DNA of 64,000 nt from Candidatus Cacconaster stercorequi. GTDB taxonomy: Bacteria > Bacillota > Clostridia > Oscillospirales > Oscillospiraceae. The position numbers and the translations under genes are program-made. Below are positions 1 to 64,000 of the stretch, one piece after another; positions within the stretch are counted from its first letter, which is position 1; each line of letters begins with the position of its first letter. Below the pieces are notes generated by a model, which worked only from the letters and a program-made list of their open reading frames with translations, made no database searches and had not been told where the DNA came from. Where the stretch lies: positions 1 to 64,000 of the forward strand of contig JAGHUH010000023.1 in NCBI GenBank assembly GCA_018064925.1, read 5' to 3'.

Positions 1-128
1 GAATAATCATCCGACTTGTAATCAGATACAGGAGAGCAGATATACAAATTGGCATAATCGCGCATCTCGCCATTATCCTGCTTAAAGCGTCCTTTTGCCC
101 AACCGAGTACAATGTAATTATCGTTCAT
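1..128 (-). CDS. Partial small protein of unknown function, N-terminal 42 residues
   Basis: The ATG (128-126) follows a GGAAGG ribosome-binding site, and the frame stays open to the window edge, so only the N-terminus is visible. It starts MNDNYIVLGWAKGRFK and continues with an acidic, Tyr-rich stretch (…ANLYICSPVSDYKSDDYS). From memory this resembles small proteins of clostridial integrative elements and plasmids that may bind single-stranded DNA, but I cannot name a family. The surrounding 300 bases are more AT-rich than the genes that follow, which fits an element edge. That is inference. Confidence 0.6.
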   Translation of the reverse strand, partial: MNDNYIVLGWAKGRFKQDNGEMRDYANLYICSPVSDYKSDDY

Positions 129-311
129 ATAGAACCTTCCTTCCTGCGGTCTATGCCGCTGCACAAAGTACAGGCTTACAACCTGTCCAAATTCATATTA
201 AAACTTACCCCGACGGTAAGTCGGTTCTTTTTTCTTGACCGCAGAATGGGTATGATATATAATATTACTATCTATACCATGATGCGAATTCACCGATCGG
301 AGGCGATAGGA
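129..311. other. Intergenic region with a small hairpin and the xpaC promoter
   Basis: This gap separates two divergently transcribed genes. It holds a short hairpin at about 204-223 (CCGAC/GTCGG with a GGTAA loop, followed by TTCTTTTTTC), possibly a weak rightward terminator, and then the promoter at 235-263. I see no gene in it. Confidence 0.5.
235..263 (+). promoter_or_regulatory. Sigma-A promoter of the xpaC-telA-TPM operon
   Basis: TTGACC at 235-240 and TATAAT at 258-263 are separated by exactly 17 bases. Transcription would start near 270, giving a leader of about 40 bases before the TTG start at 312. Confidence 0.8.
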
Positions 312-1097
312 TTGAAGAAAATCGTGCACAAATCGGCTGTTCCCATTTATGCGGCGGCGGTGGTGTGGGTGCTGTATGCCTTGCTGTTTCCGCTTTACCG
401 CGTTTCCCACTTCCTGGTGGCGGCGGCGGCATCCGCTGTGGTTTACGGCATTGCCAGTGCATTCTGCAAGGATGTGGTGGAGGAGGTGCCAGAGGAACCG
501 GAGACCACCGGCAACGCGGCGCTGGATGAGATGCTGGTGGACGGTGACAAGGCACTCCGCGAGATGGTGCGGCTGGATAAGAACATTGAGGACACCACCA
601 TTTCCGCGCAGATCGTCCGGCTGGAGGAACTCAGCAGCAAGATCTTTGCCGAGGTCAAACGCAATCCTGCCAAGCTGCCCCAGATCCGCAAGTTTATGAA
701 TTACTACCTGCCCACGACGCTGAAACTGCTGAATGCCTACGACCGTATGAGTGATCAGGGCGTGGAGGGCGAGAATATCACCGGCACCATGGAGCGAGTG
801 AGAAACATGATGAGCACCATCGTCACCGCTTTTGAAAAGCAGCTGGATAGTCTCTTCGGTGATCAGGCACTGGATATCTCCACCGATATTACCGTGTTGG
901 AGAACATGATGGCGCGGGAGGGACTCAGCGACGATCCCATCCATCAGACGCAGCAGACCGACCCGCAGCCCGCTGCCCCGGCTTCGTCTGCGGCAGACGA
1001 TACGCCTGACGAAGCGGAGGGGGAGACCTTCCCGCCGCAGGGACAGGAAATTGATGACTCCGTAACGACCTCCGGCGGCATTAAGTTGGAGCTTTGA
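312..1097 (+). CDS. XpaC-like membrane protein (5-bromo-4-chloroindolyl phosphate hydrolysis family)
   Basis: The protein has 261 residues. A TTG start at 312 is chosen because GGAGG (299-303) lies 8 bases upstream and the promoter at 235-263 would exclude earlier ATGs. Two hydrophobic helices (about residues 10-30 and 33-52) are followed by a long helical, acidic cytoplasmic region and a Pro/Ala/acidic tail. This layout matches the XpaC family, which commonly precedes a TelA gene, as here (31-base gap). The family's biochemical role is poorly defined; a membrane partner for TelA is inference. Confidence 0.8.
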   Translation: MKKIVHKSAVPIYAAAVVWVLYALLFPLYRVSHFLVAAAASAVVYGIASAFCKDVVEEVPEEPETTGNAALDEMLVDGDKALREMVRLDKNIEDTTISAQIVRLEELSSKIFAEVKRNPAKLPQIRKFMNYYLPTTLKLLNAYDRMSDQGVEGENITGTMERVRNMMSTIVTAFEKQLDSLFGDQALDISTDITVLENMMAREGLSDDPIHQTQQTDPQPAAPASSAADDTPDEAEGETFPPQGQEIDDSVTTSGGIKLEL

Positions 1098-1127
1098 GAA
1101 ATGATTGAAAAGAAAGGATATATCGCC

Positions 1128-2294
1128 ATGACTGAAAATATGATGCCCGAACTGACACTGGAACCCGCCGCCACCGCTGCCGCCATGCCGGAGCTGACGC
1201 TGGAGCCCACCGCTCCCGCTGTGCCCCAGGTGGAGGAGAAGCCCGCCGTCGAGCCGGTGGAAATGGATGACAAGCTGCTGACCGAGGAAGAAAAGAAGGC
1301 CGTGGAGGAGTTTTCTCACAAGATCGACATCCGCGATACCAACATGATTTTGCAGTACGGCGCCGCCGCACAGAAGAATGTGGCAGGCTTTTCTGAGAAC
1401 GCCCTGAGCAATGTACGAAACAAGGATCTGGGCGAAATCGGTCAGGATCTGAGTAAGCTGGTGGTGGAGCTGAAGGGCTTTGGCGCCGGTGAGGAAAAGA
1501 AGGGTCTGGCAGGTCTGTTCCACAAGAGCGGCAACCGTCTGGAGACCATGAAGGCGCAGTACAGCAAGGTGGAGGCCAATGTCAACAAGATCGCCGAAAA
1601 TCTGGAGAACCACCAGATCACGCTGCTGAAGGATGTGGCCATGTTCGACCAGATGTACGAGCTGAACCTGAAGTATTACAAGGAACTGACCATGTACATT
1701 CTGGCCGGCAAGAAGCGCATTGCCGAGGTGCGTGCCGGTGAGGTGGAGGAGTTGCGCCAGAAGGCTGAAAAGACCGGCCTGGCCGAGGATGCGCAGGCCT
1801 ACAACGATCTGGTCAATCTGTGCAACCGCTTTGAAAAGAAGATCCACGATCTGGAGCTGACGCGCATGGTGTCTGTGCAGATGGGTCCCCAGACCCGCCT
1901 GCTGCAGAACAACGACACGCTGATGATCGAGAAGATCCAGTCCTCTCTGGTGAACACCATCCCCCTGTGGAAGAGTCAGATGGTGCTGGCACTGGGTTTG
2001 GAGCACAGCAAGCAGGCTACCGCTGCCCAGAATGCCGTTACTGAGATGACCAACCAGCTTCTCAAGGAGAACGCCGACAAGCTGAAGATGGGTACCATCG
2101 CTACCGCCAAGGAGGCCGAGCGCTCCATCGTGGATATTGAGACGCTGCAGCACACCAATCAGCAGCTGATCTCCTCTCTGGACGAGGTGGCCCGCATCCA
2201 GCAGGAGGGCGCCCAGAAGCGCAAGGAAGCCGAGGCCGAACTGGGCCGCATCGAGGGCGAGTTGAAGCAGAAGCTGCTGGAGCTGCGCGGCTGA
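1128..2294 (+). CDS. TelA family protein (toxic anion resistance)
   Basis: The protein has 388 residues from the ATG at 1128, which has AAAGGA 9 bases upstream; an ATG at 1101 has no such site. It has a Pro/Ala/Glu-rich N-terminus of about 45 residues and then an almost entirely helical, charged body, as in the TelA/KlaA family linked to tellurite and cell-envelope stress resistance. No membrane segment is seen, so it is probably cytoplasmic. It sits between the XpaC-like gene and a TPM-domain gene, apparently as one transcript. The family's molecular activity is unknown. Confidence 0.88.
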   Translation: MTENMMPELTLEPAATAAAMPELTLEPTAPAVPQVEEKPAVEPVEMDDKLLTEEEKKAVEEFSHKIDIRDTNMILQYGAAAQKNVAGFSENALSNVRNKDLGEIGQDLSKLVVELKGFGAGEEKKGLAGLFHKSGNRLETMKAQYSKVEANVNKIAENLENHQITLLKDVAMFDQMYELNLKYYKELTMYILAGKKRIAEVRAGEVEELRQKAEKTGLAEDAQAYNDLVNLCNRFEKKIHDLELTRMVSVQMGPQTRLLQNNDTLMIEKIQSSLVNTIPLWKSQMVLALGLEHSKQATAAQNAVTEMTNQLLKENADKLKMGTIATAKEAERSIVDIETLQHTNQQLISSLDEVARIQQEGAQKRKEAEAELGRIEGELKQKLLELRG

Positions 2295-2328
2295 AAAACG
2301 AGAACATCTCCTTGAAAGGAGCAGCGAT

Positions 2329-3330
2329 ATGAAGTTTTACCAAAAACGCGGCTGTGCGCTGATCGTTCTGATTTTGGCGATTTTGTTTGCTGGATACTGG
2401 GGCATCAGCCACAAGCCGGCAGAAACCACCCCCACGCAGCACGCCGAGCTGTTGGATGTGAAGTATCAGCAGTGGATTTGCGACGATGCCAATGCGCTGT
2501 CCGGCAAGACAGAGAGCGTTGTGGTAGATTACAACGACACATGGGACAGCCGCTACTACGGTATCGTGGCGGTGGCGTCGGTGAAGTCCGTCTCCGGCTG
2601 GGAGATCGAGGACTATGCCGCGGCGCTGGGCAGCAAGTGGGGTCTGGGCGCCAATGATATGCTGTTGCTGTTGGTGACCAAAGACGATCCGGTGTGGTAT
2701 GTGGCCGTGGGCGATAATGTGAATAATACCATGACCGATGTGCAGCAGATGAAATTGAAGCAGGCCATCGACAAGCCGTTTTACAGCGGCAAATATGACG
2801 AGGCGGTCACTGCATTCTACCGTCAGGCGGATGTATTCTACGGCCAGACCAATCTGGGCGGCAGCAACGGAAGCTGGAGTGGTGACCAATCATACGAGGA
2901 TTACTATCCCCAAGCCCAGCAGAGCGCAGATTCCGGGATCCATCTGGGCGGCGTGATCGTGATGCTGATCGCTTTCTTTGTGGTGTGGATTATTCTGGAT
3001 CGCCTGCGCTATAACCGCTATCGTCGGCGGTACATGGGACCCACGGTGGTCACTCCTGTGGTGACATACTACCCCATTTTTTGGGGTCGGACATCCCGTC
3101 CGGCGCCCCCCCGTCCCCCGCAGAGTCCTGTGGGACAGAGTGGCGGCTATGCACCGACGCGTCCCCCGCGCCCCACTCAGAGCCGTCCCACGGCGCCCAA
3201 TAGGCCGGCACGGCGTCCCAGCGCGCCCAGCCGTCCCCGCGGATTCGGCGGAAGCCGCGGCGGCATCAACCGCAGCGGTGGTTCCCGCGGCGGTTTCGGT
3301 GGTGGCGGCTTTGGCGGCAGACATCGGTAA
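2329..3330 (+). CDS. TPM-domain membrane protein with a Gly/Arg/Pro-rich tail
   Basis: The protein has 333 residues, with AAAGGAG before the ATG. A membrane anchor (about residues 9-25) is followed by a TPM domain (about 45-170), a second membrane segment (about 205-225), and a low-complexity basic tail of about 95 residues built from Pro-Arg runs and then Gly-Arg-Gly-Gly-Phe repeats. TPM domains are extracytoplasmic alpha/beta modules of uncertain function; some bind metal or act in photosystem repair. The tail resembles the Gly-rich ends of the YgcG family. It is the last gene of the operon, followed by a terminator. Confidence 0.85.
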   Translation: MKFYQKRGCALIVLILAILFAGYWGISHKPAETTPTQHAELLDVKYQQWICDDANALSGKTESVVVDYNDTWDSRYYGIVAVASVKSVSGWEIEDYAAALGSKWGLGANDMLLLLVTKDDPVWYVAVGDNVNNTMTDVQQMKLKQAIDKPFYSGKYDEAVTAFYRQADVFYGQTNLGGSNGSWSGDQSYEDYYPQAQQSADSGIHLGGVIVMLIAFFVVWIILDRLRYNRYRRRYMGPTVVTPVVTYYPIFWGRTSRPAPPRPPQSPVGQSGGYAPTRPPRPTQSRPTAPNRPARRPSAPSRPRGFGGSRGGINRSGGSRGGFGGGGFGGRHR

Positions 3331-3335
3331 AAGCC

Positions 3336-3375
3336 AAAAGCGGCAGACAGGAGCTTTCCGTCTGCCGCTTTTTTT
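3336..3375 (+). terminator. Intrinsic terminator after the TPM gene
   Basis: The stem AAAGCGGCAGAC/GTCTGCCGCTTT (3338-3349 and 3360-3371) is followed by a run of T. Confidence 0.88.
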
Positions 3376-3390
3376 CAAGGAGGCAATGCA

Positions 3391-4524
3391 ATGAGCAAAT
3401 ACATCATCGTACCGGATTCATTTAAGGGTAGTCTGTCCGCTCGGCAGATCTGCCGCATTGTGGAGGAGGCGGCGCGAGCAGTGGAGCCGGATTGCCGCGT
3501 CTGCGCCATTCCGGTGGCCGACGGCGGCGAGGGGACGGTGGAGACCTTTCTGACCGCGGTGGGCGGCAAGCTGGTCACCGTGCCCTGCCATGGGCCTTAT
3601 GGCGAGGAACATACCGGTTTTTACGGCCTGCTGCCGGACGGCACGGCAGTGGTGGAGATGGCTGCCGCGGCAGGATTGCCTCTGGTGGGTGGCCACCGCG
3701 ACCCGGAAAAGACCACCACCTACGGCGTGGGTGAGATCATGGCGCACGCCGCCGTACACGGGGCGAAGCGTCTGGTGCTGGGTCTGGGAGGCAGTGCCAC
3801 CAATGATGGCGGCTGCGGTGCTGCCGCGGCGCTGGGCGTACGGTTTCTGACGGAGCAGGGTGTGTCCTTTATCCCCACCGGTGGGACATTACACAGGGTG
3901 AAGCATATTGAAACCAGGGGCCTGCTGCCGGAGTTGAAGGACATTCCCGTGGTGGCCATGTGCGATATTGATAACCCGCTTTGCGGGGCAAACGGCGCCG
4001 CCGCGGTATTTTCGCCGCAGAAAGGCGCAGATGAGAGCATGGTGCGCCGATTGGACGAGGGACTCTACAATCTGGCATGGGTGATCCAAAAGGATCTTGG
4101 GATGGATGTGCTGCATTTGCCCGGCGGCGGCGCGGCCGGTGGCATGGGCGCCGGTAGTGTGGCTTTTTTCGGTGCCGCGCTGCAAATGGGCATCGAGGCC
4201 GTGCTGGATGTGTCGGATTTTGATCGGATGGCCGTTGGCGCGGATCTGATAATTACCGGCGAGGGGCAATTGGATGGCCAGAGTCTGCGAGGCAAGGTGG
4301 TTGTCGGCGTGGCGCGTCGCGCCAGAAAGCTGGGTGTGCCGGTGGCGGCGTTGGTGGGTGGCTGCCGGGGAGAATGGCAGCAGGTGTATGATCAGGGTGT
4401 GACGGGTGTGTTTCCTATCTGCCCGCGTCCCATGACCCTCGCCAAGGCCATGGAGGACAGCGAAGAAAACCTGCGTGCCGCGGCGGAAAATATGTTCCGC
4501 TTTGCCGCTGCCATGAAAAAATAA
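3391..4524 (+). CDS. Glycerate kinase (GarK/GlxK family)
   Basis: The protein has 377 residues, the usual length. It phosphorylates D-glycerate, giving 2-phosphoglycerate in most members of this family, and feeds lower glycolysis. The N-terminal VPDSFKGSLSA, the VADGGEGTVETF loop (about residue 43), GLGGSATNDGG and the late GEGQLDGQS segment are family hallmarks. AAGGAGG precedes the ATG. It is flanked by its own terminators, so it is probably a single-gene unit. The product isomer cannot be told from sequence alone. Confidence 0.93.
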   Translation: MSKYIIVPDSFKGSLSARQICRIVEEAARAVEPDCRVCAIPVADGGEGTVETFLTAVGGKLVTVPCHGPYGEEHTGFYGLLPDGTAVVEMAAAAGLPLVGGHRDPEKTTTYGVGEIMAHAAVHGAKRLVLGLGGSATNDGGCGAAAALGVRFLTEQGVSFIPTGGTLHRVKHIETRGLLPELKDIPVVAMCDIDNPLCGANGAAAVFSPQKGADESMVRRLDEGLYNLAWVIQKDLGMDVLHLPGGGAAGGMGAGSVAFFGAALQMGIEAVLDVSDFDRMAVGADLIITGEGQLDGQSLRGKVVVGVARRARKLGVPVAALVGGCRGEWQQVYDQGVTGVFPICPRPMTLAKAMEDSEENLRAAAENMFRFAAAMKK

Positions 4525-4534
4525 CGCATCCAAT

Positions 4535-4564
4535 AAGGCACCCTGCTTTTTTGCAGGGTGCCTT
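4535..4564. terminator. Hairpin between convergent glycerate kinase and spoVT
   Basis: A perfect 12-bp stem, AAGGCACCCTGC/GCAGGGTGCCTT, has a TTTTTT loop. The T tracts outside the stem are short, so it may serve both convergent genes without being a strong terminator for either. Confidence 0.7.
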
Positions 4565-4567
4565 GCT

Positions 4568-5107
4568 TCAGTTTTCCATGTGCTTGCCCAGAAAGGCGGC
4601 CACGGTTTGCGCCAGTTTGTACTCGGTTTCACCGGGAACGCGGCGGTCATTGGACACAAACAGCACCAGCCCCAGCACATCACCCTGACACAGAATGGGG
4701 GCGGCGATTGCCACGGCAAACTGATCGGTGCTGTCGGATGCGAGGATGATCCGCTCGCCGCCGGTGTACTGATAGATGTTGCGCTGATCCATCACATGCT
4801 CCAGCTCGGCGGAGATTTGCCGCCCCATCAGCTCCCGGCGACCGGCACCGGCAATGGCAATAACGGCGTCGCGGTCTGTGACAGCGGCGGTGAAGTCCGT
4901 GCTGCGGCTCAATGTGTCACAAAATTGGGCAGCGAAATCCTCCAACCCTCCGATGAGAGAGTATTTTTTGAAAATGACTTCCCCCTCGCGGCTGGTGTAG
5001 ATCTCCAGCGGGTCGCCCTCGCGGATCCGCATGGTGCGGCGGATTTCCTTGGGGATCACCACGCGTCCCAGATCGTCGATCCGGCGCACGATACCTGTTG
5101 CTTTCAT
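4568..5107 (-). CDS. spoVT: Stage V sporulation protein T
   Basis: The protein has 179 residues, against 178 in B. subtilis. The AbrB-type swapped-hairpin DNA-binding domain (residues 1-50, MKATGIVRRIDDLGRVVIPK) is followed by a GAF-like sensor domain (about 56-179). SpoVT tunes sigma-G-dependent forespore genes late in sporulation. The start at MKATG is preferred because GGAGG lies about 11 bases upstream and family members begin there; an ATG seven codons earlier overlaps that site. A sigma-G-like promoter lies upstream. Confidence 0.95.
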   Translation of the reverse strand: MKATGIVRRIDDLGRVVIPKEIRRTMRIREGDPLEIYTSREGEVIFKKYSLIGGLEDFAAQFCDTLSRSTDFTAAVTDRDAVIAIAGAGRRELMGRQISAELEHVMDQRNIYQYTGGERIILASDSTDQFAVAIAAPILCQGDVLGLVLFVSNDRRVPGETEYKLAQTVAAFLGKHMEN

Positions 5108-5145
5108 ATATGAAATTCCTCCAGTCAAAGCAGATTTTACATGGA

Positions 5146-5175
5146 TAGTATCGGCTTTTCAAAATTCTTCTATGC
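5146..5175 (-). promoter_or_regulatory. Sigma-G/sigma-F-type promoter of spoVT
   Basis: On the minus strand, GCATA (5175-5171) and GATACTA (5152-5146) are separated by 18 bases, close to the Bacillus sigma-G consensus (GHATR, 18 bases, CATWHTA). B. subtilis spoVT is sigma-G dependent, so motif and gene agree. Confidence 0.6.
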
Positions 5176-5223
5176 AAAGGGAAATTTGCTTGATTTTTCC
5201 ATGGGCGGCACAGGCATCGCATG

Positions 5224-5251
5224 TTGAAAACGCGGAAAAATCTGATACAAT
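5224..5251 (+). promoter_or_regulatory. Promoter of the ROK-fold gene
   Basis: TTGAAA (5224-5229) and TACAAT (5246-5251) are separated by 16 bases. The start codon follows at 5296. Confidence 0.55.
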
Positions 5252-5295
5252 AGAAAAAGATTTTTTGCCCCGCCATGTGGGAGAAGGGAGCGAAC

Positions 5296-6675
5296 ATGAG
5301 TTATCTGGGCATCCAAACGGAATACCAACCGCTGGCAGCAGATCAGGCGTTTGTGCCCTTCGGGGCATGGATGGATGCCTATCTTGCACAGGCGACGCGT
5401 CCGGTGCGCGTGGCGATTGAGCGCGGCAACGGCTGCGTGTCGGTATTTCGCACCCAATTGCGCGGTGCAGAGTTTGCTGCGGCCAATGAGCGATTTCTGG
5501 AGCGGTTTGTAAAATTTGCCCTGTGGAGCGCGGGTGGCTGGCGCATGTATCTGTGCGGCTGTGACGCAGAGGCCGAGACAATTTGCCGCGCCTATGCTCC
5601 CGGCGGTGCGCGGCAGTTTGACGCCGCGTTTATGGAGCGGGTATATCAGCGGCCCTTTTCCGTCATATACTGTGATGAACAGAATTTTCCCACGGCACAC
5701 GAGGCGCCTGTGGCGGTGGGCGGCCATCTGTCCGGCTGCCGCATTGGCTTTGATGCTGGCGGCTCTGACCGCAAGGTATCTGCCGTGGTGGACGGAGAAA
5801 CGGTGTTTGCCCGGGAAGTGGTCTGGCATCCCAAGCTGTCGGAGAACCCACAGTATCAGTATGACGGCATCGTGTCCGCATTGCGGGAAGCGGCGGCGCA
5901 TCTGCCGCGTGTAGATGCGGTGGGCGTCAGCTCGGCAGGGGTCATCATCGACCATCGCCCCATGGTGTCGTCGCTGTTTCGCAGGGTGCCAAAAGAACGG
6001 ATAGCGGAGGTACACAGCATCTATCAGCGTGCTGCGCGGGAGGTATGCGGCGATGTGCCGCTGGCGGTGGCCAATGACGGCGATGTGACGGCGCTGGCAG
6101 GCAGCATGAGTTTGCAGTGTGGGGCGGTGCTGGGTATTGCCATGGGCACCAGTCAGGCTGCGGGCTATGTGACGGCAGACGGGTGCCTGACAGGTTGGCT
6201 CAATGAGCTGGCCTTTGCACCGGTGGATTTGCAGCTAAATGCGTCTATGGATGAGTGGTCCGGCGACCGGGGCGTGGGCGGCCAGTATTTTTCTCAGGAG
6301 GCGGTGATTCGCCTGGCGTCTGCGGTGGGAATTTCTATGCCGGAGGAACTGACCCCCGCGGAAAAACTGACGGCGGTGCAGCGTCTGGCGGAGCAGAACG
6401 ATCCCCGCGCTGAGAAGATTTTCCGCACCATGGGCGGGTATCTGGCCCACGCGCTGGGGCTTTACCGCCATTTTTATCAGATGGAGCATATCCTGCTGCT
6501 GGGGCGTGTCGTGTCCGGGCAGGGAGGCCTGTGGCTACTGGAAGAATGCCGCGCGATACTGGCGCAGCAGTATCCGATGCTGTCTGCGTTGGATCTTCGA
6601 TTGCCGGATGAAAAGACACGCCGGGTGGGGCAGGCCGTTGCGGCGGCGAGTCTGCCGGTGATCGCAGCAGAATAA
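5296..6675 (+). CDS. ROK-family (sugar kinase fold) protein with an N-terminal extension
   Basis: The protein has 459 residues from the ATG at 5296 (AGGGAG 5 bases upstream). The ROK/actin-like ATPase domain starts only near residue 147 (GFDAGGSDRK, phosphate-1 motif) and has the AVANDGD and AMGTSQAAG motifs expected around the active site. The first 145 residues match no domain I recognise. The CxCGxxGCxE zinc motif of classical ROK kinases and repressors is absent, and there is no helix-turn-helix. It could be a kinase of an unusual sugar or a regulator of unknown ligand. The DUF212 gene follows after 21 bases. Confidence 0.72.
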   Translation: MSYLGIQTEYQPLAADQAFVPFGAWMDAYLAQATRPVRVAIERGNGCVSVFRTQLRGAEFAAANERFLERFVKFALWSAGGWRMYLCGCDAEAETICRAYAPGGARQFDAAFMERVYQRPFSVIYCDEQNFPTAHEAPVAVGGHLSGCRIGFDAGGSDRKVSAVVDGETVFAREVVWHPKLSENPQYQYDGIVSALREAAAHLPRVDAVGVSSAGVIIDHRPMVSSLFRRVPKERIAEVHSIYQRAAREVCGDVPLAVANDGDVTALAGSMSLQCGAVLGIAMGTSQAAGYVTADGCLTGWLNELAFAPVDLQLNASMDEWSGDRGVGGQYFSQEAVIRLASAVGISMPEELTPAEKLTAVQRLAEQNDPRAEKIFRTMGGYLAHALGLYRHFYQMEHILLLGRVVSGQGGLWLLEECRAILAQQYPMLSALDLRLPDEKTRRVGQAVAAASLPVIAAE

Positions 6676-6696
6676 GGAACTGAAACGGAGTTAAAT

Positions 6697-7137
6697 ATGT
6701 TATTTGTCACGGAGCTTTTACACAATCATCTGTTGCTCAGCGCCTTGTGCGGTTGGGCGGCGGCACAGGTGCTCAAGACCATTATCTTTGCCGTTTCCAA
6801 TCGGGGAGTGGATTGGAGTCGCCTGATGGGCGATGGCGGGATGCCCAGCGGCCATTCCGCCACAGTCTGCGCGCTGGCTGCATCGGCGGGATTGGAATAC
6901 GGCGTATCGTCGGCGTATTTCGGCATCACAACGGTATTGGGCATTATCGTGATGCACGATGCTATGGGAGTACGCTTGGAAGCGGGAAAGCACGCTCAGG
7001 CGCTGAACGAGTTACGCGAGTTGTTGGACAGTGACCGTGAGCCGGAGGAAAAATTGAAAGAACTGCTGGGGCATACCCCGCTGCAGGTTTTTGCAGGCGG
7101 CACACTGGGCATTGCCGTTGCGTTTTTGCTGCAATAA
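6697..7137 (+). CDS. Divergent PAP2 family (DUF212) membrane protein
   Basis: The protein has 146 residues with a CGGAG site upstream. It has several hydrophobic helices and the GMPSGHSA motif (about residue 48), which resembles the core of PAP2 acid phosphatases and defines the DUF212 family. The MHDAMGVR segment is also typical. A lipid-phosphate phosphatase activity is plausible but unproven for this family. It is probably cotranscribed with the ROK-fold gene. Confidence 0.87.
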   Translation: MLFVTELLHNHLLLSALCGWAAAQVLKTIIFAVSNRGVDWSRLMGDGGMPSGHSATVCALAASAGLEYGVSSAYFGITTVLGIIVMHDAMGVRLEAGKHAQALNELRELLDSDREPEEKLKELLGHTPLQVFAGGTLGIAVAFLLQ

Positions 7138-7139
7138 TG

Positions 7140-7203
7140 GAGAAAAAAGCCTCCTGCGTTATGATGGTGGTCATCAAACCACAGCATAACGCAGGAGGCT
7201 TTA
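7140..7203 (-). terminator. Long terminator hairpin between convergent genes
   Basis: An 18-bp perfect stem (7146-7163 and 7185-7202) has an inner TGGT/ACCA pairing in its loop. Leftward reading ends in TTTTTT, so it mainly terminates the TVP38-type gene; the rightward side ends only in TTTA. Confidence 0.85.
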
Positions 7204-7225
7204 TGATGTCATTATGCAATACGGG

Positions 7226-7915
7226 CTAGCGGTTGCGGAGAATGATAAAACGATAGAAAAGCCAGCCTAGACCGGATATTGCCAGCGTGATCAGAAAGAC
7301 CAGAATGGCAAAGCGATAGTCCTGCAGACCCAATGCATCGCCACCCACCGTGGAGGTGAGGAGCGAAGGCAAACGACCGACGGTGCAGATCAGCAGCCAC
7401 TTGCGCCAGCCAAGATCGGTTAGCCCGGCGAAGTAGCTGAGCAGATCCTTTGGCGTGCCGGGCACGGTGAAAATCAGACAGAACAGTGCATCCCGCCGGG
7501 GGGTGCTTTGCAGAAAACGCAGGGAGCGGATTTTTTTCGCAGGGAAGAATACCTCCACCAGCGTCATGCCCCAGCGGCGCACCAGGGCGAACACGGTCAC
7601 GCTGCCCAGCGCCGCGCCCAGCAGGCATAGCACCGTGCCCCATACCGCGCCGAAAGCGTAGCCGCCGGCGATCTCCAGCGGCTCACCGGGGATAATGGCA
7701 ACCGCCACCTGCAAGAACACCATGCCCACATAGGCCAATCGTCCGCTCCAACCGTGAGCGGAGACCCAATCACGGAATAGCTCCGGCTGGCGGGCAAAAT
7801 GTACCATGGGTCGCCCTACAAAAATGCACAAGAATGCTGTCAGCGCAAGGTACAGGGCGATGGCGGCTGCGGCAATCCACTTTTTCTGTTTGGGAGTCAG
7901 GGCGGATTTCTTCAT
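7226..7915 (-). CDS. TVP38/TMEM64 (SNARE-associated, DedA-like) membrane protein
   Basis: The protein has 229 residues from the ATG at 7915 (GTGAGG 6 bases upstream); an in-frame GTG four codons earlier lacks a site. It has a cytoplasmic Lys-rich start, about six membrane helices, and the conserved GGYAFGAVWGT and FTVPGTPKDLLSYFAG segments of the SNARE-associated family. Relatives such as DedA and UptA translocate undecaprenyl phosphate or act as lipid scramblases. A role in lipid-carrier recycling is inference. Confidence 0.88.
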   Translation of the reverse strand: MKKSALTPKQKKWIAAAAIALYLALTAFLCIFVGRPMVHFARQPELFRDWVSAHGWSGRLAYVGMVFLQVAVAIIPGEPLEIAGGYAFGAVWGTVLCLLGAALGSVTVFALVRRWGMTLVEVFFPAKKIRSLRFLQSTPRRDALFCLIFTVPGTPKDLLSYFAGLTDLGWRKWLLICTVGRLPSLLTSTVGGDALGLQDYRFAILVFLITLAISGLGWLFYRFIILRNR

Positions 7916-7995
7916 GGTGCGCCTCACTTTCGGAAGAGTAAGGACAAGATAGCATATTTTTCACAGAAAATTTTGAACGGGGCGTTAAGAATTGA

Positions 7996-8030
7996 TTAAA
8001 AAATTCCACCTGCGAAATACACGCAGGTGG
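7996..8030 (-). terminator. Terminator downstream of hom
   Basis: CCACCTGCG/CGCAGGTGG (8006-8014 and 8022-8030) is followed, reading leftward, by AATTTTTT. Confidence 0.85.
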
Positions 8031-8046
8031 GATTCATATTGCGGTA

Positions 8047-9186
8047 TTAGCGAATGCCGGCAACGAAGCAGCTGGGATCAATCTCCAGCTGTTTTTTGGC
8101 CCAGCCCAGCATTTCACCAACGGATACGGCGGAGGTGATGATTCCTTCCTCCCAGTGATCCACGGTGATACGCTCCAGCCACGCGTCGGGCTTGGCGGTG
8201 CGGACATAGTAGGGGTGTGCCACCACGCTGCAATCCACGGCAGTGGGTTCTGCCTTGTCCGTATAGAAAGCGGTCTTTCCGCACACGATGTCCAGACAAT
8301 CCTGCACCACATTGCCGGCGGTGGGGTAGCGGCCGGCGCCCTGACCGAAATAGCTCTGGCGTCCCATCTTTTCGGCAGTGTAGGTGATGAGATTGAAGTT
8401 GGCGGGCACGGCGGCCTCCAGCTCGTGAGAGTCCACCAGCGTGGGCTCGATGAATGCGGTGAAGGTGTCCTCATTCTTCTGTGCGGTGGCCAGCATCTTG
8501 CACACGAAGCCGCGCTTTTTCACCGAAGCGATGTCACCATCGGTAACGGTGCGGATGCCGAACATAGGGATGTCCTCCTCGGATACCAGCGCGTCAAAGG
8601 CAACATTGGCGGAAATGGTCAGCTTGCGGCGAATGTCGTCGCCGTCAATGTCGGCGCTGGGATCGGCTTCGGCATAGCCCAGCTCCTGTGCCTTTTTCAA
8701 AATGGCGGGGAAGCTGACAGGGGAGGTGTGCATGGCATCCATAATGAAATTGGTGGTGCCGTTCATGATACCGCCCAGCTCGCAGATGTTGTCCAGCCGG
8801 CGGCAACGCTCCAGATTGATGAGCCAGGGGATACCGCCGCCGACGGCAGCGGTGCAGCGCAGTGCCACGCCGTTTTCGCGGGCCAGCGCGGTCAGCTCGG
8901 TGTAATAGGCGGCAATCAGGGCTTTGTTGGCGGTGACCACATTCTTGCCGTTCGCCAGTGCGGCGCTGACGAACTCGTAAGCAGGATGCAGACCGCCCAG
9001 CACCTCCACCACCGTGTCAATGGTGGGGTCGGTGAGAATATCGTTACAGTCGCGGGTGGCAATGTCGGCAATTTCGGGGATCTCACGGCGCACCAACACG
9101 CGCGTGACATGGAGGTCGGTGCGATCCTTTGCCAGATCGTACACGCCGCCCCCGACGACGCCGAAGCCAAGTAATCCAATGTTCAT
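8047..9186 (-). CDS. hom: Homoserine dehydrogenase without the ACT domain
   Basis: The protein has 379 residues; it reduces aspartate semialdehyde to homoserine on the route to threonine and methionine. The Rossmann GFGVVGGG (residues 7-14), the NKALIA lysine segment and GIMNGTTNFI of the catalytic domain are present. The C-terminal ACT domain found in many Firmicute enzymes (about 430 residues) is missing, so threonine feedback control may be absent or separate. AATTCGGAGG precedes the ATG. It follows the GT2 gene by only 18 bases with no terminator, so it may share the polysaccharide transcript. No thrB or thrC is adjacent. Confidence 0.95.
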   Translation of the reverse strand: MNIGLLGFGVVGGGVYDLAKDRTDLHVTRVLVRREIPEIADIATRDCNDILTDPTIDTVVEVLGGLHPAYEFVSAALANGKNVVTANKALIAAYYTELTALARENGVALRCTAAVGGGIPWLINLERCRRLDNICELGGIMNGTTNFIMDAMHTSPVSFPAILKKAQELGYAEADPSADIDGDDIRRKLTISANVAFDALVSEEDIPMFGIRTVTDGDIASVKKRGFVCKMLATAQKNEDTFTAFIEPTLVDSHELEAAVPANFNLITYTAEKMGRQSYFGQGAGRYPTAGNVVQDCLDIVCGKTAFYTDKAEPTAVDCSVVAHPYYVRTAKPDAWLERITVDHWEEGIITSAVSVGEMLGWAKKQLEIDPSCFVAGIR

Positions 9187-9204
9187 AGTAGCACCTCCGA
9201 ATTT

Positions 9205-9969
9205 TTATTTTGTCGCAGCAATTTTGTATCGTTTGCTGACGCTGTGTACGGTGTAGCGGCAGGTCATGTACGCCGCGGACAAGACATGATAGCCTACATA
9301 GCGATAGGAACGGTAGAGCATTTTGGCGGATTTCAGGCGGTTGGCCGATTTGGAGCCCGGGGAGAAGCGGTAAATGAGAAGCGGCTCATTCACGCCATAG
9401 GCGCAGGGATATTGACGCAGGATGGTCAGCCACGCACTGTAATCCTCGTGCATATCGTCCCGGGCCATTTTCACCTGCGCCATGACCTCGCGCTTGACCA
9501 GCACCGACGAGCAGGACAGCAAATTGCGGCGCAGCAGATCCCGGTAGGTGACCTGCTCCGGGGCGGGCATCACATAGCGCAGGGGCTGATCGTCAAAGGT
9601 GATGAAGCCGGAGGCGGTGAAGAACAGCACGCCGTCCGGATGCTTTTGGGTGAGGGCGAGCTGCTTTTCCAGCTTGTCCTCGCGCCACAGATCGTCGCTG
9701 TCCAAAAAGGCGATCCATTGCCCTCTGGCCTGCGAAATGGCATAGTTGCGGGTATAGGACACGCCGCGGTTGACCGCGTTGCGCAGGAAAACGATGCGCG
9801 TATCCTGCGCCGCCAGACGGTGGATAATATCCGCTGTTCCGTCGGTGGCGCAATCATCCACCACGATCAACTCCCAATCCGTATAGGTCTGGCGCAGCAC
9901 GGAAGTGATGGCCGTCTCAATATAGCGCGCGGCATTGTAGGCCGGCATAATAACGCTGACGGTGGGCAT
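9205..9969 (-). CDS. Family 2 glycosyltransferase
   Basis: The protein has 254 residues from the ATG at 9969 (AGGAGG 9 bases upstream). A GT-A fold is visible: SVIMPAYNAARYI at the N-terminus, VVDDCATDGT, and the metal/nucleotide-binding FLDSDD. There are no membrane helices. It probably adds a sugar to the lipid-linked glycan made by the neighbouring initiation enzymes. Donor and acceptor cannot be deduced. Confidence 0.9.
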   Translation of the reverse strand: MPTVSVIMPAYNAARYIETAITSVLRQTYTDWELIVVDDCATDGTADIIHRLAAQDTRIVFLRNAVNRGVSYTRNYAISQARGQWIAFLDSDDLWREDKLEKQLALTQKHPDGVLFFTASGFITFDDQPLRYVMPAPEQVTYRDLLRRNLLSCSSVLVKREVMAQVKMARDDMHEDYSAWLTILRQYPCAYGVNEPLLIYRFSPGSKSANRLKSAKMLYRSYRYVGYHVLSAAYMTCRYTVHSVSKRYKIAATK

Positions 9970-9986
9970 GGTGAGGTTCCTCCTAA

Positions 9987-10784
9987 TCAGGGTAGGGGCA
10001 GCTCCGTGAGATCCTGATAGATCAGATTGCCGAAAGCCTTTTTGCCCCGTGTGGCGGTGGCCTTGAACAGCAATACCGCCGGTTTTAGAAGCCGCGTGCG
10101 CCGGAGATGGCGCCCATTTTGCGCGGCAATGTCGCAGATCATGCGGGAGGTACAGCAATATGCAAGCTCCTGTGGAAAAAAGATACCGCTGCGGGGATTA
10201 TCAATCAGCGCCTTGAGATAGGCGCACAGCGTGTCGATAGACACCATGCTGCGGCGGTTTTCATAGTCCGGACAAAGAGGGGCAATCTTGGCCAGCTTGA
10301 CCAGCGACTGGTAATTTCCCCGGCAGCCGGGACCGTAGACCATAGGCGGCCGAAGAATGGACACCGCAAATTGCCCGCTGCACAGCGGTGCGATCAACTC
10401 CTCCGCCTGCAGCTTGGACTTGCCGTAATTGGTGTTGGGAGCAGGACGGGTGGCGGCGGTGATGGTGCCCTCCACCAATCCGTAAACGCTCATGGAGCTG
10501 AGGAAAATGAAATGCTTTACGCCGCTTTCCTTTGCCTTGCGGGCTACATCGGCGGTCAGATCGCGGTTGACCTCGTAATAGAGCGGGGCGTTCTCCGCCG
10601 TTTCCCGGATGTGGGCAATGCCCGCCGCGTGCAGCACAACATCGTATTGCGAAAAGTCGGCATCGCGCCACGCCGCGCTGCGCAGACTGATCCGATCCAC
10701 GCGGTAGTCGGAGAGCGGCGCCATATAGCGGGCGAAAGCGGTGCCGATATAGCTGCTGCTGCCGGTGACAAGAATGGATCTCAT
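9987..10784 (-). CDS. NAD-dependent epimerase/dehydratase-family (extended SDR), probable 4-keto-sugar reductase
   Basis: The protein has 265 residues. A Rossmann-like GSSSYIG near residue 8 and the catalytic set Ser (LSSMSVYG) and YGKSK are present, so it is an active-type extended SDR. Its ATG overlaps the stop of the sugar transferase gene (ATGA), which suggests translational coupling. Placed after a CapD/WbpM-like dehydratase and a PglC-like transferase, it may act like WbpV, reducing the 4-keto intermediate to a UDP-6-deoxy-HexNAc. That specific role is inference. Confidence 0.85.
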   Translation of the reverse strand: MRSILVTGSSSYIGTAFARYMAPLSDYRVDRISLRSAAWRDADFSQYDVVLHAAGIAHIRETAENAPLYYEVNRDLTADVARKAKESGVKHFIFLSSMSVYGLVEGTITAATRPAPNTNYGKSKLQAEELIAPLCSGQFAVSILRPPMVYGPGCRGNYQSLVKLAKIAPLCPDYENRRSMVSIDTLCAYLKALIDNPRSGIFFPQELAYCCTSRMICDIAAQNGRHLRRTRLLKPAVLLFKATATRGKKAFGNLIYQDLTELPLP

Positions 10785-11392
10785 TGTCCGTCCCCCTTCA
10801 TCTGCCCGGTGCCGCCTTCCACCACGCCATCGCCGCGGAGAACCTTGCCGATGGTGCCGAAGAAGCACTTGCAATCGAAAAGAAAACTGAGCTTTTCCAC
10901 ATACTCGCCGTCAAAGCGGGCCTTGACGGGCACCTCCAGCTCGTCGCGGCCATTGATCTGCGCCCAGCCGGTCAATCCGGGACGCACATCGTTGGCGCCG
11001 TAATTGTCCCGCTCCTCAATCAGATCGAACTGATTCCACAGGGCGGGACGCGGGCCGATGACAGCCATTTTCCCCGTCCAGATCTGGAAGATCTGGGGCA
11101 GCTCATCCAGCGAGGTTTTCCGCAGAAAACTGCCCACGCGGGTAATATACTGCTGGGGATTTTCCAGAAGATGGGTGGGCATATCGTGGGGCGTATCCAC
11201 CTTCATGGTGCGGAACTTCATGATGGAAAAATGGGACTTGTGAAGCCCCACCCGCTTTTGGCGAAAGAACACCGGGCCGGGGTCGTCGCATTTGATGGCG
11301 ATGATCAGAATGAGAAACAGCGGTGACAGCACCACGATGCCCACAGAGGACAGCAGAAAATCCAGCACGCGCTTGATACAGTTTCGATACAT
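10781..11392 (-). CDS. Undecaprenyl-phosphate sugar phosphotransferase (bacterial sugar transferase, PglC/WbaP type)
   Basis: The protein has 203 residues from the ATG at 11392 (GAGGAG upstream). An N-terminal re-entrant/membrane helix (about 8-30) is followed by family motifs: FFRQKRVG, KFRTM, DELPQIFQI, VIGPRP and RPGLTGWAQINGRD. It is the short monotopic PglC-like form without the extra helices of WbaP. It transfers a sugar-1-phosphate from a UDP-sugar to undecaprenyl phosphate, starting glycan synthesis on the inner face of the membrane. Confidence 0.93.
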   Translation of the reverse strand: MYRNCIKRVLDFLLSSVGIVVLSPLFLILIIAIKCDDPGPVFFRQKRVGLHKSHFSIMKFRTMKVDTPHDMPTHLLENPQQYITRVGSFLRKTSLDELPQIFQIWTGKMAVIGPRPALWNQFDLIEERDNYGANDVRPGLTGWAQINGRDELEVPVKARFDGEYVEKLSFLFDCKCFFGTIGKVLRGDGVVEGGTGQMKGDGQ

Positions 11393-11409
11393 GGCGCTCC
11401 TCTCCAAAA

Positions 11410-13284
11410 TCAATGACTGCCGGGATGATAGGTGGGCACGATTTCCGCCACCAGCTTGCAGATGTCGGGGGAATTTTCCTCACAGGCCTGCTCCAATGCC
11501 TTCAGCTGCAGGGCAAAGGCGGCATCGTCCATTTCGATGGGCTTGCCGATGTGGATCATGGAGTTGGCGGTTTCCTGCAGTCCCTCCTCGTTCATCAGCA
11601 GCTCCTCATACAGCTTTTCGCCGGGCCGCAGACCGGTATATACCACGGGAATATCCACATCCGGTTCAAAGCCGGACAGGCGGATCAGCTTGCGGGCCAT
11701 ATCGTCGATCCTCACCGGATTACCCATATCCAACACGAATATCTCGCCGCCTTTGGCGTAGTAACCTGCCTGCAGCACCAGAGACACGGCCTCGGGAATG
11801 GTCATAAAAAATCGGGTAATCTCCGGATGGGTGACGGTGACGGGGCCGCCCTCGGCGATCTGCTTTTCAAACAGCGGCACCACGCTGCCGTTGCTGCCCA
11901 ACACATTGCCAAAGCGCACAGCCACAAACTCAGTGCCACCCCGACGGCTGAGCATCTGCACCACCATCTCGCACAGGCGCTTGGACGCACCCATGATGTT
12001 GGTGGGATTGACGGCCTTGTCGGTGGAGATGAGGATGAACTTCCGCACGCCGAACTCCCGGGCGGCGTGGGCCATTTTGTAGGTGCCGAAAACATTGTTC
12101 TTGATGGCCTCGTTGGGGCTACTCTCCATCAGTGGCACATGCTTGTGCGCCGCAGCGTGGAATACCAACTCCGGGCGGTACTGGCCCAGCACATCGTCCA
12201 GACGCCGGGGGTCGCGCACCGAACCGATCAGTACCACCAGATCCAGCTCCGGATGGGTGCGGTGGAGCTCCATCTGGATGTCGTAGGCGTTGTTTTCGTA
12301 AATATCGAAAATGATCAGCTGAAGGGGATGACTGGCCGCGATCTGACGGCACAGCTCACTGCCGATGCTTCCACCGCCGCCGGTGACCATGACCACCTTG
12401 CCGGTGATATAGTGGCAGATCTCCTGCAGGTTGACCTGCACGGGATCGCGCCCCAGCAGGTCAAGCAGTGAGACCTTGCGCAGCGCATTGATGCGAACCT
12501 CACCGTTTACCAGCTGGAAGATGCCGGGCACCACTTGAATTTCACAGCCGGTGGTACTGCAGATATCCAGAATTTCCCGTCTTGTGGCGCCGCTGCTGGT
12601 GGGGATGGCGTAAATGATCTTGTCAATGTTGTAGCGCTTCACGGCGCTGACGATCATCTCGCGTCCGCCGATGATGCGCACGCCCTCCAGATTACGGCCC
12701 TTCTTGCCGGGGTTGTCGTCGATGAGGCAGGCCACGCGGCTGCCCAATTGGGGACTGACGGCAAACTCGTGGATCAACTGGCAACCGGCCTCGCCGGCGC
12801 CGATGATCATTACATTTTTCTGGAAACGGCGACCGGAGGTGTCCAATAGCTGCCGCAATCGCCGCAGAATGCGGTAGGAAAAGCGAATGCCCGCCGTACA
12901 CAGAAAGCTGAGGAAGTATCCCACGAAATAAAACGAGCGGGGCATATGGATGCCGAACAGCTTGACGCAGGCAACACCGAGGATCAGCAGCATGCTGTAT
13001 GCCAGAATGATCCAGAACAGCGAGTCAATGCTGACATAGCTCCACAGACTGTTATATAGATGGAACAGCCAGAACACCACGATGCAGATGGGAATCCACC
13101 ATTTAATAATGGTCAGAAAGGTGGCCAGATAGTGGGCGGGAATGGCGCTCAGCCGGAATTCGAACCGGGCCCACAGCGCCACAAAGAACGAGGCAGCAAC
13201 GGCCAGAATATCCATCACCATGATGATAAAGGTACGCGTCAGGCGGCGCACCTCACCCGGCGTCATATTGGAAAATTTGAACAT
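11410..13284 (-). CDS. Membrane-bound nucleoside-diphosphate-sugar 4,6-dehydratase (CapD/PglF/WbpM family)
   Basis: The protein has 624 residues. Four N-terminal membrane helices (about 15-110) precede a first Rossmann domain (VMIIGAGEAG, about 155) and the catalytic SDR domain (VTGGGGSIGSELCRQI, about 295). The STDKAVNPTNIMGASK segment shows the Met-for-Tyr replacement typical of this family, whose members act as UDP-HexNAc 4,6-dehydratases. It lies just upstream of the PglC-like transferase gene and overlaps its leader. It has its own promoter at 13366-13394. Confidence 0.92.
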   Translation of the reverse strand: MFKFSNMTPGEVRRLTRTFIIMVMDILAVAASFFVALWARFEFRLSAIPAHYLATFLTIIKWWIPICIVVFWLFHLYNSLWSYVSIDSLFWIILAYSMLLILGVACVKLFGIHMPRSFYFVGYFLSFLCTAGIRFSYRILRRLRQLLDTSGRRFQKNVMIIGAGEAGCQLIHEFAVSPQLGSRVACLIDDNPGKKGRNLEGVRIIGGREMIVSAVKRYNIDKIIYAIPTSSGATRREILDICSTTGCEIQVVPGIFQLVNGEVRINALRKVSLLDLLGRDPVQVNLQEICHYITGKVVMVTGGGGSIGSELCRQIAASHPLQLIIFDIYENNAYDIQMELHRTHPELDLVVLIGSVRDPRRLDDVLGQYRPELVFHAAAHKHVPLMESSPNEAIKNNVFGTYKMAHAAREFGVRKFILISTDKAVNPTNIMGASKRLCEMVVQMLSRRGGTEFVAVRFGNVLGSNGSVVPLFEKQIAEGGPVTVTHPEITRFFMTIPEAVSLVLQAGYYAKGGEIFVLDMGNPVRIDDMARKLIRLSGFEPDVDIPVVYTGLRPGEKLYEELLMNEEGLQETANSMIHIGKPIEMDDAAFALQLKALEQACEENSPDICKLVAEIVPTYHPGSH

Positions 13285-13365
13285 ATCAAAAACACTTCCC
13301 GTGATACACGCGGCAGAAAGAGATCAATTTCTGCCCATAGCGATATGAGACTCCATATTTTTCAA

Positions 13366-13394
13366 ATTATAGCATACCCACATCGGAAGTACAA
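13366..13394 (-). promoter_or_regulatory. Promoter of the capD-like operon
   Basis: TTGTAC (13394-13389) and TATAAT (13371-13366) are 17 bases apart on the minus strand, downstream of the exporter terminator, so the capD-to-hom genes can be transcribed independently. Confidence 0.7.
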
Positions 13395-13421
13395 GTATAA
13401 CCACATTTGTCCCGCAGCAGA

Positions 13422-13451
13422 CAAAAAAAGTGCCGCCCTGCGGGGCGGCAC
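13422..13451 (-). terminator. Terminator after the ABC exporter ATPase gene
   Basis: GTGCCGCC/GGCGGCAC (13430-13437 and 13444-13451) is followed leftward by TTTTTTT. Confidence 0.85.
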
Positions 13452-13479
13452 CGTTGTATTTACGATGGATGGCAGGAAT

Positions 13480-14229
13480 TCAGAGCTTCCGTTTGCCGTC
13501 CAGAAATTCCTGATAGCGGTCGCAGATGGCCTGTACATCATCGCCGAATTCGATCTGCCGCCCCTTGTGGAGCCACAAAATCTTGCTGCACATACTGCGC
13601 ACCTGATTGAGGGAGTGGGACACCAGAATGGTGGTGGCACCGCCGTTGATGATCTCCTTCATTTTTGCCTCACTTTTTTTGCGGAAGGCGCCGTCACCCA
13701 CGGACAGCACCTCGTCCAGAATGAGGATATCCGGCCGCACCTGCGCGGCGATGGAGAACGCCAGACGGCTCTTCATACCGGAGGAGAGCTGCCGGAAGGG
13801 ACGCTCCTCAAATTCACGCAGATCGGCGAAGTCGATGATCTGGTCGTACATCTCATCCATGAATTTGCGGGTATAGCCCAGCATAGCGCCTCGGAGATAG
13901 GTATTTTCCCGGACGGTCAGCTCGCCGTCAAATCCGCTTGCCAGCTCCAGCAGCGCGGCCAGCGTACCCTCGCGGTATACCGTGCCGCCGGTAGGCTCCA
14001 TGATGCCGGAGATGGCCTTGAGCAATGTGGACTTGCCGGCGCCGTTGGAGCCGATGATGCCCAGCATATCGCCCCGCTCCAGGGAAAAGGTGATGTCCTT
14101 GTCCGCCCAGAACTCCTTGACATGATAGTTGCCCCGCAGGTGCTGCACCACATAGTCCTTCAGGCCGATGTCCTTGAAGTCGCCGGTGATGTAGCGGATA
14201 GACACATGATCCAACTGCAGAATACTCAT
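13480..14229 (-). CDS. Polysaccharide/teichoic acid ABC exporter, ATP-binding subunit (TagH/Wzt-like)
   Basis: The protein has 249 residues. Walker A GSNGAGKS (about residue 61), signature LSSGMKSRLAF, Walker B ILILDEVLSVGD and H-loop LVSHS are all intact. An N-terminal stretch before the Walker A with KDYVVQHLRG is typical of TagH/Wzt ATPases. It lacks the C-terminal carbohydrate-binding or SH3 domain of longer members. The permease is 15 bases upstream. Together they would export a lipid-linked polymer. Confidence 0.93.
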   Translation of the reverse strand: MSILQLDHVSIRYITGDFKDIGLKDYVVQHLRGNYHVKEFWADKDITFSLERGDMLGIIGSNGAGKSTLLKAISGIMEPTGGTVYREGTLAALLELASGFDGELTVRENTYLRGAMLGYTRKFMDEMYDQIIDFADLREFEERPFRQLSSGMKSRLAFSIAAQVRPDILILDEVLSVGDGAFRKKSEAKMKEIINGGATTILVSHSLNQVRSMCSKILWLHKGRQIEFGDDVQAICDRYQEFLDGKRKL

Positions 14230-14244
14230 AGCGCACTTTCCCCC

Positions 14245-15012
14245 TTACACATAGTACAGGAACTGGTGGTTGTACTTCTTGTAGATCAGTGCACCGATCA
14301 GAAGAATAACCCCCACATAGCCCAGCATAGCGCCGTGATACGCCAGCGAGGGGATCACGCCGTCAATGGTGATGCAGCGGAAATAATTGATGTGCAGATA
14401 CACCGGATTGAGATACAGCAGCTTCTGCATGGCGGGGGACAGGTGATCCGCCCGATAGAAGATGGCGGACATATAGCTCAAAAGCGTCAAAAAGATATTC
14501 CACAGATAGTCCATATCCTTGAAGAACACATAAAGCGCCGATAGGATCAGGCCAACGCCCACATTCAGCAGCACCATGGTGCAGATGGGATAGAGCAGCA
14601 GGAAGAACTTCCAGGTAAAGGTGATGTGGTCAAGGATGCAGAACAGGAAAAAGAGGGGCAGCGTCAGACCGAAGTTGATCAGCGTCTGCACATTGCGGGA
14701 GAACAGAAACAGCGATTTGGGCACGGTGACCTTGGTGAAGATACTGGCGTTGCTGCGCAGGGAGGACATTCCCATCTTGGTGGACTCGCGGAAATAGCTG
14801 AAGATCAGGTTGCCGCAGAACAGATAGGTGGTGTAGTGCGGCGTGTCGCGCCCCAGAAAGTTGGTGAAGATCAGCTTCATGATCAGCAGCGACAGCAGGG
14901 GGGACAAAACGCTCCAGCCCGCGCCCAGCACGGTGCCCTTGTATTTCTTCTTGAAATCGCGCTTGACAAGCTCCTCAAACAGGAACTTGTATTTCAGCAG
15001 GTTCTCTTTCAT
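14245..15012 (-). CDS. Polysaccharide/teichoic acid ABC exporter, permease (TagG/Wzm-like)
   Basis: The protein has 255 residues and about six membrane helices of the ABC-2 exporter type. Its N-terminal amphipathic region ends in KRDFKKKYKGTVLGAGWSVLSPLL, typical of TagG and Wzm. It pairs with the ATPase gene directly downstream. It is preceded by the alcohol dehydrogenase gene of the same operon (44-base gap). Confidence 0.92.
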   Translation of the reverse strand: MKENLLKYKFLFEELVKRDFKKKYKGTVLGAGWSVLSPLLSLLIMKLIFTNFLGRDTPHYTTYLFCGNLIFSYFRESTKMGMSSLRSNASIFTKVTVPKSLFLFSRNVQTLINFGLTLPLFFLFCILDHITFTWKFFLLLYPICTMVLLNVGVGLILSALYVFFKDMDYLWNIFLTLLSYMSAIFYRADHLSPAMQKLLYLNPVYLHINYFRCITIDGVIPSLAYHGAMLGYVGVILLIGALIYKKYNHQFLYYV

Positions 15013-15056
15013 GTGCTCATTCCTTATCTCCGCGCATCAGGCGGTGAATGACCCTT

Positions 15057-16097
15057 TCAGATGTTGTTCAGCAGCAGCACGCGCCCCTTGGCGCTGCCGC
15101 TGCGAATTTCGTTGAAGGCATCCATGGCCTGCGCCATGGGATAGGTGCCGTGTACCAGGCCGGGCAGATACTGCAGGCGCCCGTCGGCCATATAGGCGAT
15201 GGTGTCCGTCCATTCGCTGCCGGGGAACGGCGCGGAGTAGGACATCCACGAGCCGGTGACGATGCACTCCTTGCGGTTGATCTGCTCAAACTGGGGGACG
15301 GTGAAGCACAGCGGCTTCTTGGGGGTGCCGATGAAGCAGACGGTGCCCTTGTTGGCCACCAGACGCAGGGAGAGCTGCATGGTGGTCTCGGAGCCGGAGC
15401 ATTCAAATACATAGTCGTATCCGGCCTTGGCGGCATCCTCCAGCGCGTCGGCCATGGTGCCGTCGGTGGTGATGGCGTCGTCCGCACCCATGGTCAGGGC
15501 AGCGTCCAATCCGCGCCTGCCGCGGCTGATGGCGGTAATGTGCTCCGCCCCCAAAAGATGTGCCCACTGCACGGCGTAAAGGCCGATGATGCCGCAACCC
15601 AGCACAGCCACCCGCTTGCCGGCGGTGTAGCCGCAGATGCGCAATGCGTGGAGCGCCACGGTGGACGGCTCGATGGTGGCGGCCTGTTCCATGGAGAGAT
15701 GCTCCGGAATGCGCAGTACATTGGCGGCGGGGACAACAATATAATCGGCCATGGCACCATTTTGGCGGGAGCCGATAAAGCTGTAATGCTTGCAGAGGGA
15801 GTAGTTGCCCTTTCGGCAGTCGGGGCAATCCATGCAAGGGATCAGCGGCGCGGCCACCACATGGTCACCCACCGTTACATTCTCCACGCCCTCGCCCACG
15901 GCGGAGACGATGCCGGAGAATTCGTGGCCCAAAATCAGGGGATAGTTGTGTGCCGCGTGGTCAAACACACGGGGCACATCGGAGCCGCAGATGCCGCAGG
16001 CGGCGACCCGGATCTGTACGGTGCCGGCGGTGGCCTGCGGGGTTTCGATGTCGCGGTAAATCAGATCTTCATTTCCGCAGAGAACGGCAGCTTTCAT
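15057..16097 (-). CDS. Zinc-dependent alcohol/polyol dehydrogenase (GatD/TarJ-like MDR)
   Basis: The protein has 346 residues from the ATG at 16097 (GAGGAGG 9 bases upstream). Catalytic zinc ligands are visible (CGICGSD, GHEFSG with His-Glu), with a four-Cys structural zinc lobe (PCMDCPDCRKGNYSLC) and the coenzyme motif VLGCGIIGL. The closest families act on galactitol-1-phosphate, sorbitol or ribulose-5-phosphate (TarJ). Next to a TarI-like cytidylyltransferase, a polyol-phosphate-forming reductase is likely, but the substrate is unproven. Confidence 0.88.
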   Translation of the reverse strand: MKAAVLCGNEDLIYRDIETPQATAGTVQIRVAACGICGSDVPRVFDHAAHNYPLILGHEFSGIVSAVGEGVENVTVGDHVVAAPLIPCMDCPDCRKGNYSLCKHYSFIGSRQNGAMADYIVVPAANVLRIPEHLSMEQAATIEPSTVALHALRICGYTAGKRVAVLGCGIIGLYAVQWAHLLGAEHITAISRGRRGLDAALTMGADDAITTDGTMADALEDAAKAGYDYVFECSGSETTMQLSLRLVANKGTVCFIGTPKKPLCFTVPQFEQINRKECIVTGSWMSYSAPFPGSEWTDTIAYMADGRLQYLPGLVHGTYPMAQAMDAFNEIRSGSAKGRVLLLNNI

Positions 16098-16110
16098 GGC
16101 GGTACCCTCC

Positions 16111-17445
16111 TCAGCGAACGAACACGCTGCTGGTGACATAGTTGTACTTTACGGCGAAGTTATAATCCTCCACCAGCGTGACAACGCTGTCCTCGGCCAG
16201 CGCCTTGGCGTTCATCTCCAGGCGGCCATCGCGCACTTTGATATACTGCAGGGGCATATACTGGTGCAGCATCCCCATGGGGATCTCCACCTGATCGAGA
16301 TTATAAAACAGCTTGGCAATGGCATTGTCCACCTCGGGCTGTGCCAGATAGTAGCGGCAGCGGTCGGAGAAGCTGTACTGGCGCTGAAGATAGAGCTGCT
16401 TTTGGCTGCCGGAATAGTGCTTTTCCCACTGCTTGGGATTTTTCATCATGGCGGCCTCCAGCACGGCGGGGAAGTTGGCGCGCTGGGTGGGGTCGTCAAT
16501 GAGCTCGTTTTCCATATGACTCAGGGCAAACAGCGCCTCGCGCAGAGCAAAGGTCAGAGCGGGGCCCACCTTGATGATGGCGATACCGTCCTCTACCATT
16601 TCCTTCAGCTTGGCAGGTGCCTGATAGTCGGTGGAATGCCCCTCGAACACGATGTCGGGATAGCGGCGCAGCGCCTCGCACAGCTTGTGGGAGGCCAGAC
16701 GGTCGTAGTGCACCAGCTCCTCGTTGCCGAACTCCACGCCCGGCTGCACCACCACGGCGATGATATACTGCCATGCGTGGCTCAGACCCAGCTTGGCAAA
16801 CTCCTCGCGGTAGGTCAGCAGGGTGTCCTCGAAATCCTCGGGGCGGGTCACCTGCATCCCGGCCTCGTCGGTCTGGATGCCGCCGGGGATGGGTACCTCG
16901 CTGCCGATGACAAACACGGGATGTACCGCCTCGGGATCGGTTTTCAGAAGCTGCTGATACGCCTCCTCGCAAGCCTGATAGAGATAGGCGCCGCGGCGGG
17001 CGATGGTGGCAGTGGCCAGAGGCTGATCCACAGGATCGTCACCCAGACGCATACTGGTGTCCAGATGGATCTTCTGGTAGCCGGCCAGTACACTCAAACG
17101 CACCAGCTCGGCGGCCTTGGGCATGGCCACGGACTCCGGCTCATCCACCCAGGGCAGGGGCCCCAGATGGTCGCCGCCCAGAATGATGTTGTGCCGGGGA
17201 TAGCCGATCTTGTCCGCGATATTATAGACAAAGTCGGAGAATTCCTGGGGCATCATGCCGGTGTAGCCGCGATACTGATTGACCTGATTGGAGGTGGCCT
17301 CAATGAGCACGGTGTCGTCAAAACGCTGTGCCTGATTTAAAATTGCCTCAATGACCAGCTTATTGGCGCAGCAGAAGGAGGGGATGCCGCAGCGGATGCC
17401 CAGCTTTCTTTTACGCACCATATCCAACAGAGGGTTTTGTCTCAT
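16111..17445 (-). CDS. GatZ/KbaZ-like protein (class II tagatose-bisphosphate aldolase, non-catalytic-subunit family)
   Basis: The protein has 444 residues, the length of GatZ/KbaZ. Family features include GIPSFCCANKLVIEAIL, ATSNQVNQYRGYTGM, GGDHLGPLPW, HLDTSM and VGPALTFALREALFAL. GatZ is usually described as the partner of catalytic GatY; no gatY is visible here. It sits instead between a cytidylyltransferase and a polyol dehydrogenase in a polymer operon, which suggests a dedicated role in making the polyol-phosphate or sugar-phosphate precursor. AGGAGT precedes the ATG. Confidence 0.87.
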   Translation of the reverse strand: MRQNPLLDMVRKRKLGIRCGIPSFCCANKLVIEAILNQAQRFDDTVLIEATSNQVNQYRGYTGMMPQEFSDFVYNIADKIGYPRHNIILGGDHLGPLPWVDEPESVAMPKAAELVRLSVLAGYQKIHLDTSMRLGDDPVDQPLATATIARRGAYLYQACEEAYQQLLKTDPEAVHPVFVIGSEVPIPGGIQTDEAGMQVTRPEDFEDTLLTYREEFAKLGLSHAWQYIIAVVVQPGVEFGNEELVHYDRLASHKLCEALRRYPDIVFEGHSTDYQAPAKLKEMVEDGIAIIKVGPALTFALREALFALSHMENELIDDPTQRANFPAVLEAAMMKNPKQWEKHYSGSQKQLYLQRQYSFSDRCRYYLAQPEVDNAIAKLFYNLDQVEIPMGMLHQYMPLQYIKVRDGRLEMNAKALAEDSVVTLVEDYNFAVKYNYVTSSVFVR

Positions 17446-17460
17446 GATAATGGACTCCTT

Positions 17461-18165
17461 TCACTTTCGGAAAAAATAGGTATGACACAAATCGGTGAAC
17501 AGCTCCATGTCACCGGGATAGGTGATCTTCAAATTCAGCACATTGGCGGGGATGACCTTCATGGTGATGCCGTTGTGAAGCGCAATGGCGCCGGCGGAGG
17601 TCATGGCGTCCAGCTCCTCCTTGGTGGAGGAGGTGTAAATGCGGTAAATATCGCCGAAGTGGAATGCCTCGGGAGAGGCACCGGATACCAGCTTCTGGCG
17701 GGGAATAACCTGCCGGATAACCTGGTTTTCATCCATCTCGTAGCAGGTATCGTACTGGCAGGCGCCCAGCGTGGCACCGCCGTATTCCTTCAGGGCCTCC
17801 ACGATCTTGCGGGTACCCTCCACATCCACATAGGGATGGGTGGCATCGTGGATCAGCACATTGTCATCGTTTGATGCAAAGGCGGAGGCGGCCTTCAGCC
17901 CGTTCAGCACGGACTCGGAGCGGCTGGCACCGCCCACGGTGACGGAGATGATCTCCCGGCGGGGCATCTTTGCCACCCATTCGTTCACAAAATCCACCCA
18001 GTCGCCGTTGGTGACGATGACGGTGCGGTCGATGTCGGGCAGGTTCTGGTAAGCCTCCAGAATATAGGCGAAAATGGGCTTTCCGTCCAGCATGGTATAT
18101 TGCTTGGGGCGATCGGCGCCGAAACGGGTACCGGAGCCACCCATCATAAGAAGTAAGATGTTCAT
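17461..18165 (-). CDS. IspD/TarI-family cytidylyltransferase (polyol-phosphate cytidylyltransferase candidate)
   Basis: The protein has 234 residues. The nucleotidyltransferase signature MMGGSGTRFGADRPKQY begins at residue 7, and HDATHPYV lies near residue 108. IspD and TarI share this fold; the operon context (TagGH exporter, CDP-glycerol transferases, dehydrogenase) favours a TarI-like enzyme making a CDP-activated polyol over isoprenoid synthesis. Its ATG overlaps the upstream gene's stop (ATGA), suggesting translational coupling to the transferase. Confidence 0.87.
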   Translation of the reverse strand: MNILLLMMGGSGTRFGADRPKQYTMLDGKPIFAYILEAYQNLPDIDRTVIVTNGDWVDFVNEWVAKMPRREIISVTVGGASRSESVLNGLKAASAFASNDDNVLIHDATHPYVDVEGTRKIVEALKEYGGATLGACQYDTCYEMDENQVIRQVIPRQKLVSGASPEAFHFGDIYRIYTSSTKEELDAMTSAGAIALHNGITMKVIPANVLNLKITYPGDMELFTDLCHTYFFRK

Positions 18166-19403
18166 GCGTGTTCTCCCATCAGTTCCAAAATTTTATCCGC
18201 GGCGCGTTGAGCGGCGTGACCGTCCTCTATGCAGCCGCGTGCGTGCAGAAAATCCTCGGTGCGGCGGCGGTACAGCTCCTCGTCAAAGGCGCGCACGCAC
18301 GCGCCAAGCTCTGCGTTGTTCACGGCAATGGGGAAGGGGGTGCTTTCTAGGGTGAAATAAAAGCCGCGCTCGTCGTTATATTTATCCTTGTCCGTGGCAT
18401 AGATGAAGCCGGGACGGCCGGTCAGCAGGTAATCATAGATCCAGCTGGAATAGTCGGTGACGGCGGCATCGGCCAGCAGCATCAGCTCCTGAATATCCGG
18501 GTACATAGACACATCCACGATGTCCGGCGATGCCATCAGCCCCACGCTGTGCTCCCGGATAGAGGGATGATAGCGCAGCAGCATGACCCATTTGCCGCCG
18601 AAACGCGCCGAAAGAGCGTCCAGCAGGGGGCGGGGGTGGATATCGTAGCAGGAGAAGTTGTGGGAGTCCCGGAAGGTGGGGGCGTACAGCACCACGCGGG
18701 TATCCGTGGCAATGTGCAGATCCTGACGCAGACGCTCTGTGATCTCCCGGGCGCGGGGGGAATCCGTCTGCAGCAGCAGATCATTGCGGGCGTGACCGTA
18801 GGGCAAAATTTCGGCATTCGGCCAGAAGGTCTCGCGGTACACGCCGTCCTCAAAGGCGCTGTTGGACAGGCAGTAGCGGGTGATTTTGCCGCAGTAGTCG
18901 GCGGCTTTGACCCAGACCCAGTTGTCGTTGTGCGTCCGGTCAAAGCGCTTCAGCCCCAGTGAGCCGTGCCAGGTCTGGATCACCGTCTGGTCGGGGCGGA
19001 TGGGCAGGCGCAGCTTCTCAAATTCCACGCTGTTGCACACGATGACGCAGGCGGTGGCCAGCTCACGCATCATGGCGTAGGAATAAAGTTCCACCCGGCG
19101 TACTCCGTCGGGGAAAGCGTCCGGCGTCTGTACGGAGCGCTTGGAGCCGGCCCACACGATGTCGAGGTCGAGCTTTCGGCGCAGCAGCTCCTGGGTGATA
19201 TACTTGGGGTTGCAGGTGTAATCTCCCTGAAAGGTGATAAACAGCACCTTTCGCCTCTCGGTACGGGAGGTGCGGCTGAGCCGGTTGCGGGCCAACTGCC
19301 CCAGCGCACCGTCGATCTTATCCGAGACCGTTCGCCAGAAGTAGCGGCTGAACTGATTTTCCGCAATAATTCGGTTGACCTTGTAGCGGAGCGTTCCTTC
19401 CAC
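18162..19403 (-). CDS. CDP-glycerol glycerophosphotransferase family protein (teichoic acid polymerase/primase type)
   Basis: The protein has 413 residues from a GTG at 19403, with AGGAGG 11 bases upstream. GT-B-like motifs of the TagB/TagF family are present: IQTWHGSLGLKRFD, LYAPTFRDS, the RYHPS histidine and TDYSSWIYDY. It transfers a polyol-phosphate from its CDP-donor to a membrane-bound acceptor. It is the first gene of the minus-strand operon behind the promoter at 19481-19509. Whether glycerol, ribitol or another polyol is used cannot be told. Confidence 0.9.
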   Translation of the reverse strand: MEGTLRYKVNRIIAENQFSRYFWRTVSDKIDGALGQLARNRLSRTSRTERRKVLFITFQGDYTCNPKYITQELLRRKLDLDIVWAGSKRSVQTPDAFPDGVRRVELYSYAMMRELATACVIVCNSVEFEKLRLPIRPDQTVIQTWHGSLGLKRFDRTHNDNWVWVKAADYCGKITRYCLSNSAFEDGVYRETFWPNAEILPYGHARNDLLLQTDSPRAREITERLRQDLHIATDTRVVLYAPTFRDSHNFSCYDIHPRPLLDALSARFGGKWVMLLRYHPSIREHSVGLMASPDIVDVSMYPDIQELMLLADAAVTDYSSWIYDYLLTGRPGFIYATDKDKYNDERGFYFTLESTPFPIAVNNAELGACVRAFDEELYRRRTEDFLHARGCIEDGHAAQRAADKILELMGEHA

Positions 19404-19480
19404 AGATCGCGCACCTCCTGAAGTGAAATGGTGGGATATACCGGCACGGCAATACGAAAACCAGCATATCCAATCCTAAA

Positions 19481-19509
19481 ATTTTATCATTGTTTGCATG
19501 GCAAGTCAA
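19481..19509 (-). promoter_or_regulatory. Promoter of the leftward glycopolymer operon
   Basis: TTGACT (19509-19504) and TAAAAT (19486-19481) are 17 bases apart, reading leftward. Confidence 0.75.
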
Positions 19510-19561
19510 CACGAAATGCCCATACCACGCGGACAAAACGGTAGATTCCGCACATTTTCCG

Positions 19562-19590
19562 TTGTATCTTGTCCAGCATTCTGCTATAAT
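19562..19590 (+). promoter_or_regulatory. Promoter of the rightward glycopolymer operon
   Basis: TTGTAT (19562-19567) and TATAAT (19585-19590) are 17 bases apart, with a TGC extended -10 just before. It is divergent from the leftward promoter, about 50 bases away, so both polymerase genes may be co-controlled. Confidence 0.75.
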
Positions 19591-19648
19591 GCCTCTGTGT
19601 ATCCCGGTGGGTTATGCACCGCTTGCAATAAAGGAAGATGATTGAAAT

Positions 19649-21388
19649 ATGATGAAAAAAATCGACTCGTATGTGGAGCGTGTTTCCTGGGAGCGCATCC
19701 ACATGACGCTGACATTGGTGACGGCGGAGGCGGTGCCGGAAAATACCGCATTCTACCTGATCGGCGACGGCAACAATGCCGAGGCCGCCTTTCAGGTAGC
19801 AGGGCGTGACGGATGCCGCGTGGAGCTGAAGCTGAATGTGACCAACAGCGGCATCAATCGCTGCGTGAAAAACGGCACCTACAAGCTGCTGCTGACTGAT
19901 GAGGAGAGCGTATACAGCGTTGCCGGTTATCGTGGCACCGCCGCCGGATTGGAGGGCTGGGGCCGCTCCTTCCGCTATCTGGGCAACAAGGGCGTGTATA
20001 CCATCGCCTTTATGCTGGATGAGTACAGCGAGGAAACGGAGCTGCAGCTCCTGTTTTATAACGCCGTTATGCGCAATATCGGCCATATGCCTCCTAATGG
20101 GGAGAAAGAGAGCTTCGGACAGCGGGTGCGCAAAAAGTGCCGCGCCAAGGGGAAGGACTGGATGCGCCGGACACTTCACCGCTGGAAGGAACGGGTCTAT
20201 CGCATCATTCGCCGCCACCACAAGCCGGGGAACTATCTGCTGTTTATGTCTGAGCAGGATGACAAGCTGGCTTTAAATATGCAGGCCATCTTGAAACGAA
20301 TGGCGCAGCGCGGAGTGGACAAGCAGTTCGACATCCACTATTCTCTGCGTCGTGCCACCTCCGGCGGACGCACCGTGAAAAACAGCATCCACCAGCTTTT
20401 GTGCGTGGCACGGGCGGATATCATCGTGGTGGATGACCATATTCCGCTGTTCGACTGGATGGAGCTGGACAAGGCCACCCGAGTCATTCAGATCTGGCAC
20501 GCCGGCGCCGGCTTCAAGGGCGTGGGCTACAGCCGCTGGGGACACCACGGATGCCCCGGTCCTTTTAGCTGCCACCGCCAGTATACCTATTCCATCTCCG
20601 GCTCCACTCCCATCAGCCACTTCTTCTCCGAGCAGTTCGGCATTTTGGATGAGCAGGTGATCCCCACCGGTATGCCCCGGATGGACGAGTATCTGGACGA
20701 GAAGAACCGTGCCGAGGTCACCGGGCGCCTGCGGAGAGATTACCCGGCCATCAACGGTCGGCGGGTGATTTTGTTCGCCCCCACCTATCGGGGACGCAAC
20801 CGCATGAACGCCTACTATCCCTACGAACTGATTGATTTTGAGCGGCTCTATCAACTCTGTTGTCAGAAGGACGCCGTGGTGCTGTTCAAGATGCACCCGT
20901 GGGTACCCGGCGAGGTGCCCATCCGCCCCGAGCACGCCGACCGCTTTATCAGCATGAACAGCTATCCCAATATCAACGAGCTGTTCTATGTCACCGATCT
21001 GCTGATCACGGATTACTCGTCCAGTATGTATGAGTATTCCCTGATGCGCAAGCCGATGCTTGCTTTCGTGTATGACAAGGTGCAGTATGCCGCCTCCCGC
21101 GGCTTCCACCGGGACTATGACAGCAATGTACCCGGCAGGGTCTGTACCACCTTCGATGAGCTGCTGGACGCTATCGCCAACGAGGATTTCCAGAGCGAGA
21201 AGCTGGAGGCATATATTCAGCACCATTTCGACCATACCGATACCCACAACTGCGACCGCGTCATTGACTGGCTCATTCTGGACGAACTGCCACAGTCGTA
21301 CCGCGCTGCGCTGGAACAGAAGCGGGCAGAGGCCATGGCCATCCGGCACAAGCACTTTGCCTTTTTGGATGAAGCCGAGGCGAACTGA
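19649..21388 (+). CDS. CDP-glycerol glycerophosphotransferase family protein with a large N-terminal domain
   Basis: The protein has 579 residues. The catalytic half (about residues 195-550) carries the TagF-family motifs IWHAGAGFKGVGYS, LFAPTYRGRN, FKMHPWVPG and TDYSSSMYEYS. The first 190 residues form a beta-rich domain followed by a basic stretch that could contact membrane or acceptor; I do not recognise it. It is probably a polymer-elongating or side-branch transferase, divergent from the 413-residue paralogue. GGAAGA lies upstream of two adjacent ATG codons. Confidence 0.88.
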   Translation: MMKKIDSYVERVSWERIHMTLTLVTAEAVPENTAFYLIGDGNNAEAAFQVAGRDGCRVELKLNVTNSGINRCVKNGTYKLLLTDEESVYSVAGYRGTAAGLEGWGRSFRYLGNKGVYTIAFMLDEYSEETELQLLFYNAVMRNIGHMPPNGEKESFGQRVRKKCRAKGKDWMRRTLHRWKERVYRIIRRHHKPGNYLLFMSEQDDKLALNMQAILKRMAQRGVDKQFDIHYSLRRATSGGRTVKNSIHQLLCVARADIIVVDDHIPLFDWMELDKATRVIQIWHAGAGFKGVGYSRWGHHGCPGPFSCHRQYTYSISGSTPISHFFSEQFGILDEQVIPTGMPRMDEYLDEKNRAEVTGRLRRDYPAINGRRVILFAPTYRGRNRMNAYYPYELIDFERLYQLCCQKDAVVLFKMHPWVPGEVPIRPEHADRFISMNSYPNINELFYVTDLLITDYSSSMYEYSLMRKPMLAFVYDKVQYAASRGFHRDYDSNVPGRVCTTFDELLDAIANEDFQSEKLEAYIQHHFDHTDTHNCDRVIDWLILDELPQSYRAALEQKRAEAMAIRHKHFAFLDEAEAN

Positions 21389-21389
21389 T

Positions 21390-22427
21390 ATGGAAGATAC
21401 GAAACGAGAGGCATTTTCTCTGGGATTGCTTACCGAAAACCGACAGGAGCTCTACGGCGTGGCAACGCTGTGGATCATCGTGTTTCACTCCTACCTGTGC
21501 AATGTGTATTTCCCCACCATCGTCGGGCGGCTTATCACCTATGGCAACATGGGATGCGAGATCTTTTTGTTCCTGTCCGGCATCTGCCTCTACTTCTCCT
21601 ACCATGGCGACGAGCGGACGATCCCTTTTTTAAAGCGGCGTCTGGTGCGGCTCTATGTACCCATGGTGCTGATCTGTACGGGGTACTGGCTGTTTGAGCT
21701 GTTTCGCGGCGGTGTCACGGTGGGGGCGCTGGGCAGATTGGCGGCCAACTATCTCACCTTGAGTTTATGGCTCACCGGTGACAATCAGATCTGGTTTGTG
21801 TCGCTGCTGATGCTGGCGTACTTCCTGTACCCCTATGTATATCATGCCCTGTTTGACGGTGCGCATAAGGGCAGGACTTTACTTCTTTTACTGCTCCTTG
21901 CGGTGGGCGTGACGGTGCTCATTCAGGCATCCGATCCCGATTTTTACAATGCTACCGCCGTTGCGCTGACCCGCCTGCCGGTATTTTTGGTGGGTTGCTT
22001 TTTAGGGCGCCGTGTCTATGACCGCCATCCACTGCCGCCATGGGTTATCCCGGTGTGCGCTGCGGTATTCTGCACAGTCATCGTCGTACTGGAGTGGGAT
22101 GTGCTCCACGGAATGTGGAGGCGTTACTTCTATCTGCCGGGGGGCATCGCGCTGACGGTGGTGCTGGCGTGGTTGTTCCACGCGGTGCAGTGGCGGCCGC
22201 TCCACACGGTGTTCCGCTTTCTGGGCAATATGTCGCTGGAGCTTTACCTGTTGAATATTATCCTGATCCGTCTGTACCGCCTGCTGCCGTGCTACGATCC
22301 GGATACTCCCAGCGCGGCGGGATACCTTCTGCTGCTGGTGGTGAATATCGCGCTGGCGTATGGCTTTTTCCGCTTGGGAAAGCGTCTTACACCACGAGTG
22401 CAGAAGTGGTTCCTCGATACGAAATAA
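21390..22427 (+). CDS. Membrane acyltransferase, family 3
   Basis: The protein has 345 residues; its ATG is 1 base after the preceding stop (TGATATG), so it is coupled to the polymerase gene. It has about ten membrane helices. The early LYGVATLWIIVFHSYL carries the family-3 histidine, followed by EIFLFLSGICLYFSY. Such enzymes O-acylate surface polysaccharides, usually with acetyl groups. A terminator follows directly. Confidence 0.87.
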   Translation: MEDTKREAFSLGLLTENRQELYGVATLWIIVFHSYLCNVYFPTIVGRLITYGNMGCEIFLFLSGICLYFSYHGDERTIPFLKRRLVRLYVPMVLICTGYWLFELFRGGVTVGALGRLAANYLTLSLWLTGDNQIWFVSLLMLAYFLYPYVYHALFDGAHKGRTLLLLLLLAVGVTVLIQASDPDFYNATAVALTRLPVFLVGCFLGRRVYDRHPLPPWVIPVCAAVFCTVIVVLEWDVLHGMWRRYFYLPGGIALTVVLAWLFHAVQWRPLHTVFRFLGNMSLELYLLNIILIRLYRLLPCYDPDTPSAAGYLLLLVVNIALAYGFFRLGKRLTPRVQKWFLDTK

Positions 22428-22461
22428 AAAAGAAGTCTGACGAAAGTCAGACTTCTTTTTT
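22426..22461. terminator. Bidirectional terminator between convergent acyltransferase genes
   Basis: AGAAGTCTGAC/GTCAGACTTCT (22431-22441 and 22446-22456) has a GAAA tetraloop, with T runs reading out both ways. Confidence 0.9.
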
Positions 22462-22462
22462 G

Positions 22463-23464
22463 TCATAATTCTACGGGAGCATGAGGCACCGGTTGGCTGC
22501 GGAAGCGCAAAAACAGCTCCGTGGGATAGCGCAGCGGTTTCCACGCCAGCGCAGCTGTGGTGATCACACTCAAAGCCATCCAGATCGCCAGACCGGCGGG
22601 CGTGGCGGTGAGGTGTCCGGCAAGCCCCAGATTGACCAATAGATACAGCACCGGGCGGTGCCAGAAGTAGATCTGCATAGTGCGCTGGCCGATAACGGTG
22701 AGCGGCGTGCGCCGGGCGGGCATCAGCATGATCCACGCAAAGCCGAGACACGCGGACAGGGCATAGCACAGCAGCCGGAAAAGGCAGGCGCAGGGAAGTC
22801 CCGCCGCGGAGAAGGGATTGTGCCCGGTCAATAGGGGGCGCAGAAGATAAACCTTGTCCAATGCGGCGGTGCATACGATCGCCCAGAGCAGCAGTCCTCC
22901 GGCGCCGAGCAGCTTCATGCCCTTTTGACGGGACAACTGCTCCAGCTTGGCCCGGCTGACCATGGTGCCGGCAAAGTAAAAGGGGAAGAACACCACAATG
23001 CGGCTGAGGCAGAGGAAATCGCCGATGGCATCATCGTAGCCGGCAAAGCACGCCACTGCCACCGCCGTGACCAGCACCAGACGGGGATCACAGCTTCGCA
23101 GCAGCCATGTCAGCAGCACGCACGCCGCCAGCACGAACATAAACCACGGAATGCCGTCCTCCCACAACAGGTGGAAGGATGCTTCACCGGCGGTGAGGCG
23201 GCGAACAACATAGATCACGATTTTATAGACCATGCCGATGCCCACATAGGCAAATGCCTTCTGTGCGATGTGGGCGTTTTTGTGGAACAGACCCGACACA
23301 AAGAGAAAAAGGGGCATATGGAAGGCATAGATAAAGAGGAAAATACTCCGAAACGGGGCGTCTGCGGCGCCGCTGCTGATGACCTGTTCTGTAAAGTGAC
23401 CCACCACGACACTCAGGATCAGCACAAGCCGCAGATTGTCCCACAGGGCAATGCGTTCTTTCAA
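22463..23464 (-). CDS. Membrane acyltransferase, family 3 (second copy)
   Basis: The protein has 333 residues from a TTG start at 23464, chosen because AAAGGTGAT lies just upstream and the protein then begins ERIALWDNLRLVLILSVVVGH as in the family (His in the first membrane helix). About ten helices follow. It is only distantly similar to the acyltransferase at 21390-22427. It lies 32 bases after licD and is probably cotranscribed with it, so it likely acylates the same surface polymer. Confidence 0.82.
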   Translation of the reverse strand: MKERIALWDNLRLVLILSVVVGHFTEQVISSGAADAPFRSIFLFIYAFHMPLFLFVSGLFHKNAHIAQKAFAYVGIGMVYKIVIYVVRRLTAGEASFHLLWEDGIPWFMFVLAACVLLTWLLRSCDPRLVLVTAVAVACFAGYDDAIGDFLCLSRIVVFFPFYFAGTMVSRAKLEQLSRQKGMKLLGAGGLLLWAIVCTAALDKVYLLRPLLTGHNPFSAAGLPCACLFRLLCYALSACLGFAWIMLMPARRTPLTVIGQRTMQIYFWHRPVLYLLVNLGLAGHLTATPAGLAIWMALSVITTAALAWKPLRYPTELFLRFRSQPVPHAPVEL

Positions 23465-23496
23465 GGAAATCACCTTTCTTATCTGGGAGATGTATC

Positions 23497-24312
23497 TTAC
23501 CGTCGGTAGGCGTGGAACAGGTGATGGGACACCTGCTGCTCTTTGGGCGGCAGGTGCATATAGTCGCCGTACAGGCACTTCAGGTAGGCATCGTACTGCG
23601 TCATGGCACGGAATGTGCGCCCCTCAAAGACCATATCATCGCATTGCGCGTAGACATCGGCGGGCAGCACCTCCCGGGAGCGGTACACGCCGGCATAGGA
23701 ACCGGCATAGGCGGCGGTGTCAAATGCCACGGCCGTGGCGCGGCGCTCGATCTTGCGAATGAAGCGGTTGGGATCGATTAGGCGGCTCATGGCGTAAAAA
23801 ACGAAGCGGATGGGCTCATAGTACCATGCCCGGGTGCGGCTGGGCAGAAATTTGCGCCACGCGTAGGCTACCAGCAGCTCCAGAGAAAAGCGCTGGGACT
23901 TCAGCAGACGGCGTCCCTGCTCCTCACTTTCGGCCAGGCCGTCAATGGGAAAGATGTCGATGTACACGCCCATGTCGGTGCTGTTGCGATTGTTGTTTTC
24001 CTCCACAATGAGCGTATCGGGCGCACAGGCCTTGGCGAACAGGTAGTGGTAGTCTGCGTCTGTCTGGTGGGATACCAAGCGGAAGGGCGTTTCGTTGGCG
24101 CGACAGTAGGCGATGAGCGCCTCGTAGTCCGGGCGGGGCATGAGAATGTCGATGTCGTCATCCCACGGGATGAAGCCGCCGTGGCGCACCGCACCCAGCA
24201 GCGTACCGCCGCACAGGGAATAGCGCAGCCCCTGCGCCGTGCAGACCTCATGCACCTGAGTCAGAATATTCAGTTCGATCTGCTTGAGCTCCTGCAGGGT
24301 GATCTCGGTCAT
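23497..24312 (-). CDS. LicD family phosphotransferase
   Basis: The protein has 271 residues with AGGAGG 10 bases before the ATG. The LicD nucleotidyltransferase-like core is clear: YSLCGGTLLGAVRHGGFIPW followed by DDDIDILM, with metal-binding acidic residues, and VYIDIFPIDGL. Family members transfer phosphocholine or other phospho-substituents from CDP-donors to teichoic acids or glycans. No licA or licC is visible, so phosphocholine is not implied. The neighbouring cytidylyltransferase might supply the donor. Confidence 0.92.
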   Translation of the reverse strand: MTEITLQELKQIELNILTQVHEVCTAQGLRYSLCGGTLLGAVRHGGFIPWDDDIDILMPRPDYEALIAYCRANETPFRLVSHQTDADYHYLFAKACAPDTLIVEENNNRNSTDMGVYIDIFPIDGLAESEEQGRRLLKSQRFSLELLVAYAWRKFLPSRTRAWYYEPIRFVFYAMSRLIDPNRFIRKIERRATAVAFDTAAYAGSYAGVYRSREVLPADVYAQCDDMVFEGRTFRAMTQYDAYLKCLYGDYMHLPPKEQQVSHHLFHAYRR

Positions 24313-24342
24313 GGCGCGGTCGCCTCCTGTTCTATCCGTCCG

Positions 24343-24371
24343 AATATATCATACCCGCCTCCGTTTTGCAA
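24343..24371 (-). promoter_or_regulatory. Promoter of licD
   Basis: TTGCAA (24371-24366) and TATATT (24348-24343) are 17 bases apart. Confidence 0.65.
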
Positions 24372-24380
24372 GGGAGGGAA

Positions 24381-24415
24381 AAAAGAAAAAGAGACCGCGC
24401 GGGCGGCCTCTTTTT
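24381..24415 (-). terminator. Terminator after trxA
   Basis: A stem of AAAAAGAG-CCGC/GCGG-CTCTTTTT type with one A/C mismatch spans 24386-24415, with a T-rich exit leftward. Confidence 0.75.
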
Positions 24416-24421
24416 GGAAAA

Positions 24422-24721
24422 TCACGCCAGCAGGGCGCGTAGCTCCGAACGGGAGATCAGCCCCACGGAGCGCTTGATCACCTTGCCGTCGCGGAACAGC
24501 AGCAGCGTGGGGATATTGGCCACGCCGAACTGCATGGCCAGCTCCGGGCATTCGTCCACATCCACCTTGGCAACGGTGACCTCATCGGCAAATTCCTCCA
24601 GCGCAGGGGCCAGCATCCGGCAGGGTCCGCACCATGCGGCCCAGAAGTCCACCAGCACCGGCTCATCGGCGCGGAGAACGGATTCCTCAAAATTATCGGT
24701 AGTGACATGAATAATAGCCAT
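24422..24721 (-). CDS. trxA: Thioredoxin
   Basis: The protein has 99 residues from MAIIHVT (AGGAG 9 bases upstream). The WCGPC active site lies near residue 30, with the cis-proline segment VANIPTLLLF after it. It is slightly shorter than the usual 105 residues. It is a cytoplasmic disulfide reductase, alone between two terminators. Confidence 0.95.
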   Translation of the reverse strand: MAIIHVTTDNFEESVLRADEPVLVDFWAAWCGPCRMLAPALEEFADEVTVAKVDVDECPELAMQFGVANIPTLLLFRDGKVIKRSVGLISRSELRALLA

Positions 24722-24814
24722 CAAAAAGGTCTCCTTTGATAAAATAGATAATGTTCTGTCCCTATTGTATCCCAAACGGATGAAAATGAAAAGGGAACAG
24801 CCTACATTTCGCAG

Positions 24815-24845
24815 GAAAAACAGGACATCGCGCGGGTGTCCTGTT
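24815..24845 (-). terminator. Terminator after the PAS-HTH regulator gene
   Basis: AACAGGACA/TGTCCTGTT (24819-24827 and 24837-24845) is followed leftward by TTTTT. Confidence 0.85.
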
Positions 24846-24853
24846 AAAAATTT

Positions 24854-25558
24854 TTACAGCGTTTCGGCGCTTTTGCTGTTCAGCTTGCCCAGATAGCGAT
24901 AGATGCTGGCCTCACTGCTGTGCAGCTCGCGAGCCACATAGCTCACCGAGCCCTTCAGCAGGAATACGCCCTTGCGGTTGAGAATATCCATGATTTCCAT
25001 CTTTTCGTCCTGGGTCAGGCGATCCACCGCCACCGGATAGTTGGATATCACGGCGGAAACGATGCTGGCGGTGGCGCCGGCAATGGAGGTGGGGTAGCCG
25101 TGGACAGGCGTTTCGGCAGTGGCGTCAGCGTCGTCGGCAATCAGACGGGTGCCGCTGGGGATGCTCGGCTTCAATGCGCCGCCGCACAGATCCATGATGC
25201 GGGCGGACAGCTCCTCATATCGGCTGGCATCGAAGTTGATGCACAGCAGACCTGCCAACTCATTGTTGCGACCCTTGATGAACATGGAATTAGAGCACAT
25301 TTTCTTGCCGTTGGCGCTGATACTTTCAAACCGCAGGACATAGTCCTTGGTCTCATACAGCCGCCCGGTAATGAATTCCAGCATTTTATTGCTCAAGGGT
25401 GAGCCAATGTGACGGCCGGTCAGCTCGCCGTTGTGGATGGCGATGATCTGGTTGGAGTCATCATTCAGCTCATGCAGGGCAATCTCATAATCCTGCCCCA
25501 GAATGTGACCCAGAAAATCCACGATGAGGGTGTAATGGCGCTTCAGTTCACGATCCAT
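24854..25558 (-). CDS. YheO-like PAS-domain transcriptional regulator with C-terminal HTH
   Basis: The protein has 234 residues. The N-terminal YheO-type PAS domain (about 1-120; IVDFLGHILGQDYEIALHEL) is followed by a linker and a C-terminal helix-turn-helix (about 190-230; VSYVARELHSSEASIYRYL). This is the architecture of DauR/YheO regulators. GGGAGG precedes the ATG. It sits directly downstream of the acyl-CoA ligase gene (23-base gap), so it may sense a metabolite of that pathway and regulate the operon. Ligand unknown. Confidence 0.88.
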   Translation of the reverse strand: MDRELKRHYTLIVDFLGHILGQDYEIALHELNDDSNQIIAIHNGELTGRHIGSPLSNKMLEFITGRLYETKDYVLRFESISANGKKMCSNSMFIKGRNNELAGLLCINFDASRYEELSARIMDLCGGALKPSIPSGTRLIADDADATAETPVHGYPTSIAGATASIVSAVISNYPVAVDRLTQDEKMEIMDILNRKGVFLLKGSVSYVARELHSSEASIYRYLGKLNSKSAETL

Positions 25559-25581
25559 AATTGTCCTCCCTTAAGTATCCG

Positions 25582-27318
25582 TTATGTGTTATCTTTGGCC
25601 GATCTGGCGAGATTGCTCAACTCTTCCTCCTCCAGTACGCGGTAGGCCACCTTACCCACCAGCGTCTTGGGGAGCTCTTCCCGGAATTCGATGTCATACG
25701 GCATGGCGTATTTGGCAATGTGCTTGCGGCAGTAATCCAACAGCTCGGTGCGGGTGGCATCGTTGGCCGGAATGCCGGGCTTGAGGGTGACGAACGCCTT
25801 GACCTTCTGCATCTTATAGGCGTCCGGCACACCGATGATGCAGCTCATCTGTACCTTTTCATGGGCGTCCAGAATATTCTCCAGCTGACCGGGATAGATG
25901 TTGTAGCCGGAGGAGATGATCATGCGCTTGGCGCGTCCGCGGAAATAGATGAAGCCTTGCTCATCCATGGTACCCAGATCACCGGTATAGACCCATGTAA
26001 GTCCGTCAGCGTGGGTACGCAGCGTTTTTGCCGTTTCCTCGGGGTGGTTCATATACTCCTTCATTACTGTGGGGCCGGAGAGCAGGATCTCGCCCTCGGT
26101 GCCGTAGGGCACCTCAATATCGGTGTCCGGCTGGACGATCTTGATGTATGTATCGGGAAATGGCAGGCCAATGGAGCCGTCCTTATACATATGGCTGGGA
26201 GTCAGGCAGCAGGCGGTGACGGTTTCGGTGGTGCCGTAACCCTCGCGTACCTGAATGACGGCCTTGTGGTCATAGAGGAACTTGTCAAATTTCTTTTTCA
26301 GCTCGATGCTCAAACTGTCGCCGCCGGAGAACACGCCCTTTAAGCTGGAGAGGTCGGCCTTCTCCATACTGGGCAGGCGCAGCAGCGCCTCGTACAGCGT
26401 GGGGACACCGGCGATGAAGTTGCATTTATACTTCACGATTTGCTTGGCGTAGCTCTTGGCGGTGAAGCGGGGAATCAAGATGCAGCGGCCGCCCTGGGAC
26501 AGCATGGAGTGGATGCACACACCCAGTCCGAAGCCGTGGAACAGCGGCATGGCAGACAGCATCCGGTCACCGGGACGGAACATGGGGTTGGTGGCGACGA
26601 TCTGCTGACCCAGTGCGTTAAAGTTGCCGTTGGTCAGCACGATGCCCTTGGAAATGCCGGTGGTGCCGCCGGAGTACAGCACCACGGCGGGATCGTCGGC
26701 GGTGCGCTTGGCTCGGTAGCTTTTATAGAAGCAGCAGCGGCTCAGATCCATAAATTCCTTCCACCGGATCACCGGCGCATCGGAGGGAATCTTCTGGATC
26801 TTGCGTCCCTCGGTGAGCATATAGCCCGCACGGATGGGACGGCTCAGCGCGTCCTTGACGCTGGCGATAATAATATTCACCAATCCGGTGTTCTGCCGGA
26901 CGCGTTCAAACTTGTGATAGAACTGATCCAGCGTGACGGCGGTAACGGAGCCGGACTCATTGAGGTAGAATTCGATCTCCTTTTCCGCGCTGAGGGGATG
27001 GATCATATTGGCAATGCCACCTACCAGATTGACGGCATAGAACATATAGATGGCCTGAGGGCAGTTGGGCATGGCAATGGTGATCTTGTCACCGGGGCGG
27101 ATGCCGATAGTTTTCAGCGCTCTGGCGCACTTTTCGATCTCCTGCACCATGGTGCGGTAGGTGGTGGAGCGACCCATAAAGTCAAAGGCCACCTGATTGG
27201 GATATTTTTTGGCAATGTGCTCCACGGCATCGAACATAGAGCCGTCAAAATAGTCAAGGTGCAATGGAACATCACCCACATAGGGTGCCCACGGCGTTTT
27301 CACGGCGGTATTACTCAT
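25582..27318 (-). CDS. AMP-forming acyl-CoA ligase (fatty acid/acyl-CoA synthetase family)
   Basis: The protein has 578 residues from the ATG at 27318 (GAGGAA upstream), which overlaps the last 8 bases of the preceding gene. ANL-family motifs are visible: VVLYSGGTTGISKGIVLTNG (P-loop), GYGTTETVTACC, YTGDLGTMDEQGF, GRAKRMIISSGYNIYP and the catalytic-lysine region PKTLVGKVAYR. It activates a carboxylic acid to the CoA thioester through an acyl-adenylate. The acid is unknown. Confidence 0.9.
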   Translation of the reverse strand: MSNTAVKTPWAPYVGDVPLHLDYFDGSMFDAVEHIAKKYPNQVAFDFMGRSTTYRTMVQEIEKCARALKTIGIRPGDKITIAMPNCPQAIYMFYAVNLVGGIANMIHPLSAEKEIEFYLNESGSVTAVTLDQFYHKFERVRQNTGLVNIIIASVKDALSRPIRAGYMLTEGRKIQKIPSDAPVIRWKEFMDLSRCCFYKSYRAKRTADDPAVVLYSGGTTGISKGIVLTNGNFNALGQQIVATNPMFRPGDRMLSAMPLFHGFGLGVCIHSMLSQGGRCILIPRFTAKSYAKQIVKYKCNFIAGVPTLYEALLRLPSMEKADLSSLKGVFSGGDSLSIELKKKFDKFLYDHKAVIQVREGYGTTETVTACCLTPSHMYKDGSIGLPFPDTYIKIVQPDTDIEVPYGTEGEILLSGPTVMKEYMNHPEETAKTLRTHADGLTWVYTGDLGTMDEQGFIYFRGRAKRMIISSGYNIYPGQLENILDAHEKVQMSCIIGVPDAYKMQKVKAFVTLKPGIPANDATRTELLDYCRKHIAKYAMPYDIEFREELPKTLVGKVAYRVLEEEELSNLARSAKDNT

Positions 27319-28180
27319 AGTCAACTTCCTCACTCATAGGCTTTTCCAATTCCTCGGGATGCTCCAGAAGATACTTCAGCAGACGAACGGACTTGGAATA
27401 ATAGTATCCATCGGCCAGACGCTCATCGATGGTCAGTCCCAGATCCAGCGTTTCCCGCATCTCTACGCTGCCGTCGGGACCGTAGAAGGGGGACATCTTC
27501 TTTTCGCCGATGATGCAGAACAGCGAGCAGGTGCCCCAGTTGGTCAGATGATGATAGCCGGACTTCAGCTTGATGCTGCCCAGATTGGAGATGACCACGC
27601 TGGAGTAGTAGGGATCGGTCTCAATGAAGGAGGGGGGGACCCAGCCATGCTTATCCAGCCACATGACAAACTTGATGCCGGCCTTGCTGACGAAGCGGGG
27701 CAGCTTGTTAAAGGCATCCATGCTCTCAGTGGAGGAATCCGCCTTTTCGCTGCGGCAGTCCATCACCTGATCACGGATGTAGTTGTGGATGCTCTCCACG
27801 GTGTCCTCGGGCTTGGCGTGGAGCATGGCCAACGCCTCGGCACCGTGGTCGGAAAACTGCTTTTTCACCACGAAGGAGGCGGAAATCTCATTGCGCTGGT
27901 AGAAATTGCCATTGACAATGAAGCGGTTCAGCTTGGGGCGCAGGGTGATAGTCTTGATAAGAGCGGCCACCACAATGTGGAAAAATGTGTACTTAAAGTC
28001 CGCTGTTTCGTTTTTTTCGGCAATGTAATCCTTCATGGCGGTCAGATCCACCCGTTGGGAAATATACGCCTCGTTATCGCAGCGGTTGGGGTAAATGATA
28101 CCGGTGATAAAGTGCAGGGAGTCCAGATCGCGCAGCAGCTTGCCGTCCCGGCGATCACCAAATTTTTTTGTGGTATTCAT
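27311..28180 (-). CDS. E2/CAT-fold acyltransferase-like protein lacking a lipoyl domain, with an altered active site
   Basis: The protein has 289 residues from MNTTKKFGD (GGAGA 8 bases upstream). It aligns with the catalytic domain of 2-oxo-acid dehydrogenase E2 and chloramphenicol acetyltransferase, but has no lipoyl or E1/E3-binding domain. Where E2 enzymes have the DHRxxDG motif near the C-terminus, this protein has DERLADG, so the catalytic histidine appears replaced by glutamate. It is translationally coupled to an acyl-CoA ligase and may be a non-canonical acyltransferase or a pseudoenzyme. Confidence 0.78.
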   Translation of the reverse strand: MNTTKKFGDRRDGKLLRDLDSLHFITGIIYPNRCDNEAYISQRVDLTAMKDYIAEKNETADFKYTFFHIVVAALIKTITLRPKLNRFIVNGNFYQRNEISASFVVKKQFSDHGAEALAMLHAKPEDTVESIHNYIRDQVMDCRSEKADSSTESMDAFNKLPRFVSKAGIKFVMWLDKHGWVPPSFIETDPYYSSVVISNLGSIKLKSGYHHLTNWGTCSLFCIIGEKKMSPFYGPDGSVEMRETLDLGLTIDERLADGYYYSKSVRLLKYLLEHPEELEKPMSEEVDYE

Positions 28181-28249
28181 ATTAAAATCTCCAATCAAAG
28201 AGAATATTTCTAATCATGCAAATATTATACCGATTTTATTACAGCATAC

Positions 28250-28258
28250 ATTATAGCA
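28250..28258 (-). promoter_or_regulatory. Extended -10 promoter of the E2-like/ligase/regulator operon
   Basis: TGCTATAAT lies at 28258-28250, with a poor -35 (TGGAAA 17 bases upstream). A second TATAAT lies closer to the gene near 28223-28230 but lacks a matching -35. Confidence 0.5.
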
Positions 28259-28308
28259 CTGGTGCGGCTCGATTTCCACCTGCTTTTTAAAGTTTTGCAA
28301 AAAGGATC

Positions 28309-28346
28309 ATAAAAAATGACACCATCCGGCAGGATGGTGTCATTTT
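28309..28346 (-). terminator. Terminator after asnS
   Basis: A perfect 15-bp stem, AAAATGACACCATCC with its complement (28313-28327 and 28332-28346), is followed leftward by TTTTTT. Confidence 0.92.
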
Positions 28347-28357
28347 GTGCTTATTTT

Positions 28358-29752
28358 TTAGAAATCAGCGTTGCCCACGGTACGGGGATGCAGCTCCACA
28401 TCGCGGATGTTGCTGACGCCCGTCAGGTACATAACCATGCGCTCAAAGCCCAGACCGAAGCCGGCGTGACGGCAGGAGCCGTAGCGGCGCAGATCGCAGT
28501 ACCACCAGTAATCCTCAGGATTCATGCCCAGCTCGCGGATGCGTGCTTCCAGAATGTCCAGACGCTCCTCACGCTGGGAGCCGCCGATAATCTCGCCGAT
28601 GCCGGGGACCAGACAGTCGGCGGCGGCAACGGTCTTGCCGTCGTCGTTGAGGCGCATATAGAAGGCCTTGATCTCCTTGGGATAGTCGGTGACGAACACA
28701 GGACGCTTGAAGATCTGCTCGGTGAGGAAGCGCTCATGCTCGGTTTGCAGGTCGGTGCCCCACTCCACCTTATAGTCGAACTTGTCGTTGTTCTTCATCA
28801 GGATCTCCACGGCGTCGGTGTAGCTGATGCGGCCGAAGTCGGAGGAGGCCACATGCTCCAGACGAGCCTTCAAACCCTTGTCCACGAAGCTGTTGAAGAA
28901 GTCGATCTCCTGGGGGCACTTCTCGAGTACGGAGGTGATGATATATTTCACCATGGCCTCCATGACCTCCAGATCGCCGTCCAGATCGCAGAAAGCCATT
29001 TCCGGCTCGATCATCCAAAACTCGGCGGCGTGGCGCGCTGTGTTGGAGTTTTCAGCGCGGAAGGTGGGGCCGAAGGTGTAGACATCGCCAAATGCCATGG
29101 CGAAGTTCTCGGCGTTGAGCTGGCCGGACACGGTGAGGCTGGTCTTCTTGCCGAAGAAGTCCTGGGTATAATCCACCTTACCGTCCTCGGTGAGAGGCAG
29201 ATTCTCCAGATCCAGCGTGGTTACCTGGAACATCTCTCCGGCGCCCTCGCAGTCGGAGCCGGTGATGATGGGGGTGTTGGCATAGACGAAGCCGCGGTTC
29301 TGGAAGAACTCATGCACGGCAAAAGCAGCTACGGAGCGAACGCGGAAAGTGGCGGAGAACAGATTGGTACGGGGGCGCAGATGCTGAATGGTGCGCAGGA
29401 ATTCCACGCTATGGCGCTTCTTCTGCAGGGGATAGTCGGGGGTGGACTTGCCCTCCACCTCGATGGAGGCAGCCTTCACCTCCAACGGCTGCTTGGCCTC
29501 GGGGGTCAGAACCACGGTACCGCGGACGATGAGGGCGGCGCCCACATTCTGGGAGGCGATGTCCTTGTAGTTTTCCAGCACATTGGCATCCATGACCACC
29601 TGCAGATTTTTGAAGCAGGAGCCGTCGTTCAGCTCAATAAAGCCGAAGGTTTTCATATCGCGGATGGTGCGTGCCCAGCCGCAAACGGTGATCTCCTTGC
29701 CGCCCAGAGTTTCCTGATCGGCAAAGATGGTTGCAATTTTCATTCTTTCCAT
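28358..29752 (-). CDS. asnS: Asparagine-tRNA ligase
   Basis: The protein has 464 residues from the ATG at 29752 (AAGGTGG 9 bases upstream); another ATG three codons later is possible. The N-terminal OB-fold anticodon-binding domain is followed by class II motifs: [21 protein letters not shown] (motif 2) and [15 protein letters not shown] (motif 3). It charges tRNA-Asn. No T-box leader is seen; the leader is only about 35 bases. Confidence 0.96.
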
Positions 29753-29771
29753 ATTTTTTATCCACCTTTTC

Positions 29772-29822
29772 AGTGCAAAATTCAACGCATATTATTATAT
29801 ACCAATATTTTGCACTTTACAA
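29772..29822 (-). promoter_or_regulatory. asnS promoter with a flanking 10-bp inverted repeat
   Basis: TTGTAA (29822-29817) and TATAAT (29799-29794) are 17 bases apart. AGTGCAAAAT (29772-29781) and its exact complement ATTTTGCACT (29807-29816) bracket the -10, which could be an operator or a leader hairpin. Confidence 0.65.
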
Positions 29823-29852
29823 GATGCAGTTTTTTACCCCTTCGCCGTGAAC

Positions 29853-29885
29853 AAAAAAATCGGCTCCGGAAAAATCCGGAGCCGA
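29853..29885 (-). terminator. Terminator after the thiolase gene
   Basis: AAATCGGCTCCGGA and its complement span 29858-29887 around a short loop, and are followed leftward by seven T residues. Confidence 0.9.
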
Positions 29886-29921
29886 TTTATTATGCGATCA
29901 ATATACCGTTCGGTAAGTCGT

Positions 29922-31181
29922 TTAGCACTTCTCGAACACGGTAGCAACGCCCTGACCGCCGCCGATGCACAGGGTAGCCAGACCCTTCTTGGCATCTGCG
30001 CGCTTCTGCATCTCGTGCAGCAGGGTGACGATGATACGAGCACCGGAAGCACCCACGGGGTGACCCAGAGCGATAGCGCCGCCGTTGACGTTGACCTTGC
30101 TCATGTCAAAGTGCAGCTCACGGGCAACAGCAACAGACTGGGCAGCGAAAGCCTCGTTGGCCTCGATCAGATCCATATCGTCGATGGTGCAGCCGGCCTT
30201 CTTCAGAGCAGCGCGGGAAGCGGGAACGGGGCCAACACCCATGATCTTGGGATCGACGCCGCCCTGGCCCCAGCCGATCAGCTTAGCCATGGGCTTCAGA
30301 CCGTACTTCTCAACAGCCTCACCGGAAGCCAGAATGATAGCAGCAGCGCCATCATTGATACCGGAAGCCTGGCCGGCGGTGACGCGCTGGACATGCTTCT
30401 TAGTATCGGCCTCGTGAACCTCGGTCAGATCGAAGGTATGAACGATCTCATCCTCAACACCCTCGGGACCAACAGGGAAAGCGCCCTTCAGCTTGGCCAG
30501 ACCCTCAGCGGTAGCACCGGCGCGGGGGAACTCGTCAACCTTGAACTCCACGATCTGCTTCTTGACCTTGACGGGAACGGGAACGATCTCATCGTCGAAC
30601 TTGCCGGCCTTCTGAGCAGCCTCGGTCTTCAGCTGAGAATTCAGACCGAACTCGTCCAGCTCTTCGCGGGTGATGCCCCAAACGTCGCAGATGTTCTCAG
30701 CGGTGGTGCCCATGTGGTAGTTGTTGTAAGCATCCCACAGGCCGTCCTTGATCATGGTATCGACCAGCTTCTTGTCGCTCATGCGGGCGCCCCAGCGAGC
30801 ATCGGGAATAGCATAGGGAGCAGCGCTCATGTTCTCGGTACCGCCGCAGACAACGATGTCGGAGTCACCGGCCAGGATGGAACGAGCACCCTCGATGACG
30901 GACTTCATGCCGGAACCGCAGACCATGCCGACGGTGTAAGCGGGAACCTGGAAGGGGATGCCAGCCTTGACAGCAACCTGACGGGCAACATTCTGACCCA
31001 GACCTGCGGTCAGGATGCAGCCGAACATCACTTCGTCAACATTCTCGGGAGCGACATTAGCGCGCTTCAGAGCTTCCTTGACGACGATAGCGCCCATCTC
31101 GGGAGCGGGAACACCCTTCAGGGAACCACCGAAGGAGCCGATAGCGGTACGGCAGCAATTGACGACAAACAGTTCTTTCAT
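29922..31181 (-). CDS. Acetyl-CoA C-acetyltransferase (thiolase)
   Basis: The protein has 419 residues, about 27 longer than usual. Catalytic residues are intact: Cys88 (VCGSGMKS), His374 (GHPVGASG) and Cys405 (LCIGGGQG). The extra length is an insertion at about residues 237-266, just before the [14 protein letters not shown] segment. It condenses two acetyl-CoA to acetoacetyl-CoA, the first step towards butyrate in Clostridia. AGGAGG precedes the ATG. Its promoter overlaps a Rex-like site, which would tie expression to the NADH/NAD ratio. Codon use is biased as in highly expressed genes. Confidence 0.94.
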
Positions 31182-31231
31182 GAATATTTTCCTCCTAATG
31201 ATAATTTGGATAATCCAATTTTAAAGGTACT

Positions 31232-31263
31232 ATTATAATAGTCAATTTTTTAACAATAGTCAA
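31232..31263 (-). promoter_or_regulatory. Thiolase promoter with a Rex-like operator
   Basis: TTGACT (31263-31258) and TATTAT (31240-31235) are 17 bases apart. Between them lies TTGTTAA-AAAA-TTGACTA (31256-31239), matching the Rex consensus TTGTTAANNNNTTAACAA in the first half-site fully and in 5 of 7 bases of the second. ACTATTATAATAGT, a perfect palindrome, overlaps the -10. Confidence 0.6.
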
Positions 31264-31381
31264 CAGGTAAATGCCACAAAAAATGCGGATTTCAAAAAAT
31301 TGTGATTACGGGCATGAAAACGGGGCTTTTTCCGTCACTTTGACGAAAGATATAAGCAGTTTTACGCCGTCATGTGTACAC

Positions 31382-32512
31382 TTACTCCGCAGGCAGGATG
31401 ATGTTGGTAAGGGGCTGCTGGGAAGAAGTGCCCTCATCGGTTTCGGTGGCAGCGTCGAATGCCTCCTGCAGGGCGGTGCGCTGCTCCTGCAGATGGGTAT
31501 AGAAGGTGCCGGCATCAATGCTGTCATAGAGCTTTTCGTTAAAGCCGACGGTAGCACTGTCACGGGCAGCCTGCAGCTGGATTTCGAAGTAATCAGCCGC
31601 CACGGCTTCCTGATCCAGCGGCATACGGATAGCCACATAGTAGCCGTTGTCGCAGGAGATCACATCGCTGACCTCGCCTTCCTTCATGGCGGCGAGGGCT
31701 TTCATCAGCTTTGCGTCGAGAGAGGCGTCGTCGGCGGTCATGGTCAGACCATTTTCGGGATATTCCAAGTTCAGCTTTTTGGCCAGCTTATCGTAAACGG
31801 CATCCACATCCTTCGCCTTCTGCAGCTCCTCGGCATATTTGATGGCGGTGGATTTCTGCGCATCGATAGCTGCCTGATTTTCAAGACCATCCGTGGGAAT
31901 ATAGAGCAGCTTAACGGTGAGATAGCCGTTCTCGTCGGCAAAGCCCTGCAGGACATCATCGCCGGGATAAAGTGCGCTGCCCTTGGTGCAGAACTGCTGA
32001 AGTACATGGGCGTACAGAAAATAGACGGCATTGATGCTATCTAATGCATTCTTGCCAATGCCCAACAGTTGGATCTGCTGATCGTAGGCATCTTCGCTGC
32101 CGTAATAGGCGACATACTGCTGACGCTGTGCCTCCAGTTGTGCCTGATCCTCATCGCTCAGCGTGATACCGGCATCCTCCGCCCACTGGCGGACAACGGT
32201 GTAAAGCTTTACGGTTTCCAATGCATCGGTTTTGGCATACTGGGCATAGGTTATGCCGTTGGCAATCTCGCTGTTCCAATCCAGTTCTTTGGTGGTGGAA
32301 GTCAGATATTCGCAGTCGTAGGCCAGCCAGTAGAGGTATTCTTCGGCGCTGATGTCGCGTCCGTTGATCTGCAGCAATCTGGCATCGGGGTGAATGTCTG
32401 TGGCGGCGTAGTACAGGCCGTCGTTGCGGCTGCCGCCGTGGTTTTCGAGGGCGGCGATGCCCGCGCTGACCAACAGAATAACTGCAATCAGCAGGGCAAG
32501 TAAGCGTTTCAT
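31382..32512 (-). CDS. PrsA/SurA-like secreted foldase (peptidyl-prolyl isomerase family)
   Basis: The protein has 376 residues. An N-terminal signal or anchor helix (residues 4-21) lacks a lipobox cysteine. A SurA-N-like helical region (about 45-180) is followed by a weak parvulin-like domain (about 195-295). It would fold secreted or wall proteins outside the membrane. Its ATG overlaps the mfd stop (ATGA), with AGGAGG in the end of mfd, so it is translationally coupled; prsA-like genes are often found next to mfd in Clostridia. Confidence 0.8.
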   Translation of the reverse strand: MKRLLALLIAVILLVSAGIAALENHGGSRNDGLYYAATDIHPDARLLQINGRDISAEEYLYWLAYDCEYLTSTTKELDWNSEIANGITYAQYAKTDALETVKLYTVVRQWAEDAGITLSDEDQAQLEAQRQQYVAYYGSEDAYDQQIQLLGIGKNALDSINAVYFLYAHVLQQFCTKGSALYPGDDVLQGFADENGYLTVKLLYIPTDGLENQAAIDAQKSTAIKYAEELQKAKDVDAVYDKLAKKLNLEYPENGLTMTADDASLDAKLMKALAAMKEGEVSDVISCDNGYYVAIRMPLDQEAVAADYFEIQLQAARDSATVGFNEKLYDSIDAGTFYTHLQEQRTALQEAFDAATETDEGTSSQQPLTNIILPAE

Positions 32513-35500
32513 AAATTACCTCCTTCGCCGGCTGGATCACCGGCATTCATTTGATTTAGGCGCAGCTCCTCAATCAGTGAGGACGCGGCTTGCAATACAT
32601 TGTCACGAGGGGACAGGCGCAGTGTCAGATGCGGGTGTTCACCGGCGGAGAGAAGCAGCCGGCTGCGATATGACGGCATGGCACACACGGTCATCAGAGC
32701 CGGCAGGTCAATGGTTTCCTGAAAGCTGAATACGATCTGACTGCCCCGCTGGGTGATATCGCTGATGCCCACCTGCGCCGCGGCGGCACGCAGCAGTGCC
32801 ACATCCAGCAGCGCCAGAACGCTTTTGGGCGGATCGCCGTAGCGATCCATCATCTCGTCCAGCAGGTCGGCGCTGTCATCGGTGGTGCGGATGGCGGCAA
32901 TGCGGCGGTAAAGATCCATCCGCTGTGCCGCCGAGGAAACATACCGCTCGGGAATGTGGGCGGACACGGTGATATCGGCAGAGCAGTCGGTGCGGATCTC
33001 GGCGCTCTTGCCCTGTTCCTCCAGCACGGCATCGTTCAAAAGTTTCAGATACATATCGTAGCCCACGGACATCATGTAGCCGGATTGTTCCGGACCCAGC
33101 AGATTGCCGGCGCCGCGAATTTCCAAGTCCCGCATGGCGATGCGGAAGCCGGAGCCGAAGGCCACATATTCCCGTATGGCGGTGAGCCGTTTGTTGGCCA
33201 CCTCCGACAAAATCTTGCCGGTGCGGTAGGTGAGATAGGCATAGGCACGCCGGGAGGAGCGCCCGATGCGTCCGCGGATCTGATGGAGCTGGGAAAGCCC
33301 CATGCGGTCGGCGTCCTCAATGATCAGCGTGTTGACATTGGGAATGTCGATACCGGTTTCAATGATGGTGGTGCATACCAGTACCTGCAGCTCACCGTCG
33401 GACATCTGCTGCATCACACGGCTTAAGTCACGCTCACTCATTTTACCGTGGGCGATGCCGATGGATACATCCTCGCCCAACATCTGATGCAATCGACCGG
33501 CGGTGGACTCGATGTTTTCCACCCGGTTGTGCAGATAGTAGATCTGCCCGCCCCGGGAAATCTCCCGACGCATGGCGTCTCCTAGTATCGACCAGTCGTG
33601 CTCCAGCACATAGGTCTGCACCGGCTGGCGGTCCTGCGGCGGCTGCTCGATGGTGCTCATGTCGCGGATGCCGCTGAGTGCCATGTTCAGCGTGCGGGGG
33701 ATGGGGGTGGCGCTGAGGGTCAGCGTGTCCACCTGACGCACACGCTCCCGGAGCTTTTCCTTATGGGTTACGCCAAAGCGCTGTTCCTCGTCGATGATCA
33801 GCAGCCCCAGATCCTTAAAGGTGACATTTTTCTGCAGCAGCTTATGGGTGCCGATGAGCAGATCGATCTTGCCCTCCTGCGTGCGCTGAAGGATCTCTTT
33901 GACCTGCTTGGGGGTGCGAAACCGGGACAGCACCTCGATATTCACGGGGAACGAGCGGAAACGACTCATGGCGGTGGCGTAATGCTGCTGTGCCAGCACG
34001 GTGGTGGGCACCAGAATGGCGGCTTGCTTGCCGTCCAGAATGCACTTCATCACCGCCCGCAGGGCCACCTCCGTTTTGCCGTAACCCACATCGCCGCACA
34101 AAAGGCGATCCATGGGAACGGGACGCTCCATATCGTGCTTGATCTCCCGGATGGCCGTCAGCTGATCGTCGGTTTCCTCATAGTCAAAGGCATCTTCAAA
34201 CTCCTGCTGCCATGGACTGTCCGGCGAAAAGGCAAAGCCTTCCTGTCGCTGCCGCTGGGCATAGAGCTCGATGAGCCCCTTGGCCAGATCCTTGGCGGCC
34301 TTTTTGGCGCGATAGGTGGCCTTGGCCCATTCGGTGCCGCCCAGCTTGTGGAGCTTCACCGGCTTCTCACTGTCCTCGCCGCCGCTGCCGATATATTTGC
34401 TCACCAGATCCAGCGAGGTGGCGGGGACATACAGGCAATCGCTGCCGGCGTAGGCAATTTTGATATAGTCCTTTTCCACCCCGTCCACCGGCATCCGGAT
34501 GATGCCCACAAAGCGGCCGATACCGTGGTGGGTATGTACCACCAGATCGCCGGGTGTCAGGTCGGTGTAGGATTGCAGCTTCTGGCGGCTGCTGTCCTTT
34601 ACTCGGCGCGGCTTTTTGACCTTGCCGCTGACGGGCGCGGTGAGTTGACCCTCCGTCAGAATGGCCAGGCGCAGCGCGGGGTATTCGCTGCCGGCGCTCA
34701 AAGCGCCCAATGAAATCAGTACGCTGCCTCGTTCCGGGGCTTTTTCCCCTGTCAGATCCAGCACGGCGGAAATTTTTTTATCGTGAAGCAGACGCCGCAT
34801 ATTGCGGGCGCGCACCTCGCCGCCGCACAGCACCACACAGCGGTAGCCGGCGGTGAGATAGTGCGTCATGTCGGTGGCGGCAGTTTCCAGTGAGCCGCCG
34901 TAGGAGCTTAACTGCTTGGCGGAAATCTGCAAAAGGGTCCGGGGCGGCAGCAGAAAGCGACTGGTGGGCAGACTCTCCATCTGTATCACCGTCATTTGCG
35001 AAAGGCGCTGTGCCAGTTCACCGTCGCTGAGTGTCAGCGCGGCCAGCTCACCGGATAGATGCCCGTCCTCCATGGCAGCGGATACATCCTCCTTCACCTG
35101 CCACAGCGCGGCCTTAAGTGTCTCACTGACGCGTCCGCTTTCGCTGACACATACCAGCGTATCGGGGGGCAGATAGTCCAGCACCGTGGTCATTTCGGGA
35201 TAGACGGCGGCCATATAGCGGTCACAGCCGCCGGGAATGACGCCCTGACGCAGCGCGTCCGCGTCACTTTGCAGCGTGTGTATCAGCGCGTCGGTGTTTT
35301 CTCTGCGGGCAAGGCGCTTGATAATGTCCTCAAGCCGTTGAGCGGATGCCTGAGCCGTTCCCTCGCCGCAGGCGGGAAGTACTTCACCGGCGGGCAGGAG
35401 CAGGGCCTCCTTACAATTATATATACGACGCTGGGTGGCGGGATCCACAACACCCATGGAGTCGATCTCGTCATCGAAAAATTCGCAGCGGATGGGCTGC

Positions 35501-36063
35501 TCCATCCCCGGGGAAAAGACATCTAAAATGCCGCCCCGCAGGGCGTACTGCCCGGGGCCTTCCACCTGATCACAGCGGGAATAGCCCGCGGCGGAAAGTT
35601 GCCGGCACAGCGCGGATACATCGTACTGCATCCCCACGGCCAGCTTCTGTACGGCACGGGTGAGCACCTGCGGCGGGATACAGCGCTGGATCAGCGCACC
35701 GACGGTGGTGACCACCACCTGCCCCTCACCCTGCGACAGACAGTACAGCGCCTGCAGCCGGCGATGTTCCCATTGATGGCTGGTGTCAACGGCGGGACGA
35801 AGCTGCCGCTCACGCTCCGGCACCAGCACCGCCTCACATCCGGTGAGCAGAGTCAGATCAGCCGCCTGACGAGCGGCCTCCTTTTCGTCGCTGCACAGCA
35901 TCAGAAGGGGACGGGCCGTGCTTTTGGCCAGCGCGGCGGCCATCTGGGCGCGGTGCACCGGGCCGAGACCGGTAACGGAGACCGGACAGTCACCCTGTGC
36001 GATGTATTGCAGCAGCTCCTGTGCCTCGTTCATCTGTATGATCTCACGCAGCAGATGCTCCAT
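32509..36063 (-). CDS. mfd: Transcription-repair coupling factor
   Basis: The protein has 1184 residues, full length. It has an N-terminal UvrB-homology region, an RNA-polymerase-interacting domain ([21 protein letters not shown], about 505), a RecG-like translocase with Walker [15 protein letters not shown] and DEEQ box (IIDEEQRFG), helicase motifs [11 protein letters not shown] and [11 protein letters not shown], and a C-terminal TRCF domain. It removes stalled RNA polymerase and recruits UvrA. AAAGGAGGGGG precedes the ATG. Confidence 0.97.
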
Positions 36064-36124
36064 GTGTCCCCCTCCTTTCCTGAAAACATATTATCCGAAG
36101 TTTCTGAAATATACCTGAAATTTC

Positions 36125-36715
36125 TTAATTAAAGCGATTCATGGCCTTATCCACGCCCTGCGCAATCAGCACCGGTACGGCATCGGCGGCACGACCCAGG
36201 GTGTCCAGAAGCGTTTTCTGATCCTCGCCCATGGGCTTGCCGATGACCCAGTCCACCACATCGTAACCGGCCTGTTGGGGAGAGCCCACACCCACCTTGA
36301 TGCGGGGGAATTGATCGGTACCCAGATGCTGGATAATATTTTTCAGGCCGTTGTGACCGCCTGCACTGCCGCCGGCGCGGATGCGCAGCTTGCCGGTGGG
36401 CAGGGAGATATCATCGGAGATCACGATCACATGGTCGGCGGGAATCTTGTAAAAGCGGGCGGCCTCACCGACGCTTTCTCCGGAGAGGTTCATATAGGTC
36501 TGGGGCTTCATTACCAGGACCTTTTCACCGCCCAGCTCCACGGACGCCGTCCAGGCGCGGAAACGCAGCTTGTTGAACTTGAATTTTTCCTTTTCCGCCA
36601 GCAGATCCACTGCCAGAAATCCCATGTTGTGGCGGGTGGATTCATACTTGGAGCCGGGATTGCCCAGTCCCACCACCAGCCAGGTGATGCCGCCTTTATT
36701 GCGATTGAAAAACAT
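36125..36715 (-). CDS. pth: Peptidyl-tRNA hydrolase
   Basis: The protein has 196 residues from the ATG at 36715, which has AAGGA 10 bases upstream; an ATG six codons earlier has no site and would crowd the prs terminator. Conserved features: VVGLGNPGSKYESTRHNMGF with the catalytic His, MKPQTYMNLSGESV, and SDDISLPTGKLRIRAGGSAGGHNG. It has an extra N-terminal stretch (MFFNRNKGGI) before the domain. It recycles peptidyl-tRNA. It lies in the conserved order prs-pth-mfd. Confidence 0.95.
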   Translation of the reverse strand: MFFNRNKGGITWLVVGLGNPGSKYESTRHNMGFLAVDLLAEKEKFKFNKLRFRAWTASVELGGEKVLVMKPQTYMNLSGESVGEAARFYKIPADHVIVISDDISLPTGKLRIRAGGSAGGHNGLKNIIQHLGTDQFPRIKVGVGSPQQAGYDVVDWVIGKPMGEDQKTLLDTLGRAADAVPVLIAQGVDKAMNRFN

Positions 36716-36749
36716 ATCGGTCACATCCTTCATGAAACGCTTTGTCAAT

Positions 36750-36784
36750 AAAAAAATAAGGGAACTGCACAAGGCAGTCCCCTT
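36750..36784 (-). terminator. Terminator between prs and pth
   Basis: AAGGGGACTGC/GCAGTTCCCTT pairs with one G-U wobble (36758-36768 and 36774-36784), followed leftward by ATTTTTTT. Confidence 0.85.
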
Positions 36785-36802
36785 ATCATATCACAAATCT
36801 AA

Positions 36803-37762
36803 TTAGTTGAACAGCTTTGCAATGGAAATTTCCTGATAGGTGCGCTCGATAGCTTCGGCGAACATGGGAGCCACGGACAGATACTTGATCTTGTCGCAGC
36901 CGGCACCCATTTCCTCGGGCAGGGTGTTCAGCAGAGCCACTTCCTTGATGACGCTGTTCTCAAGACGCTCCAGAGCGGGGGAGGACAGCACGCCATGGGA
37001 TGCGCAGGCATACACGCTGTTGGCGCCGCCTACTTCCACGATGGCCTTGGCGGCGTTGCAGATGGAGCCGGCGGTGTCGATCATATCGTCGAACAGGATG
37101 CAGTCCTTACCGGCCACATCACCGATGACATTCATGACCTCGCACTGGTTGGCCTTCTGACGGCGCTTATCCACGATGGCCAGACCCATGTGCAGCTTCT
37201 GGGCGAAGGTACGGGCACGAGCCACGGAGCCGACATCGGGGGACACAACTACCATGTTTTCGCAGTTCTCACCAAACTTCTTGGCATAGTAATCCACGAA
37301 CACGGGGTTGCCGAACAGGTTGTCCACGGGAATATCAAAGAAGCCCTGAATCTGGGCAGCGTGCAGATCCATGGTCAGGACACGGTCAGCACCGGCGGCA
37401 ACCAGCATATTGGCCACCAGCTTGGCGGAGATGGGATCACGGCTCTTGGCCTTACGATCCTGGCGGGCATAGCCGAAATAGGGGATAACGGCGGTAACAC
37501 GGCCTGCGCTGGCGCGCTTGCAGGCGTCGATCATAACCAGCAGCTCCATCAGACTGTCGTTTACGGGCTTGCAGGTGGAGTTGATCAGGAATACATCGCT
37601 GCCGCGGACGGTCTCGTACAGGGATACGGAGGCCTCGCCGTCAGCAAAGTGCTTGACCTCGGCGTCACCCAGCTGGGTGCCCATGATCTTGCAGATTTCC
37701 TTTGCCAGCTCGGGGTTGGAGTTACCGGTGAAAATCTTGATGTCCTTGCCATGAGAAATCAT
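36803..37762 (-). CDS. prs: Ribose-phosphate pyrophosphokinase
   Basis: The protein has 319 residues from the ATG at 37762; a GTG four codons earlier, with AGGAAAGAG closer to it, is an alternative start. PRPP synthase motifs: FTGNSNPELAKEI, the ATP loop YFGYARQDRK, and the PRPP loop ILFDDMIDTAGSI. It makes PRPP for nucleotide, His and Trp synthesis. It lies 80 bases downstream of the glmU-like gene, as in most Gram-positives. Confidence 0.96.
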   Translation of the reverse strand: MISHGKDIKIFTGNSNPELAKEICKIMGTQLGDAEVKHFADGEASVSLYETVRGSDVFLINSTCKPVNDSLMELLVMIDACKRASAGRVTAVIPYFGYARQDRKAKSRDPISAKLVANMLVAAGADRVLTMDLHAAQIQGFFDIPVDNLFGNPVFVDYYAKKFGENCENMVVVSPDVGSVARARTFAQKLHMGLAIVDKRRQKANQCEVMNVIGDVAGKDCILFDDMIDTAGSICNAAKAIVEVGGANSVYACASHGVLSSPALERLENSVIKEVALLNTLPEEMGAGCDKIKYLSVAPMFAEAIERTYQEISIAKLFN

Positions 37763-37841
37763 TTTGGTATACACTCTCTTTCCTAAAAATTCAAAAATTT
37801 TTGTGAATACAGTTTATATCAGACAGCCGGGGGGCTGATCC

Positions 37842-38954
37842 TCACTTTTTCCATGTCTTACGGAACCGGGCGGCCCAGCCGTTCTTATTGAGCTGCTTGC
37901 TGCGGGCGATAGCCAACGCGTCGGCGGGCACATCAACTGTCACGGTGGAGCCGGCGGCGGTATAGGCGCCGTCACCCACGCTGACCGGCGCGATCAGGTT
38001 GGTGTTGCAGCCCAGAAATACATTGTCGCCGATGGTGCAGCGATATTTCTTGTTGCCGTCGTAGTTGGTGGTTACGGTACCGCAGCCGAAGTTGACCTTT
38101 TCGCCCACATCGCTGTCACCCACATAGGTCAGGTGGGAGATTTTGGTGCCGTTGCCGATGACGGAGTTCTTGACCTCCACGAAATCCCCCACGCGGCACC
38201 CGTCACCGATGGTGCAGTTGGGGCGGACATAGGTGAAGGGCCCCACGGTGGTGTTTTTGCCCACGGTGCTCTCGTTGACCTGGGAGGCGTTGACGGTGGT
38301 GCCCTCGCCGATGGCACTGTCGCGGATCATGGCGTTGGGGCCGATCTCGCAGCCGGCGGCGATGGAGGTATTACCCCGCAGGATCGTGCCGGGCAGAATG
38401 GTGGTGCCGGCGGCAACGGTGACTCGGGGATCAATGTAGGTGGTCATGGGGTCGATAATTGTGACGCCGTTTTCGATGTGTCGGCTCAGCAGCGCATCAC
38501 GGCACAGCGGCATGGCACGGTTGAGCTCCACGGCGCTGTGAATGGGAAGCCAGAACATGGCCTCCTGCCCCTGGGCAGGACGGACGGACAGCGCCACGCC
38601 GTTTTCCTGCATCTGACGCAGAACATCGGCATCGGCGGTATAGATGGGACTCTCGCCGAATGCCATCACCGGTAAAACAGCGGAGGGGATGACCAGCACC
38701 TCGCCGCTACAGTCACGGAGCGCATCAGAGGCGGTATCATAGAAGGTCACAGCCAGACCGTCGGGCAGCGCATGGCGTGCCTCCTCCTGCCACGATGCGT
38801 TACAGACAATAAAAAACCGCTGGGCGCCGCAGGACAATAATTCCCGACATACCCAGTTAAGAACCGGACAGAACAGGACAGAGTGCAGCATCAGCGGTTT
38901 ATCGGCAGGGGCAGAATTGCCCGTAAGGTCAAGAAGAACGGTATTGATTTCCAT
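37842..38954 (-). CDS. GlmU-like protein: intact acetyltransferase domain, degenerate uridylyltransferase domain
   Basis: The protein has 370 residues from MEINTV (GGAGG 8 bases upstream). The C-terminal left-handed beta-helix (from about 162) keeps the GlmU acetyltransferase core, with His274 in KISHLTYVGD and the NFGCGTVTTNYDGNKKY loop. The N-terminal domain is only about 160 residues, not 229, and has lost the LAAGxGTRM nucleotide-binding signature (LLDLTGNSAPADKP in its place). So it probably acetylates glucosamine-1-phosphate but cannot make UDP-GlcNAc alone. It lies directly upstream of prs, the normal glmU place. Confidence 0.85.
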   Translation of the reverse strand: MEINTVLLDLTGNSAPADKPLMLHSVLFCPVLNWVCRELLSCGAQRFFIVCNASWQEEARHALPDGLAVTFYDTASDALRDCSGEVLVIPSAVLPVMAFGESPIYTADADVLRQMQENGVALSVRPAQGQEAMFWLPIHSAVELNRAMPLCRDALLSRHIENGVTIIDPMTTYIDPRVTVAAGTTILPGTILRGNTSIAAGCEIGPNAMIRDSAIGEGTTVNASQVNESTVGKNTTVGPFTYVRPNCTIGDGCRVGDFVEVKNSVIGNGTKISHLTYVGDSDVGEKVNFGCGTVTTNYDGNKKYRCTIGDNVFLGCNTNLIAPVSVGDGAYTAAGSTVTVDVPADALAIARSKQLNKNGWAARFRKTWKK

Positions 38955-39275
38955 TGGAAATCCCTCCCCCACAGTTTGCTGATTCCATTATAGCAGAGTC
39001 GACGGGAAAATCCAGTATTTTTGAAGATTTTTTCGGCAATAATTTTTAAGATGCCCTTTTTTCAGCTTTTTTACTAACGGGGAAGAAGAATTTCTGTCGG
39101 AGGATGGTGAAAAATACAGTTTCTTTGCAAATTTCTCATGTTAAAATTGTATTTTCAAGAAAAAAGCAGGAGATTTTATAATTTATAGTTGAATTTACCG
39201 GGGCTTTGCATTACAATAATCGGGCATATTTATTTTGGAATTGCTGCCTGAAACAGGAAAAGGAGATGCAGACCT
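38955..39275. other. Divergent intergenic region between glmU-like gene and trmL
   Basis: This AT-rich stretch of about 320 bases holds an extended -10 for the leftward glmU-like gene (TGCTATAAT at 38995-38987) and, towards the right, TATAAT at 39178-39183 with a weak TTCAAG (39155-39160), a possible trmL promoter. I see no gene, hairpin or riboswitch in it. Confidence 0.5.
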
Positions 39276-39770
39276 ATGCTGAACATCGTGCTGGTGGAGC
39301 CGGAAATTCCACAGAACTGCGGCAACATTGCCCGCACCTGTGCGGCCACGGGGAGCCGGCTTCATCTGATTCGTCCGCTGGGGTTTGACATTTCCGACCG
39401 GGCGGTGAAGCGCGCAGGTCTGGATTACTGGCATCTGGTGCAGGTACAGGACTATGAAGATTTGGATGCTTTTTTTGCCGTCCATCCGGAGGCAAAGGAG
39501 GACCTATGGCTGGCCACCACCAAGGCACCGCAGGATTATACCGGGGCACAATTCAACCCGGATTGCTGGCTGTTTTTCGGCAAGGAAACCGCCGGATTGC
39601 CGGAAGCGTTCCGCATGGCGCACTATGACCGCTGCATCCGTCTGCCCATGCGGGAGGAGGCGCGGAGCCTGAATTTGAGCAACTCCGTTGCCATTCTGAC
39701 CTATGAAGCCCTGCGGCAGAACAACTTTCCCGGCCTGAGCGGTCAGGGTGAAATGGCATATAAAAAGTAA
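39276..39770 (+). CDS. trmL: tRNA (cytidine(34)-2'-O)-methyltransferase
   Basis: The protein has 164 residues. SPOUT methyltransferase motifs are clear: the start LNIVLVEPEIPQNCGNIART, LFFGKETAGLPE, and LPMREEARSLNLSNSVAI forming the knotted SAM site. It methylates the wobble ribose of tRNA-Leu isoacceptors in E. coli. AAGGAG precedes the ATG. Short tandem AAAAAGTAAGT repeats overlap its stop. Confidence 0.94.
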   Translation: MLNIVLVEPEIPQNCGNIARTCAATGSRLHLIRPLGFDISDRAVKRAGLDYWHLVQVQDYEDLDAFFAVHPEAKEDLWLATTKAPQDYTGAQFNPDCWLFFGKETAGLPEAFRMAHYDRCIRLPMREEARSLNLSNSVAILTYEALRQNNFPGLSGQGEMAYKK

Positions 39771-39831
39771 GTAAAAAGTAAGTAAACTAATTTCTTATCA
39801 GCATATTGTGAAATGAAAGGGAGATGTCGAT

Positions 39832-41025
39832 ATGAACTATAATAAGAAGACCATTCTGGATGTGGATGTAGCCGGCAAGAAGATCCTGCTGCGCTGCGAC
39901 TTTAATGTTCCTCAGGATAAGACCACCGGTGAGATCACCAGTGATAAGCGCATTGTGGCGGCTCTGCCCACCATTCGCTATCTGCTGGAAAAGGGCGCCG
40001 CTGTGATCGCCTGCTCCCATTTGGGCAAGCCCAAGGGCGAGTGGAAGGAAAAACTGAGTCTGGCTCCCGTGGCCGTTCGTCTGAGCGAGCTGCTGGGTCA
40101 GGAGGTCATCTTCGCCAAGGATATGGTGGGCGAGGATGCCAAAGCCAAAGCTGCTGCCCTCAAGGGGGGCGAGATCATGCTGCTGGAAAACCTGCGCTTT
40201 GATATCCGCGAGGAGAAGAACGATCCCAGCTACGCAAAGGAACTGGCTTCCATGGCCGAGCTGTATGTGTCCGATGCCTTCGGCACCGTGCACCGTGCCC
40301 ACGCCTCTACCGCCGGCGTGGCAGCTTATCTGCCTGCCGTCAGCGGTATGCTGGTGGCCAAGGAGCTGGAGATCATGGGCGGCGCACTGGAAAATCCCAA
40401 GCACCCCTTCGTGGCTGTGCTGGGCGGCGCCAAGGTCAGCGACAAGATCGGCGTGATCAACAATCTGCTGGAGAAGGCCGACACCATCATTATCGGCGGC
40501 GGCATGGCCTATACCTTTGCCAAGGCACAGGGCGGCTCCATCGGCAAGAGCCTGTGCGAGAGCGATAAGCTGGACTACGCACTGGAAATGATCGAAAAGG
40601 CCAAGGCCAAGGGCGTGAAGCTGCTGCTGCCCGTGGATACCATGGCTGCCAAGGAATTTTCTGCCGATGCCCAGGGCGTTGTGGTGGATACCATGGTTAT
40701 CCCCGAGGACATGGAGGGTCTGGACATCGGCCCGAAGACCATCGAGCTGTTCTGCGACGCTGTCAAGGACGCAGGCACCGTGGTGTGGAACGGCCCCATG
40801 GGCGTATTCGAGTTTGAGGCATTTGCCAAGGGCACCCGTGCCATGGCGCAGGCCCTGGCGGATAGCGGCGCCGTGACCATCGTGGGCGGCGGCGACAGCG
40901 CAGCAGCCGTGGAGCAGATGGGCTTTGCCGACAAGATCACCCATATCAGCACCGGCGGCGGTGCCTCTCTGGAATTCCTGGAGGGTCTGGAGCTGCCCGG
41001 CGTTGCCTGCCTGCTGGATAAGTAA
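39832..41025 (+). CDS. pgk: Phosphoglycerate kinase
   Basis: The protein has 397 residues. Substrate-binding [21 protein letters not shown], the hinge and the nucleotide site [13 protein letters not shown] are present. It makes ATP from 1,3-bisphosphoglycerate. AAAGGGAG precedes the ATG. It starts the run pgk-tpiA-gpmI; gapdh, which is often upstream, is not here. Codon bias suggests high expression. Confidence 0.97.
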
Positions 41026-41086
41026 AAAACGGCGGAGCACACTCCGCTCTCACATATATGAAGGAAAAGAGGAGTAGGAATATTTT

Positions 41087-41860
41087 ATGAATCGCAGATA
41101 TCGTAAGACGATTATTGCCGGCAACTGGAAGATGAACAAAACTGCCAGCGAAACCAAAAAGTTTGCCGAGGAGTTTAAGGCAATCATGCCCAGGGCAAAA
41201 TGGTGCGATGTGGTGATCTGTGTTCCCACGGTGAACATCCCTGCCGCTATGAAAGCATTTAAAGATGTCCGAGTGTCCATCGGCGCACAGAATGTGTTTT
41301 TTGAAAAATCCGGTGCCTATACCGGCGAGGTGTCCGCCGATATGCTGAAGGATCTGGGCGTGAAGTATGTGATCATCGGTCACAGCGAGCGCCGCCAGAA
41401 TTTCGGCGAGACCGACTATACCACCAACAAGCGTGTGCTGGCCGCATTGGAAGCCGGCCTGCATCCCATCATCTGCGTGGGCGAGAGTCTGGAGCAGCGC
41501 GAGCTGGGCGTGACCATGGAGCTGATTGCGCTGCAGGTCAAGTCCGCTTTGGCAGGTGTCCCGGCTGAAAAGCTGCGCAAGTGTGTTATCGCCTATGAGC
41601 CCATTTGGGCCATTGGCACCGGCAAAACCGCCACCGCCGAGCAGGCAGCCGAGGTTTGCACCTTTATTCGTACTACTGTGCGCCATCTGTACGGCGCCCG
41701 CATTGCTCGCTCCATTACCATCCAGTACGGTGGTTCCATGAAGCCGACCAATGCCTTTGAACTGTTGAGCCAGCCTGATATTGACGGCGGTCTCATCGGC
41801 GGCGCCTCCCTGCAGGCAGCCGATTTTGTGGAGATCATCAACGCCGCCAACCAGGGTTGA
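41087..41860 (+). CDS. tpiA: Triosephosphate isomerase
   Basis: The protein has 257 residues. Catalytic elements: GNWKMNK (Lys), IIGHSERR (His), AYEPIWAIGTGKTA (Glu and the flexible loop 6), and phosphate-binding YGGSMKP and GGLIGGASL. It interconverts DHAP and glyceraldehyde-3-phosphate. It lies 61 bases after pgk with no terminator between. Confidence 0.97.
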   Translation: MNRRYRKTIIAGNWKMNKTASETKKFAEEFKAIMPRAKWCDVVICVPTVNIPAAMKAFKDVRVSIGAQNVFFEKSGAYTGEVSADMLKDLGVKYVIIGHSERRQNFGETDYTTNKRVLAALEAGLHPIICVGESLEQRELGVTMELIALQVKSALAGVPAEKLRKCVIAYEPIWAIGTGKTATAEQAAEVCTFIRTTVRHLYGARIARSITIQYGGSMKPTNAFELLSQPDIDGGLIGGASLQAADFVEIINAANQG

Positions 41861-41894
41861 GAGTAAGAGTACCGTGACAGAATCGAGGATCTTT

Positions 41895-43406
41895 ATGAAT
41901 AAAGCCCCTACCACATTGATTATTATGGATGGCTTTGGCCTGACGCAGCAAAGCGGGGACAACGCCGTCGCTCTGGCCAATACGCCGGTGTTGAGCAAGC
42001 TGTTGAAGGAGTATGCCCACACGGAATTGTCGGCTTCCGGACTGGATGTAGGTCTGCCCGAGGGCCAGATGGGCAACAGCGAGGTGGGTCATACCAATAT
42101 CGGCGGCGGTCGGGTGGTGTTTCAGGATCTGCCCCGTATCAGTCTGGCCATTGAGGATGGTACATTTTTTGAAAATCCGGCCTATAACAAGGCTATGGAC
42201 GACTGCCTTGCCAAGGGAACGGCACTGCATCTGTATGGCCTTTTGTCAAACGGCGGTGTACATTCCCATATTGACCATCTGTATGCGCTGCTGCAAATGG
42301 CGAAAAACAAAGGTCTGACGAAAGTGTATGTCCACTGCTTCCTGGATGGGCGCGATGTGTCTCCCACCAGCGGCAAGGACTTTGTGGCACAGCTGCAGGA
42401 AAAGTGTGCCACGCTGGGCGTGGGTAAGATCGCCACGGTGATGGGTCGCTACTACGCCATGGATCGCGACAAACGGTGGGAGCGCGTGCAATTGGCCTAT
42501 GATGCCATGGTGTACGGAGAGGGAATTCAGAACAGCGACCCTGTGGCCGCCGTGGCGGACTCCTACCACAACGGCGTGACCGACGAATTTGTGGAGCCGG
42601 TGGTCTGTGATGACGAGGGGACCATCTCCGATAACGACAGCATCATTTTCTTCAACTTCCGTCCCGATCGCGCCCGCGAGATCACCCGCGCCATCGTGGA
42701 TCAGGAATTTGACGGATTTCAGCGTGAGTTTTTCCCCACCACCTATATCTGCAACACCGAGTACGATGCTGCCATGCCCAATGTCACCGTGGCGTGGCCC
42801 CGCATCCGTGTGGAGAACGGCCTGGGCGAATACCTGAACTCTCTGGGCCTTACCCAATTGCGTATTGCCGAAACGGAGAAGTACGCCCATGTGACATTCT
42901 TCTTCAACGGCGGCGTGGAGACGCAGTATCCCGGCGAAGATCGCGTGCTGGTGGCGTCTCCCAAGGTGGCCACCTATGACCTTCAGCCGGAGATGAGCGC
43001 GGTGGAGGTGTGCGACAAGTGCGTGGAGCGTATTCGTTCTGGTGCGTATGATGTGATCATCCTGAATTTTGCTAACTGCGACATGGTGGGTCACACCGGT
43101 GTGCTGGATGCCGCGGTGAAGGCCGTGGAAACGGTGGACACCTGCGTGGGTCGCGTAGTGGATGCCACACTGGAGATGGGAGGCATCGCCATGGTCACCG
43201 CCGATCACGGCAACGCCGAGCAGATGCAGCAGCCGGACGGCAGCCCCATGACGGCTCATACCATCAATCCGGTGCCCTTTATCCTGTGCGGTGCCGGTAC
43301 TGAGCTGCGCCGCGGCCGTCTGGCGGATATTGCCCCGACCATTCTGGATGTGATGGGTCTTGCCTGCCCACCGGAGATGGACGGCAAAACGCTGATCGTC
43401 AAATAA
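41895..43406 (+). CDS. gpmI: 2,3-bisphosphoglycerate-independent phosphoglycerate mutase
   Basis: The protein has 503 residues from MNKAPTTLIIMDGFG (GAGGAT upstream). Alkaline-phosphatase-superfamily metal sites are visible: IMDGFG, the nucleophile Ser in GQMGNSEVGHTNIG, HCFLDGRDV, NFRPDRAREI, NFANCDMVGHTG and TADHGNAE. It is the Mn-dependent enzyme common in spore formers, where its pH sensitivity preserves 3-PGA in the forespore. It is the last gene of the glycolytic run. Confidence 0.97.
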   Translation: MNKAPTTLIIMDGFGLTQQSGDNAVALANTPVLSKLLKEYAHTELSASGLDVGLPEGQMGNSEVGHTNIGGGRVVFQDLPRISLAIEDGTFFENPAYNKAMDDCLAKGTALHLYGLLSNGGVHSHIDHLYALLQMAKNKGLTKVYVHCFLDGRDVSPTSGKDFVAQLQEKCATLGVGKIATVMGRYYAMDRDKRWERVQLAYDAMVYGEGIQNSDPVAAVADSYHNGVTDEFVEPVVCDDEGTISDNDSIIFFNFRPDRAREITRAIVDQEFDGFQREFFPTTYICNTEYDAAMPNVTVAWPRIRVENGLGEYLNSLGLTQLRIAETEKYAHVTFFFNGGVETQYPGEDRVLVASPKVATYDLQPEMSAVEVCDKCVERIRSGAYDVIILNFANCDMVGHTGVLDAAVKAVETVDTCVGRVVDATLEMGGIAMVTADHGNAEQMQQPDGSPMTAHTINPVPFILCGAGTELRRGRLADIAPTILDVMGLACPPEMDGKTLIVK

Positions 43407-43471
43407 ATATACTGTTTCGGCAGCAGACAATGCAGCCGGAAAAAGTTCCCCTTTCTGATTGATGATGCGAT

Positions 43472-43506
43472 ACTTCCCGGGGTGCGACCGCTCCGGGAAG
43501 TTTTTT
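43472..43506 (+). terminator. Terminator after gpmI
   Basis: ACTTCCCGG/CCGGGAAGT (43472-43480 and 43493-43501) is followed by TTTTTT. Confidence 0.85.
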
Positions 43507-43533
43507 CGGAATTCCCACTGGAGGTGGAGTAAC

Positions 43534-44496
43534 ATGAAAATTACCGTTATCGGCTGCGGACGCTGGGGCTCTCTGATTACCTGGTATCTGGATCATATCG
43601 GCCATCAGGTAACGCTGTACGGCCGGGCGGGCTCCAGACGGATGCAGACCTTTCTGGCAACACGGCAGAACGATCTGCTGACGCTGCCGGAGAGCATTGC
43701 CCTGACCACGGATCTTCACTGCGTGGAGGATGCGGAGGTGGTGATCATCTCCATCGGGTCCCAGGGCCTGCAGGCATTGATGGACGAGCTGAAGGCGTAT
43801 GCAATAAAGGACAAGACGATTGTTCTGTGCATGAAGGGCATCGAGATCGGCACCGGCCGCCGCCTGTCCCAGATTGCTCTGGATAATCTGGACAGCAGCA
43901 ACCATGTGGCCGTGTGGCTTGGCCCGGGCCATGTGCAGGAGTTTTACCGCGGCATTCCCAACTGCATGGTCATCGACAGCTACGACGATGACACCCGCAA
44001 GATGCTGGTGCGTGAGTTCTCCAGCGACCTGATCCGCTTCTATTACGGCATGGACATGATCGGCAACGAAGTGGGCGCCGCCGCCAAAAATGTGGTGGGC
44101 ATTGCCGCCGGTATGCTGGACGGCCTGCATTTGAGCAGTCTGAAGGGCCCGCTGATGAGCCGCGGCACTCGCGAGGTGGCGCGCTTGATTCGTACCATGG
44201 GCGGCAACGAGCTGTCCGCCTACGGTCTGTGCCATCTGGGTGACTATGAGGCCACGGTGTTCTCACCGTACAGCCATAACCGCCAGTTCGGCGAGTCATT
44301 CGTGCAGGGCAGAGAGTACCACGATCTGGCCGAGGGCTATTATACCGTCCGGGCCATGCTGCTGCTGGGTCAGCGATACGGCGTGGAGCTGCCCATCTGT
44401 CAGGCAATGTACAAGGTGCTGTACGAAAATGCCGAGCCGAGGGAGATGCTGCGGGGTCTCATGAACCGCGATCTGAAGCTGGAGTTCGAAAGATAA
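43534..44496 (+). CDS. gpsA: NAD(P)H-dependent glycerol-3-phosphate dehydrogenase
   Basis: The protein has 320 residues from the ATG at 43534 (GGAGGTGGAG upstream). Rossmann motif VIGCGRWGSLITWYL, MKGIEIGTGRRLSQ, and the catalytic Lys in GAAAKNVVGIAAG are present. It makes sn-glycerol-3-phosphate for phospholipids, and the glycerol-phosphate of teichoic-type polymers if CDP-glycerol is used at the 9-24 kb locus. Confidence 0.93.
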   Translation: MKITVIGCGRWGSLITWYLDHIGHQVTLYGRAGSRRMQTFLATRQNDLLTLPESIALTTDLHCVEDAEVVIISIGSQGLQALMDELKAYAIKDKTIVLCMKGIEIGTGRRLSQIALDNLDSSNHVAVWLGPGHVQEFYRGIPNCMVIDSYDDDTRKMLVREFSSDLIRFYYGMDMIGNEVGAAAKNVVGIAAGMLDGLHLSSLKGPLMSRGTREVARLIRTMGGNELSAYGLCHLGDYEATVFSPYSHNRQFGESFVQGREYHDLAEGYYTVRAMLLLGQRYGVELPICQAMYKVLYENAEPREMLRGLMNRDLKLEFER

Positions 44497-44520
44497 GAAA
44501 ATTTCAATCAAAATGTTTAA

Positions 44521-44563
44521 AAGAACCTCTGAGTGTTCATACTGACCTCAGAGGTTCTTTTTT
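44521..44563 (+). terminator. Terminator after gpsA
   Basis: AAGAACCTCTGAG/CTCAGAGGTTCTT (44521-44533 and 44547-44559) is followed by a T run. Confidence 0.92.
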
Positions 44564-44632
44564 CAGCATTTCGGCCAGCCGCGGGCCGGATAAGCGCGGC
44601 GGTCGGGCCATCCCGACCTCGGAAAGGCGACT

Positions 44633-45313
44633 ATGAGCAAGTTTAACGACAACAAAACGAAATCTGCGTTCGGCGGCCGGGGCTTTTACATAGCCCTTGC
44701 CTTCTGCCTGGTGGCAGCCGGCGTGATTGGCTATTTCACCATTCTCCGTCCCATTCGTCAGGTGAGCCAGACTGTGTCACCTGCTCCGGTGGTGCAGCAG
44801 CCACAGCAGCAGGCTACGGTGACGGTGCAGCAGCCGGAGGAGAAACCGGAGCCGGAGCCGGAAACCGCCCCGGAGGAGACGACACCCCAGGTGGAGGATC
44901 TGCTGCCTCAGGTTATGTCTCCGTTGGACGGCACCACGGTCACGGTGTTCAGCACCACAGAACTGATGTATGATGAGACCATGGCAGATTGGCGGACGCA
45001 TGATGGGGTGGATATTCAGGCCGCGGAGGGCGACTCCGTCAAGACTGCTGCCAACGGCAAGGTGACCTCCGTGAAGAACGACGAGCTGATGGGTACCACC
45101 GTGGTCATTGAGCACGCCGGCGGCTATGCCACCACCTACAGCAGCTTGCAGGAAAATCCCCCCGTCAGCGAGGGACAGCAGGTCTCCGCGGGGGATATTA
45201 TCGGCACGGTGGGGAATACCGCCGCCGCCGAAACCGATATGGGCGCGCATCTGCACTTCTCGGTCAGCAAGGACGGTGCCACCGTGAATCCCGACGAATA
45301 TATCGGGAAATAA
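44633..45313 (+). CDS. spoIIQ: M23-family membrane-anchored endopeptidase, SpoIIQ-like
   Basis: The protein has 226 residues. One membrane helix (about 18-36), a Pro/Gln/Glu-rich spacer (48-88) and a LytM domain follow. Zinc ligands are intact: His123 and Asp127 (RTHDGVDIQA) and His206/His208 (HLHF), unlike B. subtilis SpoIIQ, where the site is degenerate, but like clostridial SpoIIQ. With SpoIIIAH it would bridge forespore and mother cell during engulfment. GGAAAGG precedes the ATG, just after a GGTCGGG/CCCGACC hairpin. A plain envelope endopeptidase is the alternative. Confidence 0.75.
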   Translation: MSKFNDNKTKSAFGGRGFYIALAFCLVAAGVIGYFTILRPIRQVSQTVSPAPVVQQPQQQATVTVQQPEEKPEPEPETAPEETTPQVEDLLPQVMSPLDGTTVTVFSTTELMYDETMADWRTHDGVDIQAAEGDSVKTAANGKVTSVKNDELMGTTVVIEHAGGYATTYSSLQENPPVSEGQQVSAGDIIGTVGNTAAAETDMGAHLHFSVSKDGATVNPDEYIGK

Positions 45314-45316
45314 CAG

Positions 45317-45356
45317 AAAAGAGATGTCACTTTGATAGTGGCATCTCTTTTTTGGG
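45317..45356 (+). terminator. Terminator after the spoIIQ-like gene
   Basis: AAAAGAGATGTCAC/GTGGCATCTCTTTT (45317-45330 and 45339-45352) pairs with one G-U, followed by T residues. Confidence 0.87.
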
Positions 45357-45366
45357 GCAAAAAATC

Positions 45367-45394
45367 TTGTGAGAGATGAAAAAATTGCTATACT
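45367..45394 (+). promoter_or_regulatory. Promoter of the ECF sigma/anti-sigma/serpin operon
   Basis: TTGTGA (45367-45372) and an extended -10, TGC-TATACT (45386-45394), are separated by 16 bases. It looks like a housekeeping promoter; an autoregulatory ECF site is not obvious. Confidence 0.55.
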
Positions 45395-45462
45395 GATGTT
45401 AGAAAGGCAGCGGTATTCCGTCTATATCATTGAAAGATCTTTTCCCCGGGGAGGTGGCGGCC

Positions 45463-46020
45463 ATGGATGACAAAGCAATTATTGACCTGTATTGGACGCG
45501 GGACGAGGCGGCCATCCGGGCATCGGACGAAAAATACGGCACCCTGTGTCTGGGTATCGCCCGAAACATTGTACATAACCCGGAGGACGCCGAGGAATGC
45601 CTCAACGATACTTGGGTGCGTTCGTGGAACGCCATGCCGCCCCAACGCCCCAACTGTCTGCGGGCATTTTTCGTCAAAATTACCCGCAACCTGTCCCTGA
45701 GCCGCTTTCAGCAGACCCATGCCCAAAAACGCGGCGGCGGAGAGGTGCCGGCAGTGCTGGAGGAATTGAGCGAGTGCGTCAGCGGCGGTGACAGCGCAGA
45801 GGACGCGGTGCTGGCACAGGAGCTGAGTGGTGTCATCAACCGCTTTCTTTACGCATTGCCCCGCCGAAGCTGTGATATTTTTCTGCGCCGTTATTTTTAC
45901 ATGGACAGCACGGACAACATCGCCAAGCGATACGGCATGACCGTGGGCGCGGTGGGGATGGATTTGAGCCGCAGCCGCAAAAAGCTGCGCGCGTATTTAG
46001 AGGAGGAATACCATGACTGA
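45463..46020 (+). CDS. ECF-type RNA polymerase sigma factor
   Basis: The protein has 185 residues from the ATG at 45463 (GGGGAGG 7 bases upstream). Region 2 (YGTLCLGIARNIVHNPEDAEEC, DTWVRSWNAMPP) and region 4 (SCDIFLRRYFYMDSTDNIAKRYGMTVGAVG) are separated by a charged linker. It overlaps the next gene by 8 bases, the usual sigma/anti-sigma coupling. The likely regulon includes the downstream serpin. Confidence 0.9.
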   Translation: MDDKAIIDLYWTRDEAAIRASDEKYGTLCLGIARNIVHNPEDAEECLNDTWVRSWNAMPPQRPNCLRAFFVKITRNLSLSRFQQTHAQKRGGGEVPAVLEELSECVSGGDSAEDAVLAQELSGVINRFLYALPRRSCDIFLRRYFYMDSTDNIAKRYGMTVGAVGMDLSRSRKKLRAYLEEEYHD

Positions 46021-46855
46021 ATATACCCTGCTCACCGCCATCGGCGAGGTGGAGGATGAATTGCTGGAACGAAGCGAAAAACCCACTCAAAAGTGGTATT
46101 GGAAGCCGCTTGCTCTGATAGCGGCCTGCCTGTGTCTTGTTACCGTGCTGGCAGTGCGTACCTTCCTGTTCCCCGGTGCCGACAAGGCAACCGCAGAGCA
46201 ATCCGCTAATAGCAGCACCGTACAGCACACGGAGGACTGCACCGCGGATGCCAGCGCTGTCCCCGGCGAGCAAAAGAGCCGGATCGTAGTCTTTGAATTG
46301 GGAAAAGAGCCTGCGCAGTCCTCCTCGGACATTGGCCTCGTTTCAGAGAATTACGTCGCCATGACCACCCGGGAGCTGGAGGACTACTACGGTGCTTCCC
46401 TGCGTCCGGGATGGATGCCGAAGGATCTGAATGGCGAAACTGTGCTCTACGGCGGCATCTATGAAAACCCTGAGCGTGACGATTACGACGGTACCCCCTA
46501 CTATGACCAGAACAGCCTGCGCTACACCGATCCGGTAGAGGAGAACCTGCAAAAAGGAAAATTCATCAGCAAGGCGGATTTCGAGGCCGCCGTGGCCCAT
46601 GGCCGCAGTCTCACCGTCACCGCCGCCAAGGCTCATCCCATTTTCTACGATGTTGTCATCGGCAATGCGGAAAATGCGGCGCAGGAGGGCAAGCTCTCCA
46701 CCATCCACGGCGTGGAAGCGCTGATATATCACTACACCTTCCAGAAGGCCGACTACTACGGCGCGCGCTTTATGCTGGGCGGGACGCATTTTGAAGTAAT
46801 CGGAAAAAACCTGACGCAGAATGAGTTCATCCGGGTTCTGGAAAGTGTGCTGTAA
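46013..46855 (+). CDS. Putative membrane-anchored anti-sigma factor
   Basis: The protein has 280 residues. A short acidic cytoplasmic part (1-25; YTLLTAIGEVEDELLERSE) is followed by one membrane helix (about 31-50) and an extracytoplasmic domain of about 220 residues. Its position overlapping the ECF sigma gene, and this topology, indicate an anti-sigma role. The N-terminal part is very short for a zinc-binding anti-sigma domain and lacks HxxxCxxC. The outer domain may be the stress sensor. I do not recognise its family. Confidence 0.72.
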   Translation: MTEYTLLTAIGEVEDELLERSEKPTQKWYWKPLALIAACLCLVTVLAVRTFLFPGADKATAEQSANSSTVQHTEDCTADASAVPGEQKSRIVVFELGKEPAQSSSDIGLVSENYVAMTTRELEDYYGASLRPGWMPKDLNGETVLYGGIYENPERDDYDGTPYYDQNSLRYTDPVEENLQKGKFISKADFEAAVAHGRSLTVTAAKAHPIFYDVVIGNAENAAQEGKLSTIHGVEALIYHYTFQKADYYGARFMLGGTHFEVIGKNLTQNEFIRVLESVL

Positions 46856-46867
46856 GGAGGAAAGAAC

Positions 46868-48109
46868 ATGAAAAAGAGAATGGTATCGCTGCTTCTGGCG
46901 GTTTGTATGCTCCTGTCGCTGACGGCTTGCGGCAACGCACCGCAGAGCACCGCCGTCAATCTTGCTGCCGGCTATACGGCACGGCAGGCGGCGGTACTTA
47001 CTGCCGATTTGCATCAGGGGAGCGTCGCCGCATCGGATTTTGCCGTGGCGCTGATGCGCTCGGAGTGCGGCGAGGACAGCGTGCTGCTGTCGCCGGTGTC
47101 GGTGCTGTACGCGTTGGCGCTGACCGTCAACGGTGCAAAAGGCGACACCCTTGCCCAGATGGAAGCGACGCTGGGCATGACGAGGGAGGAACTCAACGCC
47201 TTTTTGAGTGAATACCTGAAGCATCTGCCGGCTGAAGAAAATTCCGCCCTCCATCTGGCCAACTCTTTGTGGCTGCGGGATGAGGCAGACCACCTGCATG
47301 TAGAGCCGGACTTTTTGCAGACCTGCGTGAACTATTACAATGCCGAAATTTTTTCCGCACCGTTTGACAGCAGCACCGTAAAGGAGATCAACGGCTGGAC
47401 AAAGGAGCACACCGACGGTATGATTGAAAAGCTGCTGGACGAGATTCCCGTGGAGGCGGTGGCCTATCTGGTGAATGCCTTGAGTTTTGACGGAAAATGG
47501 GAAACGCCCTACGAGGAAGATCAGGTGCGGGACGGCACCTTCCACGGCGCAAAAGGTGACACGGACTGCCAAATGATGCACAGCACGGAGCGTGTTTATC
47601 TACAAGGTGACCACGCCACGGGCTTTATGAAATATTACGATGGCTACGCCTTTGTTGCCCTGCTGCCGGAGGAGGGCATGAGCGTGAGCGATTTTGTGGC
47701 ATCTCTGGATGGTGCAAAGCTGCGGAGCATTCTGGAAAATTCAACATATTCCCCGGTGGAAACGGCGCTGCCCAAGTTTACCGGAGAGTGCAGCTTCGAC
47801 CTGGCGCAGACGCTTTCCGACCTGGGCATAACGGATCTGTTCGACGGCGAAAAGGCGGATCTTTCGGGGCTTGGCACCTCTGAAATGGGGAACCTGTCCG
47901 TGTCCCGCGTCATTCACAAGACTTTTATTGATGTGAACGAGGCAGGCACCCGTGCCGCCGCCGTGACGGCGGTGGAGACAAAGGATTCCGCCGCCGTTCC
48001 CATCATGGAGGAGCCGCCCCGGGTCATTCTGGATCGCCCGTTTGTATACATGATCGTGGACACGGGGAATCTGCTGCCGCTGTTCATGGGCACCGTGACG
48101 GATATGTAA
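46868..48109 (+). CDS. Serpin-family protease inhibitor, secreted lipoprotein
   Basis: The protein has 413 residues with a lipoprotein signal (LTAC, Cys21). The serpin fold is visible throughout (SPVSVLYALALTVNGAKGDT, NSLWLRDE, LVNALSFDGKWETPY, VIHKTFIDVNEAGTRAAA, DRPFVYMIVD). The hinge EAGTRAAAVTA (358-368) has the small residues of an inhibitory serpin. The reactive loop is about six residues longer than that of alpha-1-antitrypsin, so the P1 residue is uncertain. Gut bacterial serpins inhibit host or bacterial serine proteases. AAGGAGG precedes the ATG. Confidence 0.92.
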   Translation: MKKRMVSLLLAVCMLLSLTACGNAPQSTAVNLAAGYTARQAAVLTADLHQGSVAASDFAVALMRSECGEDSVLLSPVSVLYALALTVNGAKGDTLAQMEATLGMTREELNAFLSEYLKHLPAEENSALHLANSLWLRDEADHLHVEPDFLQTCVNYYNAEIFSAPFDSSTVKEINGWTKEHTDGMIEKLLDEIPVEAVAYLVNALSFDGKWETPYEEDQVRDGTFHGAKGDTDCQMMHSTERVYLQGDHATGFMKYYDGYAFVALLPEEGMSVSDFVASLDGAKLRSILENSTYSPVETALPKFTGECSFDLAQTLSDLGITDLFDGEKADLSGLGTSEMGNLSVSRVIHKTFIDVNEAGTRAAAVTAVETKDSAAVPIMEEPPRVILDRPFVYMIVDTGNLLPLFMGTVTDM

Positions 48110-48209
48110 TGCATAATGTGAAACGCATATTATAATGAAAAAAGGACTGCCAACAGGCAGTCCTTTTTATCATAGGGATATTTCATTCAGCATTTTGCAT
48201 TTAGCATTA
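48107..48209. repeat. Imperfect inverted repeat spanning the serpin-prfB gap
   Basis: Both outer ends start with TAATGC, each formed by the stop codon of the adjacent gene (serpin at 48107, prfB at 48209), and both continue inward with runs of AATGC/AATG words towards a central terminator hairpin. This resembles short palindromic intergenic repeats. The arms match only partly, so low-complexity chance is possible. Confidence 0.35.
48137..48168. terminator. Bidirectional terminator between serpin and prfB
   Basis: AAAAAGGACTGCC/GGCAGTCCTTTTT (48139-48151 and 48156-48168) with an AACA loop has T tracts on both strands. Confidence 0.9.
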
Positions 48210-49331
48210 CTTCTTCAGCTCTCCGTTGGCGGCGGCGGTGAGATAGGCGTTGATAAAGCCGTCGATATCGCCGTCCATCACGGCCTGAATGTTGCCCATT
48301 TCATAGCCGGTGCGGGTATCCTTTGCCAAGGTGTAGGGCATGAATACATAGGAGCGGATCTGGCTGCCCCATTCGATCTTCATCTGCACGCCCTTGATGT
48401 CGCTGATCTTCTCGGCGTGCTGCTGGATCTTCAGCTCAGCCAGTTTGGCGCGCAGCATCTTCATGGCGTTGTCGCGGTTCTGGAACTGGCTGCGTTCGGT
48501 CTGACAGAACACCACAATGCCGGTGGGGATGTGAGTCAGACGCACGGCGGAGGAGGTCTTGTTGATGTGCTGGCCGCCTGCACCGGAGGAGCGGCAGGCC
48601 TGCATTTCGATGTCCTCGCTGCGGATCTCAATGTCGCCGTCGTCGGGCAGCTCGGGCATGACCTCCAGCGCGGCAAAGCTGGTCTGGCGGCGGGCGTTGG
48701 CGTCAAAGGGACTGACACGCACCAGACGGTGCACGCCGTTTTCACTGCGCAGATAGCCGTAGGCATTCTCACCCTCGATGAGGATGGTGGCGGACTTGAT
48801 GCCGGCCTCGTCGCCTGCCTCATAGTCCATGAGCTGATAGGTGTAACCGTGGCGCTCGGCCCAGCGGGTATACATGCGGTAGAGCATTTCTGCCCAGTCC
48901 TGTGCCTCGGTACCGCCGGCACCGGCGTGGAAGGTCAGAATGGCATTGTTGGCGTCGTATTCGCCGTTGAGCAGGGCGGCCAGACGGCGCTCGCTGATCT
49001 CTTTTTCCAGAGACTCATAGCCGCTGATGACATCCTCCAGCAAGGAGGCGTCGTCCTCCTCCTGACCCATTTCGCACAGCGTCAGGCAATCCTCCCAATC
49101 GGCGGCCAGACGGTCCTGCTTTTTGATGCGGTTTTCCAGACGCTTGACCTGCTGGGAGACCTTCTGGCTGTGCTCCAGATCGTTCCAGAAACCCTCCTGC
49201 TCAGTTTCCTTCTGCAGAGCGGCCAGCTCCTCGCGAGCCTTGGGAATGCCCAGCGCCTTCTCCAACTCGCCCAGTGTGGGCTCCAGCGCTAACAGCTTTT
49301 GCTTGTACTCATCGTATTCAATGACTGCCAT
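48207..49331 (-). CDS. prfB: Peptide chain release factor 2
   Basis: The protein has 374 residues. The SPF tripeptide (LVRVSPFDANARRQTSF), which reads UGA/UAA, and the GGQ motif (SSGAGGQHINKTSSAVRLTH) identify RF2. The frame is continuous from the ATG (AAGGAG upstream) with no in-frame UGA near codon 25, so the programmed +1 frameshift that autoregulates most RF2 genes is absent. Confidence 0.96.
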   Translation of the reverse strand: MAVIEYDEYKQKLLALEPTLGELEKALGIPKAREELAALQKETEQEGFWNDLEHSQKVSQQVKRLENRIKKQDRLAADWEDCLTLCEMGQEEDDASLLEDVISGYESLEKEISERRLAALLNGEYDANNAILTFHAGAGGTEAQDWAEMLYRMYTRWAERHGYTYQLMDYEAGDEAGIKSATILIEGENAYGYLRSENGVHRLVRVSPFDANARRQTSFAALEVMPELPDDGDIEIRSEDIEMQACRSSGAGGQHINKTSSAVRLTHIPTGIVVFCQTERSQFQNRDNAMKMLRAKLAELKIQQHAEKISDIKGVQMKIEWGSQIRSYVFMPYTLAKDTRTGYEMGNIQAVMDGDIDGFINAYLTAAANGELKK

Positions 49332-49388
49332 AATAGGTGTCTCCTTATCACATTATTTCAATAACTATCCTATTATATCTGAAAAAAT

Positions 49389-50759
49389 TTACTCTGTAAA
49401 GCCGTTTTCCGAGGAATTTTCCCGCAGCTCCCGCAGAAGCGGAACAATCAGAGGGATCGTCAGCAGCATGGAGCACACATCCGATACGGACTGCGCTATC
49501 TGGATCCCCAGCTCGCCCAGAAAGTGGGGGGCAATCAGCACGATGGGGATAAAGAATACACCCTGCCGCGCCACCGCCAGCAACGATGCCGAGAAGACGC
49601 GGTTGAGCGTCTGGGTGGTCATGCCGGAGATCATGTTGAAACCGTTGAGCACGATGGTGACGCTCTGGAACCGCAGGGCCACGGTGCCGAAGGCGATGAC
49701 CTGCGGATCGTCACGGAACACGGCAATGATCTGGGGGGCAAAGGAGAACAGCAGCGCACCCAATACGGCCAGACCCAGCGTGGCCCACTTGACGCAGAAC
49801 CAGTAGCCCTGCCGGACCCGCCCGTACAGCTTGGCGCCGTGGTTGAAGCCGCATACCGGCTGAAATCCCTGACCAAATCCGATCAGGGCGGAGTTGGCCA
49901 TCATCATGGTGCGCTGCACCACACTCATGGCGGCGATGGCGGCATCGCCGTAGACACCGGCGCTGCGATTGAGGCAGATGGTGGCCACGGACATCAACCC
50001 CTGACGGCACAGCGACGGAAAGCCGCCCTTGCAGATCATGCCCAGCCAGAAGGGTCGGAACTCCACATTACAGAGACGGATGCGCAGGTTGCCGCCGCGG
50101 GTACAACCCACCAGCAGCAGGCAGAACGAGGCGAACTGGCTGATAATGGTGGCAAGCGCCGCGCCGCGGATGCCGAGGTCAAAGACAAAGATCAGCAGCG
50201 GGTCAAGCCCGACATTCAGAATAGCGCCCGCCACAATGCCGATCATTCCGTAGGTGGCGCTGCCCTGAAAGCGGAGCTGATTGTTCAGCACGAAGGAGGC
50301 GGTCATATACGGCGCGCCGATGAGGATGATGCGCAGATAATCCCGGGCGTAGGGGAGAATGGTCTCTGTGGAGCCCAGAAGACGCGCCAGCGGCGTCAGG
50401 AAAATCTGCCCCAAAAGCAGAATAACAGCACCGGTGAGAAAGGCGTAGGTCACGCCGGCGGCGGCCATTTTCGAGGCATTTTCGGTATTTTTCCGTCCCA
50501 GCTCCATGGAGATATAGTTTCCGCTGCCGTGTCCGAAGAAGAACCCCACCGCCTGAATAATGGCCATCAGGGAAAAGACCACGCCCACGGCGCCGGTGGC
50601 GCTGTTGCTGTGGAGCATTCCCACGAAGAAGGTATCGGCCATGTTGTACGCGGCGGTGACCATCATGCTGATAATGGTGGGCACAGCCAACTGACACACC
50701 AGACGGCCTACCGGCTCGGTGGTCATGCGAATGTATTTTTGCTGCTGCTGATCGTTCAC
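49389..50759 (-). CDS. MATE family efflux transporter (first copy)
   Basis: The protein has 456 residues from a GTG at 50759 (GGGAGAT 8 bases upstream); earlier in-frame codons overlap the promoter. It has twelve membrane helices in two homologous halves, with family segments MTTEPVGRLVCQLAVPTIISM and GFGQGFQPVCGFNHGAKLY. It exports cationic drugs or metabolites using Na+ or H+. It is divergent from a second MATE gene across a 128-base control region. Confidence 0.9.
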   Translation of the reverse strand: MNDQQQQKYIRMTTEPVGRLVCQLAVPTIISMMVTAAYNMADTFFVGMLHSNSATGAVGVVFSLMAIIQAVGFFFGHGSGNYISMELGRKNTENASKMAAAGVTYAFLTGAVILLLGQIFLTPLARLLGSTETILPYARDYLRIILIGAPYMTASFVLNNQLRFQGSATYGMIGIVAGAILNVGLDPLLIFVFDLGIRGAALATIISQFASFCLLLVGCTRGGNLRIRLCNVEFRPFWLGMICKGGFPSLCRQGLMSVATICLNRSAGVYGDAAIAAMSVVQRTMMMANSALIGFGQGFQPVCGFNHGAKLYGRVRQGYWFCVKWATLGLAVLGALLFSFAPQIIAVFRDDPQVIAFGTVALRFQSVTIVLNGFNMISGMTTQTLNRVFSASLLAVARQGVFFIPIVLIAPHFLGELGIQIAQSVSDVCSMLLTIPLIVPLLRELRENSSENGFTE

Positions 50760-50794
50760 GATGCCATCTCCCGAAAGAAAGATTTTAATATTCA

Positions 50795-50823
50795 ATTTTA
50801 CCATCTGTCGCCGGACAAAGCAA
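50795..50823 (-). promoter_or_regulatory. Promoter of the leftward MATE gene
   Basis: TTGCTT (50823-50818) and TAAAAT (50800-50795) are 17 bases apart. Confidence 0.6.
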
Positions 50824-50831
50824 GCCATCCC

Positions 50832-50873
50832 TTGCGCTTTTCCGACAGGAGGCGTATAATAACAAAGTTGTTA
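50832..50873 (+). promoter_or_regulatory. Promoter and palindromic operator of the rightward MATE gene
   Basis: TTGCGC (50832-50837) and TATAAT (50855-50860) are 17 bases apart. The palindrome TAACAA-AG-TTGTTA (50860-50873) lies on the likely start point, a typical position for a MarR/TetR-type repressor site. Confidence 0.65.
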
Positions 50874-50887
50874 AGGAGATGATACTC

Positions 50888-52246
50888 ATGCTGAGCGCTC
50901 AGCGCAGGACGGAGATTTTTGAAACCATGCCGGTGCGGCAGGCAGTACTGCGGCAAATCATGCCCGCTATTGCCAGCCAGATGATCGGCCTGATCTATAA
51001 CTGGGCCGACACCTATTTTGTCGGCCTTTTGAACGCGCCGGCACAGACGGCGGCGGTCACGGTGTCCTACGGCCCGTTTTTGATGCTGACAGCCATTGCC
51101 AATTTGTTTGGCGTAGGCGGCGCCAGCGCCATTGCCCGTGCGCTGGGACAGAAGGAAAATGAACGGGCCAGACAGATTTCCGCCATGTCTTTCTGGTTGG
51201 GGCTGGCGGTATCACTGGTGTTTTCCCTGCTGTTCGGTCTGGTGGCCTCTCCCGTGCTGGCGCTGTGCGGTGGCAAGGGAGAAACGCTGACAGTGGCCGT
51301 GGCCTATGCCAAGTGGACCATCGTTTGGGGCGGCCCGGTGAGCATTATGAGTATGCTGCTGGCCAATCTGGTGCGCGCCGAGGGCAGCGCCAGCGTGGCA
51401 TCCTGGGGACTGTCCATGGGCGGCGTGCTGAATATTTTTCTGGACCCGCTGTTTATTCTGCCCCGTTTTCTGGGGATGGGCGCGGCAGGTGCCGGCCTTG
51501 CCACGGCGCTGTCCAATCTGGCGTCGGTGGTGTTCTTCCTGCTGTATCTGCTGCGCCGGCGTGACAATGCCGTGCTGTCCATTCAGCCGGGGCTGCTGCG
51601 CTATACCCGCCAGCATTTACACAATGTGCTGTCGGTGGGGCTTCCCTCGGCACTGCAGTATGCGCTGACGGTGGTGGCGATTGCGGCACAGTCTCATTTC
51701 GTTGCCCAATATGCCACCGAGGCTGTTGCGGCACTGGGCATTATCAAAAAGCTGGACAATCTGCCCATCTATTTTGCCCTTGGTACCTCCAGCGGTCTGC
51801 TGCCGCTGCTGGCCTATAACTATGCCTCCGGCAATCAGGAGCGGCGGCGAGGCGCGTTCCGCTTCGGTACCTTTGTGTCGGTGGGCTTTGCCCTGTTTTG
51901 TCTGGTGCTCTATGAGATCTTTGCCCCTGTGCTGGCAGGCTTCTTCATTAAGGATGCCGCTACCGTGCACTATGCTGCCGGCTTCCTGCGGCGCATGGTG
52001 CTGGCCATGCCGCTGATGGCGGCCTGCTACCCACTGATCATCCAGTTCCAGGCCATGGGCAAGGTGCGGGAATCTTTGATCTGCTCGCTGCTGCGGAAAG
52101 GTGTGCTGGATATCCCGTTCCTGTTTCTGATGGACGGCCTGCTGCCGCTGTACGGCTGTATGTGGGTGCAGCCCATTGTGGATACCATTGCCTTGACGGC
52201 GGCGCTGATCTGCTACTTCCGACTGAAAAAGAAAGAAAATCTGTAA
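50888..52246 (+). CDS. MATE family efflux transporter (second copy)
   Basis: The protein has 452 residues from the ATG at 50888 (AAGGAG 9 bases upstream). It has twelve membrane helices, with MPVRQAVLRQIMPAIASQM at the N-terminus and NWADTYFVGLLN in helix 1. It is clearly diverged from the leftward copy. Its promoter carries a palindromic operator, so it may be inducible. The substrate is unknown. Confidence 0.9.
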   Translation: MLSAQRRTEIFETMPVRQAVLRQIMPAIASQMIGLIYNWADTYFVGLLNAPAQTAAVTVSYGPFLMLTAIANLFGVGGASAIARALGQKENERARQISAMSFWLGLAVSLVFSLLFGLVASPVLALCGGKGETLTVAVAYAKWTIVWGGPVSIMSMLLANLVRAEGSASVASWGLSMGGVLNIFLDPLFILPRFLGMGAAGAGLATALSNLASVVFFLLYLLRRRDNAVLSIQPGLLRYTRQHLHNVLSVGLPSALQYALTVVAIAAQSHFVAQYATEAVAALGIIKKLDNLPIYFALGTSSGLLPLLAYNYASGNQERRRGAFRFGTFVSVGFALFCLVLYEIFAPVLAGFFIKDAATVHYAAGFLRRMVLAMPLMAACYPLIIQFQAMGKVRESLICSLLRKGVLDIPFLFLMDGLLPLYGCMWVQPIVDTIALTAALICYFRLKKKENL

Positions 52247-52255
52247 CTTACATAA

Positions 52256-52287
52256 AAAGACAGACGGCAAAATTGCCGTCTGTCTTT
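52256..52287. terminator. Terminator between the MATE gene and pepF
   Basis: A perfect 15-bp stem, AAAGACAGACGGCAA and its complement (52256-52270 and 52273-52287), with a T run reading leftward (TTTTTATG). Confidence 0.9.
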
Positions 52288-52289
52288 CG

Positions 52290-54089
52290 TTATGCGAGGA
52301 GTGTTTCCAGTTCATCCACCAGCTCACCGAACAGATGCAGGGCGCTGTTGACGGGATCGGGGGAGGACATATCCACACCGGCGATCTTCAAAAGGGAGAT
52401 GGGATCGGTGCTGCACCCGCCGGACAGGAAACGCTTATAGTCTGCCACGGCGCTCTCGCCCTCGGTGAGAATGCGGTTGGCAATGGCCACAGCGGCAGAG
52501 AAGCCGGTGGCATACTGGAACACATAGTAATTGTAGAAGAAGTGGGGGATGCGCGCCCATTCCAGCGCAATTTCGGGGTCGGATATCATATCGGGGCCGA
52601 AGTAGAGCTTGTTCAGCGCCAGATACTTTTCGCACAGGGCATCGGCGGTGAGAGCCTCGCCCCGCTCCACCATCTGGCCCATTTGCAGCTCAAACTCGGC
52701 GAACATGGTCTGGCGGTACACGGTGCCCTTGAACTGATCCAGAAAATGATTGATGAGGTAAGCCCGTTCCTTTTTGTCCGTGGTTTTCTCCAGCAGATGG
52801 CGCATCAGCAGCACCTCGTTGCAGGTGGAGGCCACCTCCGCCACAAAGATCACATAGTCGGCGGTGTTGGTGGGCTGATGCTTGCAGGAATGGTAGCTGT
52901 GAAGGGCGTGACCCATCTCGTGAGCCAGCGTGAACTGGCTGTCCAGATTGTCCTTGTGATTCAGCAGCACATAGGGGTGGGGATAGCTGTTGCCGGAGGA
53001 ATAGGCACCGCCGCGCTTGCCGATATTTTCATACACATCGATCCAGCGGTGGTCAAACCCCTGCTTCAGCAGATCGGTGTAGTCCTCGCCCAGTACGCTC
53101 AAAGCCTCCAGCACCGTTTCCTTGGCCTGCTCGTAGGGGATCACGGGGTCGGCATCCGCCACGATGGGGGTGTAGACATCGTACATGTGCAGATCTTCCA
53201 CGCCCAGAATCTTTTTGCGCAGCGCCACATAGCGGTACATCTTGTCCAGATTGCCGTGCACGGCGTCGATCAGATTGAGATAGACGGGAACGGGTACCTC
53301 GGTGCCGTCCAGTGCCCGCTGCAGGGTGCTGTCATAATGGCGGGCGGAGGCAAAGAACTTCAACTGCTTGAACTGGGCGTCCAGCGTGGCGGCAATGGTG
53401 TTTTTCAGCTCTCCCATGCGGGCGTAATAAGTGTCGAAGGTGTTTTTCCGCAGCACGCGATCCTCGCGCATCAGCAGAGGAACGAAGGTGCCGTCGGTGA
53501 GCTGATGGGAAGCGCCGCGACTATCGGTAACATCTGGGAAGATCATGTCTGCATCCCGCAGGGTACTGCCGATGCGGTCGGGAGCGTCAGCCATCTCGCC
53601 GGCGGCGGACAGCAGCTTTTCCTCGGCGGGGGTGAGGATGTGCTCCCTGCGCCGGCGGATCTGATAGATGCTGCGGCGATAGGCGTTAAGCGCCGGCTGC
53701 GCAGTATAGAACAGGTTCAGCGTATCATCGTCAATGGCCATGATCTCCGGCGTGGCAAAGGACGCTGCACTCTGGATGGCCACCAGCGTGCTGACGGCCT
53801 TGGCGCGCATATCCTGATAGAAGCTGTTGGAGGTATCCTCGTCACCCTTGCAGTTGGCGTAGCCGTAGAGCTTTTCAAGGCGCACGGACAGCGCATCGTC
53901 CAGCCGATACCAGCGCAGCAGGTTTTCGGCGCTTTGGCCCAATGTGCCGCGAAAGGCGTTCAGCGTTTCGGCGCAGGCGTTCAGCGCTTCGTATTCCGCC
54001 AGCCACGCCTGGTCAGAGGGGAAGATATCGCTCAGGTCCCAGGTAAATTCCCGGGGTACATCTTTTCTTTCGGGAATGGTCGTATTCAT
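52290..54089 (-). CDS. pepF: Oligoendopeptidase F (M3 family)
   Basis: The protein has 599 residues from MNTTIPERK (GGAGG 6 bases upstream). The gluzincin motif HEMGHALHS (about residue 388) and the downstream Glu in FVAEVASTCNE form the zinc site; a YHSCKHQ and a C-terminal Tyr-rich segment (HFFYNYYVFQYATG) are typical of PepF. It is a cytoplasmic enzyme that degrades short peptides. Confidence 0.95.
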   Translation of the reverse strand: MNTTIPERKDVPREFTWDLSDIFPSDQAWLAEYEALNACAETLNAFRGTLGQSAENLLRWYRLDDALSVRLEKLYGYANCKGDEDTSNSFYQDMRAKAVSTLVAIQSAASFATPEIMAIDDDTLNLFYTAQPALNAYRRSIYQIRRRREHILTPAEEKLLSAAGEMADAPDRIGSTLRDADMIFPDVTDSRGASHQLTDGTFVPLLMREDRVLRKNTFDTYYARMGELKNTIAATLDAQFKQLKFFASARHYDSTLQRALDGTEVPVPVYLNLIDAVHGNLDKMYRYVALRKKILGVEDLHMYDVYTPIVADADPVIPYEQAKETVLEALSVLGEDYTDLLKQGFDHRWIDVYENIGKRGGAYSSGNSYPHPYVLLNHKDNLDSQFTLAHEMGHALHSYHSCKHQPTNTADYVIFVAEVASTCNEVLLMRHLLEKTTDKKERAYLINHFLDQFKGTVYRQTMFAEFELQMGQMVERGEALTADALCEKYLALNKLYFGPDMISDPEIALEWARIPHFFYNYYVFQYATGFSAAVAIANRILTEGESAVADYKRFLSGGCSTDPISLLKIAGVDMSSPDPVNSALHLFGELVDELETLLA

Positions 54090-54122
54090 AAAAACCTCCG
54101 GCTTTGCAGTGTATTTGCCTCT

Positions 54123-54151
54123 ATTATAGTCTGACGGGGGAGGAAATACAA
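54123..54151 (-). promoter_or_regulatory. Promoter of pepF
   Basis: TTGTAT (54151-54146) and TATAAT (54128-54123) are 17 bases apart; it partly overlaps the terminator of the upstream ansA gene. Confidence 0.75.
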
Positions 54152-54187
54152 CAAAAAAAGGAACGCTCCTGCCGGGCGTTCCTTTTT
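54152..54187 (-). terminator. Terminator after ansA
   Basis: AAAAAGGAACGC/GCGTTCCTTTTT (54155-54166 and 54176-54187) is followed leftward by T residues. Confidence 0.87.
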
Positions 54188-54190
54188 GCA

Positions 54191-55180
54191 TCACAGGCAC
54201 AGAATATCGTGGTTGACGGGGCGGTAAAACAGCTCTTTTGCTTTGTCAAAGTCGCGGGTCTGCCCGAGAAGCCACATCAGCTTGCACAGCACTGCCTCAC
54301 TGGTCATGTCGTGAGCTTCCAGCACATTCAGACTGTTTTTCAGCACGCTGCCCACCCGGTATACGGACAGATCGCTGCCCTCGTTGGGCACCTGGGTGGT
54401 CATGACGATACATTTGCCATACTGCACGGCGCGCTTGATCTGCATATAAAAATCCGAATACTCCGGCAGACCGCCTACGCCGAAGCTCTCGATCACCAGA
54501 CCATCGTAGGTGTCAATGGCGTAGCGCATGACATTGTTATTCATGCCGGGGGTCAGTTTCAAAAGTCCTACATTGGGGTTGAGATAGTCGTAAAATACCG
54601 CGCTTCCGGTGACGGCTTCCGGCACATAGCGGATGATCCGGTTGTCCTGCACCCGGGCCAGCTCCGGGAAATTGATGCTGCCGAAGGCGGCGGCGCGCTT
54701 GGAGAAGTTTTTGCGGGCGCGGGTACCGCAGATGACGGCGCCGGAGAACACGATCACCACGCCATGGCTTTGTTCATCGCAGGCATAGATCAGCGCGTCG
54801 GTGAGATTGCGCTTGGCGTCGGTGCCTTCCTCACCGATGGGCTTCTGGGCGCCGGTGAGGACGATGGGCTTGGCGCTGTTCTGAATGAGGTAGCTGAGTG
54901 CCGCCGCCGTATAGGCCATGGTATCGGTGCCGTGGGAGATGACAAAGCCGTCGTAACGGTCATAGTTTTCGCGGATCGTTTCCTCCACAATCAGCCAGTG
55001 CTCCGGACGGACATTGGTGCTGTCCAGACTGAAGGGCTGCACGCAGTCCACCAGACAGATATTCCGGATGGACGGAATGGCGTTCAGCAGCTCGGCGCTG
55101 GTTAGACTGGGGGCGAGACCGTTGTCGGTGGGGCTGGAGGCGATGGTGCCGCCCGTCCCGATAATCAGAATTTTCTTCAT
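54191..55180 (-). CDS. ansA: L-asparaginase, type I (cytoplasmic)
   Basis: The protein has 329 residues from MKKILIIGTGGTIA (GGGAGG upstream). Both nucleophile regions are intact: GTGGTIASS (Thr) and SHGTDTMAYTAAALSYL (Thr-Asp), plus VLTGAQKPIGEEGTDAKRNL. There is no signal peptide, which fits a type I enzyme. It hydrolyses asparagine to aspartate and ammonia. Confidence 0.94.
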   Translation of the reverse strand: MKKILIIGTGGTIASSPTDNGLAPSLTSAELLNAIPSIRNICLVDCVQPFSLDSTNVRPEHWLIVEETIRENYDRYDGFVISHGTDTMAYTAAALSYLIQNSAKPIVLTGAQKPIGEEGTDAKRNLTDALIYACDEQSHGVVIVFSGAVICGTRARKNFSKRAAAFGSINFPELARVQDNRIIRYVPEAVTGSAVFYDYLNPNVGLLKLTPGMNNNVMRYAIDTYDGLVIESFGVGGLPEYSDFYMQIKRAVQYGKCIVMTTQVPNEGSDLSVYRVGSVLKNSLNVLEAHDMTSEAVLCKLMWLLGQTRDFDKAKELFYRPVNHDILCL

Positions 55181-55254
55181 AGTATGTTTCCTCCCGGCGA
55201 ACAGAGTCCTTTTCTTCAGCATAGCACAGATTATGCATTTTTTCCACAAAAAAA

Positions 55255-55289
55255 CACAAAAAGTTCCTGCCCTTAAGACAGGAACTTTT
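55255..55289 (-). terminator. Terminator after the GNAT gene
   Basis: AAAAGTTCCTG/CAGGAACTTTT (55259-55269 and 55279-55289) is followed leftward by TTTTTGTG. Confidence 0.8.
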
Positions 55290-55294
55290 GTATT

Positions 55295-55765
55295 TTACTG
55301 TGCGCCCAGTTTTTGCAGCGTGTCGCCGGTGATGCGATAGACGGTCCATTCGTCCATGGGCACGGCACCCATGGAGCGATAAAAGTCGATGCTGGGCCGA
55401 TTCCAGTCCAGACACCACCATTCCAACCGCCCGCAGCCTCGCTCCACGGCAATCTGCGCCAGTTTTGTGAGAAGCTGCTTGCCATATCCCTTGCCGCGGT
55501 ACGCGGGCAGCACAAACAGATCCTCCAGATAGATGCCCGCGCGGCCTAAAAAGGTGGAAAAGTTGTGGAAGAACAGGGCAAATCCCACCTCCGTACCATC
55601 TTCCAGTACAAAGAGCACCTCGGCCTTTTTTCGCTCAAAGAGCCATTCCTCCAGCACATCCGGCGTTGCGACGACTTCGTCCGCCATATGCTCGTATTCC
55701 GCAAGACCTTTGATGAACTGCAGGATCAGAGCGGTATCGTTTCTTTCTGCGTATCTGAATTCCAT
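55295..55765 (-). CDS. GNAT N-acetyltransferase, diamine/thialysine acetyltransferase-like
   Basis: The protein has 156 residues with AGGAGG upstream. The GNAT acetyl-CoA motif (LEDLFVLPAYRGKGYGKQLL) and NRPSIDFYRSMGAVPMDEW resemble the SSAT/SSAT2 branch that acetylates polyamines or thialysine. The exact substrate is uncertain. It is a single gene between terminators. Confidence 0.87.
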   Translation of the reverse strand: MEFRYAERNDTALILQFIKGLAEYEHMADEVVATPDVLEEWLFERKKAEVLFVLEDGTEVGFALFFHNFSTFLGRAGIYLEDLFVLPAYRGKGYGKQLLTKLAQIAVERGCGRLEWWCLDWNRPSIDFYRSMGAVPMDEWTVYRITGDTLQKLGAQ

Positions 55766-55794
55766 TGTAGTGCCTCCTGTGATTGCTTTGCATA

Positions 55795-55828
55795 GAAAGA
55801 ACGCACCTTTGCCGGAACAAAGGTGCGT
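55795..55828 (-). terminator. Terminator after tRNA-Gly
   Basis: ACGCACCTTTG/CAAAGGTGCGT (55801-55811 and 55818-55828) is followed leftward by TTCTTTCT. Confidence 0.78.
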
Positions 55829-55832
55829 ATTC

Positions 55833-55906
55833 TGGAGCAGGATACGGGAGTCGAACCCGCCTCCTCGGCTTGGGAAGCCGATGTACTACCGATGTACGAA
55901 TCCTGC
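55833..55906 (-). tRNA. tRNA-Gly, anticodon CCC
   Basis: The cloverleaf folds cleanly on the minus strand: acceptor GCAGGAT/ATCCTGC, D stem GTAC/GTAC, anticodon stem TCGGC/GCCGA with loop TTCCCAA (anticodon CCC, reading GGG), T arm GCGGG-TTCGACT-CCCGT, discriminator T and an encoded CCA. Length is 74 with CCA. Confidence 0.95.
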
Positions 55907-55916
55907 ATACGAAAAT

Positions 55917-55945
55917 ATTATAACAGTGCGCGGCTGATTTTGCAA
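55917..55945 (-). promoter_or_regulatory. Promoter of tRNA-Gly
   Basis: TTGCAA (55945-55940) and TATAAT (55922-55917) are 17 bases apart, ending 10 bases before the mature 5' end. Confidence 0.8.
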
Positions 55946-56021
55946 CCGGAAATTCTGTCGAATGGGGCATGTTTTTTTACGCCTGCGCATAGGGTGGGAA
56001 AAAGACAATGGGGGAATTGCT

Positions 56022-57155
56022 ATGAAAAAAACGGTACCGCTGTTGCTGATGATGCTTTTGTGCCTGCTGGTCGTTCCGGTGGAGGCGGTGGAGCTGCCGC
56101 TGGCGGCTCCGGAGGCATTGCTGATGGAGAAATCCACCGGACAGGTACTCTATGCCAAAAATGAACACGAGCAGCGTGAGCCGGCCAGCGTGACCAAGAT
56201 CATGACACTGCTGCTGACCATGGAGGCCATCGACGAGGGCAGACTCCACTATGATGATATGGTGACAGTCAGCGCCTACGCCGCCTCTATGGGCGGCAGT
56301 CAGGTCTATCTGAAGGAGAACGAGCAGATCAGCGTGGAGGAGCTATTAAAGGCGGTGTGTGTGTCCTCCGGCAACGATGCGGCGGTGGCGCTGGCGGAGA
56401 AGGTGGCAGGGGTGACGGAGCTGTTTGTGGAGCAGATGAACAATCGCGCCGGTGAGCTGGGCATGAACGATACCCATTTTGCCAACTGCACGGGTCTCCC
56501 GGCAGAGGGTCATGTGACCAGCGCCTATGACATTGCGCTGATGAGCCGGGAACTGATTTTGAAGCATCCGGACATCCGCCGCTTTACCACCATTTGGATG
56601 GACACCATCCGAGGTGGCAGCTTCGGGCTCAGCAATACCAACAAGCTGATTCGCTTCTATGACGGCGCTACGGGGCTGAAAACCGGCTCCACCTCGTCGG
56701 CGGGCTTTTGCATCAGCGCCACGGCAGAGCGAGACGGCATGGAGTTGATTGCCGTTATTATGAAGGGCGAGACCTCTGCCAGCCGCAACGAGGACGCCAA
56801 GGCGCTGCTGAATTACGGCTTTTCCACCTATGCCCTCACCGACATCACACCCGGTGAGCCGCTGCCGGAACTGCCGGTGGTGCTGGGAGAGGCAGACACG
56901 GTGCCGCTGACGCTGGCAGGGGACAGCGCCGTGCTGACGGAGAAGTCCCACGCCGCCGGTCTGCGGCAGGAGCTCAAACTGCCGGAGAGCGTGGAGGCCC
57001 CGGTGGAGCAAGGCGCGCAGATCGGGACGCTGACCGTGTACGACGGGGATACTGCGCTGGCGGAGGTGCCCATTGCGGCGGCGCAGGCGGTGGGAAAGCT
57101 GACATGGAGTCAGATGACCGAACGGCTGCTGCGCATGGCGCTTCTGGCAAAATAA
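56022..57155 (+). CDS. D-alanyl-D-alanine carboxypeptidase (DacF-like penicillin-binding protein)
   Basis: The protein has 377 residues from the ATG at 56022 (GGGGGAA upstream). A signal peptide (about 1-22) is followed by the serine-peptidase S11 domain with SVTKIM (SxxK), SGND (SxN) and KTGST (KTG), and a C-terminal beta domain with an amphipathic membrane-binding helix. It trims pentapeptide side chains of peptidoglycan. In spore formers a DacF acts on cortex. A sporulation promoter is not clear here. Confidence 0.93.
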   Translation: MKKTVPLLLMMLLCLLVVPVEAVELPLAAPEALLMEKSTGQVLYAKNEHEQREPASVTKIMTLLLTMEAIDEGRLHYDDMVTVSAYAASMGGSQVYLKENEQISVEELLKAVCVSSGNDAAVALAEKVAGVTELFVEQMNNRAGELGMNDTHFANCTGLPAEGHVTSAYDIALMSRELILKHPDIRRFTTIWMDTIRGGSFGLSNTNKLIRFYDGATGLKTGSTSSAGFCISATAERDGMELIAVIMKGETSASRNEDAKALLNYGFSTYALTDITPGEPLPELPVVLGEADTVPLTLAGDSAVLTEKSHAAGLRQELKLPESVEAPVEQGAQIGTLTVYDGDTALAEVPIAAAQAVGKLTWSQMTERLLRMALLAK

Positions 57156-57168
57156 GACACCGTTCCCC

Positions 57169-57197
57169 TTGTATTTGCGGAAAAATCGTTGTAAGAT
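57169..57197 (+). promoter_or_regulatory. Promoter of pgi
   Basis: TTGTAT (57169-57174) and TAAGAT (57192-57197) are 17 bases apart. Confidence 0.6.
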
Positions 57198-57242
57198 GAG
57201 AGGCAACAGCATCAAAACGAACCTGCACGGGAGGTACACGAT

Positions 57243-58577
57243 ATGATTCAGGTCAATCTGCCCAACATTCAGCAGTTTATGCCCTTGCCCTATGAGGCGG
57301 CATTGGCACCGCGACTGCATATTGCCCACAACCACTTGCAGAAAGGCGACGGTGCCGGCGGCGAGTTTACCGGCTGGGTCCGTCTGCCGGAGAACTATGA
57401 CCGGGCGGAATTTGACCGGATCAAGCTTGCGGCCCGCCGTATTCAGCAAAATTCCGAGGCGCTGGTGGTTATCGGCATCGGCGGGTCCTATCTGGGTGCC
57501 CGAGGCGTGATCGAATGTCTGTGCTCGCCGAACTATAACCTGAAGAAAAAGGAGACTCCCAACATCTACTTCGTGGGTAACGGGCTGGATTCCCGCGCCA
57601 TGGAGGAGGTCATGGAGCTTTTGGAGGGCGTGGACTTCTCTGTAAATGTCATCTCCAAATCCGGCACCACCACCGAGCCCGCCGTGGCATTCCGCTTTTT
57701 CCGCAAGCTGCTGGAGGATCGCTATGGCCGCGAAGAGGCGGCACGGCGCATTTACGCCACCACAGACCGTCAGCGCGGCGCATTGAAAAATCTGGCCGAT
57801 GAGGCGGGATACGAAACCTTTGTGGTGCCCGATGATATCGGCGGACGATACAGCGTGCTGACCGCCGTGGGCCTGCTGCCCATTGCCGTGGCCGGCGTGG
57901 ACATCGACGAGCTGATGGCCGGTGCCGCGTCCATGATGGAGGTATGCGGGAAGGACGACATGGGCGCAAATCCTGCGTGGCAGTATGCCGGCGCCCGGTA
58001 TGAGCTCTACCGTACCGGAAAGAAGATCGAACTGCTGGCGTCCTTTGCCCCCTGCTTCCGCTTTATGGCGGAGTGGTGGAAACAGCTTTACGGCGAATCC
58101 GAGGGCAAGGAGAACAAGGGCCTGTTCCCCGCCAGCGTGGAGTTTACGGCAGATTTGCACTCCATGGGGCAGTACATTCAGCAGGGTGAGCGGCACCTGT
58201 TTGAAACGGTGGTGCGCTTTGCACCGGATGAACATGAGTTGGTCGTGCCCCGCGACGAAAAGGACGGCGACGGCCTGAACTTCCTGGCCGGACGCTCCAT
58301 GGACTTTATCCGTCAGCAGGCCATGGACGGCACACTTCTGGCACATGTGGAGGGCGGTGTGCCCAACATCATGCTGTGCCTTGGCAGCAACTGTGCCTTT
58401 ACCATGGGCGAGATGATCTACTTTTTCGAGTACGCCTGCGGCCTCAGCGGCTATCTGCTGGATGTAAATCCCTTTGATCAGCCCGGCGTGGAGGCATATA
58501 AGAAGAATATGTTTGCGCTGCTGGGGAAGCCCGGTTATGAGGAACTTCACCGCGAACTGGCGGAAAAATTGCACTGA
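57243..58577 (+). CDS. pgi: Glucose-6-phosphate isomerase
   Basis: The protein has 444 residues, the short Gram-positive form. Family motifs: [34 protein letters not shown], the catalytic-Glu segment ([19 protein letters not shown]) and the [17 protein letters not shown] signature. It interconverts glucose-6- and fructose-6-phosphate. GGGAGG precedes the ATG. Confidence 0.97.
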
Positions 58578-58611
58578 AATGGATTTATCGCAGAAAATCT
58601 GTTTTTATTCA

Positions 58612-58640
58612 TTGCCATTTTCCGTGAGATATGATATGGT
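58612..58640 (+). promoter_or_regulatory. Promoter of the small P-loop gene
   Basis: TTGCCA (58612-58617) and TATGGT (58635-58640) are 17 bases apart; the -10 is imperfect. Confidence 0.45.
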
Positions 58641-58685
58641 ATCTATATGGGATAGTACACCATTTTTGATAAAGGAGTGATTCTA

Positions 58686-59096
58686 ATGGTTAGATTGATT
58701 ATGGGTTCCAACGGTGCCGGTAAGACCAAGCGCCTGATTGAACTGATTCACACCGCTGTGGAAAACGAGAATGGCAGTGTCGTGTGTATTGAACCCAATG
58801 CAGACATGACCTACGACATCAGCTATAATGTCCGTCTGGTCAATGCCAGTGAGTACAATGTGAATTCTTTTGAGTGCCTGCGTGGCTTCATGAGTGGCTT
58901 GTATGCAGGCAATTACGATATTTCCCATGTGTTTGTGGATAACATCTGCAAGATCGCCGGCGACAAGGAATTGCAGTCGGTGGAGAACTTCCTGAACTGG
59001 CTGGATCGTTTCAGCGAGAAGAACATGGTGAAGTTCACCGTGACCATCAGCGCTGACGAGGACACTGCCACCGAGGAAATGCGCCGCTTCATGTAA
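58686..59096 (+). CDS. Small P-loop ATPase-like protein of unknown function
   Basis: The protein has 136 residues from the ATG at 58686 (AGGAG 8 bases upstream). A Walker A motif GSNGAGKT (7-14) and a possible Walker B (HVFVDN, about 80) are visible; the rest is compact alpha/beta with no known domain. It could be a minimal nucleotide-binding protein or the ATPase half of a partner complex. It is monocistronic, with its own promoter and a strong terminator. Confidence 0.82.
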   Translation: MVRLIMGSNGAGKTKRLIELIHTAVENENGSVVCIEPNADMTYDISYNVRLVNASEYNVNSFECLRGFMSGLYAGNYDISHVFVDNICKIAGDKELQSVENFLNWLDRFSEKNMVKFTVTISADEDTATEEMRRFM

Positions 59097-59111
59097 GAGC
59101 AAAACTACATA

Positions 59112-59145
59112 AAAAAATCTCCGACCCATGGGTCGGAGATTTTTT
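59112..59145. terminator. Bidirectional terminator between the P-loop gene and the DUF1846 gene
   Basis: A 16-bp perfect stem (AAAAAATCTCCGACCC and complement, 59112-59127 and 59130-59145) with T runs both ways. Confidence 0.92.
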
Positions 59146-59164
59146 ATATGCTTCATAGATGGCA

Positions 59165-60649
59165 TTATTTGTGATAGAGCTTTTTCACCTCATATTTCGG
59201 CTCACAACTGACATTGATGCCCAAACGCTTGTAGAGCTTGGCGTCCTCCTCGGAGATGATCACCGAGAAGTGAGCGTCACAGCCCCGCAGACGGGTGAGC
59301 TGCTCCTGTACCAGCGCGGCCAGCGGATTGGTCACGCCGGAGATCGCCAGGGCAATGAGTACCTCGTCGGAGTGCAGGCGGGGATTGCGGTGGCCCATAT
59401 AGTCCGTCTTCATGTGGCTGATGGGCTCGATGACCGACGAGGGGATCAGCTCCAGCTTGTGGTCGATGCCGGCCATGTGCTTGAGCGCATTCAGCAGCAG
59501 CGCGGCGCTGGGGCCCAGCAGGGAGGAGGTCTTGCCGGTGACGATGGTGCCGTCGGGCAGCTCCATGGCGCCGGCGGGCTTGCCGGTGGCCTCTGCTTTG
59601 GCCTGACAGGCGGCGATGGCGGGGCAGATATCGGTGCTCACGCCGGCCTGCTGCATCACCAGCTCCAGCTTGGTTACCACGATCTCGTCGCAGTTGCCGC
59701 GGGCTTTGTCCGCCATACCGGCGTAGTACCGGCGCAGAATCTCCATGCGGCTGGCGGCCTGACACGCTTCATCGTCCACGATGGCGAAGCCGGCCATGTT
59801 TACCCCCATGTCCGTGGGGGATTTGTAGGGGCAGTGGCCCTGAATTTTCTCAAACATGGTGCTCAGCACCGGGAAAATCTCCACATCGCGGTTATAGTTC
59901 ACGGTGGTCTTGCCGTAGGCCTCCAGATGGAACGGATCAATCATATTCACATCGTTCAGATCGGCGGTGGCGGCCTCGTAAGCCAGATTGACCGGATGCT
60001 TCAGCGGCAGATTCCAGATGGGGAAGGTTTCATATTTTGCATAGCCGGCGCGGATGCCGCGCTTGTTTTCGTGGTAAAGCTGACTCAGGCAGGTGGCCAT
60101 TTTGCCGCTGCCGGGGCCGGGAGCGGTGACCACCACCACGCTGCGGCTGGTTTCAATATAGTCGTTCTTGCCGAAGCCCTCGTCACTGACGATGTGGCGG
60201 ATATTGGAGGGATAACCGGCAATGGGATAATGGCGGTAGCTGCGGATACCCAACGCGGTCAGACGCTTGATAAAGGCATCGGCGGAAGGCTGACCGGCAT
60301 ACTGGGTGATGACCACGCTGCCTACATAGAAGCCAAGACCGTGGAATACATCAATGAGCCGCAGCACATCCTCGTCATAGGTGATGCCCAGATCGCCGCG
60401 GACCTTGCCCTTTTCAATGTCGCCGGCGCAGATGGCGATGAGGATCTCCACCTCGTCGCGCATGGTGCTGAGCATACGAACCTTGCTGTCGGGCTGGAAG
60501 CCGGGCAGTACACGGGACGCATGATAGTCATCAAACAGCTTGCCGCCGAACTCCAGATATAGCTTATCGCCGAAGCTTCTCCGGCGCTCCCGGATGTGTT
60601 GGGCCTGCAGCGCCAGATATTTTTCGTTATCAAAACCGATCTTTGCCAC
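59165..60649 (-). CDS. DUF1846 domain-containing protein
   Basis: The protein has 494 residues from a GTG at 60649 with GGGGGAGA 6 bases upstream; the family length is about 495. A nucleotide-binding-like VVVVTAPGPGSGKMATCLSQLY (about 180-200) and long conserved C-terminal segments (SSLLGPSAALLLNALKHMAG, GHRNPRLHSDEVLIALAISG) match DUF1846. Its function is unknown; the P-loop-like site suggests ATP or cofactor binding. It is cytoplasmic. Confidence 0.9.
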   Translation of the reverse strand: MAKIGFDNEKYLALQAQHIRERRRSFGDKLYLEFGGKLFDDYHASRVLPGFQPDSKVRMLSTMRDEVEILIAICAGDIEKGKVRGDLGITYDEDVLRLIDVFHGLGFYVGSVVITQYAGQPSADAFIKRLTALGIRSYRHYPIAGYPSNIRHIVSDEGFGKNDYIETSRSVVVVTAPGPGSGKMATCLSQLYHENKRGIRAGYAKYETFPIWNLPLKHPVNLAYEAATADLNDVNMIDPFHLEAYGKTTVNYNRDVEIFPVLSTMFEKIQGHCPYKSPTDMGVNMAGFAIVDDEACQAASRMEILRRYYAGMADKARGNCDEIVVTKLELVMQQAGVSTDICPAIAACQAKAEATGKPAGAMELPDGTIVTGKTSSLLGPSAALLLNALKHMAGIDHKLELIPSSVIEPISHMKTDYMGHRNPRLHSDEVLIALAISGVTNPLAALVQEQLTRLRGCDAHFSVIISEEDAKLYKRLGINVSCEPKYEVKKLYHK

Positions 60650-60784
60650 AAAGATCTCCCCCTCACTCTCAATAATTAACCAATTTATTATATAACGAGT
60701 CGAATGGGAAAGAAAGCTGTTTTTCACATTTTCCGGCAGAAAATATTGCCAAAGATCCGCGGTATATTTCGTAAAAAGGCACCG

Positions 60785-60813
60785 TTGCAATTTGACAGAT
60801 AATAGGGTATACT
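60785..60813 (+). promoter_or_regulatory. Promoter of the 65-residue protein gene
   Basis: TTGCAA (60785-60790) and TATACT (60808-60813) are 17 bases apart; a TTGACA (60792-60797) with AACAAT 17 bases later overlaps it. Confidence 0.65.
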
Positions 60814-60848
60814 AAACAATACGCCACTATTGATATGGAGGGATAACG

Positions 60849-61046
60849 ATGCGTTTTCACATCATGCAGAAAAAGGTAAACCAGTCCCCTGACGAGTACC
60901 GTGTCTTCTTTGAAACCAATGATATTTTCGAGGCCAAGGATTTTGCCATGCGTCTGGCGTTTGACGAGACCAACAATGTCTATGTGCAGGATACCAAGCG
61001 CCAGGAGATCGTCCGGGACTTTGATTCTCCCCTTTATCGGGAATAA
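60849..61046 (+). CDS. Small acidic conserved-type protein of unknown function
   Basis: The protein has 65 residues with GGAGGG 8 bases upstream of the ATG. It is compact, with a beta-rich start (MRFHIMQKKVNQSPDEYRVF), a helix (EAKDFAMRLAF) and a C-terminal strand region, and has no Cys or membrane helix. A good promoter, good ribosome-binding site and perfect terminator argue that it is a real gene. I do not recognise it. Confidence 0.8.
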   Translation: MRFHIMQKKVNQSPDEYRVFFETNDIFEAKDFAMRLAFDETNNVYVQDTKRQEIVRDFDSPLYRE

Positions 61047-61050
61047 GACA

Positions 61051-61084
61051 AAAAAGAGGTTCGGTATACCGAACCTCTTTTTTT
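61051..61084. terminator. Perfectly palindromic bidirectional terminator
   Basis: A perfect palindrome at 61051-61082 (AAAAAGAGGTTCGGTA and its complement) with T runs on both sides serves the convergent genes. Confidence 0.92.
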
Positions 61085-61517
61085 ATGGATTAATGGGGTA
61101 TGCACCCTGCTTGAGCCGGAAGGTGTAGATCCCGTCGGCGCAGATGTTGCCGGCTTCATCGGTGACGCGGGCGTGGAATACCGCCGTGCCATGACCCATG
61201 TGGATGGCCTCGGCCCGGGAACGCAGGCATCCGGCGGGGCCGGGATTCAGATAGCGGATGTCGCAGTTGATGGTGCGGCAGGTGCTGCCCCGGGTGCAGG
61301 CTGCGGCACCGGCCACCTGATCCATCATGGTGCAAAGGCAGCCGCCGTGGACGATCTGCATGGGATTCATGTGGTGGCTGTCTGCCTGCAGCTCGCCCTC
61401 GGCCCAGCCGTCACCTACGGCGGTGATGGAGATACCGTTTTCGGCGGTGAAGGTGCCGGGCAGATTGGCGCGCTGCATAATGGTGCGGTACAGTGCTTGT
61501 CGCTGGTCATTATCCAT
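61083..61517 (-). CDS. PaaI-family (hotdog fold) thioesterase
   Basis: The protein has 144 residues with AAGGAG upstream. The hotdog segment NPMQIVHGGCLCTMMDQVAG holds the family HGG motif and the catalytic acidic residue, and a second strand set follows (INCDIRYLNPGPAG). It hydrolyses acyl-CoA, often aryl- or phenylacetyl-CoA type; the substrate is unknown. It lies just downstream of the spoIIID 3' part on the same strand, so normal spoIIID transcription would run into it. Confidence 0.88.
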   Translation of the reverse strand: MDNDQRQALYRTIMQRANLPGTFTAENGISITAVGDGWAEGELQADSHHMNPMQIVHGGCLCTMMDQVAGAAACTRGSTCRTINCDIRYLNPGPAGCLRSRAEAIHMGHGTAVFHARVTDEAGNICADGIYTFRLKQGAYPINP

Positions 61518-61574
61518 AGGGCTGTTCTCCTTGTAATATCTTTCTTTTCTATTATACCGCCCTCGTCAATAGCT

Positions 61575-61712
61575 TTACAGACCCTTGTATTTCCGGCGTG
61601 TGGCCATGCCGCCGCGAATATGCCGCTGGGCCTTGTTTTCCTCCAGAATTTCCTTGACCTGCAGGTAGAGCGCCCGGTTATACTGCGGCAGACGCTCGCT
61701 AAGATCCTTATG
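61575..61712 (-). pseudogene. spoIIID: spoIIID, 3' part only (interrupted by an integrated element)
   Basis: Reading leftward from 61712, the frame encodes HKDLSERLPQYNRAL, then a helical stretch with KEILEENK, and ends RHIRGGMATRRKYKGL before a TAA (61577-61575). This matches residues 38-83 of B. subtilis SpoIIID (HKDLTERLP, KEILDYHKS, RHLRGGEATKLKYK). The first 37 residues, with most of the helix-turn-helix, are missing: upstream the frame runs into recombinase sequence. The 5' part should lie beyond the element, outside the window. If the element can excise precisely the gene would be restored; otherwise it is broken. Confidence 0.9.
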
Positions 61713-63243
61713 TTTCGTCGTGATGAATTAGAACGGTCTCGTCTAAACCCAAATCACTAAACAGGCGCAAGTAAATATCCACATTTCTGTCCTTGTCTAC
61801 TTCAATTTTCTGAATGATACGCTTTAATTGGGCGTTGGTCATTTGGCGCACATCGGCAATATCCTCAATTTCCTTGAATGTACGCTCAAGGACACCTTCT
61901 AACTGTTCGCCTTTTGTCAGATGATAGGATACAATCTTTAGCTCATTTTCCAGTCGCTCAATTTCCTTTCGCATACCACCGATTTTATCATTCAATTCTT
62001 CACGGCTGATAAGGTCATCGGCATACATATCCATGTATTTCTGCCTTGTTTTTTGCAGTTTGGAAAGTTGCGCGTTCAATTCCTTTTCATAATTCAGATT
62101 TTCGTCCTTTGCTTTGTAAACTCGCTGAAATTCATTCACAACATAGCGTATTGCATTCTTCTTTGCTTTCAGCAGTTCGGCAAAGTATTTCTGCAAAACA
62201 TCAATTAGTTCATCTTCATCTATGGTTACAGCGTTAGGGCAACTATCTGCTCCGCGCCCATTATGCCCTGAACATACCCAGCGGACATAGGTGTTTTTAT
62301 AGGTGCGAACATTTCGACGAAATGACCAACCACATTCTTTGCATTTGATAAGTGTAGAAAACAGATACTTATTGCTCTGGCGTTCTTTGTCCACCTTAAA
62401 GGTCTTGCCGCGGGCTTTCATAATCTGCTGCGCCTGTTCAAAAACTTCTGGGTCAATAATCCGCAAGTCCGGGCGTTCTACAACAATCCAGTCTGTTTCG
62501 TCCTTGTCGATTCTCTGCCCGGTCAGGAAGTCGGACACTTCCTGTTTGCCGTTGATTATTTTTCCCGTATAAAGTTCGTTGGTAAGAATGCGGCAAACCC
62601 CGTTCTGGCTCCACTGGCAGTTACGCTTTGTCCGCAGACCACGCTCATTTAAGAAGATTGAAATCTTCGCAGCACCATATCCGTCCTTGATATACCACTG
62701 GTAAATTTGCCGGACAACAGCCGCTTCTTCTTCATTGATGGTAAGGTTAAAATAATCTCCAATCGACTTATTATATCCGTAAACGATATTCGGGACACGA
62801 CCTTTTTCCGCGTTCATTTTTTTACCGAACTTCACACGCTTTGAGGTGTTGGCGCTTTCTTCCTGTGCCAAAGCTCCGAAGATTGTCAATACAAATTCGC
62901 TGTTGCCCATGCTGGTCATATTGGCGGTCAAAAACTGTGTTTCAATCCCCAACGCTTTAAGCTTGCGGACATTCTGCAATAGATCCACTGTGTTGCGTGC
63001 AAAGCGTGAGATATCTTTCACCACGACCATGTCAAAGAGACCGTGCTCAGCATCGGCCATCATGCGCAGAAACTCTTTTCGATTTTTAATTTTCGTACCA
63101 GAAATACCCTCGTCTGCATACAACCGAACAAGGTTGTTTCCAGTGCGCTGGGTGTATTCTGAAAAAAATTCCTTCTGTGCTTCCAAACTGTTGAGCTGAT
63201 CGGCCTTGTCCGTAGAAACACGGCAATATGCGGCTATATTCAT
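61708..63243 (-). CDS. Large serine recombinase
   Basis: The protein has 511 residues. The resolvase catalytic domain (AAYCRVSTD with Ser10; VVVKDISRFARN) is followed by the recombinase domain (about 155-260), a zinc ribbon (CKECGWSFRR … CSGHNGRGADSC), a long coiled coil (about 370-450) and a C-terminal tail. This is the architecture of SpoIVCA-type and phage integrases. AGAGG precedes the ATG. Its stop TAA (61710-61708) overlaps the SpoIIID His-Lys codons, so it sits at the very end of the element, next to the attachment site. No terminator follows; its transcript would read into the spoIIID 3' end. Confidence 0.95.
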   Translation of the reverse strand: MNIAAYCRVSTDKADQLNSLEAQKEFFSEYTQRTGNNLVRLYADEGISGTKIKNRKEFLRMMADAEHGLFDMVVVKDISRFARNTVDLLQNVRKLKALGIETQFLTANMTSMGNSEFVLTIFGALAQEESANTSKRVKFGKKMNAEKGRVPNIVYGYNKSIGDYFNLTINEEEAAVVRQIYQWYIKDGYGAAKISIFLNERGLRTKRNCQWSQNGVCRILTNELYTGKIINGKQEVSDFLTGQRIDKDETDWIVVERPDLRIIDPEVFEQAQQIMKARGKTFKVDKERQSNKYLFSTLIKCKECGWSFRRNVRTYKNTYVRWVCSGHNGRGADSCPNAVTIDEDELIDVLQKYFAELLKAKKNAIRYVVNEFQRVYKAKDENLNYEKELNAQLSKLQKTRQKYMDMYADDLISREELNDKIGGMRKEIERLENELKIVSYHLTKGEQLEGVLERTFKEIEDIADVRQMTNAQLKRIIQKIEVDKDRNVDIYLRLFSDLGLDETVLIHHDET

Positions 63244-63287
63244 AGTGTAACCTCTCTGTTATTTTCAAATCGTTCTGTTACCTCTTC

Positions 63288-63316
63288 ATTTTAGCATATG
63301 ACGATTTGGTTTGCAA
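63288..63316 (-). promoter_or_regulatory. Promoter of the serine recombinase gene
   Basis: TTGCAA (63316-63311) and TAAAAT (63293-63288) are 17 bases apart, with TGC just before the -10. It is a housekeeping-type promoter; no sigma-E or sigma-K motif is obvious. Confidence 0.65.
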
Positions 63317-63317
63317 T

Positions 63318-63350
63318 AAAAAAAGGACACACTGCCTACGCAGAGTGCCC
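63318..63350 (-). terminator. Terminator between the 59-codon gene and the recombinase
   Basis: GGGCACTCTGC pairs with GCAGTGTGTCC (63350-63340 and 63335-63325) with one mismatch and one G-U, followed by TTTTTTT. The TAG stop of the small gene lies in the loop. Confidence 0.72.
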
Positions 63351-63515
63351 ATCTTCGGATTTTTTTTCAACATTACGAACTGCATTTGCATCTTTTTGTA
63401 TTGCTGACTCTACCTTCTTCGCGTTTGCTTCCAGCAAGACTTTTAATATGTAATCGGCGGATGCAGCCGCGGAATTAGGATTATGAAATCGGTAATTCAA
63501 AGGTGTTTTTTTCAT
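63336..63515 (-). CDS. Small conserved-type element protein, 59 residues
   Basis: The frame MKKTPLNYRFHNPNSAAASA… ends …VEKKSEDGHSA. AAAGGAGG lies 13 bases before the ATG, a long gap, because a 14-codon overlapping frame begins nearer to it. The N-terminal YRFHNPN motif and a helix with ADYILKVLLEANAKKVESAI are, from memory, common in small proteins beside clostridial site-specific recombinases. Position suggests an accessory or directionality role, but no function is established. Confidence 0.72.
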   Translation of the reverse strand: MKKTPLNYRFHNPNSAAASADYILKVLLEANAKKVESAIQKDANAVRNVEKKSEDGHSA

Positions 63516-63607
63516 AGCGGTGCATGCGCCTCCTTTCGTTAAGGGTCTTGCTCATTCTATGAAGGCTGAGAGCAGAATAGCACTGTAATAATTCCAAAAC
63601 ATGGTTT

Positions 63608-63637
63608 ACTATACTGTATTATTTGCCATTCGTCCAA
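63608..63637 (-). promoter_or_regulatory. Promoter of the 59-codon element gene
   Basis: TTGGAC (63637-63632) and TATAGT (63613-63608) are 18 bases apart. The leader to the ATG is about 90 bases. Confidence 0.55.
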
Positions 63638-63647
63638 TGCCCCTTAC

Positions 63648-64000
63648 TTATAATCTTGGAGCAATATTCTCTCGCATAAAGGAATCAAAGCTGGGATAAT
63701 TTATCCGATAATCATTTGCGTTCTTCCGAAGCCAATAGCGACAATCATCATTTGGTTCGTATTCTTTCAGATAGTCGTATATGAAGTCCAAAACCTTTTT
63801 AACGGCTTCTTCACCCCAGATGCTTCTTATCTTATAGAGCGTTGATACTGCTCCACTTCCAAAAAAGAGGTGAGTTAGACTCTTTGCAATATCATAGTTT
63901 CGTGAGGAAGGAGCCTTCAGAATAAATGTCTGATTACTGATATAACTCATCAGCAATTTGATGTATTCCGTATCATCCTCAATCACGCCTTTATCAATTA
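63648..64000 (-). CDS. Partial element gene of unknown function (C-terminal part)
   Basis: The frame is open to the window edge, so the N-terminus is missing; a GTG at 63986 is possible as a start but has no clear site. At least 112 residues are visible, helical and acidic, with ends such as FFGSGAVSTLYKIRSIWG and YPSFDSFMRENIAPRL. I recognise no family. AT-rich codon use matches the element, not the chromosome. Confidence 0.6.
   Translation of the reverse strand, partial: IDKGVIEDDTEYIKLLMSYISNQTFILKAPSSRNYDIAKSLTHLFFGSGAVSTLYKIRSIWGEEAVKKVLDFIYDYLKEYEPNDDCRYWLRKNANDYRINYPSFDSFMRENIAPRL

Follow-up and report, generated by a model that had tools for sequence, protein, structure and literature searches.

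An element with its own large serine recombinase splits spoIIID in Candidatus Cacconaster stercorequi and is probably excised during spore formation

The window, the whole 64,000-nucleotide stretch of Candidatus Cacconaster stercorequi DNA that was analyzed, is the start of the 137-kb contig C3 in an assembly (genome G000) of 1.83 Mb in 46 contigs, which is 88% complete. Near the right end of the window the sporulation gene spoIIID is interrupted by an element that extends beyond position 64000, and the features of the locus are as follows.

61575..61712, minus strand: spoIIID 3' half, 45 codons and stop, starting at the His of STVH|KDL (PF12116 positions 35-80, E 2.6e-18)
61711..61712, minus strand: proposed crossover dinucleotide CA, the first two bases of the His codon, at attL (shared ACATA; ends of G271 and G174)
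61711..61737, minus strand: attL arm on the element side, ACCGTTCTAATTCATCACGACGAAACA, mirrored by TAGAACGGT at the far end (sequence; similar arms in related loci)
61708..63243, minus strand: large serine recombinase, 511 aa when integrated (Resolvase, Recombinase and Zn_ribbon_recom domains; PHROG integrase, E 1.4e-118)
63267..63279, minus strand: AACAGAACGATTT, 5' of the recombinase and resembling the att half-site TAGAACGGT (similar stretch in several aligned upstream regions)
63288..63316, minus strand: possible recombinase promoter of sigma-A type, TTGCAA-N17-TAAAAT, with TG before the -10 (sequence and alignment of upstream regions)
63336..63515, minus strand: candidate recombination directionality factor (RDF), a 59-aa RFHNPN/RFHDPN protein (profile match in 68 of the best 80 loci)
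63554..63582, minus strand: sigma-E-type site, TGCTATT-N14-CATAGAAT, with CATA 46 nt before the ATG of the candidate RDF (12/15 consensus positions)
C3:63648-64802 (window part 63648..64000), minus strand: Rep_trans gene, mobility or replication module (PF02486, E 2.6e-15)
C3:70821-70928, minus strand: spoIIID 5' half, or N-half (PF12116 positions 3-38, E 5.0e-11)
about C3:70825-70826, beyond the window: attR, at the other end of the element

The two spoIIID halves are on the same contig and strand, with 9,114 bases (9.1 kb) between them. The minus-strand translation of 61575-61760 reads HKDLSERLPQYNRALYLQVKEILEENKAQRHIRGGMATRRKYKGL*, with element sequence ahead of HKDLSERLPQYNRALYLQVKEILEENKAQRHIRGGMATRRKYKGL; a previous sequence-only reading had recognized 45 C-terminal codons of SpoIIID with a break at 61712, which is borne out by the stop codon at 61575-61577 and the PF12116 match. 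The N-terminal codons that it proposed in advance to look for on the minus strand beyond 64000 are present at C3:70821-70928, and the rejoined halves form an in-frame, open SpoIIID (KSTVH|KDLSERL), with the precise junction anticipated after excision present by sequence (STVH|KDLSERL). A second intact spoIIID, which would have spoken against the proposal, was looked for, and a PF12116 profile search of the 88%-complete assembly at E <= 0.001 returns no further SpoIIID copy besides the two halves. In the nine other genomes of the genus SpoIIID gives one match apiece, with an E-value like that of a full-length protein (coverage is known for G395 alone), and in a synteny comparison with the intact congener G395 the sole match is spoIIID itself, so the empty-site comparison is confined to the gene. 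A genome in 46 contigs and 88% complete could in principle have acquired this arrangement by an assembly or binning artefact joining a mobile element to spoIIID, but both junctions lie within one 137-kb contig, both recur in Flavonifractor sp. An82 (G182) and, around an element of 5.3 kb, in Schaedlerella arabinosiphila DSM 106076 (L039), the C-half junction is present in Pseudoflavonifractor phocaeensis An569 and Sporofaciens musculi, and both halves are in the one-contig genome G534; we consider the chance of an artefact to be practically negligible.

The recombinase combines PF00239, PF07508 and PF13408 in one protein, each above cut-off, which identifies it as a large serine recombinase. 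Its reading frame crosses the att arm of its own element, and the TAA stop of the integrated form is completed by spoIIID DNA; read from the joined element ends, the predicted circle form is 525 aa. In other elements whose frame crosses the core the recombinase has 523-632 aa; the overlap with the att site is absent in G254, G038, G044 and G058. The core ACATA is common to both element ends, and because the ends in G271 and G174 diverge at the base immediately after CA, strand exchange is placed at CA, with the element ends forming a dyad around the core (ACCGTTCTAATT...AAATAGAACGGT). Uninterrupted, this dyad forms an attP within a 525-aa recombinase frame in four of 18 IMG/VR loci (three with identical sequence), in agreement with the form predicted beforehand for the circle; no SpoIIID match was found in the 18 loci, and the recombinases of the 14 loci without the described attP are at most 46% identical. 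The AACAGAACGATTT stretch upstream of the recombinase suggests possible autoregulation. Scores of at least 10/12 for a sigma-A promoter are reached by 27/74 recombinase upstream regions, 2/68 candidate RDF upstream regions and 14/150 other genes. A sigma-E promoter ahead of the recombinase, as for B. subtilis spoIVCA, was sought, and no enrichment was found.

We also note the IMG/VR locus L112, in which the sequence behind the recombinase resembles an intact dyad attP. The recombinases of L112 to L114 are 44-46% identical and located outside spoIIID, and the genes abutting those of L113 and L114 (L113:4152-4625, minus strand; L114:11518-11916) match no family above cut-off.

Split spoIIID genes recur in the host family. 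A PF12116 profile search of 400 family genomes gave a match in 326, and 36 with an unusually weak best E-value were chosen by eye and searched again. Both halves are present in cis, on one contig and strand, in 16 of the 400 genomes including G000, spaced 2.5 to 52.5 kb apart; all 16 elements cut spoIIID at the same His codon and the halves rejoin to an open SpoIIID, the C-half of G038 being cut by a contig end. With 15 other genomes sharing the break at this codon in cis, the split is not due to chance. The halves are on separate contigs in eight more genomes (G035, G050, G095, G108, G143, G198, G353 and G389), of which G095 has a break slightly further on that looks like a different insertion, and a single half is found in seven (G076, G165, G276, G285, G318, G377 and G384). 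G259 and G350 are excluded from the split counts, and G111, G136 and G288, suspected from their scores, carry spoIIID at contig ends with the junction unbroken and are not counted. In two of the cis-split genomes a second SpoIIID N-half is seen (G015, C23:82140-82256; G058, C159:4030-4146).

A second sample of 391 genomes from the class (280 with a PF12116 match; 15 chosen by eye and searched again) contains cis splits in G446, G459, G534 and G696, with an element of 64.7 kb in G534. The halves are on different contigs in G457, G688, G706 and G754, one half alone is found in G490, G551, G568 and G632, and G522 is unsplit. The recombinases at the C-half are 34-35% identical to that of the window in G446 and G459 and 77-90% in G696, G276 and G353, and the codon is thus used by two or more lineages of recombinase; none was found in 5.2 kb at the C-half of G534. 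The patchy distribution argues that the split-spoIIID class is mobile, and the class is widespread, beyond the single case described from the window.

G645 and G714 have a good C-half and an N-half match in which three TAA codons are in frame, and their spoIIID appears to be decayed or differently arranged. Such stops would fit a dead insertion, with spoIIID permanently broken and sporulation lost or being lost in the lineage, but the halves are open and precise in 16 cis elements, the recombinase frames are intact, and all cis carriers but G337 (15 of 16) have a full-length spoIVA. G000 itself has a full-length spoIVA and two full-length sporulation-type sigma genes; no match reached the cut-off of the sigK model in 25 genomes and the B. 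subtilis control, and either of the two may be sigK. We consider a dead insertion very unlikely.

Between the spoIIID halves of G000 are the recombinase, the 59-aa gene, Rep_trans, an FtsK/SpoIIIE gene, a BspA-type repeat protein, a Cro-type regulator and an SprT-like gene. Three parts of a mobilizable element, a Rep_trans relaxase, an FtsK-like coupling protein and an integrase, are represented, and the 9.1-kb element is probably mobilizable. FtsK/SpoIIIE beside Rep_trans resembles what we take to be the arrangement of Tn916-type and related mobilizable elements, but the serine recombinase with its fixed spoIIID target is unlike the Tn916 type. Among the cis elements the recombinase is found in 15 of 16 and any other family in at most five, counting ORFs of at least 60 aa, a limit below which the candidate RDF and other small genes fall, and with the middle of the G368 element outside the sequence covered. 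Pairwise identity of the recombinases is 39-94%, and in G254 the gene is at the N-half end instead.

GTDB contigs were scanned with ten recombinases, giving at least 575 relatives, of which the best 80 were kept and the more distant ones are outside the sample; the 80 overlap the 16 cis genomes by at least three (G182, G054 and G150). These best 80 fall in Oscillospiraceae, Lachnospiraceae and other Clostridia, and in 75 of them a SpoIIID C-half follows the recombinase on its strand, at a distance of up to about 200 nt from the end of the frame in 73 and of about 2.4 kb in two. L040, L044, L091, L101 and L106 are those without a downstream C-half. In L040 (6439-8004) an 84%-identical recombinase is accompanied by an att core joined to non-spoIIID DNA, either a secondary site or a chimera. 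All recombinase matches in the phage and plasmid collections are below 60% identity, the best being MT838016.1 (L146; 56%), where the recombinase runs into a SpoIIID C-half (2113-3760). This 6.4-kb record, named "Bacteriophage sp." and from human faeces, is probably bacterial DNA with an integrated element and not a free phage; a candidate RDF was not found in it.

The candidate RDF is a protein of about 55-65 aa with the pattern MKKRKLNYRFHDPN...EANxxKVExAI, coded upstream of the recombinase, either adjoining it or some kb off, and has no match in Pfam, NCBIfam or PHROGs. A pattern search found it in 12/15 elements, and a profile built from 11 pattern-found copies adds G015, G150 and G033 (on the opposite strand in G033), bringing the total to 14/16 cis elements as seed or match; the G254 copy was recognized by eye and missed by the profile, and the G368 copy has an E-value of only 0.057. 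It is present in 68 of the best 80 loci, on the recombinase strand in 65, and among the 12 loci without it are eight in which the recombinase is at most 1 kb from the locus start, together with L051, L066, L071 and L100.

The site ahead of the candidate RDF was scored against what we take to be the B. subtilis sigma-E consensus. Its score in the window is reached by 7.5% of shuffles and alone is not significant, and by the same score in 12 elements G337, G182 and G058 alone stand out, and G174, G054, G254 and G038 do not. Taken as a set, the 68 RDF upstream regions average 11.22/15 against this consensus versus 9.99 for shuffles, which preserve base composition only, the loci being related to each other. 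The strict form TATT-N14-CATA is found in 28/68 RDF upstream regions (shuffle 0.2), 0/74 recombinase upstream regions and 2/824 other genes (a comparison set of genes of at least 200 aa), and a broader two-box form in 44/68 (shuffle 1.7), 3/74 and 32/824, respectively, leaving 24/68 RDF upstream regions without the two-box motif. The upstream regions of the spoIIID N-halves, intended as a positive control, have the strict form in 1/13 and the broader form in 5/13. The broader motif is kept in 34/55 RDF upstream regions after dereplication; among the 44, a 14-base spacer is present in 38 and CATA lies 34-55 nt before the start in 40. CATA at -60 to -30 is found in 63/68 RDF upstream regions (shuffle 8.1) and 6/74 recombinase upstream regions, and in a consensus-free scan it is the commonest 4-mer over all 30-nt windows, above the ribosome-binding-site GGAG. 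These patterns suggest that sigma-E uses the promoter ahead of the candidate RDF.

The small gene and the sigma-E-type motif of the set favour control in the mother cell over a gene that is simply broken. A plain mobile element could use conserved spoIIID sequence as a landing site and excise at random or under stress, unlinked to sporulation, its carriers sporulating poorly or via element-free cells; the varied cargo, the patchy distribution and the vegetative type of the recombinase upstream regions are in keeping with this. Contigs that stop at the core (L044, G108 and G318) would fit mixed integrated and excised states, and are equally explained by strain mixture. We think the plain element unlikely, since a sigma-E-type motif enriched before the small gene, and not before the recombinase, has no evident reason absent a mother-cell role.

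The spoIIID element has relatives in kind among known systems. Like skin of C. difficile (in sigK; CD1231 and CD1234) and B. subtilis (SpoIVCA), it splits a mother-cell regulator gene, codes for a large serine recombinase and permits precise rejoining; unlike skin, its target is spoIIID, earlier than sigK, its recombinase gene overlaps the att site, and it carries Rep_trans and FtsK genes in place of a prophage-like set. The insertion is not in sigK and the element is hence not skin proper, and it has three features of the sporulation-controlled intervening elements (skin, gin, SP-beta/spsM, yin), namely a sporulation gene in two halves, rejoining across a short core to an open frame, and its own site-specific recombinase. 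In C. difficile skin, the recombinase CD1231 is reported as constitutive from a sigma-A promoter, and the RDF CD1234 as mother-cell-specific under sigma-E, confining excision to that cell, and also requiring SpoIIID (PMC5025042). The pairing of a constitutive recombinase with a small sigma-E-driven RDF is proposed from sequence for the spoIIID element, but with SpoIIID absent before excision, sigma-E alone should suffice for the first RDF molecules, unlike for CD1234.

The gin element in gerE of Bacillus cereus ATCC10987 (GirC, GirX) is reported to be rejoined during sporulation and, like the spoIIID element, is a non-phage element in the gene of a small mother-cell transcription factor, but it occupies another gene and site, is 28.6 kb with three recombinases, and is reported there for one strain (PMC5595907). 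SP-beta in spsM (SprA, SprB) and the spoVFB, spoVR and yabG elements are likewise serine-recombinase elements that split a sporulation gene, but those genes are late or structural and spoIIID is a regulator preceding sigK (PMC6957869, PMC10747680). Split sporulation genes described in these three papers include sigK, spsM, spoVFB, spoVR, gerE and yabG, and kamA is another site used by a phage (PMC6957869, PMC10747680, PMC5595907). The sequence-only reading treated spoIIID as a target not known to have been described, and it is not named as a split gene among the matches listed for open-licence PubMed Central papers, in titles, abstract beginnings and passages. The main text of a serine-recombinase survey contains "sporulation" once, in its reference list (PMC10083194), and phages carrying their own spoIIID, as described in a C. 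pasteurianum paper, are distinct from a split spoIIID. For phiC31, excision by the integrase without a partner is reported (PMC11784100), which counts against the excision model proposed below. The layout is that of C. difficile skin, the target being new and a step earlier than sigK, with excision and the RDF role as proposals.

SpoIIID acts before sigK in the mother cell, and serine integrases mostly need a partner to excise. We propose that the large serine recombinase integrated its 9.1-kb element into the His codon in the helix-turn-helix of spoIIID, and that in growing cells, where the recombinase would be present from its sigma-A-type promoter, the element stays put for want of such a partner. 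Activation of sigma-E in the mother cell would lead to production of the small RFHDPN protein, which would act as RDF and together with the recombinase would excise the element, joining the halves in frame at CA|T; SpoIIID would then be produced and the late mother-cell programme, sigK included, would proceed. The forespore would retain the element, excision being presumably limited to the mother cell. The element thus probably cuts itself out during spore formation, and we regard RDF-driven, sigma-E-timed excision that restores SpoIIID in the mother cell as likely. The skin-like, sporulation-controlled rearrangement suggested by the sequence-only reading gains support from what the sequence shows, namely the recurring split, both halves with their precise junction, the att sites, the recombinase, the conserved candidate RDF gene and the sigma-E-type promoter motif of the set, from which we infer the excision itself.

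We think it rather likely that Oscillospiraceae, Lachnospiraceae and other Clostridia harbor a dedicated spoIIID-homing family in which the RDF is wired to sigma-E, the recombinase tail being trimmed by 14 residues here by the att overlap. Each carrier would have to excise the element in the mother cell to finish its spore, which would carry the element to the next host, and carriers with sigK split too would have two serial DNA locks. Only a few genes of spore formers are known to undergo developmental DNA excision; if the proposal is true, such excision also acts on spoIIID, above sigK, in at least 16/400 sampled family genomes, and the spread of a mobile element is tied to spore dispersal. 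From the analysis come many related serine recombinases, their predicted att sites and a candidate RDF, as well as a natural series for asking how an element couples excision to a cell-type-specific sigma factor.

Other sporulation genes are also found in pieces in some of these genomes. The spoIVA of G337 is broken into two pieces on a single contig, separated by about 252 kb (C20:236830-237279 and C20:489488-490534; L151, L152); a 644-aa serine-recombinase-like frame adjoins the C-part, and phage-like frames lie close to the N-part. The spoIIID-split genomes G150, G254, G029 and G368 each have a sigK-like gene in two pieces as well, giving two split regulators per genome. The split sigK-like loci of G150 (C4:133835-141469; L148) and G254 (C28:3375-39502; L149, L150) both have a frame of 571-575 aa at the C-piece, which by eye resembles a skin-type serine recombinase.
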